NCBI GenBank assembly: GCA_014896315.1
Contig: JADBKP010000002.1
Coordinates: forward strand, 1-64,000
Length of the DNA stretch: 64,000 bases
DNA from: Limnochordales bacterium
GTDB lineage: Bacteria; Bacillota; Limnochordia; Limnochordales; DUMU01
Reading direction: 5' to 3'
Part shown: positions 1-64,000 of the stretch, in pieces
Position numbering within the stretch: position 1 is the stretch's first letter
Layout: each line of letters begins with the position of its first letter
The notes under the pieces: model-generated
Told to the model about the DNA's origin: nothing
Seen by the model: only the letters and a program-made list of their open reading frames with translations
Database searches by the model: none
Made by a program: the position numbers and the translations under genes

Positions 1-30
1 CCCAGAATCACGAGCCCGTCTCTCTCGCAC

Positions 31-50
31 TGTTCCGTTTTCAAGGAGCA
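31..50 (-). promoter_or_regulatory. boxA-like rRNA leader element
   Basis: Read on the minus strand this is TGCTCCTTGAAAACGGAACA, which closely matches the boxA antitermination element (TGCTCTTTGAAAACT...) found in rRNA operon leaders of Bacilli and Clostridia. It lies downstream of the promoter at 102-131 and reads out of the left edge. A 16S gene is therefore expected just outside the window; that is inference. The same element can also occur in the 16S-23S spacer. Confidence 0.6.
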
Positions 51-101
51 ATCTCTCGGCGCTTTCGCCTTCTGCCGCCCGCTCTGCGGCCGGCAAGCGC
101 T

Positions 102-131
102 ATGTTAACACCTCGTTAACATGGGTGTCAA
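102..131 (-). promoter_or_regulatory. Probable sigma-A promoter of a leftward rRNA operon, with a perfect palindrome over the -10
   Basis: On the minus strand there is TTGACA (126-131), an 18-nt spacer and TAACAT (102-107); TTAACA with 17 nt is an equivalent reading. A perfect inverted repeat, ATGTTAAC-ACCTC-GTTAACAT, spans 102-122 and covers the -10 and much of the spacer. The boxA-like element lies about 50 nt downstream. Nothing further is recognised between 132 and 188. Confidence 0.6.
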
Positions 132-188
132 CCCCCCTCGGACAAGAAAGGGAGCAAAACTTCGAGTAAATACCAGGGCCGGGCAACT

Positions 189-1136
189 CTAGGTGTCGAG
201 AGGCAGAGTTACTACCGGGCCGCGCAGCGAAATACCGCCGCCTGCACCGCTGCCTCGGGAAATGCCCCCGCCGCTCTGCCCGCCCTCGTTCTGTCTCGGC
301 ATCCCCGCTACTCCCAGCCAGGGTGCCGTTCCCGCAGCGTAAACCGACGGAACCTGACCGACAAGGACCGCTTCTCCCAGCGGTAGTCTGATCTGCCAGC
401 GGATGGCTTCCTCCCGACGGGGCAACACCAACCGGATGACCGCGGTGGCCTCCATACCTATTTGATGGAGCGACTGATTGATGCCGGCTTCCCGGAACTC
501 GCTGTAGAAGGCAACCTCGACGTTACCAACCGGCAGGATCTTCACTGGCACCTCTGGTCCTCGCGCGGCCCACAGCGGGATTCCTAGCAACTGGCCTGTT
601 GGTATGGATATGGACGTCGCCTCCAGCTTGCGCAGCGCTTCCTGGATACGCAAAGCAACCTCAAGTTGTAGTCGGCTGACGGCCAGGCTGTCCACGAGCA
701 GGTAGGCTGCCTGGCCATCGCGATTTTGTACCACGCGCACAAACGAACCATACGTTCCTGGCTCGAGGATAGCCGCGACCGATCGGCTTACCATCTCGCT
801 GGCCAAAGCCCGGACCCGTGACTCGGCCGCGACAAGCACCGAATCCATCAGGCGCCGGTCGGCCCACACCCAGAATCTCGTCAACCCGATGGATGCTGCC
901 GCCAGCAAGAGGAGAGCCAGCACCCCCACCCAGGGCTGGCGCGGGTGGTACCGCGGTCGCCGGCTGCCACCCCATCCGGCAGCCCTCGCCCACCAGCGCG
1001 CCAGACGCCAGCGCCTCCACGGGCGGAGTACCGCCCCTGTCGGGCCGCGCCACCCGGGCTGACGTGCAGGCCTCCCTCTTCGCCGCAAAGAACCGGAGAC
1101 CCCTCCAAATCCGATCTCCATGTACTGGTGCTCCAT
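189..1136 (-). CDS. yunB: Sporulation protein YunB
   Basis: This matches the YunB sporulation family: a membrane-anchored protein with one N-terminal transmembrane segment (about residues 69-91) followed by a soluble domain of roughly 190 residues, needed for normal sporulation in Bacillus; its biochemical role is unknown. The conserved core contains the pattern around SRLQLEVALRIQEAL and IRLPLGEAVLVGQVPSVYA. The first 60 residues are unusually rich in Arg, Gly and Pro, and the last 40 are Gly/Ser rich, so both ends are probably disordered. A second ATG five codons in (1121) has a GGAG at better spacing and may be the true start. It is divergent from the penicillin-binding protein gene and is one of the two clear sporulation markers here. 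Confidence 0.8.
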   Translation of the reverse strand: MEHQYMEIGFGGVSGSLRRRGRPARQPGWRGPTGAVLRPWRRWRLARWWARAAGWGGSRRPRYHPRQPWVGVLALLLLAAASIGLTRFWVWADRRLMDSVLVAAESRVRALASEMVSRSVAAILEPGTYGSFVRVVQNRDGQAAYLLVDSLAVSRLQLEVALRIQEALRKLEATSISIPTGQLLGIPLWAARGPEVPVKILPVGNVEVAFYSEFREAGINQSLHQIGMEATAVIRLVLPRREEAIRWQIRLPLGEAVLVGQVPSVYAAGTAPWLGVAGMPRQNEGGQSGGGISRGSGAGGGISLRGPVVTLPLDT

Positions 1137-1254
1137 GCCTTATGTGTATGCATAGAAAAGGGATGGGGTCGCCGCCGGTGGCAGAAATCAGGTATAATGC
1201 CTGAGAGTTAGCCCTTTTACCTGCTGTTCCTGGCACTCGAGGAGGCCGAAGCAG

Positions 1255-3492
1255 ATGCCGCAGCCACGTTCACCTCGCCAACCCTCCGGCCGCCATTTGC
1301 GCGCCTCGTCCCGGCTTTCCTACGGCCTCCGGGTAGCTTTTCTGGTCATCCTCGCCCTCACCGGACTGCTCACATTCTTCGGGGTCGGGCTGTTTGTAAG
1401 CGTCTGGTACACAGCAGCTCCCAGCCTTGACGAGGTGGTGTTCAATCCCGAGCTGACCACCATTATCTACGACCGAAACGGGCGGGAAGTTCACCGGTTG
1501 TATCGGGAGAATCGCATTTGGCTTCCCATCAGTGAAATCCCGGCCACCATCCAAGACGCCATCGTAGCCATCGAGGACGCTCATTTCTGGGAACATCGGG
1601 GGATCAATCCCATCGCCATCATCCGGGCGCTCCTGGTCGATCTGCGTGACCGTCGCGCCTGGCAGGGAGGCAGTACCATCACGCAGCAATTGGCCAAAAA
1701 CGCCTTCTTGACTCATGAACGTACACTGCAGCGCAAGCTTAAAGAGGCGGTCTGGGCCATTCAGATCGAACGCAAATATACAAAGGAAGAGATTCTCGAA
1801 AGATACCTGAACGAAATCGCATTCGGTCCGGGTATCTACGGCGTGGAGGCGGCTTCCCAGCACTACTTCGGGCACTCGGCCCGTACTCTGACTTTGGCTG
1901 AGGCGGCGCTACTTGCCGCGATACCTCGCGGTCCCGCTCTCTATGATCCGTACCGTCATCCGGACGCGGCGCTCGCCCGACGCAACCTGGTCCTGCGCCG
2001 GATGGCAGAGGAAGGATTTATATCCGAGGCACAAGCCCGCGCCGCCCAGGCTGAGCCCCTCACCCTCGCAACTCCCCGCCAGCGGGAAGCCAACGCGGCT
2101 GCATTTGTGGATTACGTCATTACTCAGCTACTGAACGAAGGCTTTACCGAAACCGACATCTGGGCTGGCGGCCTGCAAATCTACACTACGCTTGACCTCA
2201 GCATGCAGGCCGCGGCCGAACAAGCTTTGTGGAACAGCCTGCCGGATGGGTTTACGGACAGCCGGGGGTTGAAGCAACCGCAAGGGGCGTTAGTCACCAT
2301 CGATGTCCACTCCGGGGCGATCCTGGCCATGGTCGGGGGACGCAAGGAGCCCCAAAACAAGTTCAACCGGGCAGTCTACGCGGTCCGGCAACCAGGATCG
2401 GCCATGAAGCCGTTTGTTTACGCGGTGGCACTGCAACACAACTTCACCCCCGCCAGTATCATTGTCGACGAACCGGTAAGCTACCCCATGGGCGACGGCA
2501 CTACCTGGGAGCCGAAGAACTATGACGATCGCTTTCGCGGACCGATGCTGTTGCGGGACGCTCTGGAACAATCGGTAAACACCGTGGCTGTAAAGCTGCT
2601 GGAGGAGGTGGGCGTGGGCAACGTCCTGCAACTTGCCCGGCGCCTTGGACTTTCCTACCTCGTCGACCGCGGCGAACCCAACGACCTAACCCTTTCCCTG
2701 GCCCTTGGCGGTCTCACCCGGGGTGTCACACCCCTGGAGATGGCAGCAGCCTACGCAGCCTTCGCCAACGGTGGGACATACTACGAACCCTATGCCGTGG
2801 TCGAGGTACGCGATGCGCGCGGCGACGTGGTTTATCGCGCCAACCCCCGGCCGCGGGTCGTACTGGAACCGGCCACCGCGTACGTGCTCACGGACATGCT
2901 CAAGGGCGTGATCCTGCGGGGCACGGGGAAACGAGCCGATATAGGCCGCCCGGCCGCTGGCAAGACAGGCACCACGTCGGACAATACCAATGCCTGGTTC
3001 GTGGGCTATACTCCCCGGCTTTCTACCGCAGTCTGGGTGGGCAATGATCGTCAATCAGATCAGCTGGTTTTCAACGGAGTAACGTACGGGAGTGCCCTTG
3101 CTGCCGAAATCTGGGGCCGCTACATGCGGCAGGCTACAGCCGGCATGCCGGCGGAGGACTTTCCGCGGCCACCCGGCATAGTCGAGGGAGTTCCCATTGA
3201 CGTGCGCAACGGCCAGCTCGCCACGAGTAACACCCCCACGCAGTTCATCCGCTATGAAGTCTTCATTTTGGGGACGGAACCTGCGGGATACGTCAAACCC
3301 GCCGACCCACCGGCAGCCACCGGCGATGCCACCTGGGAAAACAAAGAATACAGCAACCAGGGCAGCACGAATTGGTGGGCCGCCCCGGAGAGCAACCAGG
3401 CGCCCGGGTCAGACGGCGGCTTTTCCGCTGGTCCGTCCGCGGACACCGCTGAAGATGCCCGGACGTTATTCCCCTTCGAAAACAGGGACTGA
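1255..3492 (+). CDS. Class A penicillin-binding protein (PBP1A family)
   Basis: Bifunctional peptidoglycan synthase that polymerises lipid II glycan strands and cross-links the peptides outside the membrane. The 745 residues show a cytoplasmic N-terminus, one membrane segment (about 27-50) and a GT51 glycosyltransferase domain with EDAHFWEHRG (catalytic Glu107) and GGSTITQQLAKN. The transpeptidase domain follows with SxxK (Ser382, Lys385), an SVN motif and KTGTT (Lys570). All catalytic motifs are intact. The C-terminal tail of about 80 residues is Ser/Pro/Asn rich and probably unstructured. An AGGAGG lies at 1240-1245, nine bases before the ATG, and a TATAAT at 1193-1198 could be the -10, though no good -35 is seen. 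The gene stands alone and converges on mutS2. Confidence 0.93.
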   Translation: MPQPRSPRQPSGRHLRASSRLSYGLRVAFLVILALTGLLTFFGVGLFVSVWYTAAPSLDEVVFNPELTTIIYDRNGREVHRLYRENRIWLPISEIPATIQDAIVAIEDAHFWEHRGINPIAIIRALLVDLRDRRAWQGGSTITQQLAKNAFLTHERTLQRKLKEAVWAIQIERKYTKEEILERYLNEIAFGPGIYGVEAASQHYFGHSARTLTLAEAALLAAIPRGPALYDPYRHPDAALARRNLVLRRMAEEGFISEAQARAAQAEPLTLATPRQREANAAAFVDYVITQLLNEGFTETDIWAGGLQIYTTLDLSMQAAAEQALWNSLPDGFTDSRGLKQPQGALVTIDVHSGAILAMVGGRKEPQNKFNRAVYAVRQPGSAMKPFVYAVALQHNFTPASIIVDEPVSYPMGDGTTWEPKNYDDRFRGPMLLRDALEQSVNTVAVKLLEEVGVGNVLQLARRLGLSYLVDRGEPNDLTLSLALGGLTRGVTPLEMAAAYAAFANGGTYYEPYAVVEVRDARGDVVYRANPRPRVVLEPATAYVLTDMLKGVILRGTGKRADIGRPAAGKTGTTSDNTNAWFVGYTPRLSTAVWVGNDRQSDQLVFNGVTYGSALAAEIWGRYMRQATAGMPAEDFPRPPGIVEGVPIDVRNGQLATSNTPTQFIRYEVFILGTEPAGYVKPADPPAATGDATWENKEYSNQGSTNWWAAPESNQAPGSDGGFSAGPSADTAEDARTLFPFENRD

Positions 3493-3536
3493 TATACACC
3501 ACGGGCTTCGGCCGCTGCCCCGGCACGTCTCAGGCC

Positions 3537-5975
3537 CTAGGAAAGCCAGGCGATGGTAACGCCGCTGCCTCCCTCGCCCGGTTCACCCAGGCGAAATCGT
3601 GTGACGCGGGGGTCTTTTTGCAGGTATTGTTGAACTGCCTGCCGGAGCATACCCGTGCCCTTACCGTGGATCACCCTCACCCACGGCAAACCAGCGAGAA
3701 CTGCCTGATCCAGGTACTTATCCAGCTTGGCACAGGCCTCTTCCACCCGCTCGCCACGCAGGTCAAGCTCCACTGAGATAGATCGGCGGACGGCGCCGGC
3801 AAGGCTGCTGGGCGCAGCGGAAGTTCGGGCTCCCGCCCGTTCTTCGGCTTTTTCCGCGCTCAGCTCCTCCTGCGCCGGTATCGGTTCGAGTTCGTACGCT
3901 TCCACCCGCAAACGGAAGACCCCTACCTGCACCTCTATCGTGCCATCCGGGTCCACGCTGCGGATCTCGCCCCGCTGCCCACCATTGCGCAGCCGCACCT
4001 GCTCTCCCGGCCTGGGCGTCCAGCGTTGTACGCCAGCGTTCAGGTACGCAACCGTATCGGCAGCTTCTTGCGCCGGATGATCATCCTCCGCCAGATCCGG
4101 CACAAGTCCACTCACGGTGTCCGCTACCCTTCGGGCCAGCTGCCGCACTTGCTCTCGCGCACGCTGCGCCGCCGCGAGCGCTTCCTCCGCCGTGCCCTGC
4201 CGCTGGCGCTGCCGCGCCTCTCCCACCATCTGGTTCAGTTCCAGCAAAGCCCGGTGAACAGCCTCCTCCACCCGGCGCCGCGCTTTCTCCTGCACTTCGC
4301 GGCGCAGGGCGGCCAGACGCCTCAGCTCCTCCTCCTGCCGGCTGCGCAACGCAGCCAACTCCGCTCGGAGCCGTTCGACCTCCCGCCTCTCCTCCGCGGC
4401 CTGCCGGCGCTCGCTCTCCAGCCCGGAGACCACATCCTCGAGACGCACTCCCACCTCGCCCAGCAGTTCCTCCGCCCGGGCGACAACCTCGGCCGGCAAT
4501 CCCAGGCGACGGGCGATGGCCAGCGCCATACTCCGTCCGGGAATACCGATGACCAGCTGGTAGGTGGGCCGCAGGGTATCCAGATCGAAGCTAACTGCAG
4601 CGTTAGCCACTTGCGGGTGCTCGTGGGCGAAGAGTTTCAGGGTGCTTAAGTGCGTAGTAGCAAGGATCCGTGAGCCGCGGGCAAGCAGCTGCTCCAGGAT
4701 GGCCTGGGCCAGCGTTGATCCCTCGACGGGGTCGGTTCCCGCCCCGAGCTCGTCCAGGATTACAAGCGTTGCATCGTCTGCTTCTTCCAGGATGTCGCGA
4801 ATAACCCGCAAATGCCCGGAGAAGGTGGAGAGATTCTGCTCGATGGACTGTTCGTCGCCAATATCGGCAAAAACTTTCCTGAAGATCGAGATCTCCGCGC
4901 GCCTGGCCGGTACGAAGAGCCCGGACTGAGCCATGAGCACGGCCAGACCTCCGGTCTTTATGCTCACTGTCTTGCCGCCCGTGTTCGGCCCGGTGATAAC
5001 CAGCGCCTGAAAGTCACGGCCGACTCGCAGGTCGATGGGAACCACTTCGCCTCGCAGCAGCGGATGCCGGACCGCCTCCAATTCAACGATCCCTCCGTCT
5101 ACCAGCCGCGGTCGTACCGCGTGCATGGCAGCGGCGAGCCGTGCCTTCGCCTCGGCAAGGTCCAGATACGCCAGGGCGGTGAGTGCCGCTTCCAACCGGG
5201 GCGCAGACGCCCCCACCATGCCGGTCAGTTCTCTGAGAATCCGCTCTTCTTCTTCCCGAACCCGGGACTCGAGCTCACGAACCCGGTTGTTGATCTCGAT
5301 TACCGCTAGCGGCTCGATGAAGAGGGTGGCGCCGCTGCCGGACTGATCGTGAACGATCCCGGGAACATCCGCCCGACACTCGGCCTTGACAGGGAGTACG
5401 AAGCGCCCGTTTCGTAGCGTAATGATAGGCTCCTGCAGATAGCGTGCGGCGCTACGCACCAGGTTCTCCAGGTGCTCCCGGGCGCGGTTCTGCTCGCTGC
5501 GTACCTGCCGGCGCAAAGCGGCCAGCTTCGGCGAAGCCGAGTCGCGGATCCCGATCTGCTCGTCCACACAGCGCGCAATCTCCTTCTCGAGGTCGCTCAT
5601 GTCGGAGAGTTCTTCGATCCACTGTGCAAGGCGCGGGAGAACTGCGGCTCTCTCCAGGAGAAACTGCCGACACCGGCGGACCGCCTGGCAGAAATCGGCC
5701 ACCCGCAACAGCTCACCTGGATCGAGGATGCCACCGGCACGAGCGCGGGCGACCAGCGTGGAGATATCCGTCACTCCTCCCAAAGGCAAGCTCTCACCGC
5801 GGTCAAGCCAGGCCAGGGCCTCGCCCGTTTCGTCCAGTGCCCGCTCCACCTGCCGGGGATCCGCGGACGGAAGCAGCGACAGTGCCAGCTGCTTGCCGCC
5901 ACTCCAACTCGCCTGGCAGGCCAGAAGCTCCCGGACTTTCGGCCACTCGAGGACGCGCAGGGTTTGCTCGTTCAC
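3537..5975 (-). CDS. mutS2: MutS2 family ATPase/endonuclease with Smr domain
   Basis: MutS2 is a MutS homologue not used in mismatch repair. It acts on branched DNA and, in Bacillus, on collided ribosomes. The 812 residues are the usual length. The ATPase domain carries Walker A GPNTGGKT (Lys335) and a Walker B region LVILDELGAGTDP. A long charged coiled coil rich in Glu/Arg follows (about 500-620). The C-terminal Smr domain starts near LDLRGERVEEA and includes HGKGTGMLR. The MutS N-terminal mismatch-recognition domain is absent, as expected for MutS2. The gene converges on the penicillin-binding protein gene with a 44-bp gap and is divergent from zapA. Confidence 0.95.
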   Translation of the reverse strand: MNEQTLRVLEWPKVRELLACQASWSGGKQLALSLLPSADPRQVERALDETGEALAWLDRGESLPLGGVTDISTLVARARAGGILDPGELLRVADFCQAVRRCRQFLLERAAVLPRLAQWIEELSDMSDLEKEIARCVDEQIGIRDSASPKLAALRRQVRSEQNRAREHLENLVRSAARYLQEPIITLRNGRFVLPVKAECRADVPGIVHDQSGSGATLFIEPLAVIEINNRVRELESRVREEEERILRELTGMVGASAPRLEAALTALAYLDLAEAKARLAAAMHAVRPRLVDGGIVELEAVRHPLLRGEVVPIDLRVGRDFQALVITGPNTGGKTVSIKTGGLAVLMAQSGLFVPARRAEISIFRKVFADIGDEQSIEQNLSTFSGHLRVIRDILEEADDATLVILDELGAGTDPVEGSTLAQAILEQLLARGSRILATTHLSTLKLFAHEHPQVANAAVSFDLDTLRPTYQLVIGIPGRSMALAIARRLGLPAEVVARAEELLGEVGVRLEDVVSGLESERRQAAEERREVERLRAELAALRSRQEEELRRLAALRREVQEKARRRVEEAVHRALLELNQMVGEARQRQRQGTAEEALAAAQRAREQVRQLARRVADTVSGLVPDLAEDDHPAQEAADTVAYLNAGVQRWTPRPGEQVRLRNGGQRGEIRSVDPDGTIEVQVGVFRLRVEAYELEPIPAQEELSAEKAEERAGARTSAAPSSLAGAVRRSISVELDLRGERVEEACAKLDKYLDQAVLAGLPWVRVIHGKGTGMLRQAVQQYLQKDPRVTRFRLGEPGEGGSGVTIAWLS

Positions 5976-6126
5976 GAACCTGTTGTTGCCCCTTTGCGGC
6001 AGGAATCGCTGACCAACATGTTAATTCTACACCGTCCTCAAAAGCAGGGAGGGTGCTCCCGGTAGTCGAAAATTGATCGGTGTAGCTAATACCACCAGCC
6101 CCGGCCGGAGAAGGCAGGAGATGTAG

Positions 6127-6471
6127 ATGGCAGGCGAAACCGGCAACCAGGCCCGGGCAGCCGGAGCAACGCCCCCCGTGCCTCCGGTTGCGCGCGTACG
6201 GATCGACCTCATGGGAGAGACCATGGTTATCCGTGGCAGCACCTCGGAGGAGTATATACGTGAACTGGCTGCCGAGCTCAACCAGCGGATCCAGATCGCT
6301 ACTTCCAAGCACAACGGCGAGTCAAGAATCAGAATACTCCTGCTCGTAGCGCTGAATCTCATGGACGAACTGCGCCAGATGCGCACCGAGAAAGCCCAGC
6401 TGCAGCGTCTCCTTGAAGAAGTAGCTCGGACTCCCACGAGCCGCAACCACAACGCCAGTGAGGGGGCATAA
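6127..6471 (+). CDS. zapA: Cell division protein ZapA
   Basis: ZapA binds FtsZ and promotes bundling of the division ring in the cytoplasm. The 114-residue product has the ZapA pattern: a short beta segment VRIDLMGETMVIRGSTSEEYIRE, a helix with AAELNQRI, then ALNLMDELRQMRTEKAQLQRLLEE, which forms a coiled coil. AGGAG lies nine bases before the ATG. The first 20 residues are Ala/Pro rich and not part of the fold. zapA is commonly found near pheT and mutS2 in Firmicutes, as here. A short GCCG-AAA-CGGC stem with a pyrimidine run follows at 6481 and may act as a weak terminator before the convergent pheT. Confidence 0.88.
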   Translation: MAGETGNQARAAGATPPVPPVARVRIDLMGETMVIRGSTSEEYIRELAAELNQRIQIATSKHNGESRIRILLLVALNLMDELRQMRTEKAQLQRLLEEVARTPTSRNHNASEGA

Positions 6472-6524
6472 GAGGGGGAGGCCGAAACGGCTCTTTCACT
6501 TCCTCCTCCCGCGCCCCGGTCCTG

Positions 6525-9035
6525 TCACCCCCGTACCGAAACCCCCAGACTGGCCAGAGCAGCCGTGATTCTTTCCAGAACTGATTCCACTTCGTCCTCC
6601 CGCAAGGTACCCGTGTCCGACCTGAACTCCAGCGCGTAGGCAAGGCTGCGCATCCCGGCCGGTATCTGTTTCCCTTCGTACACATCAAACAGGCGCAGAC
6701 TGCGCAGGAGTTGCCCGCCGGATTCCCACAGCCGCCGCTCCACTTCCCGGGCAGGCACGTCCTTGGGCACAAGCAGCGCCAGGTCGCGGAAGACCGCCGG
6801 GAACTCCGGCAACGGCTGATGCCTGGGGACGGTCACCGGGAGTTGCAGCACTTCCTCCACATCGATCTCGGCTACTACCGGCCGGCCCGGCAGGTCGTAA
6901 CCACGTATTACCTCAGGATGCAGCTCACCAAGGTAACCCAGCCATCTGCCTGCAGCGCTCCAGATAACGGCGGCTCGCCCGGGATGCAGAAACGGGAGAC
7001 GTTCACGCTCATCGCCATCCCCGACCGGGAGAAACTCCACCCCGATCAGAAGACGCTCGAACAGTTGCTCCAGCATCCCTTTAAGGTCGTACACGTCGGC
7101 TACCGGCAGCCGGCGGGTCCAGTCAACCGCTCCCGCCGCCTGATCGGCCGACCCCAAAAGGAGCACCCCGAGATGGAGCGGTTCTCGCGGCTGCTGGCGC
7201 AAAGGAAGCTCGTCCGGGATATATACAGCCCCCACCTCGAAGATCCAGACGGCCTGCTGGCGGGCGGCGTTGCGAGCCGCCACCTCAAGCAGACCCGGCA
7301 GGAGCGAGGTGCGCATAATACTCCGTTCTTCGCTGAGCGGGTTCAGAATCGGGATAGCCTGCCTCCAGGGGTGATCAGCCGCAAGCCGCAGCCGGTCGAA
7401 GTGGCGGGGAGAAGTGAAACTGTAAGTTATGACCTCACTGACCCCCTGGGAAACCAGAAGGCCGCGGATTTTGTCCGCCAGGTCCAGGCGGGGACTCTGT
7501 CTTCCCGCAACGACCGGCCCCCGCGGCGCCGTCTCCGGCAACCGATCGTAGCCCCAGAACCGGATCACTTCCTCCGCCAGGTCCGCCTCGCGGGTCACAT
7601 CCTGCCGGAAGGTGGGAATGACGGCCTGGTACTCCTCCTCGGCCGGGCTCGCCCCACCGCCTGTACTGGAAGATGGTTCAAGGGTGATCTCGAGCCGTGC
7701 AAGCAGCCTCTTCATCTCGGCAACAGGTATGTCGCTCCCCAGCAGGGCATTGACCTTGTGCGGGCGGAAGCGAACTTTCCACGGTTCGACCGGAGCGGGA
7801 TAGTGGTCGACCCAACCGGCAGGGATGGTTGCTTTGGCGATATCGGCAAACAGCTCCAGCGCCCGCGCCGCGGCATAGGCTGGCAGGTTCGGGTCGAGAC
7901 CTTTCTCGAAGCGGGAGGAGGCTTCCGTCCGCAATCCGAGTCGGAGCGCCCCCCGGCGCACGGTAGCAGCATGGAAGGTGGCCGACTCCAGTAACACGTC
8001 CCGGGTATCCAGGCGGATCTCCGAGTTCTCTCCTCCCATGATACCTGCCAGGGCTATCGCCCGTTCCGGATCGGCAATGACCAGAATATCCGGGCTCAGC
8101 TCGTGTTCTTTTTCGTCCAGGGTACGGAATCTCTCTCCGGCTTCCGCCCGCCGGACCAGGATGGTCTGCTGACGCACGTCGCGCAGGTCAAACGCGTGCA
8201 GTGGCTGCCCGGTCTCCAACATGACAAAATTGGTGATGTCTACCACGTTGTTGATCGGCCGCATCCCTGCCGCCCGCAGGCGCTGGGCCATCCAGAGCGG
8301 CGATGGCCCGATCTCTAAGCCGAGCGCCAGCGTGGCGAGGTAACGCGGGCACAGGTCGGTGGCCTGAACCTCCACATTGATGGGAAGGTTACCCTCTCTC
8401 CCACCCCGGGCCCGAGCAACCGCCAGCCGTGGCTCGGGCCGGCGGAGCGGGCGCCCCAGCCAGGCGGCCACCTCCCGGGCTACTCCCAGCATGCTCCACA
8501 AATCCGCACGGTTGGCGTAGATTTCAAGATCGATGACGGTGTCATCAAGTCCGAGTACCTCGGCTACCGACTTGCCGACGGGCGCATCCGGCGGCAGGAT
8601 CATAATACCGCTCGCATCCTCCCCCACCGCCAGCTCCGCTTCCGAGCAGAGCATCCCCTGGGAGATGACCCCCTGGAATTCGAGGGTCCGGATCACGCGT
8701 GAGGTTCCGTCCTTCTCCGGCAACACCGCGCCCGGGAGGGCCACGGGCACCCGGTCACCCACCTTTATGTTGGTTGCCCCGGTAACCAGTACCAGCCGGC
8801 CCCCCAACCCGCTGCCGTCCACCCGACCGATCTCCACCACGGCTACCCAGAGGTGATCTGAGGCCTGATGCCGCTGCAGCTCTACGATCTTACCGACCAC
8901 CACTCCCGAAAACCGCGGTTCGGTATGGCTTATCCCTTCTACCTTGAGCCCGATCGCCGTCAACCCTTCGGCAAGTTGAGCCGGATCAAGATCGATCTCC
9001 ACATAGTCTTGCAGCCAGCGGTAAGAGACTAGCAT
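6525..9035 (-). CDS. pheT: Phenylalanine--tRNA ligase beta subunit
   Basis: Beta chain of the alpha2-beta2 enzyme that charges tRNA-Phe. The 836 residues show the expected order: an N-terminal tRNA-binding OB domain (about 40-150, VVGKIVELQRH...), the B3/B4 editing domain (PLWMAQRLRAAGMRPINNVVDITNFVM region), the B5 domain, the catalytic-like core and a C-terminal FDX-ACB domain (from about 740, PAVFRDLALLVPKDVPARE). It lies 46 bases after pheS on the same strand and shares the pheS T-box leader, so charging of tRNA-Phe should control it. Confidence 0.96.
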   Translation of the reverse strand: MLVSYRWLQDYVEIDLDPAQLAEGLTAIGLKVEGISHTEPRFSGVVVGKIVELQRHQASDHLWVAVVEIGRVDGSGLGGRLVLVTGATNIKVGDRVPVALPGAVLPEKDGTSRVIRTLEFQGVISQGMLCSEAELAVGEDASGIMILPPDAPVGKSVAEVLGLDDTVIDLEIYANRADLWSMLGVAREVAAWLGRPLRRPEPRLAVARARGGREGNLPINVEVQATDLCPRYLATLALGLEIGPSPLWMAQRLRAAGMRPINNVVDITNFVMLETGQPLHAFDLRDVRQQTILVRRAEAGERFRTLDEKEHELSPDILVIADPERAIALAGIMGGENSEIRLDTRDVLLESATFHAATVRRGALRLGLRTEASSRFEKGLDPNLPAYAAARALELFADIAKATIPAGWVDHYPAPVEPWKVRFRPHKVNALLGSDIPVAEMKRLLARLEITLEPSSSTGGGASPAEEEYQAVIPTFRQDVTREADLAEEVIRFWGYDRLPETAPRGPVVAGRQSPRLDLADKIRGLLVSQGVSEVITYSFTSPRHFDRLRLAADHPWRQAIPILNPLSEERSIMRTSLLPGLLEVAARNAARQQAVWIFEVGAVYIPDELPLRQQPREPLHLGVLLLGSADQAAGAVDWTRRLPVADVYDLKGMLEQLFERLLIGVEFLPVGDGDERERLPFLHPGRAAVIWSAAGRWLGYLGELHPEVIRGYDLPGRPVVAEIDVEEVLQLPVTVPRHQPLPEFPAVFRDLALLVPKDVPAREVERRLWESGGQLLRSLRLFDVYEGKQIPAGMRSLAYALEFRSDTGTLREDEVESVLERITAALASLGVSVRG

Positions 9036-9081
9036 GGCGATCCCCTCTTCCTACCCTTACACCCTTAACAAACCTTGTGAA

Positions 9082-10119
9082 CTAAAAGCGGGCAAGAAAC
9101 CGACGGTCGTTCTCAAAGAACAAGCGAATATCGTCCACCCCGTAGCGGAGCATCACTATGCGTTCCACACCCATACCGAAGGCAAACCCGGTCACATCCT
9201 CCGGATCATACCCTGCCATTTCCAGGACCTGCGGATGAACCATGCCCGATCCCAGTATCTCGATCCAGCCCTCGCCCTTGCAAACCCGGCAACCCCGTCC
9301 ACCGCAGACCATGCAAGAGATATCCATCTCCGCACTGGGTTCAGTGAAGGGAAAGTAGCTGGGCCTGAACCGAACCGCCCGGTCCTGCCCGAACAAAGCA
9401 CGGGCAAATTCGGCCAGCGTGCCCTTGAGGTCGCTGAAGCGGATCCCCCGGTCGACTACCAGCCCCTCCACCTGGTGAAACATGGGCGAATGGGTTAGAT
9501 CGGCATCAACCCGGTATACCTTACCGGGAGCAATGATCCTGACGGGCGGTTTCTGACGCTCCATGGTTCGTGCCTGCACGGGGCTTGTCTGAGTACGCAA
9601 TACCAGGTCTTCCGAGAGGTAGAAGGTGGCCTGCATATCGCGAGCCGGGTGATCCCTGGGCACATTGAGCGCCTGGAAATTGTAGTAATCCGTTTCGATC
9701 TCCGGGCCTTCTACCACCTGGTAACCCAGCCCGATGAAGAAGCGCTTGATGTCCTGCAGCACCAAAGTGAGCGGATGCAGATGCCCCAAAGGCATGCGGC
9801 GGCCGGGAAGGGTCAGATCCAGTCGCTCCTCCCGGATGCGATTCTCTTGCTCCCTCGCTCGCACCTCCGCCGCCCGGGCAGAAATAGCCTCCTCGACCTC
9901 GGCGCGTAGCGAGTTGATCTCCTGCCCCGCCGCCGGGCGAAGTTCAGGGGGAAGAGAGCCCACACTCCGCAACAGCTGGGTGACATTACCTTTCTTACCC
10001 AGCCACCGGACCCGCACTTCCTCCAGCTCGGTTGTGGAGGATACCGCCGCCAGTTCACGCTTGTACTCTTCTCTTAGCCTCGTAACCTCCGCCTGCAGGC
10101 CAGAAAGAGTCTCCGCCAA
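9082..10119 (-). CDS. pheS: Phenylalanine--tRNA ligase alpha subunit
   Basis: Catalytic alpha chain of phenylalanyl-tRNA synthetase, a class II enzyme. It has an N-terminal coiled-coil arm of about 90 residues, motif 2 near [18 protein letters not shown], the [19 protein letters not shown] region, a CxxC...CxxC zinc-like segment typical of bacterial PheS, and motif 3 [18 protein letters not shown] chose the TTG at 10119 because GGAGGG lies seven bases before it; an in-frame ATG at 10134 has no convincing ribosome-binding site. It is the first gene after the T-box at 10236-10610 and is followed by pheT. Confidence 0.95.
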
Positions 10120-10235
10120 CTTCGTTCCCTCCATCCGCTGTGCAAGACAAGCCTCTGCTCAAGGACTCCCAGTCACCGCCCTGATGCAAGCAAGACAGAA
10201 ACCAAGCAGCCCAAAGCAACTCAAGAGCCCGGGCT

Positions 10236-10610
10236 AAGAACAAAGCCTCCACCCGTCAGGGACGGATGGAGGCTTTCCGTGGTACCACCCTGTTGACCGC
10301 CCGGCCTTGCCCGGACAGCCACTCACCGGACAGACAGGGCAGTCCGCCCCATCCTGAATGAAAGGGCCGGACCGTCTTATCTGTCCCCTCCCATAACGCA
10401 GGAGTGCGAGCCAGCCTACTACCCGCCCGTACCCGGGGTACGTACAGGCTTCAGCCGCCGGTTTGGGAGCGAACTTCCACCGGTCGGTGACGGGAAAGGC
10501 TCTCAGTCACGACCTTTCCTCCCTGGCGTCCCGGAACCGGTGTACTCCTCTCCCGCATCACCTTTACCGCCCACCAAGGGCTCTGACCGCAACGCAGGAT
10601 TTGACTCAAT
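10236..10610 (-). promoter_or_regulatory. T-box leader, tRNA-Phe specific
   Basis: On the minus strand the T-box motif AGGGTGGTACCACGG lies at 10277-10291. A terminator follows: a near-perfect 14-bp stem at 10244-10274 ending in TTTGTTCTT. Upstream, a stem I can be drawn in which GGAG/CTCC and ACCGGT/ACCGGT enclose a loop containing UUC (10471-10473), a Phe codon, after the GGAAG purine run. Uncharged tRNA-Phe should favour the antiterminator and turn on pheS-pheT. The 5' end is approximate. No feature is recognised between 10611 and 10871. Confidence 0.92.
10244..10274 (-). terminator. T-box regulated terminator before pheS
   Basis: Hairpin with 14-bp arms and an AGG/CCT loop, followed on the minus strand by TTTGTTCTT. 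It directly follows the T-box motif and competes with the antiterminator. Confidence 0.88.
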
Positions 10611-10871
10611 CCGCCATTGAACTGCAAACGGAACGATAAAGAAGGTAAGCGACAATCGACCCGGTCATCTCAAACATGCTCCAGAAGAAGTCAACTGGCG
10701 TCACCGGTCGCGTCCCCTTCACAAAGCCTCGCTACATCAATCCTAGCAAAGGCCCGTGCAAAGCCGCAAGCAAGCTCATCCAGCATATTCTCCAGGGGCA
10801 GACAACCCTTACCATGCATGCCGGTGTCCCCGCAGCCTCTGCTCCCCCCGGCTCGGTGCTGCTCTCTGCCT

Positions 10872-11735
10872 TCACCTGGGCAGCTGCCCTCTTTGCCGCC
10901 GTTGGCGGACAACCTCATACATCAGAATAGCCGCAGCCACCGCCGCGTTTAACGACTCCACCTGATTGGCCAGGGGGATGGCGACCGTCGCACGCGCCAT
11001 CCGCCGCAGGGCCTCCGATGGCCCCTGCCCTTCGTTGCCTGCCGCCACTGCGACCGGCCCCGTCCAGTCCACCTCATCATAGACCAGCTCACCGTGACTC
11101 TCGGCGACATAGAGAGGAATATCGAGTCGCTGCAGGGCAGACTCCAATTCCTCAGGGCGAAGCTTGACCCATGGAAGGCGAAAGAGCGCCCCGGCGCTGG
11201 CACGCAACACCTTGAGGTTGGTGGGAGCAACAGTTCCCGGCGTCACCACCACTCCCTGCGCTCCTGCTGCTGCCGCAGTACGGAAGATGGTTCCGAGATT
11301 GCCGGGATCCTGTATGGCATCCGCTACGACCAGAAAGGGCGGCTCGTCGGCGCTGTGTTCCTTAACCGTACTCCAAAAGCGCTCACGACCTGCCTCATCT
11401 TGATCCCAGCGAGCGACTGCTACCACCCCGGCCGGTGTCTCGGTGGTCACCAGCTCTCGCATGATCTCCGGGCTCACAGCCCGGAGCTCCTGTGCCAGGC
11501 CGCCGCTCTCTGCGGCCTGTCGGCAACGCTCCAGGAGCTCCCGTCCTGCGGGGCGCATCGAAAAAGCAGGCGTAAACAAAATGACCGGAAGCGGGATCCC
11601 GGCCACCAGAGCCTCCTCCACCAGATGCGGGCTGTCCAGGAGCAACAGCCCGGGCTCACGCCCCTGCCCCTGCCGCAGCCGCCGTACCTTCCGGACAAGA
11701 GGATTGGCCCTACTGGTTATGACCTCGGCGGGCAC
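10872..11735 (-). CDS. SpoU/TrmH-family RNA 2'-O-methyltransferase
   Basis: SAM-dependent 2'-O-ribose methyltransferase of the SPOUT superfamily, probably modifying 23S rRNA or tRNA; the target base is not predictable here. The N-terminal part (ITSRANPLVRKVRRL...) is the substrate-binding domain of RlmB/TsnR-type enzymes. The three SPOUT motifs are clear: DAIQDPGNLGTIFRTA, NEGQG, and IPLANQVESLNAAVAAAI at the trefoil knot. The start is GTG at 11733-11735 with GGAGGAG just upstream; the upstream gene stops four bases earlier, so the two are coupled. Genes of this family often sit beside pheST, as here. Confidence 0.9.
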   Translation of the reverse strand: MPAEVITSRANPLVRKVRRLRQGQGREPGLLLLDSPHLVEEALVAGIPLPVILFTPAFSMRPAGRELLERCRQAAESGGLAQELRAVSPEIMRELVTTETPAGVVAVARWDQDEAGRERFWSTVKEHSADEPPFLVVADAIQDPGNLGTIFRTAAAAGAQGVVVTPGTVAPTNLKVLRASAGALFRLPWVKLRPEELESALQRLDIPLYVAESHGELVYDEVDWTGPVAVAAGNEGQGPSEALRRMARATVAIPLANQVESLNAAVAAAILMYEVVRQRRQRGQLPR

Positions 11736-11739
11736 CTCA

Positions 11740-12420
11740 CTACTCCTCCGCTTGCAGCCTCTCCAGATCCTCGTCCGGGCCAAGGGCTACCAGTATGTCG
11801 CCGCTCTCGATACGGAATTCGGGACCGGGAGCTGGATACAACTCCTCACCCCGGCGAACAGCAACGATGATCACGCCAAAGCGAGCTCGAAAGTCCAGAT
11901 CCCTGAGGGTTCGTCCCACGAACTCGGGGGCGGTTTTCACCTCCAACAGACTGTAGCCGGGAGCAAGGGGAAAATAGTCGAGGACGTTCCCGGAGACGAG
12001 ATAATGGGCCACACGCTCCCCCATATCCCTCTCCGGATAGACCACGTGATGGGCCCCTACCTTCTGGAGCACCCGCCCGTGCAGCTCGGAAACGGCCTTG
12101 GCAACCACCAGTTTGACCCCCTGCTCGAGGAGGATCACGGTGGCCAGGACGGAGGCTTCCAGATCGCCGATGGCGACCACACCCACATCAAAGTTACGAA
12201 TGCCCAGGGAAATAAGAGCTTCCTCGTCGGTGCAGTCTGCCTGAACGGCATGGGTGACCTCGTCAGAGATGTCCTGGACCCGCTCGGCGTCGATGTCGAT
12301 TCCCAGCACTTCAAAGCCCATCTGGCTGAGAGTGCGGGCTACGCTCGACCCAAACCTCCCCAGTCCCAGAACGACAAACTGACGGTTCGTACGCGGGCGT
12401 CGTCTGAGCGCCACAATCAC
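11740..12420 (-). CDS. TrkA/KtrA-type K+ channel regulatory subunit (RCK)
   Basis: Cytoplasmic NAD/nucleotide-binding regulator that gates a Trk/Ktr potassium transporter. The 226 residues contain a Rossmann RCK-N domain with GLGRFGSSVA (dinucleotide motif) and the acidic GIDIDAERV end of beta 2. An RCK-C domain (about 145-226) follows with GRTLRDLDFRARFGVIIVAVRRG. Its usual membrane partner (TrkH/KtrB) is not within this window upstream or downstream, so it must be encoded elsewhere or the partner order differs. It is translationally coupled to the methyltransferase gene downstream. Confidence 0.88.
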   Translation of the reverse strand: MIVALRRRPRTNRQFVVLGLGRFGSSVARTLSQMGFEVLGIDIDAERVQDISDEVTHAVQADCTDEEALISLGIRNFDVGVVAIGDLEASVLATVILLEQGVKLVVAKAVSELHGRVLQKVGAHHVVYPERDMGERVAHYLVSGNVLDYFPLAPGYSLLEVKTAPEFVGRTLRDLDFRARFGVIIVAVRRGEELYPAPGPEFRIESGDILVALGPDEDLERLQAEE

Positions 12421-12444
12421 AACCTCCCGCCAGGATGACCCTGC

Positions 12445-12828
12445 TCAGGCGTTGGCAACCGCAGCCGGTTCCTGCGCCAGGGCATCCCGGGCGGTGGCGG
12501 CCAGGCGGGCAAAAGCTTCCTGATCCGAGACGGCCAGCTCGGCCAGCATCTTCCGGTTAACCGCCACTCCCGCTTTGCGCAGGCCGTTGATAAGACGACT
12601 GTAGCTCAGGCCATTCTGCCGGGCGGCCGCATTGATCCTGATCACCCAGAGGCGGCGGAAATCACGCTTGCGGTTACGCCGGTCCCGGTAGGCGTAAACA
12701 CCACTCTTGATCAATTGCTGGCGAGCAATGCGGTACCGCCGGCTCTTGCTGCCCAGGTACCCTTCGGCCATCTTCAAAATCTTCTTGTGACGACGGCGGG
12801 TAACAACACCGCCTTTAACGCGCGGCAT
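12445..12828 (-). CDS. rplT: 50S ribosomal protein L20
   Basis: L20 binds 23S rRNA early in 50S assembly. The 127 residues are slightly longer than usual because of an Ala-rich tail. The signature [24 protein letters not shown] and the [17 protein letters not shown] core are intact. GGAGGAGG precedes the ATG. It is the last gene of the infC-rpmI-rplT operon. The short infC leader leaves no room for the long L20-binding leader known in Bacillus, so autoregulation of that type is not evident here. Confidence 0.97.
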
Positions 12829-12923
12829 CTGTCGGTTCCTCCTCCACTACGACCCAACCCGTAACGCCCCGGAGCTTACCGGTTGCGAATACGAATCAGC
12901 TCTTGCTTGAAACAGACCGGGCA

Positions 12924-13121
12924 TCAGATGTAGGGCAACAGTTTACGCACCCGCTGCTGATCACGAGGGCTCATCACCTGCGGCTGACGCAGCCGGCGGC
13001 GACGACGCGCGCTCTTTCCGGTAAGCAAATGGCTGTGGAACGCATGGCGCATCAGCAGCTTACCCGTCCCCGTGCGCTTAAAACGCTTGGCTGCGCTCCG
13101 GTTGGTCTTCATTTTCGGCAT
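12924..13121 (-). CDS. rpmI: 50S ribosomal protein L35
   Basis: Small basic 50S protein of 65 residues. The start is the ATG at 13119-13121, giving [21 protein letters not shown], the usual L35 N-terminus, preceded by GAGGTGG at good spacing. An in-frame ATG 36 bases further upstream would add a non-family acidic extension and is rejected. It is the second gene of the infC operon, 95 bases before rplT. Confidence 0.96.
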
Positions 13122-13183
13122 GGATACTACCACCTCTGCCTCATTCTCAGTGGCCATAAAAGCAGGGACCCGCAGCCACCTGA

Positions 13184-13822
13184 CTACTTTTCCACCATCT
13201 TCTCCGGCACATCCGCGGGCGGGGTGGTCTCCGCGATCATGGCCGTCTTGGCCTCTGCAGGCTGGCTGTCGCCCTCACCCGCCCGGTCGGCCCGGCCGGC
13301 ACGCTCCACTTTGTCCGGACGCGGGGTAAGGACCATCACCAGTTGACGGCCCTCAACTACGGGCGGCCGCTCAACCACGCTCACATCGGCCAGTTGCCGG
13401 GCGATGTTCTCCAGCATAGTGCGGGCCAGGTCAGCATGAACGATCTCGCGACCCCGGAAGCGAACTGTCATTTTCACCTTATCGCCCTGCTGTAAAATAC
13501 GTTGCGCATTACGGGTCTTGATGCCCAGGTCGTGCTCTCCGGTCTTCAGGGTCAGGCTCAATTCCTTGACATCCACAATCTTTTGTCGCTTCCGCGCTTC
13601 TCTCTCGCGCTTGCCCTGCTCGTACCGGAACTTGCCGTAATTCATGATCCGGCATACCGGGGGGTAAGCGTTAGGCGCAACCTCTACCAGATCAAGATCC
13701 CTTTCCTGAGCAAGCCGCAGCGCCTCACGGACACTCATGATGCCCAGCTGGTTTCCGTCGCTATCTATCACCCGAACCTCCCGAGCCCGGATCTCACCAT
13801 TCACGCGCAGCTCCCTGGTAAT
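13184..13822 (-). CDS. infC: Translation initiation factor IF-3, AUU start
   Basis: IF-3 binds 30S and checks start-codon choice. The N-domain ([20 protein letters not shown]), the linker helix and the C-domain ([19 protein letters not shown]) are all present, and the tail after about residue 185 is Ala/Glu rich. I place the start at ATT (13820-13822), six codons before a GTG. GGGGAGT lies eight bases upstream at 13831-13837, and the added residues match the family N-terminus. AUU starts let IF-3 repress its own synthesis in E. coli; the same control is inferred here. The length is 212 residues. Confidence 0.95.
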
Positions 13823-13859
13823 TGCACATCACTCCCCGTTTCAGCGCTAAGCCGCTCAG

Positions 13860-13888
13860 AGTATAGCATCAGCCCGTGCCAGCGTCAA
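13860..13888 (-). promoter_or_regulatory. Sigma-A promoter of infC-rpmI-rplT
   Basis: On the minus strand TTGACG (13883-13888), 17 nt and TATACT (13860-13865). Transcription would begin near 13853, leaving a leader of about 30 nt before the AUU start of infC. The operon thus has its own promoter and need not depend on thrS read-through. Confidence 0.75.
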
Positions 13889-13896
13889 TCCGACTC

Positions 13897-15867
13897 CTAC
13901 CGGAGCTCCAGATCAAGCCGGCGCTCATCTGCCAGCCGCTGGAGAGCTGCAAGGAACTCTTTCATCTTCATGCGGCCCGCGTCTCCCTCACCACGCCGAC
14001 GGATGGCAACCTCCTCTTCAGCCACTTCTCTATCACCCACGACCAGCATGAACGGGATCTTCTGCAGCTCCGCATCGCGGATTTTGCGACTGAGTTTTTC
14101 GTCCCGCTCATCCACTTCCAGGCGCAGCCCCAATTCCCGGGCCTCCTGGGCCCACGCGCGCGCATATTCGACATGCCGGTCGGCAATGGGCAGGAGAATC
14201 CCCTGCACGGGTGCGAGCCAGACGGGGAACGCGCCACCATACAGTTCGATCAGGAAGGCAGTCATTCGCTCCATTGTACTGACCACACCCCGGTGGATCA
14301 TAACCGGGCGGTGCGGCTGGTTGTCGGGGCCGATATACTCGAGCCCGAACCGTTCGGGCAAGTAGAAGTCCACCTGCACCGTGCTGATGGTCTCATACTT
14401 CCCCGCCACGCTCTTTACGTCTACATCCAGCTTGGGGCCGTAGAATGCTGCCCCACCCACATCCTCCCGGAAGTCGACACCCATCTCGTCCAGGGCCTGC
14501 CGGATCAGTCGCTCGGCCTTATCCCACATCTCGGGCAGGTCAACAAACTTCTCTTTGTCGGCCGGGTCGCGCAGCGACAGAGTATATACATAGTCCTTGA
14601 AACCCAGATCCCGGTAGACCCTCTGTATCAGCCTGACCACGCGGAGGAACTCGTCTTTAATCTGTTCCGGGGTGCAGAAAATGTGAGCGTCGTTCAGCAC
14701 CATGCTCCGCACCCGGCTGAGGCCCGTGAGCACGCCGCTCCGTTCGTAACGGTGCATCAACCCGAGCTCTGCGATACGCAGCGGCAGCTCCCGGTAGCTG
14801 TGGGGTTTCTGCTTGTAGATCATGATGTGGTGGGGACAATTCATGGGCCGGAGCACAAGTTCCTCGTCGTCGACCTTCATGGGCGGGTACATATTGTCCC
14901 GGTAATGATCCCAGTGGCCACTGATCTTATACAGCTCTACCCTCGCCAGGGGAGTCGTGTAAACGTGCTGATAGCCTTCCTTCAACTCCAGATCGACGAT
15001 GTAGCGCTCAAGCGTCCTCCTGATGGTCGCCCCTTTGGGCAACCAGAGCGGCAGACCCTGGCCTACCTCTTCCGAGATGGCAAAGAGTTCCAGGTCCTTG
15101 CCAAGCCGCCGGTGATCCCGCTTCCTGGCCTCTTCTAAAGCTTTAAGGTGCTCCTCCAGCTGCTTGCGGCTGGGAAAGGCCGTGCCGTAGATGCGGGTCA
15201 ACATCGGCCGCCTCTCATCCCCGCGCCAGTACGCTCCCGCTATCGAGAGAAGCTTGAAAGCTTTCAGATGGCCGGTACTGGGCAGATGCGGACCCCGACA
15301 GAGGTCAACAAACTCCCCCTGCGAGTAGATGCTGGCCGTGGGATCGGTGATCTCCTGCAGAATCTCAACCTTGTACGGCTGGCCGGCTTTGGTAAACCGT
15401 TCAACCAACTGCTCCCGCGGCAGCTCCTCCCGGATGATCGGCAAATTCTCCTTGACTATCCTCTCCATCTCTGCCTCGATAGCCGGCAACGCGTCGGGGC
15501 CGATTGACACCGGGAGATCAAAGTCGTAGTAGAAACCATCCTCTATGGTCGGACCGATGGCCAGTTTTGTACCGGGATACAGGCGCATCACCGCCTGGGC
15601 CATCACGTGGGTAGTGGTATGCCGCAGTACGTCGAGGCCTTCGGGGGTGTCAAGAGTCAGGAGTTCCAGCGAACCATCTTCCCACAACCTGTAACCCAGG
15701 TCTACGAGCTTGCCGTTGTAGCGAGCCACCACCGCCTCTCGCGCCAGGCGGGGGCTGATGCGAGCGGCAACGCTGGCCACCGTGCTCCCCACCTCCACGC
15801 TCACGGTGGCACCGTCCGGCAGGGTCAGCACGATCGATGCCCCATCCGATCTTTCCCTATCGCCCAT
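13897..15867 (-). CDS. thrS: Threonine--tRNA ligase
   Basis: Class II synthetase that charges tRNA-Thr. The order is a TGS domain (about 8-70), the editing domain with HTTTHVMAQAV (HxxxH zinc-type site), the catalytic core with RPMNCPHHIMIYK and the zinc ligands, motif 3 around HRPVMIHRGVVSTMERM, and the C-terminal anticodon-binding domain. The start is ATG 15865-15867, preceded by AGGAGGTGTT; the frame stays open further upstream only because it reads through the T-box leader. The length is 656 residues. It is regulated by its own T-box. Confidence 0.96.
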   Translation of the reverse strand: MGDRERSDGASIVLTLPDGATVSVEVGSTVASVAARISPRLAREAVVARYNGKLVDLGYRLWEDGSLELLTLDTPEGLDVLRHTTTHVMAQAVMRLYPGTKLAIGPTIEDGFYYDFDLPVSIGPDALPAIEAEMERIVKENLPIIREELPREQLVERFTKAGQPYKVEILQEITDPTASIYSQGEFVDLCRGPHLPSTGHLKAFKLLSIAGAYWRGDERRPMLTRIYGTAFPSRKQLEEHLKALEEARKRDHRRLGKDLELFAISEEVGQGLPLWLPKGATIRRTLERYIVDLELKEGYQHVYTTPLARVELYKISGHWDHYRDNMYPPMKVDDEELVLRPMNCPHHIMIYKQKPHSYRELPLRIAELGLMHRYERSGVLTGLSRVRSMVLNDAHIFCTPEQIKDEFLRVVRLIQRVYRDLGFKDYVYTLSLRDPADKEKFVDLPEMWDKAERLIRQALDEMGVDFREDVGGAAFYGPKLDVDVKSVAGKYETISTVQVDFYLPERFGLEYIGPDNQPHRPVMIHRGVVSTMERMTAFLIELYGGAFPVWLAPVQGILLPIADRHVEYARAWAQEARELGLRLEVDERDEKLSRKIRDAELQKIPFMLVVGDREVAEEEVAIRRRGEGDAGRMKMKEFLAALQRLADERRLDLELR

Positions 15868-15926
15868 GGTTGAACACCTCCTGCGTAAGTCTGTACGCAC
15901 TGCCGTCTGCAGTTGAGTATTAAATG

Positions 15927-15954
15927 AAAAAAACCCCGCCCCATCGGGGCGAGG
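15927..15954 (-). terminator. T-box regulated terminator before thrS
   Basis: GC-rich stem at 15934-15954 with an ATC loop, followed on the minus strand by seven T (15927-15933). It lies just after the T-box motif. Confidence 0.92.
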
Positions 15955-16213
15955 CTGGCGCGCTCGCGGTTCCACCCGACTGAGTGTCCCAAGGCGCTTG
16001 CCTGTCGCGGACACCCACTCTCACGTGCTTTAACGGGCACTCCCGCTTCGCTTACGGACCGGGGCGGACCCCCGGCACGTTCGCGCAGAGCTCGAAGGGG
16101 GTTTTCCGGCAGTGAGACGGCGGAGCTTGCAGCCTCCGGCTCCACCTCTCTTTAGTCCCGTCGCTACCGTACTCGTCCTTCTCATCGCCACGGCCTGATC
16201 AGCTTACCGGGTT
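15927..16213 (-). promoter_or_regulatory. T-box leader, tRNA-Thr specific
   Basis: The T-box motif GGGTGGAACCGCG lies at 15965-15977 on the minus strand and is followed by the terminator. In stem I, CGGTAG pairs with CTGCCG around a loop where the GGAAA purine run is followed by ACC (16100-16102), a Thr codon placed as UUC is in the pheS leader. Uncharged tRNA-Thr should allow read-through into thrS. Confidence 0.92.
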
Positions 16214-16219
16214 ACGAGT

Positions 16220-16248
16220 AGTTTATTTCCTTCTCGAAGTCTTGTCAA
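16220..16248 (-). promoter_or_regulatory. Sigma-A promoter of thrS
   Basis: On the minus strand TTGACA (16243-16248), a 17-nt spacer and TAAACT (16220-16225). Transcription would begin near 16213, at the 5' end of the T-box leader. Confidence 0.85.
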
Positions 16249-16305
16249 CCAGACGCCGGTTGAGCGCCTGCAACTGCATCGGCGTCACGAAACGACCGTC
16301 AGCAC

Positions 16306-16347
16306 ACAAAAAGCGGGCGGCTGCAGACAAACCCGTCAGCCACCCGC
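16306..16347 (-). terminator. Terminator of the tRNA cluster
   Basis: An 11-bp stem (GCGGGTGGCTG with CAGCCGCCCGC, one G-U pair) at 16313-16347, then TTTTT on the minus strand. It follows the last tRNA gene by a few bases. Confidence 0.88.
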
Positions 16348-16351
16348 AAAA

Positions 16352-16427
16352 TGGTGGGGACGCACGGGCTCGAACCGTGGACCTTCCGCACGTCAAGCGG
16401 ATGCTCTCCCAGCTGAGCTACATCCCC
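16352..16427 (-). tRNA. tRNA-Val (GAC)
   Basis: 76-nt cloverleaf on the minus strand, starting GGGGATGTAGCTCAGC. The anticodon stem TCCGC/GCGGA encloses loop TTGACGT, giving anticodon GAC. The T arm has GGTTCGAGCC and the CCA end is encoded. It is the last of six tRNAs and the second valine tRNA of the cluster. Confidence 0.96.
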
Positions 16428-16442
16428 GAAAACCGTAACACT

Positions 16443-16517
16443 TGGAGGCGGGAGTGGGACTCGAACCCACGTATAAGGCTTTTGCAGAGCCTTGCCTTGC
16501 CCCTTGGCTATCCCGCC
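16443..16517 (-). tRNA. tRNA-Cys (GCA)
   Basis: 75-nt cloverleaf. The anticodon stem AGGCT/AGCCT encloses loop CTGCAAA, giving anticodon GCA. The acceptor is GGCGGGA with U at the discriminator position and an encoded CCA. Confidence 0.96.
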
Positions 16518-16530
16518 GAAAGAGAAACGA

Positions 16531-16606
16531 TGGAGCGGATGACGGGCCTCGAACCCGCGACCTCCACCTTGGCAAGGTGGCGTTCTACCACTGAACTACA
16601 TCCGCT
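16531..16606 (-). tRNA. tRNA-Gly (GCC)
   Basis: 76-nt cloverleaf starting AGCGGATGTAGTTCAG. The anticodon stem CCACC/GGTGG encloses TTGCCAA, giving anticodon GCC. CCA is encoded. Confidence 0.96.
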
Positions 16607-16614
16607 CGCAAAAC

Positions 16615-16690
16615 TGGTGGCGAGAGGCAGAATCGAACTGCCGACACGGGGATTTTCAGTCCCCTGCTCTACCAACTGAGCTATCTCGCC
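16615..16690 (-). tRNA. tRNA-Phe (GAA)
   Basis: 76-nt cloverleaf starting GGCGAGATAGCTCAG. The anticodon stem GGGGA/TCCCC encloses CTGAAAA, giving anticodon GAA. CCA is encoded. This tRNA is the expected ligand of the pheS T-box. Confidence 0.96.
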
Positions 16691-16695
16691 AAACC

Positions 16696-16773
16696 TGGCG
16701 GAGCCGACGGGAATCGAACCCGCGATCTCCTGCGTGACAGGCAGGTGTGTTAGACCGCTACACCACGGCTCCG
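16696..16773 (-). tRNA. tRNA-Asp (GTC)
   Basis: 78-nt cloverleaf starting CGGAGCCGTGGTGTAG. The anticodon stem CCTGC/GCAGG encloses CTGTCAC, giving anticodon GTC. CCA is encoded. Confidence 0.96.
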
Positions 16774-16811
16774 TGAAAACTTATTGTCAAACTCCTTGTC
16801 AAACTTCTAAA

Positions 16812-16889
16812 CTGGTGGGCGGAAACGGACTCGAACCGCTGACCTCCTCCTTGTAAGGGAGGCGCTCTGACCAGCTGAGCTATCCGCCC
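16812..16889 (-). tRNA. tRNA-Val (TAC)
   Basis: 78-nt cloverleaf starting GGGCGGATAGCTCAGC. The anticodon stem CCTCC/GGAGG encloses CTTACAA, giving anticodon TAC. CCA is encoded. It is first in the cluster and reads valine codons with purine in the third position, complementing the GAC tRNA. Confidence 0.96.
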
Positions 16890-16922
16890 GAAAGGCTCTG
16901 CCGTTCCCGACCGCCGTCGGTC

Positions 16923-16952
16923 ATTTTACCAGTCTCCGGCTGCCCCTGTCAA
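16923..16952 (-). promoter_or_regulatory. Promoter of the six-tRNA cluster
   Basis: On the minus strand TTGACA (16947-16952), 18 nt and TAAAAT (16923-16928). The predicted start is about 25 nt before the first tRNA. Confidence 0.8.
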
Positions 16953-17263
16953 GCTGCCCCGCAACAACTTCTAACGCTGGACTTACGCTCTCCCGGAGGC
17001 GTCCGGGACAATCAGGAAAAGATCGGGCAAATTGAGTATACCACAAGCCCGGCGTCGTGGAAAGCCCGGCTTGGGTACCCTCGTTCTGGGTGAACGTGTT
17101 CCCATGGCTGAGCGTCATAGTGTCCAGGAGAAAGTGGGTGCAGATGTAGGCTCTGGTGGGTTAGGATCAATATGGGTGGGTACCTCGAGACTGACTCAGG
17201 CCATACCCTCGCGCAGATCCAGAGCCACCCCCCCACCCGCCACCCAAAAGGAGGTCGATCAAG
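16953..17263. other. Intergenic region, no gene seen
   Basis: About 310 bases between the leftward tRNA promoter and the rightward DUF4384-type gene. Apart from the AAGGAGG site just before 17264 I see no convincing promoter, RNA or conserved frame. Confidence 0.5.
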
Positions 17264-18412
17264 ATGGCAGGCTACCGTATCCGATGCCTCGGCTCGCGAC
17301 TCTCCGGCCGGATCGCGTCTGCTTGTGCCCTGGTCCTGGTTTTGGCGCTCTTTTGCGGGCTGGGAACGCCGGCCGCTGCCGCCGATAAGGATCAGCCAGC
17401 CACCGTCACACCCCAGCGTATTATCATTCAACCCCCTGCCGGCGGCCAACTGACGGCACGTATCTGGGTGGACCGGGCGTCGTATGCCCCCGGCGACCCC
17501 ATCGTGATCCACTTCAGCATCAGCAAAGACGCGTATGTCTACATCCTCGACCTGGACACCGAGGGAGTCCAACGGCTGCTGCTGCCCAATTCCTATGAGG
17601 GTACCAACTTCTTCCGTGCCGGTACCTACTCCATCCCGCGCGCTAACTACAGCCTGAAGGTACAAGGTCCGCCGGGCACCGAATACCTGCAGATCGTGGC
17701 CGCCACCAAGCCGGTCAAGGTGCTCGAAGATCTGCGGGTGCAGTTCAGCGCCAGCCTCAACATCCCCTTCCTTGGCGGCCAGCTGCAGGCCAGCATAGGC
17801 CCCTTCAGCATTGTGGAGAATCCCGTTGACCTGCGCGCCCGCATCGAAGAACAACTGCACAGCGACCCTACCGTTCAGTGGACAACAGCGTATACCAGCT
17901 TCCAGGTGACCGCGCCGGGCGTGGTGCTTCCTCCTCCGAATAGGGCTCCCGTGGCCCAGGCGAGCGCCAATCCGTCTCGCGCCGAGGTAGGTCAATCCGT
18001 CAGCTTCGATGCTTCCAACTCCTATGACCCGGACGGCTTCATTGCCAACTACTTCTGGGACCTCAACGGGGACGGTATCAATGACGCGAGCGGCATGAAG
18101 GCAAACTGGCGGTACGATCGGGCCGGCACCTACCACGTCCGCCTGCAGGTCACCGACAACCAGGGAGCCGTCGCTGCTACCACTATCACGGTGCAGGTTG
18201 TCACCCCGGCCACGGTGCGCCTTGAGATCAGCTCTTCGCCCTCCGGCGCCAACGTCTACCTGGACGGCGTCTACTTAGGTCGCACGCCCGTGCGGGTCAA
18301 CACGACGCCCGGATGGCATCAACTCCGGGTCACCAGATCCTCCGACAGCTGGGAGACACAGATCAACCTGAGCGGCCTCGAATCCCTCGAGCTTGACGTG
18401 AGCTTCGACTGA
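17264..18412 (+). CDS. Secreted DUF4384/PKD/PEGA-domain protein
   Basis: Exported protein of 382 residues with no known enzymatic role. There is a signal peptide (1-40, cleavage after an Ala-rich PAAAA), then a DUF4384-type beta domain (about 62-150, RIWVDRASYAPGDPIVIHFS and YVYILDLD). A PKD domain lies at about 228-312 (SFDASNSYDPDGFIANYFWDLNGDG, with the WDLNGDG signature), and a C-terminal PEGA domain at 316-380 (SSPSGANVYLDGVYLGRTPVRV). These are binding or spacer folds usual on cell surfaces, so a role at the envelope or S-layer is inferred. AAGGAGG lies nine bases before the ATG. The gene is single, with a strong terminator after it. Confidence 0.85.
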   Translation: MAGYRIRCLGSRLSGRIASACALVLVLALFCGLGTPAAAADKDQPATVTPQRIIIQPPAGGQLTARIWVDRASYAPGDPIVIHFSISKDAYVYILDLDTEGVQRLLLPNSYEGTNFFRAGTYSIPRANYSLKVQGPPGTEYLQIVAATKPVKVLEDLRVQFSASLNIPFLGGQLQASIGPFSIVENPVDLRARIEEQLHSDPTVQWTTAYTSFQVTAPGVVLPPPNRAPVAQASANPSRAEVGQSVSFDASNSYDPDGFIANYFWDLNGDGINDASGMKANWRYDRAGTYHVRLQVTDNQGAVAATTITVQVVTPATVRLEISSSPSGANVYLDGVYLGRTPVRVNTTPGWHQLRVTRSSDSWETQINLSGLESLELDVSFD

Positions 18413-18442
18413 TCCTCTCTCCTTACTGTCTGTTGCTATGCG

Positions 18443-18472
18443 ACGCCGGCTGGTCACAGCCGGCGTTTTCTT
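18443..18472 (+). terminator. Terminator after the DUF4384/PKD/PEGA gene
   Basis: Perfect 10-bp stem ACGCCGGCTG-GTCA-CAGCCGGCGT followed by TTTCTTTC. Confidence 0.9.
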
Positions 18473-18577
18473 TCACTCAGTTGCCAGTAGATTGCCTTCA
18501 AGACAGGGGCGGTAGATACGCAAGCTAGGAGGGCCGGGAGGGAAAACCCGACCGGGCAGCAAGAGGAGGCGGCGGTC

Positions 18578-19492
18578 GTGCCGGCAGTCTGGACCGGGAC
18601 AATATCCTTCGGTCTGGTCAGTATTCCCGTGCGGCTCACCCCGGCCATACAGGACCGGGACATCCACTTTCGCACCTTGCACCGGGAGTGCCTCACTCCC
18701 ATTCGTTACCTGAAATGGTGTCCCACCTGTGAACGGGAGACTTCCCCGGACGAACTGGTGGCCGGCTACGAATACCGCCGCGGCGAGTATCTTCCGGTAG
18801 AGTTTGCGGAACTGGAGGAACTGTCCGGTACCCACGAACGCTCGGTCGAGCTTATCAACTTCGTTCAACTGCGGGAGATCGACCCGGTCTACTTCGAGCG
18901 CACATACTTCATAGAACCGGCTGAAGGCGGCAGCAAGCCCTACGCGCTGCTGCAACGTGCTCTGGAGGAGAGCGGGCGCATCGGGATCGGCCGCTTCACC
19001 CTGCGCGACAAGGAACGGCTGGTAGCTATCAGGGTTTACCGGGATGTCCTTGCCCTCAACACGCTCTTCTATCCCGATGAAGTGCGCGCCGCCCCGGCGC
19101 GACCGACCGCCAGCTTGAGCGATCGCGAATTGCAGATTGCCCTCAGCCTCATCGACCATCTGACCGAACCTTTTGTGCCGGAGCGGTACGCAAGCGAGTA
19201 TCGGCAGAAGGTCGAAAAACTACTGCAGGAGAAGCTGCAAGGGATGCCGGCGAAGGAGCATGCTGCCGTTGCTGGGCCCGCCCGCGGCCAGGTCATCGAT
19301 CTGATGGAGGCGCTGGAACGGAGTCTGGCGGCCGCCCGCGCAGCGCGCCAAAGTCAGGGACAGGGAGGGCAGCCAAATAATGGCACCCCTGCGGCCGGAA
19401 GCAACCCAGGCGACTCCACACCCAACCCGCCCAAAGCCGGCAGGCGGCGACGAGCAAGTGCCGACGCACTGGCCAACGGGAGGTTGACCTAG
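18578..19492 (+). CDS. ku: Non-homologous end-joining protein Ku
   Basis: Bacterial Ku forms a homodimeric ring on DNA ends and recruits the ligase. The 304 residues begin with the family signature MPAVWTGTISFGLVSIPVRL, followed by the bridge region (EYRRGEYLPVEFAELEEL) and the core domain ending near YRQKVEKLLQEKLQG. The C-terminal 70 residues are Gly/Pro rich and end in a basic KAGRRRRAS stretch, like the tails of other bacterial Ku proteins that contact DNA or ligase. The start is GTG with AAGAGGAGG upstream. The ligase gene begins four bases after the stop. Confidence 0.95.
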   Translation: MPAVWTGTISFGLVSIPVRLTPAIQDRDIHFRTLHRECLTPIRYLKWCPTCERETSPDELVAGYEYRRGEYLPVEFAELEELSGTHERSVELINFVQLREIDPVYFERTYFIEPAEGGSKPYALLQRALEESGRIGIGRFTLRDKERLVAIRVYRDVLALNTLFYPDEVRAAPARPTASLSDRELQIALSLIDHLTEPFVPERYASEYRQKVEKLLQEKLQGMPAKEHAAVAGPARGQVIDLMEALERSLAAARAARQSQGQGGQPNNGTPAAGSNPGDSTPNPPKAGRRRRASADALANGRLT

Positions 19493-19496
19493 GGCG

Positions 19497-20636
19497 ATGG
19501 ACGCCGCTTGCGCCGGACTGCCCCCCTTCGGATCGGTCAAACCGATGCTGCCCGTAGAAGGAGCGCCCTTCGATTCTCCCGACTTTCTCTTTGAACCCAA
19601 GTGGGACGGTTTCCGCTGCCTCGCCTTTTGCACACAGACGGAGAGGGGGGTTGCTACCCGGCTGCAGTCCCGCAGCGGCCACGACCTCACACCGCGCTTT
19701 CCTGAACTGCGAGGCCTGGCAGCGAACCTTCCTCCTGCTTGCTGTCCTGCCCTCCTTGACGGTGAAATCGTCGCCCTCCGCGGGGGGCGCCCGGACTTCC
19801 ACGCGCTGCAGCGGCGCATGGGGCCATCTTTTGAAACCGACATAATTCTGCCCGGAAACTACCCACCGCCCGCTGGCAGCCAAGCCGTCTCCACTGACCC
19901 GATTGAGCTGCTTTTCGTCGTCTTCGACCTGCTTTTTCTTTCCGGGGTGGATCTCCGGTCCGAACCGCTTCTCACCCGCCGAACCCGGCTGGAATCGCTG
20001 TTGTGCGACCGGAACGCCGATGCCCTCCCGCCTCTTCTCCTTTCCCGGGCCGTGCGGGGCGAGGGCGTTCTCCTCTACGAAGCCAGTGTGGCCCAGGGCT
20101 TCGAAGGAGTGGTAGGCAAGCGCCTCACCAGCCGCTACCAGCCGGGCAGGAGCAGAGATTGGGTTAAGGCACGGGTCCGGCCCGAACTGGATGTGGTAGT
20201 GGGAGCATATCTCGTCAAAGAGGCTGGTGGAGCTTCGGACAGGCGCGTGCGCAGCCTTCTGGTAGGACTCTACGATAGCCAGGGAAGGCTGATATACGCA
20301 GGGAGAGTAGGCAGTGGCTGGACGTGGCAGGAAGCCGAGCAACTGTCGGAGCTGCTGTCCCGGCTCAAGACAGCCGACTGCCCGTTCACTCCCCCGCCCA
20401 GAGCTGCTATCCCGGGTTTCTCCATCGTCTGGATTCGTCCCGTGCTCGTTGCCCGTGTCGCCTTTCGGGAATGGACACCCCTTGGGCTCTTGCGCCAACC
20501 GAGCTGGATCGGGCTACGCGCGGATAAGGCTCCCTCCGAATGCCGCGTCCCGGACTCTTCTGTCGCGGCCGGGGTCAGGGAGGTGGGAAGCGATGAGTGG
20601 CACAAGGCTCTCCGCGACGACGACCGTAATCATTGA
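19497..20636 (+). CDS. ATP-dependent DNA ligase (NHEJ, LigD-ligase type)
   Basis: Seals nicks in NHEJ by an AMP-lysine intermediate. The 379 residues match the ligase domain of LigD as a stand-alone protein: motif I EPKWDGFR (Lys35), motif IIIa within ELLFVVFDLLFLSG, motif IV EGVVGKR, motif V DWVKAR, then an OB-fold domain (DVVVGAYL..., SLLVGLYDSQGRLIYAGRVGSGW). It has neither the phosphoesterase nor the polymerase domain of full LigD. The last 40 residues beyond the OB fold are not recognised. Its 3' end overlaps the polymerase gene by 44 bases, which implies coupled translation. Confidence 0.93.
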   Translation: MDAACAGLPPFGSVKPMLPVEGAPFDSPDFLFEPKWDGFRCLAFCTQTERGVATRLQSRSGHDLTPRFPELRGLAANLPPACCPALLDGEIVALRGGRPDFHALQRRMGPSFETDIILPGNYPPPAGSQAVSTDPIELLFVVFDLLFLSGVDLRSEPLLTRRTRLESLLCDRNADALPPLLLSRAVRGEGVLLYEASVAQGFEGVVGKRLTSRYQPGRSRDWVKARVRPELDVVVGAYLVKEAGGASDRRVRSLLVGLYDSQGRLIYAGRVGSGWTWQEAEQLSELLSRLKTADCPFTPPPRAAIPGFSIVWIRPVLVARVAFREWTPLGLLRQPSWIGLRADKAPSECRVPDSSVAAGVREVGSDEWHKALRDDDRNH

Positions 20637-21537
20637 AGGTAAAGAGGTTCACCTGACCCATCTCGACAAGCTCCTCTGGCCGGCCGAAGGGTTGCGCAAG
20701 GCGGACCTGATCAGCTACTACCATACCGTCGCCTCCTACCTTCTGCCCCACCTGGCAGGAAGGAGGGTTACGGTTACCCGATACCCCGAGGGCATCGACA
20801 AGGATGGCTTCTATCAGAAGCACCTGCCGGAGTATGCTCCTGACTGGATACGTCGCTACCGGGTCCCTTCCTCCGACACACAGCGTGGATACATCGATTA
20901 CCCGGCGGTGGACAATCTTGCCACCCTGGTCTGGTTGGCCAACCAGGCGGTGATCGAATTCCACCCCTCCCTGGACAGGCTCGACCGCCCGGGATATCCC
21001 GATTACGCCGTCTTCGACCTCGACCCCAACCCTCCGGCCACTTTTGCCGATGCCCGGGAAGTAGCGCTACGCATTCGTGATCTGCTCCACCGCCTCGGAT
21101 TACGAAGCTACCCCAAGGTGTCCGGTGCCACGGGACTTCATATCTACGTCCCTCTTGACCGGGTTCATACCTTCGCCGAGACCGAAGGGTTTGTCGCTTA
21201 CCTGGGTGAGTTGCTGGTGGCGCACCGTCCTGACCTGGTGACCAACGAAAGGCTGGTAGCCCGGAGGGGAGGGCGCGTCTACGTGGACCACATGCAAAAC
21301 CGCCCGGAAAAGACCATCACTGCCGTTTTCAGCGTGAGGCCGCTGCCAAGTGCGCCGCTCTCCCTCCCAGTTACCTGGGATGAACTGGAATCCAGCCACG
21401 CCTCTTTGAAGTTTAGCTTAGCCGAACGGGCTGAGGCCGTCCGGCGCGGCCCGCTCTTTGACCCGGTCCTGCAAGGCGGGCAGGACCTGAAACCGCTGGC
21501 CGACGTACTGGCCGAACGCCTGAAACGCCGGCGGTGA
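20593..21537 (+). CDS. LigD-type NHEJ primase-polymerase
   Basis: Archaeo-eukaryotic primase-fold polymerase that fills gaps at broken DNA ends, preferring ribonucleotides. The 314 residues carry the catalytic FDLDPNP motif (Asp142, Asp144), the HIYVPLD segment and a third acidic position in VYVDHMQNRPEKTI (Asp232). RYPEGIDKDGFYQKHLP is the family's 5'-phosphate-binding region. I start at ATG 20593 because GGGAGGTGG precedes it at good spacing and it gives the usual N-terminus; the frame is open upstream inside the ligase gene. It is the last gene of the Ku-ligase-polymerase operon. Confidence 0.94.
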   Translation: MSGTRLSATTTVIIEGKEVHLTHLDKLLWPAEGLRKADLISYYHTVASYLLPHLAGRRVTVTRYPEGIDKDGFYQKHLPEYAPDWIRRYRVPSSDTQRGYIDYPAVDNLATLVWLANQAVIEFHPSLDRLDRPGYPDYAVFDLDPNPPATFADAREVALRIRDLLHRLGLRSYPKVSGATGLHIYVPLDRVHTFAETEGFVAYLGELLVAHRPDLVTNERLVARRGGRVYVDHMQNRPEKTITAVFSVRPLPSAPLSLPVTWDELESSHASLKFSLAERAEAVRRGPLFDPVLQGGQDLKPLADVLAERLKRRR

Positions 21538-21655
21538 GAAGAAGGCGACGAAGCATAAACTACACTTGCCGGCGCACATTATAGACGACAGCTGGACGAG
21601 CCGCTCCTGGCACGGAGGTTGAGGAGTGTTGGCACCCAGCCGTCACAGTTCAATG

Positions 21656-21689
21656 CGAGGGGAAACGGATGTCCCCTCGTTTCTTTTTT
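21656..21689 (+). terminator. Terminator after the NHEJ operon
   Basis: Perfect stem CGAGGGGA-AACGGATG-TCCCCTCG followed by TTTCTTTTTT. It lies 52 bases before the next start codon, so it could instead attenuate the NamZ gene. No promoter after it is obvious. Confidence 0.85.
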
Positions 21690-21740
21690 GGAAAGGAATT
21701 CCCCTGGTCCTGAGGAACTTATTTGATAGGAGTGATGAGC

Positions 21741-23054
21741 GTGAGACAACGACCGTTCACTATTGCCACCGTAATGTTGACTCTTATCGCAACAGTTTTT
21801 CTCTTCAGCTTTTCAAGCCGGTTAAGCTTGGACCGCTCCCCGCTCCGCTCCCGCCCGGCTGAAGCCGCCTCGCCTTCGCCGGCCGCCGGCCCCACAGGGC
21901 GATCCCTGGCTTTGGGCATCGACATCCTGCTGACGGAGAGGATTGACTTGATCGCTGGCAAGCGGGTGGGGCTGATCACCAATCAGACAGGTCGGGGTCG
22001 GGATGGAGTCCACGACGCCGATCGGCTGGCAGCAGATCCCCGCGTGAAGCTGGTAGCCCTCTTCAGCCCGGAGCACGGCATCCGGGGCGATGAGCCGCCG
22101 GGCGCTAAGGTCTCATCCTATATCGATCCTGTCCTGCGTATACCCGTCTGGAGTCTTTATGGCCAAACCCTCAAGCCCACCCCGGCTATGCTGGCCAATA
22201 TCGACGTGCTGATCTTTGACATACAGGACGTCGGCACCCGCTACTACACCTACATCTCCACCATGGCCTACGCCATGCAGGCTGCCAAGGAGAAGGGTAT
22301 TCGCTTCATCGTACTGGACCGCCCGAACCCTATCGGCGGCCTTAAGGTGGAAGGCCCGGTGCTCGAGGATTCTTACCGTTCATTCGTCGGGATTTATCCT
22401 ATTCCGGTAAGGCACGGCATGACCGTGGGAGAACTGGCTCTTCTCTTCAACGAAGAGTTCGGCATCGGAGCGGACCTCGAGGTAGTCAAGATGTCCGGCT
22501 GGCAACGGGAGATGTATTGGGATGCCACCGGACTCACCTGGATCAAGCCATCACCGAACATGGTTCGTCTGGAAACGGCACTGGTATACCCGGGCACCTG
22601 CCTTCTCGAGGGAACCAACGTATCTGAAGGTCGTGGTAGTCCCCGCCCCTTTGAAATGATAGGTGCACCCTGGATAGATGGCGACAAGCTCGCCCAGGAG
22701 CTGAATGCGCTGAGCCTCCCCGGAGTACGTTTTGCGCCTACAGCTTACGTCCCTACCACTTCAAAATACCAGGGCCAGCGGGTGGAAGGGGTGGAGATCA
22801 TCGTTACGGACCGGCAACGGTTCGAAGCGGTCCGGACCGGATTGTGGATCATTGCCACCCTGCGCAAACTCTACCCCCGGCAGTTCCGGTTCACCACTTC
22901 CGGAGGAAAGTACTATTTCGATACCCTGATCGGCAACGGTTGGATGCGCCCGGCATTAGAACAGAGCGAAAGTCCAGATGAGCTCCTGGAACGGAGCAGG
23001 CCCCGCCTCGAGGCTTTCGTGCAGGTGCGATCCCGCTACCTTCTTTACCGGTGA
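21741..23054 (+). CDS. namZ: Exo-beta-N-acetylmuramidase NamZ family (DUF1343, GH171)
   Basis: NamZ of Bacillus (YbbC) removes terminal MurNAc from peptidoglycan fragments outside the cell. About 437 residues: an N-terminal signal/anchor segment (about 8-25 hydrophobic), a linker, then the DUF1343 domain from GIDILLTERIDLIAGKRVGLITNQTG through FSPEHGIRG, DIQDVGTRYYTYISTMAYAM, VLDRPNPIGG and YPGTCLLEGTNVSEGRGS, all conserved. The start is uncertain: GTG 21741 has AGGAG eight bases before it; ATG 21735 and TTG 21723 are also in frame. The following AmiE-like gene completes a muropeptide-turnover pair. The third Bacillus member, NagZ, is not seen here. Confidence 0.9.
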   Translation: MRQRPFTIATVMLTLIATVFLFSFSSRLSLDRSPLRSRPAEAASPSPAAGPTGRSLALGIDILLTERIDLIAGKRVGLITNQTGRGRDGVHDADRLAADPRVKLVALFSPEHGIRGDEPPGAKVSSYIDPVLRIPVWSLYGQTLKPTPAMLANIDVLIFDIQDVGTRYYTYISTMAYAMQAAKEKGIRFIVLDRPNPIGGLKVEGPVLEDSYRSFVGIYPIPVRHGMTVGELALLFNEEFGIGADLEVVKMSGWQREMYWDATGLTWIKPSPNMVRLETALVYPGTCLLEGTNVSEGRGSPRPFEMIGAPWIDGDKLAQELNALSLPGVRFAPTAYVPTTSKYQGQRVEGVEIIVTDRQRFEAVRTGLWIIATLRKLYPRQFRFTTSGGKYYFDTLIGNGWMRPALEQSESPDELLERSRPRLEAFVQVRSRYLLYR

Positions 23055-23084
23055 TCTTTCCTTGACAGCTAAGGAGGGACTGGC

Positions 23085-24308
23085 ATGGCCGGAACGACCA
23101 GATACCCGTATGCGGCGGTTTTCGTTTTCGCGCTGCTCTTCATGCTGGCAATATCTTCCGTTTGCCCCGTCGCGGCCTCGTCTATCCAGCCCGCCCCCAC
23201 CCTCAATTGGGACGGGCAACCGGAGGACGTGGGCATGTCCACAGAGCGGTTGGCGTGGGCCAAACAGGTGATAGAGGACTCCATCAAGCGCAACTACATC
23301 CCGGGCGCCGTGCTCCTGGCTGCTCGCAGGGGGACGGTGGTCCTCTACGAAGCTTTCGGAGTAGCCCAGCGGACTCAAGATATCCGCCCGATGGAGAAGG
23401 ATACCCTCTTTGATCTTGCCTCGGTCACCAAGCTCTTCACTGCCACCGCGGTCATGATTCTCTTGGAGGAGGGAAAGCTTCGCCTCGACGATCCTGTTAA
23501 GGACTTTATTCCTGCCTTTGCCCAGAAGGGCAAGCAGGATATCACCATCCGCCAGCTCCTGACCCATACTTCGGGCCTTCCGGCCTGGGCTCCACTCTAC
23601 CGAGAGGTGAAGAGTAAAGACGAGATGTACGCCAAGATCTGTGCCATGGAGCTGGAGAATCCTCCTGGAACCGAGTACGTGTACAGTGATCTTGGTTATA
23701 TAATGCTCGGAGCGATCGTGGAAAAGGTGAGCGGAAAGCCCCTTGACCAGTTCATCAAGGAGCGGATTACCGATCCTCTGGGTATGGAACATACCTTCTA
23801 CAACCCGGGCCCGGAATGGAGGGAGAAGGCCGCCGCGACCGAATACGATGCCACTTTTCGCCGCCGTCTGATCATAGGCGAAGTACACGATGAAAACGCA
23901 TGGGCGATGGGGGGTGTCAGCGGTCACGCCGGTCTTTTCTCCACTGCCGCAGACATGGCTCGATTTGCCCAGATGTTCCTCAATTACGGAAGCTATGGCG
24001 ATGTGCAGATTCTTAGCCCTGCAACGGTGGTGTTGATGACCACCAACCACACGCTGGAGGTTGGCGTACGGCACGGCCTCGGGTGGGATCTCAAATCGGT
24101 AGAGTACTCTTCTGCCGGCGACCTCTTCAGCCTCAATTCCTACGGTCACACCGGGTTCACCGGCACCTCGATATGGATCGACCCTACTTTGCAGCTTTTC
24201 TCCGTGCTGCTGACCAACCGGGTGCACCCATCACGGAGCAACACCCGCATCACCTGGGTACGTCCACATCTCCACAACCCGGTGGCAGCGGCCATCGTTC
24301 GGTTTTAG
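23085..24308 (+). CDS. AmiE-like serine hydrolase (class C beta-lactamase family)
   Basis: Secreted serine hydrolase of the beta-lactamase/transpeptidase-like fold. The 407 residues have a signal peptide (1-31), SxxK at Ser113-Val-Thr-Lys116, the Tyr motif as YSD (Tyr200), and HTGFTG in place of KTG near the C-terminus. These variants are usual for the AmiE/YbbE group, which cleaves the stem peptide from MurNAc in Bacillus. The position 30 bases after namZ, as in the Bacillus murein-recycling operon, supports that role; the exact substrate is inferred. AAGGAGG precedes the ATG. An esterase or D,D-peptidase is the alternative. Confidence 0.85.
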   Translation: MAGTTRYPYAAVFVFALLFMLAISSVCPVAASSIQPAPTLNWDGQPEDVGMSTERLAWAKQVIEDSIKRNYIPGAVLLAARRGTVVLYEAFGVAQRTQDIRPMEKDTLFDLASVTKLFTATAVMILLEEGKLRLDDPVKDFIPAFAQKGKQDITIRQLLTHTSGLPAWAPLYREVKSKDEMYAKICAMELENPPGTEYVYSDLGYIMLGAIVEKVSGKPLDQFIKERITDPLGMEHTFYNPGPEWREKAAATEYDATFRRRLIIGEVHDENAWAMGGVSGHAGLFSTAADMARFAQMFLNYGSYGDVQILSPATVVLMTTNHTLEVGVRHGLGWDLKSVEYSSAGDLFSLNSYGHTGFTGTSIWIDPTLQLFSVLLTNRVHPSRSNTRITWVRPHLHNPVAAAIVRF

Positions 24309-24383
24309 CCTGGGGAGTAGCGTAGCAGCGCCGGATCGCATCGGGCAAGCATGGGCAGCAGCTGACCGCGACGTGAGTAGCCG

Positions 24384-24755
24384 TCAACGCGTCGCAGCTG
24401 CTGCTCGCGCCAGCGCTTCAAGAACCCGTTGGGGCTGGAAGGGCTTCACCACAAAGTCAAACGCTCCCGCATTGAGGGCCTCGACTACCAGTGCCTTCTG
24501 CCCCATGCTGCTGCAGACGATTATCTTACAGGCCGGGTCACGACGCACCAGTTCCTTGATGGCAGTGATTCCGTCCATGACCGGCATGATCAAGTCCATG
24601 GTTACGAGATCCGGATGGGTCTCCTCGTAGCGCTGCAGCGCCTCGAGACCGTTCTCGGCCTCGGCTACCACCTGGTAGCCGTTCTTCTCCAAGAGACGCC
24701 GCAACGTCAGTCGCATAAAGGCGGTATCGTCCACCACGAGCACACGTCCTGGCAA
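24384..24755 (-). CDS. Single-domain CheY-like response regulator
   Basis: Receiver domain with no output domain, about 123 residues. The acidic pair DD (9-10), the phosphoacceptor Asp54 (DLVTMDLIMP), the CSSM switch position and Lys104 (FVVKPFQ) are all present, so it should be phosphorylated. No histidine kinase or chemotaxis gene is nearby, so its partner is unknown. The start is probably TTG at 24753-24755 after GGGAGAGG; an upstream TTG at 24773 adds six residues. It lies downstream of the amidase gene on the same strand but behind a terminator-like hairpin. Confidence 0.88.
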   Translation of the reverse strand: MPGRVLVVDDTAFMRLTLRRLLEKNGYQVVAEAENGLEALQRYEETHPDLVTMDLIMPVMDGITAIKELVRRDPACKIIVCSSMGQKALVVEALNAGAFDFVVKPFQPQRVLEALARAAAATR

Positions 24756-24840
24756 GCATATCCTCTCCCGCAACGACGCTCTCTTTCAGTTGATCGGCAG
24801 TGAGAAATGCCTTCTTTACAGCGTCAAGCCTCTCGCCTGG

Positions 24841-24876
24841 CAAAAGTGGCAGCCCGCCTGAAACAGACAGGCTGCC
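24841..24876 (-). terminator. Terminator after the amidase gene
   Basis: Stem GGCAGCC...GGCTGCC extended by further pairs (24848-24876) with a TTT loop, then CTTTTG on the minus strand. It is 22 bases past the amidase stop. The plus strand reads CTTATTT after the same hairpin, so it could work both ways. Confidence 0.7.
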
Positions 24877-24897
24877 GCTCTTATTTCGCACCCAGGA

Positions 24898-27282
24898 TCA
24901 CGACGCAGGAGTTGGGTCGGTCGGATCAGGCAACGATGGCGTCACCTCCGGCTCGGTCGGACCAACCCCCACCTCTTCCAGGAAGCGTACGATCGCGCGG
25001 AAGAGCGCCTGCGCCATGCGTTCGGTGAAGTCGCCCTCCCTCATCCACCTCTCTATCTCGGGATTGCTGATGAAGTTGCCCTCCACGAGAATCGCCGGCA
25101 TGCCCGTTTGCCGGATGACCGCAAAGGAACGGTAGGCAAAGAAGCGATCAGTGGAGGAAAGTACGGCCACCATCTCCTCCTGAGCAATACGGGCCAGTTG
25201 CCCGCTGAGCGGGTTGTAGTAGTAGGTCTCCGTGCCCTCGACCGTCATAGCTGCTGAGCCGCCAACTGCGTTATTGTGGATGCTGATAAAGAGCTGGCTC
25301 CTGCTGGTTTCCGCAATCTCGACCCGCGCATAGAGGTCGTCCGTCGTGGTCGATACACGGTTATCGGTCCGGCGCGTCATGATCACCTTAGCCCCGGCCT
25401 CTTGCAGCAGCCGCTCCAGACGGAGAGCAATGTCCAGGTTGACGTCGGCTTCGCGCAAGCCCTGCTGTCCGACCGCGCCGGATTCTCCACCGTGTCCCGG
25501 ATCGAGAGTGATCCGCACGCCCTCAAGGCTACGCGGCAGGGGCGGCCTGACCTCGATGACGAGAGTGTTACCCTGGTAGCGGGCGAAGTACCCGCTCACG
25601 TGCGGGGCATCGATGTCGATGATGAGTTCACTGGTCTCTCCTGCGGGTTGATTCAAAGTCATCAGCTTGATCAGCTTCTCGCCTGGCCCATACGCCATAT
25701 GGTAGAGACCATACACCGCGTTGTAGAGGGTCACCCGCAAAGAGCGGCGGCGTACATCCGGATAGATCAGGAACGGAACACGTTCCGACAGGTAAATGGA
25801 AACCTGACTTGATCCATCGGGTTGCGGATTGGTGCGGATCTGGCTGATAAGAGCCCGCGGCGGTAGACTCCCGGGAGGCAGGAGCGTTACCACACTCTCG
25901 TGCACCCAGGCAGTCTGGGCCGTCCCCAGCTGAACCTTGAACCATTCGCCGGCCTTACCTCTCACCTCCATACGCGTGGGCGCGTACACATTGGTGAGCC
26001 TCTCATAATCTGTGCCCGGTCCGGTCCGCAACACAGCATAGTCGCTGGCTGTGACCTGCACCACCAGCGGCACCATCGGATCAAGTACGGTCACGCTTTG
26101 TGCGTACCGGCTGCCCTCATTTCCTGCCTTGTCCTTCAGGCGCAGGCGTATCGGCGCATTCTCGAACCGGTCGTCAGGCTGGATGCGATAGATACCGGTG
26201 TAGTTGCCGGGATTCCCCTCGGCCGCCGGAATCCCGATGCGGCGGTCACCTATGTCGAAACTGGCCGTAGCGCCTGCTTCGCCACGGAAACGGACCACCA
26301 GCACATCTCCGGGCAACAGAGCGACAGGTGCGGCCGGCTCCTGAGGAGTGATACTGGGAGCCCTGGTATCGCGCACCACCCGCAGTGTGGTCTCAATCTG
26401 GTTACCAGCGGCATCACTGGCCCGGACGTTTATGTACCGCGTGCCATCGGCCGTGAGTGCTACCGTATGCTGGAACCGACCCTCGGCGTCGACCGGCACT
26501 TCTTGACCGTCTACAGCTACCACTGCCCCCGCCTCTGTCTGGCCGGCAACCAGCACCTCAGATTGGTTTGTAATCAGGCCCGGCTCGGGACTGGTTATCG
26601 TCAGAGAAGGAGGTTCACGATCAAGAATAGCTACCACCTCAACCCGGGTGAGATTGCCAGCTTCATCGGCGGCAGTAAAGGCAAAGAAGTTTGAACCTGG
26701 CTGAAGGCTCTTGGTGACTGCAAAACTCCCGTCTTCGGAGACGGCAAGAGATTCGCCATCCACCCACACCCGTGCTCCCGGCTCAGTCTTCCCTTGAAGC
26801 TCCAGTGAGTCCTCCCGTGTCTGCCACCCGGAAGGAGGCGAGGGTATGGTTAGCTCCGGAGGCGTGGTATCGCGAATGATAGGCACAATAAGCGTTGTGG
26901 TATCTCCATCCGCGTCTTGCGCCTGGACGCGCAGAAATGTCGGACCTTCAATAGGAAGCGGAACGAGTACAGAAAAACGCCCATCGGCCCCGCTGACGGT
27001 AAAGACGCCATTAACGGTCACCTTGACTTCAGGTGCAGTTCGCCCCGTTACTTCAATCTCGGTCCTGTTGGTCCGGAAAACGTAGTCAGAGAACGAGAAA
27101 TCCGGGTACAACGGAAAATCAACCTGGAGATTGGGGGATCCGACGGTCTTCTCCCCTTCCGCCGCCTTTGTCCCTGCCCACCGTTCGCCAGCTCCGGAAA
27201 GAAGCCCAGCAGCGATCACTGCAAGAAAGAGCAGAACCAGCCTTACCGGGAATCTTCGGCACGCCGCGGCTTCCTGCAGCAC
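24898..27282 (-). CDS. Secreted N-acetylmuramoyl-L-alanine amidase with Ig-like repeats
   Basis: Zinc amidase that cleaves the MurNAc-L-Ala bond in the wall. The 794 residues show a signal peptide (about 10-32), then three or four Ig-like beta repeats (about 60-330) with recurring TTPPxLTIxSP and DxAGN turns. An SH3-like domain (about 400-465, YAVLRTGPGTDYERL) and an AMIN-like beta region (about 475-580) follow. The C-terminal Amidase_3 domain has zinc/catalytic residues His597 (DPGHGG), Glu611, His669 (ISIHNN) and Glu734 (LVEGNF). The start is GTG with GGGGAGGTG before it. The architecture resembles spore- or S-layer-associated amidases; when it is expressed is not visible. Confidence 0.93.
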   Translation of the reverse strand: MLQEAAACRRFPVRLVLLFLAVIAAGLLSGAGERWAGTKAAEGEKTVGSPNLQVDFPLYPDFSFSDYVFRTNRTEIEVTGRTAPEVKVTVNGVFTVSGADGRFSVLVPLPIEGPTFLRVQAQDADGDTTTLIVPIIRDTTPPELTIPSPPSGWQTREDSLELQGKTEPGARVWVDGESLAVSEDGSFAVTKSLQPGSNFFAFTAADEAGNLTRVEVVAILDREPPSLTITSPEPGLITNQSEVLVAGQTEAGAVVAVDGQEVPVDAEGRFQHTVALTADGTRYINVRASDAAGNQIETTLRVVRDTRAPSITPQEPAAPVALLPGDVLVVRFRGEAGATASFDIGDRRIGIPAAEGNPGNYTGIYRIQPDDRFENAPIRLRLKDKAGNEGSRYAQSVTVLDPMVPLVVQVTASDYAVLRTGPGTDYERLTNVYAPTRMEVRGKAGEWFKVQLGTAQTAWVHESVVTLLPPGSLPPRALISQIRTNPQPDGSSQVSIYLSERVPFLIYPDVRRRSLRVTLYNAVYGLYHMAYGPGEKLIKLMTLNQPAGETSELIIDIDAPHVSGYFARYQGNTLVIEVRPPLPRSLEGVRITLDPGHGGESGAVGQQGLREADVNLDIALRLERLLQEAGAKVIMTRRTDNRVSTTTDDLYARVEIAETSRSQLFISIHNNAVGGSAAMTVEGTETYYYNPLSGQLARIAQEEMVAVLSSTDRFFAYRSFAVIRQTGMPAILVEGNFISNPEIERWMREGDFTERMAQALFRAIVRFLEEVGVGPTEPEVTPSLPDPTDPTPAS

Positions 27283-27368
27283 GGTAACACCTCCCCTGCC
27301 ATGGCACGTTGATATCTGCTATACGCTACTCATTGTACCATGTCTGGGAGGAGAAGGAAACGCAGCTG

Positions 27369-27812
27369 TCAGTTGCTATTGCGACGCGGTCCCCCGCCGG
27401 GTCGAGAAATTTGTTTGCTATACCTTCCGTGGCGGACGTAAGCTTCAAAGGCCCGATGCGCCGTCTCACCTCCTGTCCGGACATACAGGAGGACTCCCTC
27501 GAGAACAGCGCGCCGGAGCTGCTGGCGGTCAGCATTATCCAGATCGACTACCTCAACCGGCGTCCCCAGCAATTCCCCGGTTTTCCTTGCTAACGCCATA
27601 CGCCGGATTACCTTATCGCGCGGGCTGACTGCCCGGCCGGTACCGGGCACGCGGAAAAGCACCCCCAGTTGCAGCAAGGATTGCCCCTGGCGAACCAAGG
27701 TCGGCGGCATGCCTGGCCCGCCGCTTCCCTGTTCACCCAGAACGTAGGCCGCCAGCACAGCAGGATCCTCCGCTAACAAGCCAATTAACGCTTCCCTGAC
27801 CTCCAGACTCAT
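27369..27812 (-). CDS. Degenerate MNT-type nucleotidyltransferase-like protein
   Basis: A protein of about 147 residues resembling the minimal nucleotidyltransferase (MNT/MntA) fold. The end of the fold is clear in LLGTPVEVVDLDNADRQQLRRAVLEGVLLY, compared with the family's GRPVDVVDL...L.EG.LLY. The catalytic part is altered: the usual GSxARG loop reads GSGGPG, and the SDxDLAVL motif reads SLLQLGVL, so both metal-binding Asp are gone. It is therefore probably not an active transferase. Start uncertain: ATG 27812 fits the fold, but TTG 27851, preceded by AAAGGAGG at short spacing, is also in frame. No HEPN partner gene is nearby. It follows trxB across a hairpin. Confidence 0.6.
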   Translation of the reverse strand: MSLEVREALIGLLAEDPAVLAAYVLGEQGSGGPGMPPTLVRQGQSLLQLGVLFRVPGTGRAVSPRDKVIRRMALARKTGELLGTPVEVVDLDNADRQQLRRAVLEGVLLYVRTGGETAHRAFEAYVRHGRYSKQISRPGGGPRRNSN

Positions 27813-27816
27813 GAGC

Positions 27817-27843
27817 AGAAGGCCCGCACCACTGGCGCGGGCC
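27817..27843 (-). terminator. Hairpin after trxB, possible terminator
   Basis: On the minus strand GGCCCGC and GCGGGCC form a stem followed by TTCTGCTC. The U-run is poor. It lies between trxB and the ATG of the MNT-like gene and could weaken expression of the latter. Confidence 0.5.
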
Positions 27844-27893
27844 CAAGACAACGCCTCCTTTGCACCATCTGCATACTATGTGACATGCCCGTT

Positions 27894-28901
27894 TTACCTC
27901 TGGGCATCAGCGGCCGATCCGGTCCCAGCCAGGCCCCAATCATGGAAGCTACTCCCTTCCAGAAAGCGCTCAACGTCCATCGCTGCCTGGCAGCCCGAAG
28001 CAGCAGCCGTTACCGCCTGACGATAGAACGGATCCTGGACGTCACCGGCGGCGAAAACTCCCGGAATGCTGGTGGCAGTCGCACCCGGACCTGTGCCTTT
28101 GACCCGGATATAACCATGCTCGTCAAGCTCAAGTTGGCCTTTGACCAAAGCAGTGTTGGGAACATGACCAATTGCCACGAAAAGGCCGTCGATACTCAGT
28201 TCCCGCCGCTCGCCGGTAACGGTATCCCGCAAGGCAACACCCGTTACCTTTCCGGCCGCGACGTCATATATGTCCTCTACCACCGCATTCCAGTTAATGT
28301 TGATCTTCGGCTCCGCCCGGACACGCTCCTGCAGAATCCGGGATGCCCGCAACTCGCTGCGGCGGTGGATCAAGGTGACGCTCTCGGCGAGTTTGGCCAG
28401 GTACAGGGCTTCCTCGCAGGCCGAGTCGCCTCCTCCGACGACAGCCACCCTCTTGCCCCGGAAGAAGAAACCGTCGCAGGTGGCGCAGGTCGAGACTCCA
28501 CGGCCGGTCAACCGCTTTTCCGCCTCCAGCCCCAGGCGGCGGGCGGAGGCACCCATGGCCAGGATAAGAGTTTCAGCAGCGATTTCCCGACCGCCGGCCT
28601 CAATGCGAAATGGACGCTGGCTCAAATCGATGCGGGTGGCCGTCTCAGCACGGATCTCTGCTCCAAAGTGCTGCGCCTGTTCCCGCCACCGCTGCATCAG
28701 CTCCGGCCCTTGCACCCCGTCGGGGAAACCAGGGAAGTTCTCCACGGTGGTGGTCTGCATCAACTGCCCCCCCGGCTCGTCGCCTTCGAGAAGCAGGGGA
28801 TGCAAGCCCGCCCTCGCCGCATACAGTGCGGCCGTGTAACCGGCAGGGCCGCCGCCGATGATTACCAGCCGGTACAGCTCTCCCTCGCTTCTTGCCTCCA
28901 T
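27894..28901 (-). CDS. trxB: Thioredoxin reductase
   Basis: Flavoprotein that passes electrons from NADPH to thioredoxin. The 335 residues have the FAD motif IIGGGPAGYTAALYAARAG, the redox-active CATC (Cys139, Cys142), the NADPH motif VVGGGDSACEEALYLA and the FAD site GVFAAGDV. The NADPH-binding HRRSELRAS segment fits the TrxB group. The start is ATG 28901 with GGGAGG eight bases upstream. It is divergent from the cysteine-rich regulator at 29079, which may sense redox or Fe-S status. Confidence 0.93.
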   Translation of the reverse strand: MEARSEGELYRLVIIGGGPAGYTAALYAARAGLHPLLLEGDEPGGQLMQTTTVENFPGFPDGVQGPELMQRWREQAQHFGAEIRAETATRIDLSQRPFRIEAGGREIAAETLILAMGASARRLGLEAEKRLTGRGVSTCATCDGFFFRGKRVAVVGGGDSACEEALYLAKLAESVTLIHRRSELRASRILQERVRAEPKININWNAVVEDIYDVAAGKVTGVALRDTVTGERRELSIDGLFVAIGHVPNTALVKGQLELDEHGYIRVKGTGPGATATSIPGVFAAGDVQDPFYRQAVTAAASGCQAAMDVERFLEGSSFHDWGLAGTGSAADAQR

Positions 28902-29031
28902 CAAGTGAACCTCCCTTTCTCACCATGCACCTTCCGTCATCGTCCGCTAGCACGCCGGACAACGGTAAGGCTATCACTTCCGGTATTGTCGCGCCCTGGG
29001 GAGTCGTATAGTCAGTACTATATTTTATAAG

Positions 29032-29060
29032 TTTACTCCCGCCCTCCCTGGTACTACAAT
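29032..29060 (+). promoter_or_regulatory. Promoter of the SufR-like regulator gene
   Basis: TTTACT (29032-29037), a 17-nt spacer and TACAAT (29055-29060). The A+T-rich stretch just upstream (29006-29034) lies between the two divergent genes and may hold an operator. Confidence 0.6.
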
Positions 29061-29078
29061 ACGAGAAGAGGTGATCCG

Positions 29079-29723
29079 GTGGAAATCCACGAACAGCCAA
29101 CTCGGGCTGAACTGCTTCGGCTTCTCAAAGAGCAGGGCGAAATGACCGTGAAACAGCTCAGCGAGGCGCTGGGCATCACCCCCATGGGGGTCAGACAACA
29201 CCTGGAAGCGCTTCTGCGGGAAGGGCTGGTTACCTACAGCTGGCAGAGGCACGGACCAGGCCGCCCCTGTCAACTCTTCCGTCTGACTCCCCAAGGTGAT
29301 GAACTCTTTCCACGCAATTATGCCAGTCTTGCGGTCGACATTTTGCGCGACGCAGACAGAGCTCAACTTCTCGATCGGTTGCTGCAAACGCGGGTGCGAC
29401 GAATGATCTCGCACTATCGACAGTTCATCCCGGTCAACGTCGACTTGCCGGCAAGAGTACAAGCACTTGCCAGCGCCCGGTCAAATGAAGGATACTTTGC
29501 CGAGGTGATAATCGACCCTGACGGTTCGGTGCGGCTCGTGCAGAAGAACTGTGCCATTCGTAAGGTAGCAGAGCTCTTCCCGGCGTTGTGCCGAACGGAA
29601 GAAGCAGTGTTGGCAAGTCTCGTCAATGCAGAAGTGGAACAGGTCCGCTGCATCGCCCGCGGAGCCAGTTGTTGTGAGTTTCGTCTGCGACCCAACTGCA
29701 GTGGTTCAACCAGGGCTGAATAA
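29079..29723 (+). CDS. SufR-like winged-helix regulator with cysteine cluster
   Basis: DNA-binding protein of 214 residues. The N-terminal winged helix (8-72) has the MTVKQLSEALGITPMGVRQHLEAL recognition region typical of the SufR/DeoR-like group. The C-terminal part carries Cys158 (QKNC), Cys171 (twelve residues later), Cys191, Cys198 and Cys199, the spacing seen in SufR-type proteins that bind an Fe-S cluster; cluster binding is inferred. GTG start with AAGAGGTGAT before it. No suf genes lie in the window. It is divergent from trxB, so trxB or itself is the nearest candidate target. Confidence 0.82.
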   Translation: MEIHEQPTRAELLRLLKEQGEMTVKQLSEALGITPMGVRQHLEALLREGLVTYSWQRHGPGRPCQLFRLTPQGDELFPRNYASLAVDILRDADRAQLLDRLLQTRVRRMISHYRQFIPVNVDLPARVQALASARSNEGYFAEVIIDPDGSVRLVQKNCAIRKVAELFPALCRTEEAVLASLVNAEVEQVRCIARGASCCEFRLRPNCSGSTRAE

Positions 29724-29834
29724 CGCTCTGCTGCCGCGGCATCCTACTCACGGAACACGGAACCAATAGCGCCAGCTCTCCGGCCGTGAAATCGCCGTGG
29801 ATTTGCTGCAGCGCCTCCTTACGGGGGGATAAAC

Positions 29835-30371
29835 ATGAAAGAGACAGGCGTTGTTCGCCGTATGGATGAACTGGGTCGAATTGTCATTCCCAAGGAGATT
29901 CGCCGCACTCTACGCATACGTGAGGGTGACCCGCTGGAGATCTTCATCGACCGGGGAAACGAGGTGATCCTCAAGCGATACGCCCCGATTACCGCAGTTG
30001 AAGACCACGCCCAGGAGTATGTCGAGGCACTCCACGATTCCCTGGGTTTTATTGCCATTGTAGCCGACACGCAGGAAGTAGTAGGCGTTGCCGGGGCTCC
30101 GAAGAAACAGCTGTTGGGCCGGGCGGTCAACGAAGATGAGCTGGCCAAGATTGCGCAGGCCGAAGATGTCATTGTGAGCCACACTGCCGGTCAGCCGCCG
30201 CTTATCGAAGGTTTCGAACCGGAAAGCCAGGTCATTGCCCCCATCCGCCGTGACGGTGAGCTGGAGGGGGTTGTAATTGTGGCCAGTCGTGACCCGAAGC
30301 ATCCGGTAGGAGAGCTTGAACAGGCGGTAGTGCGGACGGCCGCCGACTTCCTGGCGCGTCAGCTGCGCTGA
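29835..30371 (+). CDS. spoVT: Stage V sporulation protein T
   Basis: Sporulation regulator active in the forespore, modulating sigma-G genes in Bacillus. The 178 residues have an AbrB-type swapped-hairpin DNA-binding domain (MKETGVVRRMDELGRIVIPKEIRRTL) and a C-terminal GAF-like domain (about 55-178). Length and both domains match SpoVT closely, separating it from plain AbrB (about 95 residues). A GGGGGGAT purine stretch precedes the ATG. It stands alone between the SufR-like gene and groESL, and is the second clear sign that the organism forms endospores. Confidence 0.94.
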   Translation: MKETGVVRRMDELGRIVIPKEIRRTLRIREGDPLEIFIDRGNEVILKRYAPITAVEDHAQEYVEALHDSLGFIAIVADTQEVVGVAGAPKKQLLGRAVNEDELAKIAQAEDVIVSHTAGQPPLIEGFEPESQVIAPIRRDGELEGVVIVASRDPKHPVGELEQAVVRTAADFLARQLR

Positions 30372-30405
30372 CAGGTACCCCACATGCGTTTTTGCCTCGA
30401 CCCTA

Positions 30406-30469
30406 TTGACAGCTGCCATTGCCGGGATATATTAGTTGGATGTCAGCACTCACCATACGTGAGTGCTAA
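30406..30469 (+). promoter_or_regulatory. groESL promoter with CIRCE operator
   Basis: TTGACA (30406-30411) and TATATT (30428-30433) with 16 nt between. The CIRCE element follows at 30443-30469: TCAGCACTC, nine bases, GAGTGCTAA, one mismatch in the left arm against TTAGCACTC. HrcA should bind here and repress groESL at normal temperature. Confidence 0.95.
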
Positions 30470-30554
30470 CAATCTGTCCGCGGCCGGTGCGGGGCGGCTG
30501 TGTGCCCAGACGCGCCATGCGCCGGGCCGGTAACACTCTAAGGAGGGATGGGTA

Positions 30555-30839
30555 GTGCTAAAGCCACTGGCTGATCGGGTCGTGGTAAAACCGATTGAGC
30601 AGGAAGAGAAGACTAAGGGCGGCATCGTGCTGCCGGATACGGCCAAAGAGAAGCCCCAGGAGGGCGAAGTAGTGGCCGTTGGTCCTGGACGCCTGCTCGA
30701 CAACGGGCAGAGGGCTCCCATGGAAGTTAAGGTGGGTGACCGCGTTGTGTTCGCCCGCTACAGCGGCACCGAGTTCAAGGTAGACGGCGAGACCTACCTT
30801 GTATTGAGGGAGAGCGACATCCTGGCCATCAACGCTTGA
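30555..30839 (+). CDS. groES: Co-chaperonin GroES
   Basis: Heptameric lid of the GroEL folding chamber. The 94 residues are standard: [32 protein letters not shown] includes the mobile loop that binds GroEL, and the C-terminus ends [12 protein letters not shown]. The start is GTG 30555 with AGGAGG nine bases before it. First gene of the CIRCE-controlled operon. Confidence 0.97.
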
Positions 30840-30925
30840 GACCATTGCCAGTCCGTTTAGCCGTCTCTAGGTATACCGGGCGCAAACGCTCATCCAAATT
30901 CTCAAGGATTATGGACAATTAATAA

Positions 30926-32560
<1,635 letters not shown>

Positions 32561-32611
32561 TACCAGAGACCGGGCGTCAGAGAGGCGGAGCCAGAAGCTT
32601 TGGCGCTTTCC

Positions 32612-32647
32612 GGGCTGTCGCCCTTACGGGCGGCAGCCCGCATTTTG
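32612..32647 (+). terminator. Terminator after groEL
   Basis: Stem GGGCTGTCGCCC-TTAC-GGGCGGCAGCCC (one G-U pair) at 32612-32639, followed by GCATTTTG. Confidence 0.8.
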
Positions 32648-32668
32648 CTGCAAAGGGGGTGACCGGCC

Positions 32669-33235
32669 GTGAACCATCTGCCCTCAACCGGTACACGCAG
32701 GGCTCGACCGGCAGGCAGTTACTCGCGCGAGATATGCTACTGCTGCTGCCAGACGGACCTCGGGCCAGTATGGGTAGGGTGGACCGCTCGCGGCATCTGC
32801 TGGGTCGATTTCTTCTCACCGCCAGCCGGAAACGCACGGGCCGACGTCAGCCGTCAGGCGGAAATGACCCGTATGCTATCAGACTGGCTCGCCGGCAAGG
32901 AGTTTACGGGAGTCCTCGACCTGACGGGCTTGACGGCTTTTAGCCGGAGCGTTCTCCTCAAAGTGCGGGAGATTCCACGCGGTGAAGTCCGTTCGTATGC
33001 CTGGGTGGCCCGGGAGATCGGCAGGCCAGGGGCGGCCCGGGCTGTCGGCAATGTGCTGGCTCGCAACCCTGTTCCCCTATTGATACCCTGCCACCGGGTC
33101 ATTCCCCAATCGGGGATCCTCGGCGAGTACTCGGGCGGTGGGCCGACAATGAAAGCACGTTTGCTCGCCCTCGAGGGAGTGGTCTTGCCCGCTTCGTCAA
33201 CCAGGATTCGAGCCGGCGACGCCCGGCCGGAGTGA
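32669..33235 (+). CDS. ogt: Methylated-DNA--protein-cysteine methyltransferase
   Basis: Suicide repair protein that takes the alkyl group from O6-alkylguanine. The 188 residues have a divergent N-terminal domain (1-80, with a CYCCC run and GPVWVGWTARGICWVDF), then the winged-helix catalytic domain with the Arg finger segment ARAVGNVLARNP and the acceptor Cys141 in IPCHRVIP. GEYSGGGPTMKARLLALEG ends the family match near 33186; the last 16 residues overlap the opposite FeoC-like gene. GTG start with AAAGGGGGTGA upstream. Confidence 0.92.
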   Translation: MNHLPSTGTRRARPAGSYSREICYCCCQTDLGPVWVGWTARGICWVDFFSPPAGNARADVSRQAEMTRMLSDWLAGKEFTGVLDLTGLTAFSRSVLLKVREIPRGEVRSYAWVAREIGRPGAARAVGNVLARNPVPLLIPCHRVIPQSGILGEYSGGGPTMKARLLALEGVVLPASSTRIRAGDARPE

Positions 33236-33572
33236 GGAGATATCGCTGCAGGCCCGCAGGTAATGTTCGTGAAACCGATCTCAACCCCGTGGAAGACGGC
33301 GTGGCAAGAGGGCAGTCGCGACAGCGAGGCGGCAGAGGTAAAGAGGCCGGTTCTCCAGGCGCGTAAGCAGGTACCAACCAGCTCCGTCTGACCAGATCAT
33401 CTAAGAGAACGTCAAGCAACTCCGACGAGATGCCCAGCCGGCGGCGCAGCCTGCTCCGGTCAATCATTCCCTCCGTCGCGACCAGCCACAATAATTCGGC
33501 TACGGTATTACTCCCGCCCGGGCCTGGACCGATGTCTAGCCCGTTCTCAGAAGATGATCCGGCCTGCCGCAT
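33099..33572 (-). CDS. FeoC-like winged-helix protein
   Basis: A 157-residue protein in the FeoC position after feoB, overlapping its end by 26 bases. A winged helix (about 22-68, VATEGMIDRSRLRRRLGISSELLDVLLDDLVRRSWLV) is followed by a short cysteine pair in RCRDCPLA and a second helix-wing piece (RYLLTPAGRRRLE). The layout matches FeoC-like regulators that may bind an Fe-S cluster; only two Cys are present, fewer than in the enterobacterial protein. The last 45 residues are basic, not recognised, and overlap the convergent alkyltransferase gene by 137 bases. Confidence 0.65.
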   Translation of the reverse strand: MRQAGSSSENGLDIGPGPGGSNTVAELLWLVATEGMIDRSRLRRRLGISSELLDVLLDDLVRRSWLVPAYAPGEPASLPLPPRCRDCPLATPSSTGLRSVSRTLPAGLQRYLLTPAGRRRLESWLTKRARPLPRGRANVLSLSAHRPSTRRGSPIGE

Positions 33573-35511
33573 AAACGACCGCCCCCAACAGGAGCGAAAT
33601 CACCATACTGCCGATCACGCCCGTCACAAACAGCCTCCTGCTTCCCAGTTCGTCCCGCATCACGCGAGCTGTGGCCAAACAGGGGAAGTAAAGCATGAAG
33701 ACGGTAAGGAAGCTGAGAGCCTGGGCGGGCGTATAAGCGGAGCGCAACAGCAGGGGTAAACCAGCGTCACCCAGTCCTGCTGCCCCGACGCCCCCATTCG
33801 ACGCCAGACTGACGGCCAAAGTGGAGAGTGCCGTCTCTTTTGCCAGCGCCCCTGAGACCAGCGCCATCCCCATCCGCCAGTCCATGCCGAGCCAACCGAG
33901 GCCGCCGGCCAGTAACCGCCCTATCCAACCGGCCACCGTCTCCTCAACGGGAACTCCCCAGGGAATGTGACTCACAAGCCAGAAACCGGCAGTGGCCAGG
34001 GGGATGATGGTTCCCGCCTTGTTCAGGAAATGACGGAGCTCATGCCATGTGCCAAGCAGCAGGGTTCGCAAGGAGGGCCAGCGGTAATCGGGCAGCTCCA
34101 GGAGAAAAGGCGAGAGAGGCCCCCTCGTCAGCTTGCGGCGCAACAAGAAGGCAAGCAGCCCCACCAGCAGTCCGTCCAGAACCAGCAACCCGATGAGGAC
34201 GAACGTGGCCAGAAGCGGTGGGAAAAAGGCGGCGACCAGGAACGTCATCACGCCCAGGCGGGCTGCACAGGGTATCAGCGGTTCGAGCAGGATGACCGCG
34301 CGCCGGTCGTCGTGGTTGTCCAGGATACGGGCGGCCAGCACCCCCGGAACATTACAGCCGTATCCGGTCAGCAAGACGAAGAATACTCGCCCGTGAAACC
34401 CGAGATATTGCATGAAGCGGTCCAGAAGGAAGGCAGCCCGGGCCAGATAGCCGCTATCCTGGAGAAAAGCAAACAGGAAAAAGAAGATTCCCATCAGCGG
34501 GAAGAAAGCCAGCACCGCGCCGACCCCTCCCACAATCCCTTCGACGAGGAATTCCTGTACTGCGGGCGGCGCGTCCAGGGAAGTAAGCAGAGCAGCAAGT
34601 AAGTCCCCCAGCTCGGCGATCCCCTGGTCAACCAGATCGACCAGGGGAGTGCTGGCAGCAAAGGTAAGCCAGAAGAACGCGGCCAGAACGAGAGCTAGTA
34701 TAGGATATCCCAGCCACGGATGCAGCACATACTGGTCCAACCAGTCGCTGAAAGAAGCGGTGTTGTGCTTCTTCTGAACTGCTGCCAGGATCGACTCAAT
34801 CCTGGCGTACCGGCGTCCGGCCGCCTCCAGCGGGTCCTCGCCGTCAAGGGAGAGCGTGCTGATTTGGGGCACTCCTTGCCGCGCCGGCACCGGCCGGCAG
34901 CCAGTACCGGCAAGCCGTCTCAACCTCCTGACCTCCTCATAGACAGACTGCATCAAGCGAGCGAGGCTTTCGGGATTCTCCCGGTCCACCGCTACCACCG
35001 GCAATTGCAGCAGCTCTGCGAGGCGCGCTAGGTCCAGATGGATCTTTTGTGCCCGCGCCATGTCCAGCATGGTCAGAGCCACCACCAGCGCAAACGGCCT
35101 GACGCTCGCCTGCTGCAGTTCTTGCAACTGCAAAGCCAGATAAAGAGTTCGCTCGAGATGGGTGGCATCAACTACGACCACAACTGCGTCGGCAACTCCC
35201 GAGGTGAGCACCTCCCGAGCCAGCTCTTCTTCGGGAGAGAGCGGGTCGAGGCTGTAGGTACCCGGCAGATCGATGATCTCGCAGGTAAACCCTCCCGTAC
35301 GGGAACGGTAGATCCCACTCTTGCGGGTGACTGTTTTGCCCGGCCAGTTGCCCACCTGCTGATTGCCGCCGGTGAGAGCATTAAAAATAGTACTCTTGCC
35401 CACGTTGGGATTTCCGGCGAGGACCAATACGAAATCGGTCGCGGGCGCACTCCGGACATCTGCTGTTCGGTCGAGAACGGTCGCGGTCTTGCCTGCTCCA
35501 TGGCAGCTCAT
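33547..35511 (-). CDS. feoB: Ferrous iron transporter FeoB
   Basis: Membrane Fe2+ transporter with a cytoplasmic GTPase domain. About 654 residues: G1 GNPNVGKS (33-40), G2/G3 including DLPGTYSL, then a helical spacer, then a membrane domain with two Gate repeats (FPLMGIFFFLFAFLQDSGYLARAAFLLDR, and the C-terminal FMLYFPCLATARVMRDELGS). Cys occurs in the TGYGCNVPG and IPCAARLG segments, as is usual. The chosen ATG (35509-35511) overlaps the feoA stop as ATGA, with AGGAG about ten bases before it. The frame is open 16 codons further upstream. Confidence 0.95.
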   Translation of the reverse strand: MSCHGAGKTATVLDRTADVRSAPATDFVLVLAGNPNVGKSTIFNALTGGNQQVGNWPGKTVTRKSGIYRSRTGGFTCEIIDLPGTYSLDPLSPEEELAREVLTSGVADAVVVVVDATHLERTLYLALQLQELQQASVRPFALVVALTMLDMARAQKIHLDLARLAELLQLPVVAVDRENPESLARLMQSVYEEVRRLRRLAGTGCRPVPARQGVPQISTLSLDGEDPLEAAGRRYARIESILAAVQKKHNTASFSDWLDQYVLHPWLGYPILALVLAAFFWLTFAASTPLVDLVDQGIAELGDLLAALLTSLDAPPAVQEFLVEGIVGGVGAVLAFFPLMGIFFFLFAFLQDSGYLARAAFLLDRFMQYLGFHGRVFFVLLTGYGCNVPGVLAARILDNHDDRRAVILLEPLIPCAARLGVMTFLVAAFFPPLLATFVLIGLLVLDGLLVGLLAFLLRRKLTRGPLSPFLLELPDYRWPSLRTLLLGTWHELRHFLNKAGTIIPLATAGFWLVSHIPWGVPVEETVAGWIGRLLAGGLGWLGMDWRMGMALVSGALAKETALSTLAVSLASNGGVGAAGLGDAGLPLLLRSAYTPAQALSFLTVFMLYFPCLATARVMRDELGSRRLFVTGVIGSMVISLLLGAVVYAAGRIIF

Positions 35512-35909
35512 CGTACCACTACTCCTTTTGCTTCCGCCTGACGCAATGCCAGCCGCCATCCACGCAACGTGACCAGCATCAGCCTGCCTCCGGCAAACCG
35601 CCGCATTACCCGAACTGTAGCTCCCGGAATGAACCCAAGGTCGGCCAAGCGGCGAGCTAAAACCTCAGGGCACCGCAGGTCGATGATGCAGGCTTCCTCC
35701 CCCGCCGCAAGATCGGCCAGGGAGCGACACTCCGACGCACCCGGGGCCAGACGGCCTGTCCACTCCGGACCGGCCGCTTCCACCCTTCTGTAGGCTGCCG
35801 TCGCCCGCATCGCCAAGCGCCCCAAGCGAGGATCGCGATCACTACCACAATGCGGGTTCATCGCCTGCCGGTACCCAGCCTGCGGCTGCCCGCCTCTTCC
35901 GGCCTGCAT
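35508..35909 (-). CDS. feoA: Ferrous iron transport protein FeoA
   Basis: Small SH3-like partner of FeoB. The FeoA domain is about residues 60-133, SLADLAAGEEACIIDLRCPEVLARRLADLGFIPGATVRVMRR. The N-terminal 50 residues are not part of the family fold, so the start is uncertain: in-frame ATGs at 35861 and 35810 would give 117 or 100 residues, and none has a strong ribosome-binding site. The gene is coupled to feoB by ATGA and lies directly after a promoter whose start region is covered by a palindrome. Confidence 0.88.
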   Translation of the reverse strand: MQAGRGGQPQAGYRQAMNPHCGSDRDPRLGRLAMRATAAYRRVEAAGPEWTGRLAPGASECRSLADLAAGEEACIIDLRCPEVLARRLADLGFIPGATVRVMRRFAGGRLMLVTLRGWRLALRQAEAKGVVVR

Positions 35910-35930
35910 GGTGCCACGCCACTACCCTTC

Positions 35931-35949
35931 ATTGAGAAAGCTTCTCAAT
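35931..35949 (-). promoter_or_regulatory. Palindromic operator upstream of feoA (Fur/DtxR-like)
   Basis: Perfect inverted repeat ATTGAGAA-AGC-TTCTCAAT. It lies right at the predicted transcription start of feoAB and resembles Fur/DtxR-type iron boxes in size and symmetry. The bound regulator is not known. Confidence 0.65.
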
Positions 35950-35951
35950 CA

Positions 35952-35981
35952 ACTGTAGCTGGCGGGGCTGTACGGTGTCAA
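35952..35981 (-). promoter_or_regulatory. Promoter of the feo operon
   Basis: On the minus strand TTGACA (35976-35981), 18 nt and TACAGT (35952-35957). Transcription would start inside the palindrome at 35931-35949. Confidence 0.7.
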
Positions 35982-35997
35982 GCTCGACTTCCCTCCG

Positions 35998-36744
35998 TCA
36001 GCGGGCGACGAAGTAGAAGCGGTTGGCGTCCCAGCGGTACTCCCGGGTGCTCCTCGTCTCCTTTACCAGATCATATTGAACGGAGTCCGGCCGTCGTTCA
36101 TACTCGGAAAGGGTCTCGACGGTAGTTATGACTCCGGGGCGCATCTCGATGCTGCTCGCCAGAGTCAACTTGCGGGAAAACGGCGGTTCGGGACTGTACG
36201 ACTCCTCCCACATTCTGCCTTCCCAGACCGAGCGTAGCCTCCTGCCGTCCCACTTGAGAACGCGCATTTGCCGGACAAACGAGAGCGCCCCCGTCCTGGC
36301 GTCGTACTCTTCGATCACCCGCAACTCGCTTGCGGGATCTCCCACCGCCTGGAGGGAGTCGACCCGGCAGATACGGCCAAGCTCCTCGCTGACGGCAAGA
36401 AAGGGCCTGCTTTCCTGCATCCAATCCTCGTCCGTGGTCAGGGCACGAGAGCCCTGACTGTCGCCGGCAGCAACTATAATCCACCCCCGGTCGGGTGCAA
36501 GCGACGCCGCCACCACTCTTTCCGGCCCCGGCATATCCACGACAAGGTCATACGACGCCTCGGTCACCTCCCCGTCGCTCAGGATCAGGTCGGCCGTCTG
36601 CTGACCCAGGGCCTGAACCAGGAGAGTGACTAAGCTTCTCTTCCCCGCTTCCGCGGTATAGGCACGCCACCCCCACCAGGCCGCCGACAGGAACGGCATA
36701 AGCAAAAGGAGAAGCGTTTGCGATCGCTTTGATTGCTGTCGCAT
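35998..36744 (-). CDS. Exported protein of unknown function
   Basis: I do not recognise a family. The 248 residues begin with a basic stretch and a hydrophobic segment (9-27, TLLLLLMPFLSAAWWGWRAY) that could be a signal peptide or anchor. The rest is soluble, rich in Arg, Glu and Ser, with beta-like alternation near RVLKWDGRRLRSVWEGRMWEE and a C-terminal TREYRWDANRFYFVAR. There are two Cys at most. GAGGTG lies seven bases before the ATG. It stops just upstream of the feo promoter, on the same strand, and could be transcribed into feoA. Confidence 0.65.
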   Translation of the reverse strand: MRQQSKRSQTLLLLLMPFLSAAWWGWRAYTAEAGKRSLVTLLVQALGQQTADLILSDGEVTEASYDLVVDMPGPERVVAASLAPDRGWIIVAAGDSQGSRALTTDEDWMQESRPFLAVSEELGRICRVDSLQAVGDPASELRVIEEYDARTGALSFVRQMRVLKWDGRRLRSVWEGRMWEESYSPEPPFSRKLTLASSIEMRPGVITTVETLSEYERRPDSVQYDLVKETRSTREYRWDANRFYFVAR

Positions 36745-36825
36745 GGACTTGCACCTCTACTTCATCCTACGCCTTCAGCCGCTGGTTAGACCAAAACCGG
36801 CGGTCGAGCCTCCTGCCGGATCCAG

Positions 36826-36858
36826 GAAAAAAAGATGGGGCGTACACTCGCCCCATCT
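36826..36858 (-). terminator. Terminator after the 5'-nucleotidase gene
   Basis: Perfect 10-bp stem AGATGGGGCG...CGCCCCATCT at 36833-36858 followed on the minus strand by seven T (36826-36832). Confidence 0.93.
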
Positions 36859-36894
36859 TCTGATTCTGTGATCGGAAACCAACATCGGGTCGGC

Positions 36895-38511
36895 CTACTC
36901 CATTCTGACGATTCGGCCCTCCACCTGGGGGTTAACCTCTCCCTTTGCCTGAAGGTACTCCACAAGCACCTCAAAGTCCACAAAACCTGCTTCGATGGAA
37001 TTCCGGCCTTGGGTGAACACGTGATATCCATCGCCGCCACTGTACAGGAAGTTGTTGGTGGCAACCTTGTAGCTGGCGGCCGGGTCTATCGGCCTGTAGC
37101 TCCCGTCGGGCTCACGAACTTCCACCTTCACCACCCGTTTGCCCGGCGCCTGCTTGGGATCCCAGACGAAACGCAATCCGGCTACGTGCGGGAAGCGTCC
37201 GGCGCCGCTCTCTACCTGGCTGACTCCGTTTTCCAGCGCCTCGACAATCTGGGCTCCCGTCAGCTCAGTCACCATCAGGGTGTTGCCGAAAGGCATCACT
37301 GTCAGAACCTCGCCCAGGGTGATCTCACCCGCATCGATGGAAGCCCGGATTCCGCCGCCATTGGTGATGGCGATCCGCGCCCCCCAGGGAGCGGCCTTAG
37401 CCAGCATAGCATCGGCGATCAGGTTGCCGAGGTTAGTCTCCTGGGCTCTGACATGCGCCCGCTCACCGTCAAGGGCGACCGCCGTCCTCCCCACCACGCG
37501 GGAGCGTATATCAGCCAGCGCCGCATTATACTCGGCCAGCCGAGCGGCCACCTGCGGCTCTTCCTCCACAACGAATTGCTCATTCTCCTTCTGGTCCACG
37601 GCTGTCAGCCCGCCCTGCCAGGCAGCGGGAACGCCTTTCTGGTCAAAAGTGACGTCCAACCGGCCGAGGTACTTGCCTTCTGCACCCGCCTGTACCACCA
37701 GCGTGGGGGTCCCGTCGGCGGTGATAACGGCCGGATACTCTTCCGGTACGGTGTGGCTGTGCCCGCCTACAATCACATCGATCCCTTCGACCGCCGCCGC
37801 CAGTTCAAGGTCCCGCGACCACCCAAGGTGGCTGAGGACGATAATCCGGTCAACCCCCATGTCCGTAAGACGGTCCACCAGCTCGCCGGCGGCAGCTATC
37901 GGGTCACGGAAGCGTACGTGCGGTCCGGGACTTGAGATCTCGGCTGCTTCCGGCGTAGTCAGCCCTATGATGCCTACCTTTGCACCGGCAATCTCCCGGA
38001 TCACCGCCGGGTAGATGCCGCTCTCCTTACTGCCGATCTCGGTGCGGGCAAACTTGCCAAGATCAGGGTCATCGGCAAGATCGACGTTGGCACTCACCAG
38101 CGGGAAGCGTGCCCCGGCCACAAAAGAAGCGAGTCCGGCGGGCCCCTTGTCAAACTCATGGTTGCCGATCGTCATCGCATCGTACCCGAGAAGGTTCATG
38201 AACTCGAGATCGGCCCTGCCCTGATACTGGGTGAAATAGAGAGTTCCGGAGAAGACATCTCCGGCGTCAACCAGGAGCGCGTCGGGCACCTGCTCCCGTA
38301 TCTGCTTGACCAGGGCGGCCCGGCGGGCAATCTGTTCCAGATGCGCGTGAGTGTCATTGGTGTGCAAGATAGTCAGGGTTGGGGACGATAACGAGCCCGC
38401 CTCTTCTCCCGTCGCCCCAACTACAACCGGCACAAGGGAGAAGAGAGCTACCAACCAGACTGCCAGTCCCAGGGTGGTTCGCAAAGCCCAGCACCGTACC
38501 GAAAACTTCAT
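36895..38511 (-). CDS. Secreted 5'-nucleotidase / cyclic phosphodiesterase (UshA family)
   Basis: Calcineurin-like phosphoesterase that removes phosphate from nucleotides outside the cell. The 538 residues have a signal peptide (1-33), then the two-metal domain with LHTNDTHAH (Asp53, His55), DAGD, GNHEFDKG and GGHSHTVPEE. The C-terminal 5'-nucleotidase domain (about 340-538) contains ITNGGGIRA and GDGYHVF, which bind the base. No cell-wall anchor is seen after VEGRIVRME. GAGGAGG precedes the ATG, and a strong terminator follows. A role in phosphate or nucleoside scavenging is inferred. Confidence 0.93.
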   Translation of the reverse strand: MKFSVRCWALRTTLGLAVWLVALFSLVPVVVGATGEEAGSLSSPTLTILHTNDTHAHLEQIARRAALVKQIREQVPDALLVDAGDVFSGTLYFTQYQGRADLEFMNLLGYDAMTIGNHEFDKGPAGLASFVAGARFPLVSANVDLADDPDLGKFARTEIGSKESGIYPAVIREIAGAKVGIIGLTTPEAAEISSPGPHVRFRDPIAAAGELVDRLTDMGVDRIIVLSHLGWSRDLELAAAVEGIDVIVGGHSHTVPEEYPAVITADGTPTLVVQAGAEGKYLGRLDVTFDQKGVPAAWQGGLTAVDQKENEQFVVEEEPQVAARLAEYNAALADIRSRVVGRTAVALDGERAHVRAQETNLGNLIADAMLAKAAPWGARIAITNGGGIRASIDAGEITLGEVLTVMPFGNTLMVTELTGAQIVEALENGVSQVESGAGRFPHVAGLRFVWDPKQAPGKRVVKVEVREPDGSYRPIDPAASYKVATNNFLYSGGDGYHVFTQGRNSIEAGFVDFEVLVEYLQAKGEVNPQVEGRIVRME

Positions 38512-38580
38512 GGCGGTCCTCCTCTCACATTGTTTCTGCTATCTAATTCCACAAGCTCTATCACCAACACCTGCCAGCGA

Positions 38581-39507
38581 TCAGGGTGTCCCGGTACTGC
38601 TGACCACCCGGTTGCGCAAGGTACCAATCCCGGTCACCGTGCATTCCACAAGATCACCGGGCTTGATCGGGGCAATTCCCTGTGGAGTACCGGTACTGAC
38701 GATATCCCCCGGTTCGAGCGTAATATGCCGGGTGATGGCCACCAGGATGTCTGGTATCTTGAAGATCATCTCGGCAGTAGAGGCAGTCTGACGCAGTTCA
38801 CCATTGACTCGCAGGGTGATCTGTAGCGTATGGGGGTCGGAGATCTCGTCGGTCAGCACCACGACCGGACCCATAGGACAGAACGTGTCGTAACTCTTCG
38901 ATCGGAACCAGGGCTGCCTGGCGGCGATATCCTGCTGCTGCAGGCTGCGTTCAGTCACATCGTTGAGGATGGTATAACCGAGAACGCAGTCAAGAGCGCT
39001 CTCCCGCGTCAGGTTGCGCGCCCGCGTCCCGATCACAACTGCCAGCTCAGCCTCGGGATCTACGCGTTCTGCCCCTTCCGGATAGACTATCTCGTCATCC
39101 TGGCCGATCACCGCCGTGGATGCCTTAACGAAGTAGATGGGTTCGGACGGAACCGGGGCGTCAGTCTCCCGGGCGTGGGCGGCATAGTTCCGTCCCAGGC
39201 AGATTATCTTGCCCGGGCGAGCTATCGGAGGCCCGAGACGGGGTGTCCCCGGAATGGTCAGGGTCGGCCACAGGTGGTGGCGGTCGAGAAAGGCGACCAC
39301 CTCCGCCAGAAAAGCGGTGAAGGGCTGGTTGGCGGTGAGTGCCGACCGCTGGTTTAAGAGATCCAGTAGTGAACGGATGGTAGGCCCCGGTTCGCCCTCT
39401 TTGGCAAGACGGTAGAGGCGAAGCCCGCGGCCCAGGTCGATCAGGTCGTCACCCCAGACCAGGGCGACGGTTTCCTGGGTTCCATACTTCACCGATGCCA
39501 GCTTCAA
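38581..39507 (-). CDS. Fumarylacetoacetate hydrolase family protein
   Basis: C-C bond hydrolase or decarboxylase of the FAH family, acting on keto acids such as acylpyruvates or 2-keto-3-deoxy acids; the substrate cannot be read from sequence. The 308 residues contain a short N-terminal domain (1-95) and the metal-binding catalytic domain with IICLGRNYAAHARE, the metal Glu pair in DPEAELAVVIG, and STGTPQGIAPIKPGD near the end. The start is TTG 39507 after AGGAGGG. It lies 12 bases after the zinc-ribbon gene, so they are probably cotranscribed. Confidence 0.9.
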   Translation of the reverse strand: MKLASVKYGTQETVALVWGDDLIDLGRGLRLYRLAKEGEPGPTIRSLLDLLNQRSALTANQPFTAFLAEVVAFLDRHHLWPTLTIPGTPRLGPPIARPGKIICLGRNYAAHARETDAPVPSEPIYFVKASTAVIGQDDEIVYPEGAERVDPEAELAVVIGTRARNLTRESALDCVLGYTILNDVTERSLQQQDIAARQPWFRSKSYDTFCPMGPVVVLTDEISDPHTLQITLRVNGELRQTASTAEMIFKIPDILVAITRHITLEPGDIVSTGTPQGIAPIKPGDLVECTVTGIGTLRNRVVSSTGTP

Positions 39508-39519
39508 CGCAGTGCCCTC

Positions 39520-39783
39520 CTAGCGTTCGGGCGTCCCGTGCACACCCTCCGGCCCACCGTGGGGAGCAGCTCCCGGCACATGTCGTGCTCCGGCTGCCGT
39601 GCCCTCCACCGGCTCTTGCGCCCAGTGCCTGCGGGCTTGAGCCAACTGCGGATCGATGGTATCCCGCATCTCGGTGGATGTTGGATACGAACGGGTGTTG
39701 GCCGTCGCCAACGGTGCGCCACACTCTATACAGAATTTGTTGCTATCGTCGTTGAAACGGCCACAATGCGGGCAGCGTTGCAT
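39520..39783 (-). CDS. Zinc-ribbon protein
   Basis: Protein of 87 residues. It begins MQRCPHCGRFNDDSNKFCIECGAPL, a CxxC-x10-CxxC zinc ribbon of the type found in many small bacterial proteins. The remaining 60 residues are rich in Ala, Pro and Gly and look disordered. The start is ATG 39781-39783 with GGGAGGG nine bases upstream; an in-frame start further up has no site. It is likely cotranscribed with the FAH-family gene; no function is known. Confidence 0.8.
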   Translation of the reverse strand: MQRCPHCGRFNDDSNKFCIECGAPLATANTRSYPTSTEMRDTIDPQLAQARRHWAQEPVEGTAAGARHVPGAAPHGGPEGVHGTPER

Positions 39784-39879
39784 GTACAAACCCTCCCATT
39801 GCCGAAGTAGATGGGCAGCTGCCCGCTGGCTGACCACATACCGACCGCCAAATGCCTGGCAGCAGCAGACAACGCCCGT

Positions 39880-40848
39880 TTAAGTATTCCCGTCTTTCAG
39901 CGAACGGTGCATAAGGTAGAAGACGCGGTCCATTCGGGCATTGACCGTGCGAGCATAGAACGGCACCGGGCCGGCCCAGGAGATCTGAGCCTCCAGGTAC
40001 CCCTGCTCCCTGAGGTCGCGCAGACAGAGCCGCAAGAGCGTGCGGCCGATGCCAAGCTTACGGACGCGCGGGTCTGTCCCCATCGGCCCAAACCAGTTGC
40101 GCCGGTTTCCGGCGTAGGCGGCAAATCCTACCACCCGCTCCTCCGCCGCCGCGGATGGTTGTATCGCGATAAAGACGGCCGGCGGAGAACGACGCAGCGA
40201 TGCCATGGTTTCCCAACGCCAGTTATCGCCGAAAGCCCGGGCAATCCAGTTGCCAACCGCCTCGGCATCGTCCGGCTCCATGCGACGGACGACGATTCCC
40301 TGGCTTGCCAGGAACCGTTCATCATCTTCCGTATCCAAAGGTGCAGTGGCCAGGTCGACACGCAGGTTAACTGCGTCGGCATAGCGCGTATATCCGTTCT
40401 TAAGAAAGAAGCAGTAGGCTCCGGTGTAGCAGACATCGACACCGGGCCAAAGGTAGCAGGGTGCACTGCCGCTCACCCGTACTGTGTCTACTCCCCGCGC
40501 TGCGAGAAGAGCTTCAAACCTCTTCAGCAGGCTAGTTCCCACCCCCTGTCTCTGGTAAGTAGGAGAGACGGCAACAAACTTCACATAACCGACGCTTGTG
40601 CCCGTCCCGCGGTCCTGCCGGACAACCCCGCCCAACGCGCCGACCAGCCCGCCATCCACCTCGACTCCAAGTTGGAGTTCGGGATCGAAATCCGGATCAC
40701 CCCAAACCTGTCCCTCCACCTCCGCCTCGGTCAGCATATCCAGCCAGAGCGCGCTGCGTAGCAGGCTGGCCAGCTCTCTGAGTCTGTCGCGCGTCAGGTT
40801 GACTTCTGTATGCTTGTTCTCCACAATCCCTTCACCCTGCCCTTTCAT
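39880..40848 (-). CDS. Tandem GNAT-domain acetyltransferase
   Basis: Protein of 322 residues built of two GNAT folds. The first (about 10-165) has the acetyl-CoA motif VSPTYQRQGVGTSLLKRFEALL. The second (about 185-310) has FGPMGTDPRVRKLGIGRTLLRLCLRDLREQGY. Both keep the Q/RxxGxG/A pattern, so both could bind acetyl-CoA. The substrate is unknown. The insert LWPGVDVCYTGAYCFFLKNGYTRY in the first domain is typical of this two-domain group. A GTG eight codons in is another possible start. Single gene. Confidence 0.85.
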   Translation of the reverse strand: MKGQGEGIVENKHTEVNLTRDRLRELASLLRSALWLDMLTEAEVEGQVWGDPDFDPELQLGVEVDGGLVGALGGVVRQDRGTGTSVGYVKFVAVSPTYQRQGVGTSLLKRFEALLAARGVDTVRVSGSAPCYLWPGVDVCYTGAYCFFLKNGYTRYADAVNLRVDLATAPLDTEDDERFLASQGIVVRRMEPDDAEAVGNWIARAFGDNWRWETMASLRRSPPAVFIAIQPSAAAEERVVGFAAYAGNRRNWFGPMGTDPRVRKLGIGRTLLRLCLRDLREQGYLEAQISWAGPVPFYARTVNARMDRVFYLMHRSLKDGNT

Positions 40849-41268
40849 CTCCGTCCGTTAGCGATGCGGACCACCTGCGCCCGGGCAGCCCGCCTCGCCC
40901 TGTGCGGCCCTCCGGTCGAGTCAGGCCGTTTAGAACCGCGACGGAGAATTATCCGGAGGCGTGCGGTTCCCCTGCCGGGCTGCAGCGCGGCTGATCCTCA
41001 TAGAGATTCCGCGCTTTGCCGTGGGTGCCCGCATGGGCCCGAACGACCCTGGAAGAGATCCGTCTACCCTCAGAGGGATAAATGGGTACCGTCTGCTTCA
41101 GGCAGTTGCGGGAGGCTTTTGCGGCCCTTTACCCTCTTTGCTAAATCTGGTTTACGGCATATAATCACGAACGGGCCGGCTCTACGCCCGGGTGCTCATT
41201 CGTCAGGCCAGCCGGGCAAGCCTTAGGGAGGATTAGGTCCTTCATCTTTAAAGAGGAGAGGGTTTGGC
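40849..41268. other. Intergenic region holding the lipoprotein promoter
   Basis: About 420 bases between divergent genes. The promoter at 41138-41165 belongs to the right-hand gene. I see no reliable coding frame or RNA in 40870-41130. Confidence 0.5.
41138..41165 (+). promoter_or_regulatory. Promoter of the Thr/Asp-rich lipoprotein gene
   Basis: TTGCTA (41138-41143), 16 nt and a consensus TATAAT (41160-41165), about 100 bases before the GTG start. Confidence 0.65.
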
Positions 41269-41586
41269 GTGCGCATTTCTAAGAAGTGGGCTGTCCTTGG
41301 GATTTCGTTGTTGCTGGTTACCTTCGTGGCCGCCGGCTGCGGCAAGAAGGATGAAGCGACCTCCGAGGAGACCACAACCGAGGAGACCACCACCACGGAA
41401 GATACCTCTACCGACGTTACGACTGACACCCTCGGAACCGAGACCACCGATACGCTAAGCACCGAGAGCACGGATACCACCGCGGCCGACGCGACCACAA
41501 CGGACACCGCGACCACTGACGCGACCGCTACCACCGACGCCGGCACGCTTGACACTACTACTACAGACACTACTAGCTCCTTCTAA
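41269..41586 (+). CDS. Small Thr/Asp-rich lipoprotein
   Basis: A lipoprotein of 105 residues. The signal peptide ends in VAAGC, so lipid attachment at Cys24 is likely. The mature part is almost all Thr, Asp, Glu, Ser and Ala in irregular repeats of the TTTDT and TTEDT type, strongly acidic and without structure. Such a chain could act as a surface spacer or glycosylated stalk, or bind cations; that is speculation. GTG start with AAAGAGGAGAGGG upstream. It is a one-gene unit with its own promoter and terminator, so real expression is plausible despite the low complexity. Confidence 0.8.
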   Translation: MRISKKWAVLGISLLLVTFVAAGCGKKDEATSEETTTEETTTTEDTSTDVTTDTLGTETTDTLSTESTDTTAADATTTDTATTDATATTDAGTLDTTTTDTTSSF

Positions 41587-41620
41587 TAGCTGGAGGCTCG
41601 GCGTCAAGGGTAAGCAAAGT

Positions 41621-41687
41621 GACCGGCATCTGGGCCGCTTTACGGAGTCGGCCCAGACTTAGGCTCAGGTGCCGGTCGCTTGCTTTT
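41621..41687 (+). terminator. Two-part hairpin terminator after the lipoprotein gene
   Basis: Outer stem GACCGGCA...TGCCGGTC (41621-41628 with 41670-41677) encloses an inner stem TCTGGGCC...GGCCCAGA. It is followed by GCTTGCTTTTT. Confidence 0.8.
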
Positions 41688-41801
41688 TCGTTATTGCTGT
41701 TCTATTCTCCAACCATTTCCCAGGTCTCTGTGTGAACGTCCGTCGTCTTCCCTGCGTCTGAGCAGACGATACTCCGGCAGAAAGGATGCGAGGGGTTCAC
41801 T

Positions 41802-41873
41802 ATGGACTTCTTCACGTTCATCGGCATAATCGTGGTGGCCTGGGTAGTTCTCAAGCACCTGGGTGGTCTTTGA
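41802..41873 (+). CDS. 23-residue hydrophobic membrane peptide
   Basis: Very short frame encoding MDFFTFIGIIVVAWVVLKHL plus GGL. The sequence is one clean transmembrane helix with an acidic start and a basic residue near the end. GAGGGG lies seven bases before the ATG. A perfect 12-bp hairpin follows 18 bases after the stop. It lies in a space of about 750 bases with no other firm gene. No known family is recognised. Real small membrane proteins look like this, but chance cannot be ruled out. Confidence 0.5.
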   Translation: MDFFTFIGIIVVAWVVLKHLGGL

Positions 41874-41891
41874 TTGAGTATATAAACTCTG

Positions 41892-41923
41892 GCTGCACGT
41901 CTCCCCCACGCGAGACGTGCAGC
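41892..41923. other. Perfect 12-bp hairpin
   Basis: GCTGCACGTCTC, eight bases, GAGACGTGCAGC. There is no T-run on either side, so it is not a standard terminator. It follows the 23-residue peptide frame and may stabilise or end its transcript. Confidence 0.6.
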
Positions 41924-41954
41924 AACGTCGGGGCTCTCCACAGCCACTTGTTTC

Positions 41955-42341
41955 CTACATCCTGATTGCGGGTAAGTTTGCCCGCCGCCACAGACGGCAG
42001 CGCCCTTCCAGGCGACTGCCCGGCGGTAACTTTTGTGAGGACGTAGCGGCAATCCGGCGCGCAACGGAGACCGGCTGTCTGGGAGCGTCCACTATGGTGA
42101 GGCTGTTTACCACAATCTCGGTGCGGCATCCTGCCGGAGTAGACCGGGTACACTCCCGCCTTATCTCAACCCGTGGCATGATGACGTGCAGTTCATGAGG
42201 GGTGGGGTCATCGGAGTGTCGGGTCACGGTGATCCGAATCTCCGGAAGGTCAACGTGCACCTCATCAGACAATACCGGGTTGTTGCTCCGCCGGCGAAGC
42301 CTGCGGCAGCCAGACAGCCAGTCCTGCCATTTCCGTGTCAT
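41955..42341 (-). CDS. Doubtful hypothetical protein
   Basis: Open frame of 128 residues in a stretch with no other gene. The middle part (VHVDLPEIRITVTRHSDDPTPHELHVIMPRVEIR) alternates like beta strands, but the ends are Arg/Cys/Ser rich and uneven. GGGA near the ATG is a weak site. No family recognised. It could be chance in GC-rich DNA. Confidence 0.3.
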   Translation of the reverse strand: MTRKWQDWLSGCRRLRRRSNNPVLSDEVHVDLPEIRITVTRHSDDPTPHELHVIMPRVEIRRECTRSTPAGCRTEIVVNSLTIVDAPRQPVSVARRIAATSSQKLPPGSRLEGRCRLWRRANLPAIRM

Positions 42342-42450
42342 CCCGCATCCCACCAGCCGCGCTGCTGGTCTGAGCGTAACGGGGTCCTGCTGCCGCGACC
42401 ATCCGCCTGCAGTGCCTATTTTCTTTCCCCCTCAACCGGGCTTGGGAAAG

Positions 42451-43176
42451 CTACTCCTGGCCGAGAAGCTCCCGCAAGCGAGCAACGACCGGTTCCAGAG
42501 TAGGAGACGGGTTCTCCGGATCGGCCTCATACTCTATAACATATGTGCCCGCAAACCCTTGCTTCCGCAAAGCGGCCACGACGGCGGGCAGATCGAGTCT
42601 GCCGGTTCCAGGCGAAACCTCCTTCCTTTCATCCACAAAATCCTTCAGGTGAACGGCATGCACTCGCTCGCCCAGGTGTTCGATCACCGCTACCGGATCT
42701 TCACCGGAACGCAGGTAATGGCCGGTATCGACACATGCCCCCATCTCACGGGGATATCCGCTCACCGCCTGCCAGACCCTTTCCGAGCTGCCAAAATGGT
42801 GACCTGGCCCATGGTTGTGCAGAGCCAGGCAGATTCCCGCCTCTTGTGCTTCCGCCACTGCCGCCTGCTGCGTCTCACGGTCGTCAGGCCTGAAGTCGAC
42901 GCTCAGGTAGTCCGCCCCGAGCCGGGCTGCAAACTGCACGAGCTGACGGGCCGACTCCGGATCACGCAGCCAGACCACCCCAAAGCCGCATACGCGCAAG
43001 CCGCGGGAGCGAAAGTGAGCCAGGATACTCTCAACCTCTGCTGGTGGTGTGCTCGCCGGCAGGTGGCCATCCCAGACTTCCGCCGCCTGTACACCTAGTT
43101 GTTGCAGCTTGTCGGCTACCGTGCGGATGTCGAACTTGCGAAAAGTATAGCTTTGAATCCCGATCTCAACCGGCAT
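42451..43176 (-). CDS. Sugar phosphate isomerase/epimerase (TIM barrel)
   Basis: Xylose-isomerase-like TIM barrel of 241 residues, in the group of hydroxypyruvate isomerase, inosose dehydratase and keto-sugar epimerases. It starts MPVEIGIQSYTFRKFDIRTV. Metal-site residues fit: Glu in AAEVWDGHL, HNHGPGH, DTGHYLRSGED and HLKDF. The substrate is not clear. The start is ATG 43174-43176 with AGGAGG upstream. It is downstream of the broken yyaL-like gene on the same strand, and the next carbohydrate genes (fucose/arabinose isomerase-like, GH172-type) suggest a role in sugar use. Confidence 0.85.
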   Translation of the reverse strand: MPVEIGIQSYTFRKFDIRTVADKLQQLGVQAAEVWDGHLPASTPPAEVESILAHFRSRGLRVCGFGVVWLRDPESARQLVQFAARLGADYLSVDFRPDDRETQQAAVAEAQEAGICLALHNHGPGHHFGSSERVWQAVSGYPREMGACVDTGHYLRSGEDPVAVIEHLGERVHAVHLKDFVDERKEVSPGTGRLDLPAVVAALRKQGFAGTYVIEYEADPENPSPTLEPVVARLRELLGQE

Positions 43177-43294
43177 CGATCTCTCGCCTCCTGCACCGAT
43201 GTAACTTGCCGCCGGCACTTGAAGCCTTCTCCATTTGCGCCTACTATCCTCCCGCCAACACGGAGTACCCGGCTCCTTGCGGGTTCACGTACCT

Positions 43295-45396
43295 TCAAGG
43301 GTTGGCGCCGCCCCTCCCGCCAGCGGGCAGCAGCTGAATCCTGAGCTCTTCCGCAGAAGTGGCAGGCTGGCGACAGGTTTCGCCCTGGCAGACGTAGGCT
43401 GCCGGGCGGCCGTTGATTCTGTCCTTGCCCTCCCAAAGCGGGAGCCCTGGCGGCACGGGCTGCCTGGGGTCGAGCCAGAAGAGGGTGGAGCTTGGCAGGA
43501 AAGCGCGGTCCACAACCCGGCGCAGTTCGGCAAAGCCCGGCTCGTCAGGAGCGCCGACCAGCACAATCTGGCGGCTGCCGGAGGCGAGGCGCAGGGCAAC
43601 CCGCCACAGCGTTGCACAGCCCCAGGCATTTCCATCCATTTGGGAACTGTACGATGCAAGAACCTGCTCGATGGTCTCACCCAGTCCCTCTCCACCGCTG
43701 CTCAGGTTCGGAAAGGCATCCCGCAGGCGTAGCGCGCCAAGAAGGAAAAGGCCGACCGGAGAAGGGGTGGATTGATCTGACGCCGCGGCGATCAGTCGCG
43801 GACCGTCTGCCAGCCCCAGATTCTCCGTCTCCACGGACCACAAACAGCCCTGCTCGCGGTCGAAGAAATGATCCAGGATCCGCCCCAGGTACTCGATGGC
43901 AAGCTCGAGATAGCGGGGCGCGAAGGTTGCCTCGTACAGGTCCAGAAGACCGTTCACGAAGGCGGCATAATCTTCCAAAAAGCCAGTGGCCGGGCCGGGT
44001 CTCTCCCGGAAACTGCGCCAAAGCCGCCCGTCGGGCAGACGCAAACGGGAGAGAATGAACTCGGCGGCGTGGATCGCGGCGTTGATGTATTCCTCTTTTC
44101 CCAGTGCCCGGCCGGCCCGGGCGAACGCGGAGATCATCAGCCCGTTCCAGGCGGTGATGATCTTCTCGTCGCGGTGAGGTCGGGGGCGAATGGCGCGGGC
44201 GGCCAGCAACCGCTTGCGAACAGAGGCAAGCCATGCGGCAAGCTGTGCGTCCGTCCATCCCTGGCGGGCAGCAAAGGCCGCCGGATCATCAACCGCTCCG
44301 TGCAGCACCGACCGGCCTCTCTCGAAATTGCCCGCCTCTGTCACGCCGAAGTACTCACAGGCAAGTCTCCCATCTTCTGGGCCGAGCACCTCGACCATCT
44401 CCGCCGGCGTCCAGGTGTAGAAACGCCCCTCCTCACCATGCTCGTCAAGATGGCCAAGGGGAACAGTTGGACCGGGCCCGGAGCTGCGGTCGACTTCAAC
44501 GGCACCAGGTACAGGGCTGTCGGCATCGAGGGTGGCGTAGAATGCGGTACGATCCAGCGGGAATCGGTCGAGTAGCGATGAAAACCGCCCCCTACCTGGT
44601 CATAGATGCCGCCTCTGGCCATCTCAAGCAGAGTCTTCGTCACCATCTCAAGCCATCGGCCCTGCTTTTTGGGCAGCAAGGCGTAAAGGTCGAGAAGGAA
44701 CTCGAGAACTGGAACGTTGGGGAACTTGGGAGGGCCGCCGAAGCCGCCGTACCGGTGGTCAAAGTACCGCCAGAGAGTCTCCGCCGCCGCCTGCGCTTTC
44801 TCTAACCAGTTCGGCGAGGGGATGGGAGTGGAGGAGAGTTGCGCTGGCCCTCGCCCCGCGCCCCGAGTTGATCCCTGCCGATGGTTTTCCAGAGCCTCTT
44901 GCACAGCGGTTGCCACCTGCTCCACTCGCTCCCGCTCTTCCACGAACAACCGGGAAAGTTCGCTCAAGACACGGGGGAACCCGGGGCGCCCCAGTCGGTC
45001 GCGGGGAGGGAAATACGTGCCTACATAGAAGGGCCGCAAGTCCGGGGTGAGGAAGACTGTCAGAGGCCACCCCCCCTGTTCGCCCATGATCAGGGCAACG
45101 AGCTGGTAGAGCTCATCGAGATCGGGGCGTTCCTCCCGATCCACCTTGATGTTGACGTAGAAGCGGTTCATCAGGTCAGCCGTCTCCTGGTTTTCGAAAG
45201 ACTCGCGGGCCATGACGTGGCACCAGTGGCAGGCCGAATAGCCAATGGAGAGCAGGATCGGCTTGTTCTCCCGGCGAGCCTTCTCGAGGGCCTCCTTCCC
45301 CCACGGATACCAGTCCACCGGGTTGTAGGCGTGCTGCAGCAGGTAGGGGCTGGTCTCGGCGATAAGGCGGTTGGGTTTGCGACCGCGGTACGGCAA
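43295..45396 (-). pseudogene. Broken YyaL-like thioredoxin-domain protein gene (DUF255)
   Basis: The intact family has an N-terminal thioredoxin-like domain and an alpha/alpha barrel of about 670-700 residues. Here the 5' part (from TTG 45396, after AGGAGG) reads well through [14 protein letters not shown] and [24 protein letters not shown]. It then goes out of frame near 44540-44546. The 3' part continues in another frame as [26 protein letters not shown] and so on to 43295. The conserved block that should lie between (HFEKMLYDN... to the next strand, about 45-60 residues) is missing. A short GCATT repeat sits at the joint. So it is a deletion with frameshift, not a simple base error. The 5' part alone could still make the thioredoxin domain. 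Confidence 0.85.
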
Positions 45397-45574
45397 CTTT
45401 CTGTACCTCCTTGATCTCTTCTCCGGTAAACACGAAGAGAGACTTTGGTGGTCTTATTCTGTGCTCCCGCGTGCAGGAATGGGAAGCCGGGACTTTGGGG
45501 GCGGCGATTTCTGCCGCCCCCCGCTCCTACCGCTGCCGTACAGCCGTGCGCAGTGCCGCACGCAGCAGCGCCGG

Positions 45575-46993
45575 CTACTGCAACAGAATTGGTTCAACAC
45601 CGGTATGCCGACAGAAAGCTACCAGCTCCGCCACCCAGTCACCATACACGCCGTGGATGTGGTTGGCCGGGAAATTCTGCAGGAAGGTGTCGATGCTGCA
45701 CTCCAGCCTGGCAAAGGCATGCGGCCAGTTGTCCTGCACCTGGGCGATCCGCCGGGCCTCGTCGGCCGGATCAAGCCGGACGAATTCTGCTTTGAGGATA
45801 TGCATCCGGTACTTCCCCTCCCGCCGGCTCAGGCGGGCCAGAGTTACTTCGCCGGGATGTGCGACATGGAAGACAGCAGCGCCACCGGCGGGGAAGTAGA
45901 AGCTTTGGGGTTTCAGCTCGACGTGGGCCAGGTTTTCGTCCGGGGAAAAACTGGCTTTCGCGAAGTAGGTGGCATGCTCCCCTGAGTTGCAGAGATCCAA
46001 CAGGCCGATGTCGTCGAAGTAGTGGCGAACATCGGCAAAGAGCACCGGTGTCCCGGCGAGATGCTTGAAAACCTCCATAGTCAGCGCCGCATCCATGTCT
46101 GCCTCGGTTGCACAGACCACGGGCTCTTTGGGACCGTCAAAATCGTAGGGGTCGTTCATGAAGGCTTCGGCAATGTCGGCGGTGACGAAGTTCTCCGTCA
46201 GCTCCGGCTGGCCCTTGATGCCGCAGAAATCGAACTTCTTCTCCTGAACGATCTCTTTGAGCGCATAGTAGCTGGCAATCTGCAGCCTCAGCTTGTCAGG
46301 GGTGAGCTGCTGCCCGTCGTAATGCACCCTCTTTACCTTGCTTTCCAGCCACTTCTGGGCGGCCGCCACCTCCGGTCTCTCCACCCACTTCTGTGAACGG
46401 CGTACGATCTCCCACTGGTCGACATGCTCGACGTCGATGGCGAACTGTTTCGCCCACAGGTCGGTTGGGGCGACCGCCGTATTGATACCGATGGAACGAC
46501 CGCCAAAGAGCCCGAAGGTCTCACCTTTGAGGACGGCGGCAGCGTGGGCGGCCCGAACGAAGGCGACGACTTTGCGGAGCACCTCGGGTTTCTCGATCTC
46601 GCCAAAGACCCGGTCGTAGCGGACGCCGTTCTGGTCAAGGGCGCCGGCGGCGGCCAGGACCGAGACCATCCCCGGCCTGGAGGGATTGACCTGACCGAAG
46701 AGGAGGATCGGGCAGGGAGCAAAGCGAGAGGCTACTACGCTGAACTGCGGAAAGGCCCAGATAGCGTAGTTAAAGATGGTCGCTTCGCAGCCGGCGGCGG
46801 CAAGCTTGCGTGCTTCAGAGGCAGCCAGTTCGTTGGTCCAGACCAGTTCACCGGTGACCACTTCGATACCGGCTGCCTCGAGTGCACGGCGGAGCGTTGC
46901 TTCAAACGCCTTGTTCTCCTCAATCTGCGGGACGTGAGCATAAGGACGACCGTCGGAGAACGTTAGAATTCCCACCCTCGGTTTCGCCATCAT
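45575..46993 (-). CDS. L-fucose/L-arabinose isomerase family protein
   Basis: Cytosolic aldose-ketose isomerase of the FucI/AraA fold, 472 residues. The N-terminal part runs from MAKPRVGILTFSDGRPYAH, with FNYAIWAFPQFSVVASRF in the middle. GRSIGINTAVAP, FCGIKGQPELTENFVTADIAEAFMND (metal-site Glu) and CATEADMDAALTMEVFKHLAGTPVLFADVRHY carry conserved metal-site acids and the GIKGQxEL pattern. NHIHGVYGDWVAELVAFCR ends the protein. The true sugar cannot be told. AAGGAGC lies before the ATG. It is divergent from the GH172-type gene, with about 260 bases between. Confidence 0.85.
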   Translation of the reverse strand: MMAKPRVGILTFSDGRPYAHVPQIEENKAFEATLRRALEAAGIEVVTGELVWTNELAASEARKLAAAGCEATIFNYAIWAFPQFSVVASRFAPCPILLFGQVNPSRPGMVSVLAAAGALDQNGVRYDRVFGEIEKPEVLRKVVAFVRAAHAAAVLKGETFGLFGGRSIGINTAVAPTDLWAKQFAIDVEHVDQWEIVRRSQKWVERPEVAAAQKWLESKVKRVHYDGQQLTPDKLRLQIASYYALKEIVQEKKFDFCGIKGQPELTENFVTADIAEAFMNDPYDFDGPKEPVVCATEADMDAALTMEVFKHLAGTPVLFADVRHYFDDIGLLDLCNSGEHATYFAKASFSPDENLAHVELKPQSFYFPAGGAAVFHVAHPGEVTLARLSRREGKYRMHILKAEFVRLDPADEARRIAQVQDNWPHAFARLECSIDTFLQNFPANHIHGVYGDWVAELVAFCRHTGVEPILLQ

Positions 46994-47256
46994 GTCCCTG
47001 TCGCTCCTTCACTCTGGTTTAGTTCTGGAGATCCGACCTGCCTGCAATCGTTTCTTATCTAATTCTGCCTGGCCTACCGTTTACCTCTTAGCAAGTTCAC
47101 GAGGGGCATCGGCGCTGTCAGTACCCGCTCTCCTGAGAAGGAGAAGATGTAAACACAGCGTATAAGAGATTCTGGGGCAATCGTTGGCAGTCACCGGTTT
47201 GAAACCCACCTGACTTTTTCCAGCGAACAGCTACCTACTGCTGCAAGGGAGGTCTT

Positions 47257-48345
47257 ATGTACATGGACCAGTTCAACGGCTTGGCGCTGGGCCTTGGCAA
47301 CATCTGGCGAATATCACGCGCTCAGACCTTCTCCATAAGTGCCGAGAATCCCACCGGCGAGAAAGGAAAAGGCGGCATGGCGACGGAGGGTACGGGGGCA
47401 GCGGCAGCCCGTGATCTCGGGAGAGGCTGGAAGGTCTCCCCCTCTATTCAGCTGCAGCCGCAGAGTACCTTCACTTTGGCGGACATCGCGGGGCCTGGTG
47501 CGATTCAACACATCTGGATGACGTGTGACTCCCGCTTCTGGCGCTATCTGATCCTGCGCTTCTACTGGGACGGCGAGGAGAACCCGTCGGTGGAAGTACC
47601 CTACGGCGACTTCTTCTGCAACGGCTGGTGTGAACTGGCGCTCGTCCGCTCGATCCCGGTCGCCTGTAATCCGGCGGGCGGGTTCAACTCCTACTGGCCG
47701 ATGCCTTTCCGCAAGTCTGCTCGGATAACCATCGAAAACGTCAGCCCGCATCCGGTGATTCTCTACTACCAGATCACTTTCACCAGGACAGAGATCCCCG
47801 AGGATGCCGCCTACTTCCACGCCGAGTGGCGGCGGAACAACCCCCTGCCCTACAAAGAGGTGCACACGCTGGTATCAGGCATTCGAGGCCAGGGCCATTA
47901 CGTTGGCACGTACATCGCCTGGGGCGTCAACAACAACGGCTGGTGGGGCGAGGGCGAGATCAAGTTCTACATCGACGGCGATACGGAGTTTCCCACTATC
48001 TGCGGCACGGGGACGGAGGATTACTTTGGGGGCGCATGGAATTTCGAGTTTCCTCGAGGTGAGTACGGAGTTTTTACCGCTCCCTTCACCGGCCTCTGCC
48101 AGGTGATCAAGCCGGACGGCCTCTACCGCAGCCAGCAGCGTTTCGGCATGTATCGCTGGCACATTATGGACCCGATCCGATTCCAGCAGGATCTGCGGGT
48201 CACCATCCAGGCACTCGGCTGGCGCAGCGACGGCCGCTATTTACCGCTGCAGGATGATATCGCCTCAACAGCCTTCTGGTACCAGACCGAACCGCACACT
48301 CCCCATCCACCCCTGCCAGACAAGGACGGGCTGGAGGTGATCTGA
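47257..48345 (+). CDS. DUF2961 protein, GH172-type glycosidase
   Basis: The 362 residues match DUF2961/GH172, a family with alpha-arabinofuranosidase and difructose-dianhydride activities. The double jelly-roll pattern shows at HIWMTCDSRFWRYLILRFYWDGEENPSVEVPYGDFF, with FNSYWPMPFRKSARITIEN next. WWGEGEIKFYIDGD (Glu232/Glu234) and CGTGTEDYFGGAW (Glu254) are the likely catalytic Glu positions. There is no signal peptide, so it acts inside the cell. GGGAGG precedes the ATG. Its place beside the isomerase suggests use of an arabinose- or fructose-like oligosaccharide; that is inference. Confidence 0.9.
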   Translation: MYMDQFNGLALGLGNIWRISRAQTFSISAENPTGEKGKGGMATEGTGAAAARDLGRGWKVSPSIQLQPQSTFTLADIAGPGAIQHIWMTCDSRFWRYLILRFYWDGEENPSVEVPYGDFFCNGWCELALVRSIPVACNPAGGFNSYWPMPFRKSARITIENVSPHPVILYYQITFTRTEIPEDAAYFHAEWRRNNPLPYKEVHTLVSGIRGQGHYVGTYIAWGVNNNGWWGEGEIKFYIDGDTEFPTICGTGTEDYFGGAWNFEFPRGEYGVFTAPFTGLCQVIKPDGLYRSQQRFGMYRWHIMDPIRFQQDLRVTIQALGWRSDGRYLPLQDDIASTAFWYQTEPHTPHPPLPDKDGLEVI

Positions 48346-48586
48346 GGTTAAAATCCCGACGAAAGCCTGCGCCGATACCGTTCACCCGGTCGTTCTTCCC
48401 GCAGCGATGGCGTGTTCGGTGCCACCCGACACGATGGGGCACGAAAAGCACCCATCCTGAACGGCACTTTTTGCGGCCCGCAAGCTCTTGCGACCAGGGA
48501 CGAGGGCAGTCACGATTGCTCCCGGTGGAACACAGGAATGCGGTCGCAAATGCCGAAACTGACAGGGAAAAGGGGAGGGATCGGGT

Positions 48587-51145
48587 GTGCCACCTGAACA
48601 TCCTGCCATATACCTGCTCCGGCTCCTGATCGCCGGCGCCGGCCTGGTCATCCTAGCTGGCCTCCTGTACCTTTCGTACGCGCGCCTGTTGCGGTGGGGC
48701 AACACCCGCGAAAGGGAGTTGCTCGGCAAACGGTCGATCCCCCACTATGAACTGCGCCACATCGGATACCTGGCACAGGCCTTGCGGGAGGGCCAGGCCG
48801 CCTTCTGCTCTCCCCGGTTGGTAGCGGGGGCGGGGTTTGCCGCCGGCTTTTCCCTGGTACTGATCCCGCCTGTTCTTCATCTCCTGTACACCATCGCGAT
48901 TACTGTTTTTAACCTCTCCTTCATGACCGGTGCACCCATCGACCCCCGGCTGCCGCCATCGATGTATCCATGGCCGATCTTCCGGGACAACATTATCGCC
49001 ATCTGCCGTTACCTCCCTTACCTGCTGCTGATAGGAATCATTTACGGGATCCTGGCCACTGCCTTCGCGCTCTCCCGTCAGCGGCTGACCAGAGCTCAGA
49101 TTCAATGGCAATTCCTTGGGATCGATATCCCCGGTTCGTGGCTGGTAGGGATACCTCTCGGAGCGCTTTTCTACTTCCTCGCGGGCGCGCTCTCGCATGA
49201 ACGGGCTCTGGGATGGATTCTTACCCAGCACGTTTTCTGGGCCGTAGCCTCCTATGCAATCTCGCTCTACCTGCACCGGATGGAAGACATCTTGCTTTAC
49301 TGGTTCACCCGCTTCGACTGGGAAACCCGCACCGCCAACGCTGTCCGCTACATCCTCCTCGACCGTTTTTCGCAACCCGCCCCCCAGATGGTGCAACCCC
49401 GGGCTCCTGATGGGTATCTGCTGGTCGACGCCGAGCTGCTCCCGCAGGATGCCCCGATATTCATCGGTCTGGCCGCACAGCTTCCCGGGGTTGAAAAAGT
49501 AGAGTTACGGAACGCAGGCCAGGTCGCCGGCGACACTAATCGGGACAACCGCGCCTATTCGCTCTTGCGGGAAGCGGCGGCCCTGCGCGATGAGCGCCGG
49601 CATACTCTTTCCGCCGGTGGTTCGCAAACAGCCGTCCTCGGCGAAGGGAGTGGCAGCAAGAAGAGGCTGCTGTTTCCAAGGGAAGGCGATACTCGGGCCA
49701 GCGAAAGCCAGAATGCGCCCTCCGGGCGTCGCCTGGTAACGCTACAGTTCGTTCTTTTCGTCGCCGGAGCTTTGCTACTTGGCATATACTTCTACGGGCC
49801 GGCCGCAGTCAGGTACTTTTGGCCCGAACGGGTGTTTGGCCCACTCCCCTCCCCTGAGCTTCCCGCCGGCCTTGAGCTTACCGCCGAGCTCTCGCTGAGT
49901 TCTTTGCCCGACGGTGCTTCTCCGTCCACGCTGACCGTTACTCCGTCAGGTTCCCTTGCCGTCCTGGCGTCGGACGGCAAACTCTGGATCTGGCCCGGTG
50001 CCGGCCAGGCGCTCTCACAAACCGCCGGGAAAACGACAACGACGGTTAAACCCGCGTTCCACCTCCTCCCCCTGCTGCCGGGCGAGAGAGTAACCCATGT
50101 CGCCCCCGCTCCCGATGACCGCCTTCTCGCAGCTATACGTAATGACTCCCAACCTGAAGATCAGATACCGGCGCTCATGTGGGTCGACCCTGATACGCAG
50201 AAGCGTTCACAGCTACCGCCGCTCTCTCTAGCTCCCTTCCCGGCCCCGGAGAAGAACGAGATCCGCCTGGTTCAGCTAGCGGTCGACCACCACGGACGGC
50301 CGTACGCCGCAGTTGCGATAGGCAACAAGGATTCGGCCAGCTTCTTCGTGGCGGCACTTTTTGGCAACCGGTGGCAAACCGTCTTCAGCGGTCCGGTGCT
50401 ACTCGCCTTGATCCCTTCCTACCAGGAAGGACTTCCCCTGATCGCCCTGACCGCCAGCGTGCCGGCCCTGTACCGAATTGGCTATGGCGACCAGGCACCG
50501 TTACCGCTGCGGGGGCATGCTCTTCCGCCAGATCTGAAGTGGAGCGGAGGAGCGATGACAGCGGAGCAGTATCTTACGCTGGTGGGGCCGGGAGATACCC
50601 TCGTTCAGATTGCCCCGGATGGTTACCCTATTGCGTATCTGAAGGTGGGAGAGCCAGAGCATCCTGCCGTCTCCAGCCCCACAGACTCCTCACCCTCAAG
50701 CTACCAGGTAGTGGCCTGGTCGGATTCGGACGCTGGGAAGGAGTGGGTGGGCCTCTTCTCCGAAGGACGTCTTCGCGTCTACCAGCCGGACAGTGTCGGT
50801 CGCCTGGTGCGTCTTGCCTATCGGCTCGAGGCCAGCAACCAGAGAACAGAGGCGACTGCCATATGGAGGAATGTCCTGCGGGTTGCTCCCACCCTCCCTC
50901 AAGCCCATGTCGCTGTAGGTAAGGCCTATTTCGAGAGGCAGGACTGGCAGAATGCGGCGAAAGAGTTTTATCTGGCTGGGGAAAAGGACTGGCTCGAGCG
51001 CGCTCTGGCCAACCTTGACAGCCAGACCCGGCGCGATCAACTCCTACCTCTTCTCCTGGTTGGAGCTACTCTCGTGCTCCTGTCGGCCATTACTTCCTTT
51101 CTAGACTCGGGAAAAGGTGCCCGAGGGGTATCCGTGCAGCTGTAA
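48587..51145 (+). CDS. Large membrane protein with beta and TPR-like regions, unknown function
   Basis: The 852 residues fall into several parts. The N-terminal 235 residues hold about five membrane helices (TM1 at 7-33). A soluble stretch of about 150 residues with charged and Ser-rich parts follows. A sixth helix (about 386-410) leads to a large external-type region (about 415-740) with repeated beta strands of about 40-50 residues, like a propeller. A TPR-like pair (about 742-800, EATAIWRNVLRVAPTLPQAHVAVGKAYFERQDWQNAAKEF) and a last helix (about 816-838) end it. No enzyme motif is seen. GTG start with GGGGAGGG. It converges on bioY with a 56-base overlap. Confidence 0.8.
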   Translation: MPPEHPAIYLLRLLIAGAGLVILAGLLYLSYARLLRWGNTRERELLGKRSIPHYELRHIGYLAQALREGQAAFCSPRLVAGAGFAAGFSLVLIPPVLHLLYTIAITVFNLSFMTGAPIDPRLPPSMYPWPIFRDNIIAICRYLPYLLLIGIIYGILATAFALSRQRLTRAQIQWQFLGIDIPGSWLVGIPLGALFYFLAGALSHERALGWILTQHVFWAVASYAISLYLHRMEDILLYWFTRFDWETRTANAVRYILLDRFSQPAPQMVQPRAPDGYLLVDAELLPQDAPIFIGLAAQLPGVEKVELRNAGQVAGDTNRDNRAYSLLREAAALRDERRHTLSAGGSQTAVLGEGSGSKKRLLFPREGDTRASESQNAPSGRRLVTLQFVLFVAGALLLGIYFYGPAAVRYFWPERVFGPLPSPELPAGLELTAELSLSSLPDGASPSTLTVTPSGSLAVLASDGKLWIWPGAGQALSQTAGKTTTTVKPAFHLLPLLPGERVTHVAPAPDDRLLAAIRNDSQPEDQIPALMWVDPDTQKRSQLPPLSLAPFPAPEKNEIRLVQLAVDHHGRPYAAVAIGNKDSASFFVAALFGNRWQTVFSGPVLLALIPSYQEGLPLIALTASVPALYRIGYGDQAPLPLRGHALPPDLKWSGGAMTAEQYLTLVGPGDTLVQIAPDGYPIAYLKVGEPEHPAVSSPTDSSPSSYQVVAWSDSDAGKEWVGLFSEGRLRVYQPDSVGRLVRLAYRLEASNQRTEATAIWRNVLRVAPTLPQAHVAVGKAYFERQDWQNAAKEFYLAGEKDWLERALANLDSQTRRDQLLPLLLVGATLVLLSAITSFLDSGKGARGVSVQL

Positions 51146-51656
51146 GTGATTCGATGACTACGAACGCTGCCACCAGCTTGAGAAAGTCTCCTGGCAGGAA
51201 GGGCAACAGGCCGGCCGCAATCGCACCCGAAAGGGGGAGATTGGCAGCATGCATCAGCCAGGGCAACCCGACAAGGTAGGGAGTCGCAGCTGCGATCGTT
51301 AAGAAGAGAAAGCGAACCGCTCTTTCGAACTTCCTCTGGTATAGTATCCCCGCCAGTGCTGCTTCGAGAATGAAACCGATCAGAAAGCCGCCCGTCGGAC
51401 CGATGAGGACTGCCAAACCGGCTCTACCACCCGCAAAGACGGGCAGACCCGCCAGGCCCAGCAACAGGTAGGCGGTCATTGATAGAGCACCCAGTCCCGG
51501 TCCCAGCAGACTCCCGGCTACCAGGGGTACACAGGACTGCAGGGTAATGGGGACCGGTGAGAACGGGAGCGGGATCGCTACCCAGGCGCCCACTGCCGCA
51601 AGGCCGGCAAATATCGCACCTGAAGCAAGCTGCCGCAGGGAAAGCCTGCCTGCCAA
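51090..51656 (-). CDS. bioY: Biotin transporter BioY
   Basis: S-component that binds biotin in the membrane for an ECF transporter; alone it can also work slowly. The 188 residues have five to six membrane segments and the BioY patterns PFSPVPITLQSCVPLVAG, GPTGGFLIGFI and LPFLPGDFLKL. The start is probably TTG 51656, five bases after GGAGGTGG; the GTG at 51665 overlaps that site. No biotin-synthesis gene or ECF module is nearby, so it is a scavenging function. Confidence 0.92.
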   Translation of the reverse strand: MAGRLSLRQLASGAIFAGLAAVGAWVAIPLPFSPVPITLQSCVPLVAGSLLGPGLGALSMTAYLLLGLAGLPVFAGGRAGLAVLIGPTGGFLIGFILEAALAGILYQRKFERAVRFLFLTIAAATPYLVGLPWLMHAANLPLSGAIAAGLLPFLPGDFLKLVAAFVVIESLTAARIPLGHLFPSLERK

Positions 51657-51736
51657 GACGACCACCTCCGGAGAAAAATCCTGCCGCCGTGGAGATCATA
51701 CCGGTGATTTGCTCATGTCGGCGGAGCCTCAGAGCG

Positions 51737-51765
51737 ATTATACTGATGGTGGCATTTCCCGTAAA
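51737..51765 (-). promoter_or_regulatory. Sigma-A promoter of bioY
   Basis: On the minus strand TTTACG (51760-51765), 17 nt and consensus TATAAT (51737-51742). No BirA-type operator is recognised. Confidence 0.75.
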
Positions 51766-51839
51766 CTCTGAGACCTGGCTGCAAAACCCGGCTCCAACTG
51801 GCACGAGGTGCACTCTACAAAGTTCGGAGGGATTGAGAG

Positions 51840-52067
51840 ATGTTCTGGCTTTTTCTGCTTCTTACCATCGGTGCAGTCGCCCTCACCTGGCTCTGGATTC
51901 AGAACCGGCAAACCCATCTCGTGAATGTCGGCCTGCTTACCACCCTGAGCTTCCTTCTTCTCACCATCGCCCAGCGCTTGCAGGAGTTTGGCCGGGGCTT
52001 TTTTACAGCTCTGGGAGCGGTGGGCCTGGTCGGAGTCGTCCTTCTTCTGGTTCGAACAGCACGGTAA
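51840..52067 (+). CDS. Small membrane protein of unknown function
   Basis: A 75-residue protein, mostly hydrophobic, with two or three membrane helices (1-19, about 27-44, about 54-71). No family recognised. GGAGGG lies eight bases before the ATG. Divergent from bioY; converges on addA. Confidence 0.7.
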   Translation: MFWLFLLLTIGAVALTWLWIQNRQTHLVNVGLLTTLSFLLLTIAQRLQEFGRGFFTALGAVGLVGVVLLLVRTAR

Positions 52068-52160
52068 GGAGCTGCACTGGCAGAAGAAGTCCGGCACCGA
52101 AACGGCATGCGGCCACCGATGGGGGGCTGGCCGGGAGAGCCACGCCTTCTCTCTCGCCCA

Positions 52161-55100
52161 TCAGCCGCCCCAGACCGCCAGAGGAGGCAGTTTGCGCGGA
52201 TCGGTGTGAGCTTCCTGCTCCCCCACCTCCACCACTTGCCTGAGAGCAAGGAAAACAAGAAAGAGACGGGATACCGGCCGGTGCAGGATGCTGCTTACAG
52301 CCTCCCGGTAGAGTTCCACCTGCACCCGGTAGCGCTGAACCAGGTCAGAGAGGGGCCTGCGGTCACTATCCGTCTTAAACTCGATCAGTACCAGGGTGCC
52401 GTCGTCCTGCTCGACCAGGCCGTCGATAGTCCCTTGGACCAGGATGCGCTCTCCCTGCACAGGCCAGGTCCAGGTAAAACGCACCTCCCGTCGCACCCGC
52501 CCGGGAGCGGCCCGGCCGGTTTCGAGAAGCAGCCGTCCGAGCTCAGTGCCGAAAAACCAGATCACATCATCCACAGAAACGGCAGCCGCCGCCCTGGGAC
52601 TCAAAAGCTCTCTGGCGACCAGCGCGGCCAGGGTCTCTCGCACCACCCCTTCGTCTACATACCCCCGGCTCAGATCGAGATGTTGCAGGAGAAGATGGGT
52701 GGCCGTTCCCTTCTCGGCGGCAGTCAGGCCGTCCCCTTGTCGTAGAAAGCCGGGTAACACCTTCTCCTGTCCGGTCCTGCTTCGCCACCATTCACGGCGG
52801 GGAAAAAGTTGGCCCGCCTCCTCGTCCGCCTCCGGACCTCCTCCCGCACCGGTCGTCCCCAACCCAGCCGCTTCCACGCTCCGTTTCCACTCACTGACGC
52901 TCAATTTGGCAACGGTCCGCGTGGCAGACAGGTGCGGATACTCCCAGTTGAAAAGAGCTTCGATCTCCCGGGCGGCGAGTCCCATCTCGTCTTGAGCCAT
53001 CACCGAACTCGTACCGTCCTCAGCCGTACCAAGCTGATGGCCGGCCTCCGGCTGCAGCCTTGCACCTCGGCGCAGTACATTCACCGCCTGATCAAGCTCC
53101 AGGGCCGCATGCACATGAAAGCGCCAGCACGAATGAGCCTGTCGCGCTAGTTCGGCGCGAGCTATTGCCCTCACCCCAGGCTTGTCCTCAAACTGACTCG
53201 GGGCATCCGGTGGAGAGGCCAGCCGGCGGAGCAGGGAGGCATCCGGATGTCTTATCAGGGCAGGCCCCAGCCAGTCAAGATAGTTTTGTGCCCCAGCCAG
53301 AAGATACGACGGCAACTTCTCACTCTCGCTGTCCAGCACTGATGCCCAACGAACCAGCTTCTCTTGCAGCTGTGAGAGGCTGCCTACCAGGATCAACCGC
53401 TCGCGCGCCCGCGTCAAAGCTACGTAGAGCACCCGTAATTCCTCGGCCAGGAGCTCCTTGCGGCGCGCCTGACGGACGGCCTGGTAAACGGGGGTAGCAT
53501 ACCTGATCGCCCGCTCGTGGTCTACCGTGCGCATGGCAACTCCCAAATGGCGGTGGAAGAGGATGTCCTGCTTCAACTCGTTGAGGTTGAAGCTTCTTCC
53601 CAGACCGGCCACGATCACGACCGGCATCTCTAACCCCTTACTCCGATGAATGCTGAGAATGCGCACTACGTTGTCGCCCTCACCAAGCATGGGAGCCTCC
53701 GGCGATTCCACCCCCTCGGCCTCCAGATGGTCGAGAAAGCGGACGAACCGGTTCAAGCCCTGCCGGGCAAAGCTGTCAAACTGGCACGCCCGGTCATAGA
53801 AGGCTCTCAGGTTGGCCTGGCGCCGGTCACCACCGGGCAGCCCGGCAACGTAGTAGTAAAACCCGGTCTCGCGGTACACCTGCCAGATGAGGCGGCTCAG
53901 GGGCTCACGCCGGGCCGCCGTCCGCCAGGCCTCGATCATCTCGACCGCCCGGCCGACCTCCGGCATCTTCTCCGCCGCCACACGACACGCATCCCAGAAC
54001 GAACCGTCTGGAGACGCGATCCGAATCTGCGCCAGCTGTTCGGCATCCAGGCCGATCAACGGCGACCGGAGGAGTGCCGCCAGCGGTATGTCACGGCGGG
54101 GGTTATCCAGAACCCGTAGTAATGCACGCATAGTCTCGATTTCCACCGTACGCAGAAAGCCGGTGCCTACTTCCGAGAAAACAGGTACTCCGGCGGCTTC
54201 CAGAATCTCAAGCAGGACCGACGAAACCTGGTTGGCCGCCCGGTGAAGCACCGCGATGTCGCTATACCTGATCGGGCGGTAGCACTGCTCCGCTCGATCC
54301 CAGACCAGCATGGGGCGCCCCCCCGAGGGCCGCACCAGTTCCTGAATAATATCCGCGATCAACGCCGCCTCCCGTGCCGCCGTCTCTTCCTCGGCCAGCT
54401 CTTCCGCCAGCGAATCTCTACCCGTCTTGCTTTCCGACTCATACTCCGGCTCATACTCCGCATCCCCACCGTCGCGATCTTCAGGTTCGTCGGCGTCGCT
54501 CCGCAGGCTCGACCCTTCCAGGACTTCGTTTAGAGCGGCATCTCTCGCCGACTCAATCAGGTGGACTTCTATGGGCCATACCGTGCCGCCGGCGGCGTCC
54601 GCCTCCGGATACGGTGGGTATTCGTAACCGGGTACAAGTTCTGCCTCTTCGTTGTAGTCGAGCTCGCCCACTTCCCGGCGCCAGATCTGCCGAAACAGCG
54701 TATTAACACCATGGATAATGGGCGGGCGGCTGCGGAAGTTCTCCCGTAGCGTCAGGCAGAAGCCCACCTCTCCCTCCGCCCTGCCATCACCTTCTGCCGC
54801 AACCGGTGAACTCGCACCGTCTCCGCCAACCGACAGCGGTAGAAAGCGCTGCTGCTTTTCGAGGAATATGGCAGGCTCAGCCAGGCGAAAACGGTAGATG
54901 CTCTGCTTGACATCGCCCACAAGGAAGCGGGTCCCGGGAGCCTCCGGGTCGCCGCTCTTGCCCAGCTGCGCGAGGGCCAGCAGAATCGCCTCCTGCAGGG
55001 GGTTGATGTCCTGATACTCGTCTACCAGGATCTCGTCGTACGCCAGCGAGATCAGGCTTTTGGTTTCACCGCGGCGTCGCAGCAGCTCCAGCGCTCTGTG

Positions 55101-56264
55101 CTCGATATCGTTAAAGTCGACCAGGTTCAGCTCCCGCTTGCGAGAGGCCAGTCCCGCAGCAAACTCCCTGACCAGCCAGAGCAAGGCCCCGACCAGAACG
55201 GCGTGCCGCCGAAGCTCATTTTCAATCTGCTGAGAGGTGAAACTGTGAACCAATTCCAGCTTCTTCAGTTTGTCCCTGGCCCGGCCGTACAGTTTCTTCG
55301 CCTGTGTCCGCAGCAGGAGGGAATCGTCACCGGGGCTGCCGGTCTTACCTGAACGTGGTAGATAGGGCAAGGGCAGCAGCCCTGACAGGAGGGCATGCAG
55401 TTGATCCCAGTCCTGGCAGTTTCGAAGCTGCGTTCGCACCGACTCCAGCCGGCTCTGAGCGGTCGTGAACGTGGTCGCGTACTGCACCGGCCCGCCGGGA
55501 AGAGCGGTCAACCGTAGCGCCTCGTCTATCACCGCCACCGTCTCTGCCAGCACCTCATCAATCATATCCACTAGCTCCCGGCGCCACGCGTCTGCCCAAC
55601 CCGGTGTTTCTCTCATCGCCTCCGTCGCTGCCCGGCTCCAGGTATAACCATTGGTCAGCGAGTCGAGCCACGCCCAGGGCTCGGGCAAAGAGAAGGCGTA
55701 CTTATAGAGGCGGAGTACCAGCTGCCGCAGGTACCTCGCCTCCCTTTCGTCCCCATAGCTGCGCAAGAGCTCTCCTAAGGCCGAGTCTCCGTCCTCTGCC
55801 TTCTGGTACGCAGCAGAAAAGACCCCATCCAGAACTTCATCTTCGATCAGACGCATTTCGTCTGGGTCGGCTACCCGGAAATCGGGATCAAGTCCGACCA
55901 GGTAAAAGCCGTGCTGCACAAGCCAGAGGCAGAAAGCATCGATCGTAGTGATATGAGCCTGATCGAGCAAGAGCATCTGGAGTCGCAGCTGCCGGTCTTC
56001 GGGATATTGTTGCAGAAGCTCCTGCAGGCGCCGGCCGATCCTCTGCCGCATCTCATCGGCCGCCGCCCGGGTGAAAGTGACTACCAGCAGCCGGTCCAGG
56101 GAGACCGGGCGCGACTTGTCGCGCAGAAGGTTGACGATCCTCTCCGTGAGAACTGCCGTCTTCCCCGCCCCCGCAGACGCGGCGACGAGGAGCGACCCGG
56201 GGCGGCTCTGGATAGCCAGCCGTTGCGCTTCCGTCCATTGGGGTAAGTTGCTTGGGCGATTCAT
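52161..56264 (-). CDS. addA: ATP-dependent helicase/nuclease subunit A (AddA)
   Basis: UvrD-type helicase plus RecB-family nuclease of AddAB, which resects double-strand breaks up to a chi site for RecA loading. The 1367 residues have Walker A AASAGAGKT (Lys35), helicase motif II EILVDEYQDIN, a motif III LVGDVKQSIYRFRLAEP and motif VI region VALTRARERLIL. The C-terminal nuclease has GTATHLLLQHLDL and VLIEFKTD, with the active Asp in GTIDG upstream. An acidic insert (about 590-620) is a local oddity. The ATG overlaps the addB stop by four bases. Confidence 0.96.
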   Translation of the reverse strand: MNRPSNLPQWTEAQRLAIQSRPGSLLVAASAGAGKTAVLTERIVNLLRDKSRPVSLDRLLVVTFTRAAADEMRQRIGRRLQELLQQYPEDRQLRLQMLLLDQAHITTIDAFCLWLVQHGFYLVGLDPDFRVADPDEMRLIEDEVLDGVFSAAYQKAEDGDSALGELLRSYGDEREARYLRQLVLRLYKYAFSLPEPWAWLDSLTNGYTWSRAATEAMRETPGWADAWRRELVDMIDEVLAETVAVIDEALRLTALPGGPVQYATTFTTAQSRLESVRTQLRNCQDWDQLHALLSGLLPLPYLPRSGKTGSPGDDSLLLRTQAKKLYGRARDKLKKLELVHSFTSQQIENELRRHAVLVGALLWLVREFAAGLASRKRELNLVDFNDIEHRALELLRRRGETKSLISLAYDEILVDEYQDINPLQEAILLALAQLGKSGDPEAPGTRFLVGDVKQSIYRFRLAEPAIFLEKQQRFLPLSVGGDGASSPVAAEGDGRAEGEVGFCLTLRENFRSRPPIIHGVNTLFRQIWRREVGELDYNEEAELVPGYEYPPYPEADAAGGTVWPIEVHLIESARDAALNEVLEGSSLRSDADEPEDRDGGDAEYEPEYESESKTGRDSLAEELAEEETAAREAALIADIIQELVRPSGGRPMLVWDRAEQCYRPIRYSDIAVLHRAANQVSSVLLEILEAAGVPVFSEVGTGFLRTVEIETMRALLRVLDNPRRDIPLAALLRSPLIGLDAEQLAQIRIASPDGSFWDACRVAAEKMPEVGRAVEMIEAWRTAARREPLSRLIWQVYRETGFYYYVAGLPGGDRRQANLRAFYDRACQFDSFARQGLNRFVRFLDHLEAEGVESPEAPMLGEGDNVVRILSIHRSKGLEMPVVIVAGLGRSFNLNELKQDILFHRHLGVAMRTVDHERAIRYATPVYQAVRQARRKELLAEELRVLYVALTRARERLILVGSLSQLQEKLVRWASVLDSESEKLPSYLLAGAQNYLDWLGPALIRHPDASLLRRLASPPDAPSQFEDKPGVRAIARAELARQAHSCWRFHVHAALELDQAVNVLRRGARLQPEAGHQLGTAEDGTSSVMAQDEMGLAAREIEALFNWEYPHLSATRTVAKLSVSEWKRSVEAAGLGTTGAGGGPEADEEAGQLFPRREWWRSRTGQEKVLPGFLRQGDGLTAAEKGTATHLLLQHLDLSRGYVDEGVVRETLAALVARELLSPRAAAAVSVDDVIWFFGTELGRLLLETGRAAPGRVRREVRFTWTWPVQGERILVQGTIDGLVEQDDGTLVLIEFKTDSDRRPLSDLVQRYRVQVELYREAVSSILHRPVSRLFLVFLALRQVVEVGEQEAHTDPRKLPPLAVWGG

Positions 56265-59200
56265 GGGTTTGCCGCCTCCCGGATCTCCTGCCAGAGTTCT
56301 CTTTCGCCGCGCCTTGGAAGATAGCGGAACTTGTTGGCCGGGAACCTCCTGTCAAACCAGCACAACGCATGGTAGGGGCAATGAGTACAGGCCACCGCCT
56401 TCGGCTTGCTCCAGGGCGAGATCGTAATATCTCCAGACAGAATGGCACGAGCATACTGCGCCGCCTTCTGCTCCACGTAGGAGAGTAACGCTACGAGGTC
56501 GGCCTCTGCCACCGCATTTGCAGAGTTCCGGTACGGTTGCCCGTCCCTGGTCAGATCCAGCGGCACCAAACTCGACCGTCCGCCGGCGCCTAACGATCCG
56601 TCCATCAGCGTCGGGACAGGGCGATCACAGACCACAAGCCCGCTCAGTTTGTATAACTTGAGCTGCTCTTCCGCCACCTTCTCCGGCGCAGCGGCAAGTC
56701 GCGCCGCCAGGTCAGCAGAACGCCACAGGCGCGCCACCGGAAAGAAGAAAAGACCGGCTGGTCGCGCCGTAGCGCCGGTGATCGCCCCTGCCACCCAGCG
56801 CAGTGCCTGCCCCAGATAAATGGGTAACTGCAGCGCAAGCCCGTTCACCACATCCTCCAGTTGCCAGCCGGCACCGCTACCGGTCTTGTAATCGACCACC
56901 CGCACATATACCTGATCATCTACCACTGCCACATCCACCCTATCGATGCGCCCGCGTAACTCCAACAACCCTCCCCCCGCCAGCACGATCGCCTGGAAGC
57001 AGCTGGCAGAACAAGACGCGTCGCTCCGGCCCGGCCCAAATGGCACTTCCAGGCCGAACGGCCGAAACTCGCCGGCCCCGATCTGCCGGAGCAGCGCCGG
57101 CAGCGCTTTCCGGAGCACCTCATCAAGCAGGCGCACCTGGAAGCGAAGCCGTGGCGAAGGCGCAGGCTCCCGGGCCAACCCCCTTTGCACCTCCTGGAAC
57201 GCCTCTTTGAGATAAGGCAGGGCTTCGTCCGCGGTCAACTCTGACCAATCCTTCAGCCTGCCGGCGTCAATCTCTCTTTTCAGGGAACGGAGCAGGCGCT
57301 CCAAAACGGCATGGGCGAATTGCCCCCACAAGAGCGAATCGAATTCGGGCTCTTTCCACTCGCGAAGCTTCAGACCGAAGGTGGCAAAGTGGCGAAAAGG
57401 GCAGTGGGCAAACTCTTCAAGACGCGAGACACTGCTGCGGAACAGACTCCCGCTACCGTCGTGGTCTCTCCTTCCGTACAGGGCTGCCACAGTCTCGGGT
57501 TTCAGGCGGGGCAGGCTGTTTGTATATGAAACTCCCTCGATGATCCGTTTGCCGAGTGGGCTTGCCTGTACGATCTGTAACAGCCGTTGCACTTGAGAGT
57601 CTTTCGCCAATTCCGGGTCTGAACGGAGGCGGCTGGCCAAAGCTCCGGCCAATCGCGAAAGATCACCCGGCTTGAGCTGCAGGAAGTCTGTGATACGGCG
57701 CACCCGCTGCTCCGGGAACAACTCCCCGAGCCTGCGGAACGCCCATGCCGGATTAAGGGCCCGGCCCGACTCGTCGCTTTGAGGGTAACTGACCCAAAGC
57801 CGCTGCGCCGGACGGGTCAGAGCAATATAGGTCAGATAGCGCTGGTGCAGGAGCCTGGTACGGGCGGTGTCGGCCAGCAGCAGGCCTTCCTTTCCGAGCA
57901 ACTCCCGTTCTTGATCGAGAAAGAGCATATCTTCCTGAGGAACGGCCGGAAAGTATCCTTCCGCCATGCCCAGTACCAGCGTGGCCCGGACTGCCGGCGT
58001 GCGCGACCGCTCCACACTCCCCACCAGAACCTGGTCGAGGCTGGGGGGTATGAGCCCAAGGCTCAGGCCGGCCAGACCGGTCTCCAGGACCTGCCTGAAC
58101 TCGACGAGCGTGAGGGGTTGTTGTCCCAGCCCCTCCACCAGCTCATCGAGGAGCTGGACCAGCAGCGGCCAGATCTCCTCATGTTCCCGGGCGGTTGCCG
58201 GCTCGCCCCGCCTGCGGGCTTCCTCAGCCCAGCGGGCCAGCTTCTCCTCCACCTGCAAACTGGTCAGGAACTCGAATAAGGCCCGGCAATACTCCCCCGC
58301 CGTCGCACCGCGGCCCTGCTCCCCCGCACCGGCATTCAGGCGCAAAAGTGTTCCGGCCAACCGCCCCAGCTCCTGCACCGCTTGGCGGCGCAAGCGATCG
58401 AAATCGGTTACATCCCGTTGCCGCTGGCGCTCACCGTCAGTGGGAGGATCATCTATCTCCAGCGTATATGGGCGCTGATGCGTCCACGGGGTTGTCGACA
58501 ACCAGGCTTCGCTACCTGTCAGCCCGTGCTGGAGAACATACTCCTCCAGCCGATCTATCGCGTCCCTATCAACCGGTCCCAGATCGGTCTTGAGGAATCG
58601 GAAAAGCGGTTCGGGCGCAAAGCCGCTTGTCACCGTCTCGACGGCCGAACGCACCAGCTCGACCAGCGGATGGTGGGCCAGGGGCCGCCGCACATCCATG
58701 AAATACGGAATCCCCAGGTCAGTGAAGACATTGTCGATCAGCGCCTGGTAGGGTTCAAGACTCCAGGTCAGGACATTGATCTCACGAAAACGATAGCCTT
58801 CCTCCCGGCAGAGCCTGAGAATCTCCAGCGCAGCCGCCTCTACCTCAAGCCGCCGATTGGCCGCCGCTACCAATTCCAGGTAGGGAACTCCGCTCCGCTG
58901 CTGGCTGTACTCGTTTCCTTCTCGACGGCTGAGACCCGCCTCCTGGCGGGGAGACACCCCCGGTGTACTCCCGGCCTCGCCGAACCCCACCTCCACCTTT
59001 TGCCTCGCCCACTCCCGCTCCAGGTAGAGCAGCGCCGGCGCCCTCCGAAAGCGGTACGGCTCGGTCAGCCGCAGCGCCGGAATAACCGGCAAGCCCAGCT
59101 GGTCGATCCTCTCGCGCAGCTCCCGATATGTGCGCAGTGTCGGAGCAAAGAGCAGTGACTCTTCTTCCAGGATGAATCCCCGATCGGGAATAGCAAGGGC

Positions 59201-59977
59201 GTGCAACTCCGGCACCCAACGCACGTAGGGAGGGTCGTCCAGGCACAGCCGCGGATCGACACAGAGCGCAATCTCAGCCGCCTCTACATGGCAGAGAAGA
59301 GCGGCCAGCAGCCGATACTCCTGCGGGGTAAAACCGGCGAATCCATCCACCCACAAACGTGCACCAGCCAGAGCAGAGAAGGGGCCACCCTGCCTGCCGG
59401 AGGCATCCAGCACCGCCGCAGCCCGATCCAGTGCAGCATCGGGATCGAGGTAGCGTTCGGACGTGGCCTGCTGGTAGAGCCGGTAAAGAAGAGCCAGATC
59501 GTGCAACTTGTCGGCCAGCAACGCATCCTGCGGGCCGAGCCTGGCCGCCGCCCGTTCCACATTTTCGGGAGTGTGGGCAAAGGCGCGCATCTCACCGAGT
59601 ATGCGCGCAAGGCGCTCGAGAAACCCCGGCCGCCGGGCGTACCCGGCAAAGACCCGCAAGCTGCCTTCATTCCGCAGCAACAATGAACGGAGGAGCATAC
59701 GTCGGCCAAGCTCCCCAAGCCGCGGCCGCGCCAGCCCTCCCGCTATCTCAAGGATCCGGTAAACAAGCCGGGCAAAAGAGATTACATGAGCGCGGATGAA
59801 GCCGGATAGATCTGGAGTATCGGCCAATTCCCGCTCCATCTGAAAGGTCGCCTGCTCGGGCACGAGCAGGAGCAACGGAGGCCCTTCCGGACTGCGCCGC
59901 AGCTCCTCCCGTATGGCCTGGAGACAATGGTAGGTTTTTCCCGTCCCGGCCCTTCCCAGGACAAACCGGATCGCCAT
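56261..59977 (-). CDS. addB: ATP-dependent nuclease subunit B (AddB)
   Basis: Partner of AddA, with its own nuclease that cuts the other strand and an inactive helicase-like core that reads chi. About 1238 residues. It starts MAIRFVLGRAGTGKT with an intact Walker A. The C-terminal nuclease has LRGRIDRVD and VVDYKTGSG. An Fe-S cluster is expected from one Cys in FAHCPFRHF and three in CTHCPYHALC. An ATG twelve codons further up (60013) is also possible, but the chosen one fits the family. First gene of addB-addA. Confidence 0.95.
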   Translation of the reverse strand: MAIRFVLGRAGTGKTYHCLQAIREELRRSPEGPPLLLLVPEQATFQMERELADTPDLSGFIRAHVISFARLVYRILEIAGGLARPRLGELGRRMLLRSLLLRNEGSLRVFAGYARRPGFLERLARILGEMRAFAHTPENVERAAARLGPQDALLADKLHDLALLYRLYQQATSERYLDPDAALDRAAAVLDASGRQGGPFSALAGARLWVDGFAGFTPQEYRLLAALLCHVEAAEIALCVDPRLCLDDPPYVRWVPELHALAIPDRGFILEEESLLFAPTLRTYRELRERIDQLGLPVIPALRLTEPYRFRRAPALLYLEREWARQKVEVGFGEAGSTPGVSPRQEAGLSRREGNEYSQQRSGVPYLELVAAANRRLEVEAAALEILRLCREEGYRFREINVLTWSLEPYQALIDNVFTDLGIPYFMDVRRPLAHHPLVELVRSAVETVTSGFAPEPLFRFLKTDLGPVDRDAIDRLEEYVLQHGLTGSEAWLSTTPWTHQRPYTLEIDDPPTDGERQRQRDVTDFDRLRRQAVQELGRLAGTLLRLNAGAGEQGRGATAGEYCRALFEFLTSLQVEEKLARWAEEARRRGEPATAREHEEIWPLLVQLLDELVEGLGQQPLTLVEFRQVLETGLAGLSLGLIPPSLDQVLVGSVERSRTPAVRATLVLGMAEGYFPAVPQEDMLFLDQERELLGKEGLLLADTARTRLLHQRYLTYIALTRPAQRLWVSYPQSDESGRALNPAWAFRRLGELFPEQRVRRITDFLQLKPGDLSRLAGALASRLRSDPELAKDSQVQRLLQIVQASPLGKRIIEGVSYTNSLPRLKPETVAALYGRRDHDGSGSLFRSSVSRLEEFAHCPFRHFATFGLKLREWKEPEFDSLLWGQFAHAVLERLLRSLKREIDAGRLKDWSELTADEALPYLKEAFQEVQRGLAREPAPSPRLRFQVRLLDEVLRKALPALLRQIGAGEFRPFGLEVPFGPGRSDASCSASCFQAIVLAGGGLLELRGRIDRVDVAVVDDQVYVRVVDYKTGSGAGWQLEDVVNGLALQLPIYLGQALRWVAGAITGATARPAGLFFFPVARLWRSADLAARLAAAPEKVAEEQLKLYKLSGLVVCDRPVPTLMDGSLGAGGRSSLVPLDLTRDGQPYRNSANAVAEADLVALLSYVEQKAAQYARAILSGDITISPWSKPKAVACTHCPYHALCWFDRRFPANKFRYLPRRGERELWQEIREAANP

Positions 59978-60077
59978 CCTGCCCGTTTCCTCCAAACTCC
60001 TGTTTGCTGGCATCTTCTTGTCATCTTCGCTTTCCGGCGGCTACTTCCTGCCTGGCTGGCCCCAACTTGCCACCGGC

Positions 60078-60106
60078 TTGTACCCCGAGCAACTTCGTGG
60101 TAAAGT
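60078..60106 (+). promoter_or_regulatory. Promoter of the aldolase gene
   Basis: TTGTAC (60078-60083), 17 nt and TAAAGT (60101-60106), in the divergent space before the aldolase gene. Confidence 0.6.
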
Positions 60107-60223
60107 GCAAAAGATAACCAGGACGTCTGCGTAACGGAGACGCCAGGCGAAACCATGGCAGAAAGCTGCGCACTCTTGCGCACTGCACTCCGTTCACGAG
60201 GAACAGCCGGGAGGAAAGAGTCT

Positions 60224-61201
60224 ATGCCTTTGATCCCAATGTACCAATGCTTACAGGAAGCAGCCAAAGGCGGATATGGAGTCGGCGCATTCAATGTGAA
60301 CAACATGGAGCAGGTGCAGGCGGTGCTCCGGGCCGGTCGTGAAACGCGTTCCCCGGTCATCCTGCAGGTGAGCCGCGGCGCCCTCAAGTATACCAACCGG
60401 GTGTACATCAAACATCTGATACGGGCTGCGGTGGAGGAGAACCCTGATCTGCCGATAGTGGTACATCTTGACCACGGGGACAGTCTCGAAACGGTGAAAG
60501 TGGCAATAGACCTCGGTTTTACCTCAGTGATGATCGACGGCTCCCACTATGAATTCGAGAAGAACGTCGCCATCACCCGGGAAGTGGTCGAATACGCCCA
60601 TCAGTTCGGAGTCTCAGTGGAAGCAGAGCTCGGTACTTTGGGCGGGATAGAAGAAGATGTCTCGGGATCCGTTCAGCTCACCGATCCCGACCAGGCTGCC
60701 GAGTTCGTAGCCCGCACGCACTGTGACTCCCTTGCCGTTGCCATTGGTACCTCCCACGGAGCATACAAGTTCAAGGCTGAGCCAAAACTTGCCATCGACC
60801 TGGTGGAGGAGATCTACAGGCGGGTGCAGATCCCACTCGTTCTGCATGGTTCCTCTTCCGTACCGCCGGAGCTGGTCGACCGCATCAACCAGTACGGTGG
60901 CCGCATGGAGAAGACCGCCGGTGTCCCCATTGCCAGCATCCAGCAGGCCATCGCCAAAGGAGTGCGCAAGATCAACGTCGACACGGACCTGCGCCTGGCC
61001 GCCACGGGGGCAATCAGGCAAGCATTTGCCGAGAATCCGGCCCTCTTTGATCTGCGAGATTACCTCGGACCGGCACGGGAGGCCATGTACAAGATAGTGG
61101 CTGAAAGAATGCGCGACTTCGGTAGCGCGGGCCACGCCGGAGATTACGAGCCCTTGACCCTGGAGGACATGAAGGCTTTCTATCGCGTGCGCGGATACTA
61201 A
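60224..61201 (+). CDS. Class II fructose-bisphosphate aldolase family
   Basis: Zinc aldolase of 325 residues that splits fructose 1,6-bisphosphate or a related ketose bisphosphate. It has GAFNVNNMEQVQAVL, the catalytic Asp83 and zinc His84 in HLDHGDS, ELGTLGG, HGSSSVP and INVDTDLRLA. Tagatose-bisphosphate aldolase is the alternative, as the groups overlap; FbaA is more likely for a single gene. The start is ATG 60224 with GGGAGG nine bases before it; the frame is open further upstream without a site. Confidence 0.93.
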   Translation: MPLIPMYQCLQEAAKGGYGVGAFNVNNMEQVQAVLRAGRETRSPVILQVSRGALKYTNRVYIKHLIRAAVEENPDLPIVVHLDHGDSLETVKVAIDLGFTSVMIDGSHYEFEKNVAITREVVEYAHQFGVSVEAELGTLGGIEEDVSGSVQLTDPDQAAEFVARTHCDSLAVAIGTSHGAYKFKAEPKLAIDLVEEIYRRVQIPLVLHGSSSVPPELVDRINQYGGRMEKTAGVPIASIQQAIAKGVRKINVDTDLRLAATGAIRQAFAENPALFDLRDYLGPAREAMYKIVAERMRDFGSAGHAGDYEPLTLEDMKAFYRVRGY

Positions 61202-61295
61202 ACCACTGACTGAAATGCTGAGCCGCACGGAGGCAGGTGGAGGCGGCAGTGCGTCAAACGCCCTCCGCCCGCCTCTCCCTTAATCTTGCTCCTTC

Positions 61296-63644
61296 TTACT
61301 CCTTCACCAGCTTGAGTACCCAGACCTCTCCCGCCGCCAGCTTCTTGCTCAGGATCAGCTCCGGTCTGCCGGCGGAAACCTCCATGTGCTGTGTCTGCCA
61401 CCAGTGTTCACCCGGAGCGGGTTTCAGCACACCGCTACCATCAGGTCCGACCAACCCTTCCTCAGCCACCAGCTCATCTACGGCATATCTGCCCGGGGCA
61501 AGCCCCCTCACCCGAAAGACCGGTTCAACCTCCTCTTCCCCGTGGTTGAAAGCGAAGAAGAGATAGCGCCCCTCACCGGCCTCCAGCAGCCGGGGCTCGA
61601 CGACCCGGTGCTGATCGTCACCAATCCCTGTCACTTCGACAGGCCGCACCAGGCCGGCCCAGTCCTGGAAGGCAGCCAGCAGCTGCCCGGCCGCCGGATC
61701 CCTGCGGGTCTGATAGGTAAAGCTGAGCATCGTGCCGATCAGCACGGCCACGCCCATCCCCACCCGCCGGGCCGTGATGGCCGCATCGCCATTGGCGAAA
61801 GTGGCCAGGACCTGCGTACCTGCGTACGGCCGCAGATGCTGTTCAAAGAGAGAACCGCTGATCCCCGCACCGACCGGGAAAGGCAAACGCAAGGCGGAGG
61901 CCGCCGCCGGCTCATCCCTGTCGCCCGTTGAGCTACCAGGAGAAGAAGCGGCCGGTATCTCGTGCGCCACCACCTTCATCATGGTGGAGTCGACCTTGTA
62001 GGTACCGATCTCTTCCGCTCCGAAGAGTTCGTTGAGACCCACGCCCGGCACTGCCGTCCCGCAGCGGCCCGTGGGGTCGTTCCAACCGGTCCGGGCCTCC
62101 GCCACAACCACACCGCCATCTTCGACAAACCGGCGCAAGACTGCGGTGGCCTCCGGCGGCATTGCCAAGGCAAACGGCAGGTAGATCAGCTTATACCCGT
62201 CTACCTTCCCTTGAGCCAGGAGGTCAATGTGCAGGAAATCGGCAGGGTGATGATTCTCAAAGAGCGAACGGTACGCGCCAAGGAGCGATCGGCTGGGTAC
62301 GTAGGCCGAAACTTCTCGCAGGCCCACCCAGAGCATGTTGGCATACAGGTTATACACTACCGCTGCCTGCGCCCGAACGGGCCGGGCCGCCAGGAAGAGC
62401 TCCATCTCCCTGGTCACCACTCGCGCTATCGCTCCCGCTGCGAGCGCCCGCTCCGAGGGCGTTCCGTCCAGATTGGTCAGGCCGAAACCGGCGGATTCAA
62501 TCCCCCGCATCATTGGCCGCCAGGCGTACCAGTTGAGGCCCTTGGCCCCGTGTGCCAACGGCCCCCAGGTCCAAAGCCTTTCGTCCTTCGCATCCGCCGG
62601 AATAGCGAACGTACCTACATAGCCGTGCCCGCCCTGCAGTTCACCCAGCCAGAAAGGCTTCCCTTCCGCATCCGCCGCCGACCGGGTACTGTCGAGGTAC
62701 GCTCCCCGAACGGCCGGATCGTTGGTCTCCTTCGCCCCCACATGCTTCGGATAGAAGCTTGTGCCCCAGATATCGACCGCCCTGGCCATCCGCCAATCGT
62801 CCGGCTCACCTTCACTGGTGTAGGGAACGGTGAGAATCCCCGGTACCGCCGAATGACTGGTGGTGATGAAATCGGGGTTGACACTCTTCACCACCTGCCG
62901 CCGCCAGGCCAGGTCGGCAGCGATCTTGTCCACTATAAACTCCTGCCAGTCCATGAAATCGGTGTAGGCCATCAGAGAGATGAAGCGGGGCGGTTCAACC
63001 TCATCCCAGGAGCGGTAGGTGCGGTACCAGGCCTCATTGAGGGCGGAAAGCGAACCGTACTTTTTCTTCAACCAGTTGCGAAAGCGTGTCCTTGAATAAT
63101 GACAGAAGCAGAAGGATGAGCGGGGCGGAAGGTAATCGAAGTAAGCCCACTGCACCACGTGAGGCTCACTCCAGAGATCCCAGGCATAGAAGTTCGGCTG
63201 AGTATTAACATACTCGGCCAGCCGGCGCAGGAACGCCTCCGCCTGCTGCCGCACCCCCGGGTGGTCGTAACAATACCCCGGAGCCGTCTGGCTGACGATT
63301 TTCTGTCCCCCTGACGCCACATAGTGGCTGTCCGGATAGAGTACGGGCAGCCAGTCGGGTGCCGAATCCAGATATACCTGGACCAGAACCTTCAGGCCGG
63401 CTTCCCGCGCCATCTCAAACAACAGGTCCAGCGTGGAGAAGTTGTACACCCCCGGCTCGGGCTCGCCGGAAGCCCAGTCGATCCACGCCCGGACGGCGTT
63501 GAACCCGCACGCCCGTATGTATTGGACGTCCCGCTGCCATCTGGCCTTTGCTTGCTCCCGATCGGGCGCAGGAGCGTAGACAAGCGTGGCCCGGGCATCG
63601 CCTCCCGTGTACCAGACTGCAAGCGGTAAGAAGGTCTGCTTCAT
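61296..63644 (-). CDS. GH42-type beta-galactosidase-like glycosidase
   Basis: The 782 residues have the GH42 barrel: AWIDWASGEPEPGVYNFSTLD, the acid/base Glu160 in AWDLWSEPHV, and the likely nucleophile Glu335 in FWLGELQGGHG. A trimer-type domain (about 430-540, YLPFALAMPPEATAVLRRFVEDGGVVVAEART) and a beta C-terminal domain follow. No signal peptide, so it works in the cell. The true bond is not certain; beta-galactoside or arabinoside are options. The start is ATG 63644 with a GAGG near it. A palindrome lies about 100 bases upstream. Confidence 0.9.
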   Translation of the reverse strand: MKQTFLPLAVWYTGGDARATLVYAPAPDREQAKARWQRDVQYIRACGFNAVRAWIDWASGEPEPGVYNFSTLDLLFEMAREAGLKVLVQVYLDSAPDWLPVLYPDSHYVASGGQKIVSQTAPGYCYDHPGVRQQAEAFLRRLAEYVNTQPNFYAWDLWSEPHVVQWAYFDYLPPRSSFCFCHYSRTRFRNWLKKKYGSLSALNEAWYRTYRSWDEVEPPRFISLMAYTDFMDWQEFIVDKIAADLAWRRQVVKSVNPDFITTSHSAVPGILTVPYTSEGEPDDWRMARAVDIWGTSFYPKHVGAKETNDPAVRGAYLDSTRSAADAEGKPFWLGELQGGHGYVGTFAIPADAKDERLWTWGPLAHGAKGLNWYAWRPMMRGIESAGFGLTNLDGTPSERALAAGAIARVVTREMELFLAARPVRAQAAVVYNLYANMLWVGLREVSAYVPSRSLLGAYRSLFENHHPADFLHIDLLAQGKVDGYKLIYLPFALAMPPEATAVLRRFVEDGGVVVAEARTGWNDPTGRCGTAVPGVGLNELFGAEEIGTYKVDSTMMKVVAHEIPAASSPGSSTGDRDEPAAASALRLPFPVGAGISGSLFEQHLRPYAGTQVLATFANGDAAITARRVGMGVAVLIGTMLSFTYQTRRDPAAGQLLAAFQDWAGLVRPVEVTGIGDDQHRVVEPRLLEAGEGRYLFFAFNHGEEEVEPVFRVRGLAPGRYAVDELVAEEGLVGPDGSGVLKPAPGEHWWQTQHMEVSAGRPELILSKKLAAGEVWVLKLVKE

Positions 63645-63955
63645 TCCTCAATCCATCCTTCCTGGCCAGATTCTCCCCTACGCGCCGCTTCCTTCGAGAC
63701 CCGGTCGGTCCCACCGGCGCGAGGGTACAGGGTCCGTTACATTGATAGGTCAACCTATCCTATCCTATCCTGCCCCTCCAGTTCGCCGTCACTCAACCAA
63801 ATCCTGCTGACCCGGCTGTGTACAGCCAATCAGTAACAATCAGTCAAGCCGTCCCGATGCGAACCATTGCGCGAAGTGTTACACTATAGGATACGCGGAC
63901 ACGTTTCCGCAATTGGTTTAACTCAACCGGTTTACGAAGAGGAAAGGCGAGATTC
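63645..63955. other. Divergent intergenic region with palindrome
   Basis: Apart from the inverted repeat at 63744-63759 and short (CCTAT)3 repeats next to it (63754-63771), no firm promoter or gene is seen. It separates the glycosidase gene from the gene that starts at 63956. Confidence 0.5.
63744..63759. promoter_or_regulatory. Possible operator: perfect inverted repeat
   Basis: GATAGGT-CA-ACCTATC. On the minus strand it holds TTGACC, a possible -35 for the glycosidase gene. A sugar-responsive repressor site is plausible. Confidence 0.45.
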
Positions 63956-64000
63956 ATGTCAGACAATGGGCCAGCTCAACCCCGTCTAGAAGCAGCTCCG
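63956..64000 (+). CDS. Start of a gene cut by the window end
   Basis: ATG with AGGAAAGG upstream opens a frame (MSDNGPAQPRLEAAP) that runs off the right edge. Fifteen codons are too few to name it. Confidence 0.4.
   Translation, partial: MSDNGPAQPRLEAAP

Follow-up and report, generated by a model that had tools for sequence, protein, structure and literature searches.

CcmD of the heme exporter is a small single-helix protein that works with an ABC exporter, and the microproteins described here would resemble it in combining a small single helix with an ABC exporter, while having no convincing Pfam or NCBIfam match of their own. Small accessory subunits of other membrane complexes include KdpF, CydX, AcrZ and DltX, for which the pertinent sections of PMC4325964, PMC7267776 and PMC10903887 describe a short single helix that is encoded with, or acts on, a larger membrane protein. 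The microproteins share this general design; however, the 27 members that we scanned matched no such family, and their usual neighbor is an ABC-2 exporter. At 21-24 aa they are also shorter than CydX (37 aa). By analogy with the small subunits covered by the same parts of PMC4325964, PMC7267776 and PMC10903887, a role as a small subunit is plausible for the microprotein. Fst-type and other type I toxins, as far as the portion of PMC10903887 on Fst describes them, have the size class and the single hydrophobic helix in common with it, but the microprotein differs from them in being single-copy, conserved and mostly linked to transporter genes.

The member from which this analysis started lies in a stretch of 64,000 nucleotides from a Limnochordales bacterium, the whole of which we refer to as the window. 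The features around it are as follows:

41269-41586, + strand: Thr/Glu/Asp-rich low-complexity lipoprotein gene, also 5' of the microprotein gene in the genus-mate G001
41617-41692, + strand: terminator-like hairpin with a T-rich tail, after the lipoprotein gene; boundary of the microprotein unit, outside the gene
41790-41795, + strand: Shine-Dalgarno-like GAGGGG, 6 nt 5' of the ATG
41802-41873, + strand: microprotein gene coding for 23 aa with a single predicted membrane helix; conserved frame, matched by family profiles
41892-41923, + strand: perfect 12-bp hairpin with an 8-nt loop, 18 nt past the stop codon, without a T-run; probably marks the gene end

The frame opens with an ATG at 41802-41804 and closes with a TGA at 41871-41873, and its 23-aa product, MDFFTFIGIIVVAWVVLKHLGGL, forms a single hydrophobic stretch (GRAVY +1.76) that is predicted, from composition, to be a membrane helix. 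A preceding sequence-only reading had recognized here a short frame with a good ribosome site and one membrane helix, a description that the GAGGGG and the hydrophobic 23-residue product bear out; almost all of the other members inspected by eye likewise have a purine-rich ribosome site ahead of the frame. The same reading took the region to be otherwise devoid of firm genes, which does not wholly hold, as the lipoprotein gene stands 5' of the microprotein in both the window and G001. This lipoprotein has no Pfam match above cut-off. Since its gene ends in a terminator-like hairpin of its own, the microprotein gene appears to form a small transcription unit by itself; a similar inverted repeat is seen by eye between the lipoprotein and microprotein genes of G001.

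In all three genomes of the window's family that we compared (G000, G001 and G002) the start, stop, length and frame of the microprotein are identical, and the two family-mates of the window carry copies with 83% and 78% identity to it, whereas the flanking DNA aligns poorly among these genomes. We counted synonymous and non-synonymous differences by the Nei-Gojobori method in 14 hand-picked, equal-length pairs across the microprotein family and found pS to exceed pN in all 14, with values in the three family pairs of 0.55, 0.64 and 0.77 for pS and 0.09, 0.13 and 0.16 for pN. Stops or frameshifts in relatives, named at the outset as what would speak against the frame, are absent from G001 and G002, where it is intact, and the suggested comparison of synonymous changes came out in its favor, synonymous change being far in excess of non-synonymous change. 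The preservation of start, stop, length and frame in both other family genomes, together with the related short frames that bring the total to 38 genomes, places the frame beyond chance, and on these comparisons we regard the 23-codon frame as demonstrated to be a real, selected gene.

A profile of three rows (G000, G001 and G002) recovered new short frames in G019 (E 3e-4), G018 (E 0.006) and, weakly, G027 (E 0.26). The class-wide search with a six-seed profile then yielded 26 matches at E < 0.03; six were the seeds themselves, 19 were short frames not seen before, and the last, in a 466-aa frame (G001:C28), was due to chance. With a 27-row profile the microprotein is found in 27 of the 72 genomes of the class, as a single copy in each, although G033 has a further, weakly scoring match (E 0.04). 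A phylum sample of 398 genomes gave 17 matches, 15 of which we judged to be real, namely four from the class and 11 others, so that the family totals 38 members: 27 from class genomes and 11 from the phylum sample. Common to the family is the core L/F-I/V-G-x-V-V-x-W; G8 and W14 (window numbering) do not vary in the 27-row alignment, and V11, V12 and L20 hardly vary. The window member is a frame within the 21-24 codon range that carries this core, and it scores 35.9 bits (E 2.5e-8) against the 27-row profile and 46.9 bits against a six-row profile, both of which include it. All members are 21-24 aa long, given hand-chosen start codons, which are GTG or TTG in 6 of 37. Counts over 37 members leave out G035, which lies outside the 27-row alignment, has L in place of the core W and is counted within the 27 class genomes; its copy of c1, the permease described below, is on another contig. 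Two candidates had been dropped before these counts, G409 (Y instead of W, no ABC-2 neighbor seen) and G306 (a 12-aa frame). Profile matches that we judged to be chance lay inside a long frame, ran antisense to a gene or covered only part of the core, as in G056, G211, G235 and G295, and those in G003 and G004 fell in 341-aa frames.

Gene finders often miss genes this short. For this reason, and with no family-library model found, the microprotein may stay unannotated in the 27 of 72 class genomes that have it. The 27 members scanned against Pfam, NCBIfam and PHROGs gave no convincing family match: the best in Pfam was the cyanobacterial CAAD domain (E 0.0019; 8 of 27 rows), the best in NCBIfam over the 27 rows had E 0.1, and the best in PHROGs was a family without a function (E 0.001; 6 of 27 rows). 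We read these as matches to helix composition. KdpF and CydX were absent from the five Pfam and two NCBIfam families matched at E <= 1, a comparison limited by such very short queries, and no PDB chain matched the microprotein. We found no description of the family in the literature on the core motif or on small proteins with ABC/ABC-2 transporters, a survey with subscription journals mostly outside its reach; thus a single-helix microprotein family that spans many Bacillota is apparently undescribed.

Net charges in the 37 members are acidic at the N-terminus in 28, and at the C-terminus basic in 20, neutral in 15 and acidic in two. This distribution suggests that the N-terminus might lie outside and the C-terminus inside, although many members are without one of the charges.

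A toxin-like peptide was among the functions first proposed. A type I toxin, with its mRNA restrained by an antisense RNA, would likewise be one short hydrophobic helix, and the opposite strand within the frame carries a weak match to a promoter, at 41854-41826; nonetheless, the single copy per genome, the ordered neighborhoods and the conservation of the peptide under purifying selection make such a toxin extremely improbable. Furthermore, none of the 18 pattern matches in a scan of viral contigs was confirmed as a relative, the very short query being a limit on that scan, and the window has no Rfam match except its tRNAs. The microprotein has no match to a toxin model in Pfam, NCBIfam or Rfam, though an antisense transcript would not be visible from sequence.

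Neighbors of the microprotein gene were drawn from 34 larger stretches, with open frames called crudely by length and clustered by blastp, and three members were added to give 37. By raw count, an ABC-2 transport operon adjoins the microprotein gene in 29 of these. A permease of about 345 aa (c1), one of which was scanned and proved to be ABC2_membrane_3, is located 3' of the microprotein in 24 of the 37; its called start lies 73-293 nt past the peptide start codon in 23 members and 1.2 kb past it in G314. The ATPase c0 is downstream of c1 (in G062 the contig ends before c0), and between them there is often c2, a protein of about 170 aa that is secreted-looking by eye (loci L086, L093, L105, L107 and others), one representative of which matched nothing in Pfam or NCBIfam. 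The peptide starts 32-36 nt 3' of a c1-c2-c0 cluster in G033 and G034, in G340 and G384 it lies about 210 nt 3' of an ATPase and a different permease of 240 aa (c47), and in G392 a permease that appears ABC-2-like by eye begins roughly 1 kb 3' of it. No ABC-2 operon is next door in the remaining eight (G000, G001, G002, G018, G019, G068, G072 and G363), which include the window member and its two family-mates. In G068, c2 follows the microprotein, though the genome has no full-length c1; G002 has an ATPase of the c0 cluster upstream (673 aa, opposite strand) with no permease seen, and we did not count it as linked.

The order of these genes, with the peptide first, the permease next, often past a hairpin, and the ATPase further on (24 of 37), would also suit a peptide that is itself the cargo, that is, a short hydrophobic signal or antimicrobial peptide secreted by the adjoining ABC-2 pump. 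Consistent with this, the models nearest to one scanned ATPase were DrrA, RbbA, NodI and GldA, all below cut-off, and one permease weakly matched SagH (E 7e-6). We nevertheless consider a cargo role unlikely, as purifying selection has preserved the core even between distant families, unlike what would be expected of most secreted weapons, four members lie 3' of the transporter, and eight of the 37 have no adjoining exporter.

Across the 72 genomes of the class, all 21 with a full-length c1 carry the microprotein, versus 6 of 51 others (Fisher p 4e-13, relatedness uncorrected), full length being defined as E < 1e-100, a cut set after the table was seen. The six microprotein-bearing genomes in which full-length c1 is missing are G000, G001, G002, G018, G019 and G068; at a cut of E 1e-12, six genomes beyond the 21 have partial c1 matches (E 1e-13 to 1e-21), two of them, G018 and G019, with the microprotein. 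Within the genera g16 and g32, some assemblies of which are incomplete, three genomes have both microprotein and c1 and eight have neither. As linked genes can go in one deletion, such co-occurrence supports an association more than a mechanism. The c47 permease was not found at E 1e-8 in the six unlinked class members (G000, G001, G002, G018, G019 and G068), and the class search for this second permease type found none in f1, f7 or f15. Other PF12698 permeases are present in all eight unlinked members, which lends no support to a partnership because all 14 control genomes have them too.

In light of this contextual evidence, we propose that the microprotein is a membrane subunit with an accessory or regulatory role, in most cases for an ABC-2 exporter and with another partner in the window's lineage, a reading to which we assign a probability of roughly 0.5. 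Most likely, its helix would pack against a larger membrane protein; in most lineages the partner would be the adjoining ABC-2 export permease, as the order of the genes and their co-occurrence suggest. Since that transporter is missing from the window's lineage although the microprotein is there, the ABC-2 partnership cannot be the whole story, and in this lineage the helix would have to serve another partner. Of the three functions initially put forward, that of a small membrane-protein regulator is thus the best supported, on account of the ABC-2 linkage in 29 of 37 members and the tracking of c1, although the window's own family, with neither the operon nor the permease, does not share in that support. 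The microprotein and the c1 permease offer a concrete pair for studying the control of ABC exporters by very small helices, and the lineages with the helix but without the ABC-2 pump are now listed.

The hairpin behind the window's gene was described correctly at the outset as a perfect 12-bp stem without a T-run: its arms (41892-41903 and 41912-41923) are complementary at 12 of 12 positions, with -22.4 kcal/mol as RNA, and one T occurs within the 8 bases that follow. It thus has the GC-rich stem of an intrinsic terminator but not the directly following T-run, and the terminator scan did not report it. When the 110 nt 3' of the stop codon were shuffled 100 times, with dinucleotides approximately preserved, none of the shuffles gave an equally long perfect stem with a loop of 3-10. 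Perfect stems of at least 9 bp occur within 110 nt 3' of the gene in 11 of 37 members versus 8 of 340 other genes; the 11 cases are not independent, because seven belong to the single family f8, in which 7 of 8 members carry such stems, 10-13 bp long. In the window's family the longest perfect stem measures 12 bp in G000 but 6 bp in G001 and 4 bp in G002. Hairpins are therefore commoner here than after other genes, yet that of the window is not conserved. Other members have shorter or imperfect hairpins, some with T-runs. The window's hairpin probably marks the 3' end of the short transcription unit, either as a terminator without a T-run or as a stabilizing 3' stem; its gene-end position, and its lack of conservation even within the window's family, argue against the RNA-regulated element that had been suggested.

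A related possibility is that the frame is a leader peptide, the translation of which regulates the transporter downstream by hairpin-mediated attenuation, and many members do present a short frame, a hairpin, in some cases with a T-run, and a permease start 73-293 nt on (23 members). This is very unlikely, as the amino-acid sequence itself is conserved, four members lie 3' of the transporter, eight of 37 have none adjoining, and in the window no transporter follows.

Upstream of many members we observed a sigma-H-like motif, first spotted by eye on these very sequences. Its relaxed core, defined as AGGR, 16-18 nt and GAAT located 20-130 nt 5' of the start, is found in 19 of 37 members. It occurs in 25 of 1864 background windows, and in 18 of 337 control genes taken from 34 of the same stretches, with 30 others skipped (Fisher p 3e-12 for members versus control genes, relatedness uncorrected). 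When scored against the full consensus, quoted in the pertinent part of PMC8510167 as RNAGGAWWW and RNNGAATWW, 14 of 37 members have an observed score reached by at most 5 of 100 shuffles. The region upstream of the window member scores at best 7.5 of 11.5, under the shuffle mean of 7.97, and its family has neither the relaxed core nor a full-consensus score that stands out from the shuffles in this way.

This motif raises the alternative that the microprotein serves in the membrane during stationary phase or sporulation, as a small protein with a structural or regulatory role, its ABC-2 link being secondary. Unlinked members have neighbors that would fit such a role, named by eye as a CwlD-like amidase in G018 and G019 and FtsW-, MinD- and DegV-like genes in G072 and G363. 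However, the microprotein tracks c1 throughout the class and is linked to ABC-2 genes in 29 of 37 members, while the motif, besides having been noticed on the sequences in which it was counted, is absent from 18 of 37 including the window's family; we accordingly hold this alternative to be doubtful. More broadly, we tentatively posit, while thinking it somewhat improbable, that a sigma-H-driven helix of 21-24 residues could be a general early-stationary-phase membrane cofactor in Bacillota that docks on an ABC-2 exporter, sets its activity and, in some lineages including that of the window, is re-used on a different membrane partner.

Some further features of the window may be recorded. Downstream of the hairpin, a 132-aa frame on the opposite strand (41955-42353, - strand) has no Pfam or NCBIfam match and, among the loci compared, occurs only in the window's genome. 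What appears to be one long gene, recognized by eye as coding for a thioredoxin domain (43295-45396, - strand), is split into the overlapping frames 44341-45396 and 43295-44398, reflecting either a frameshift or an assembly error. At 16352-16889 (- strand), six tRNA genes stand in a row, for Val, Cys, Gly, Phe, Asp and Val.
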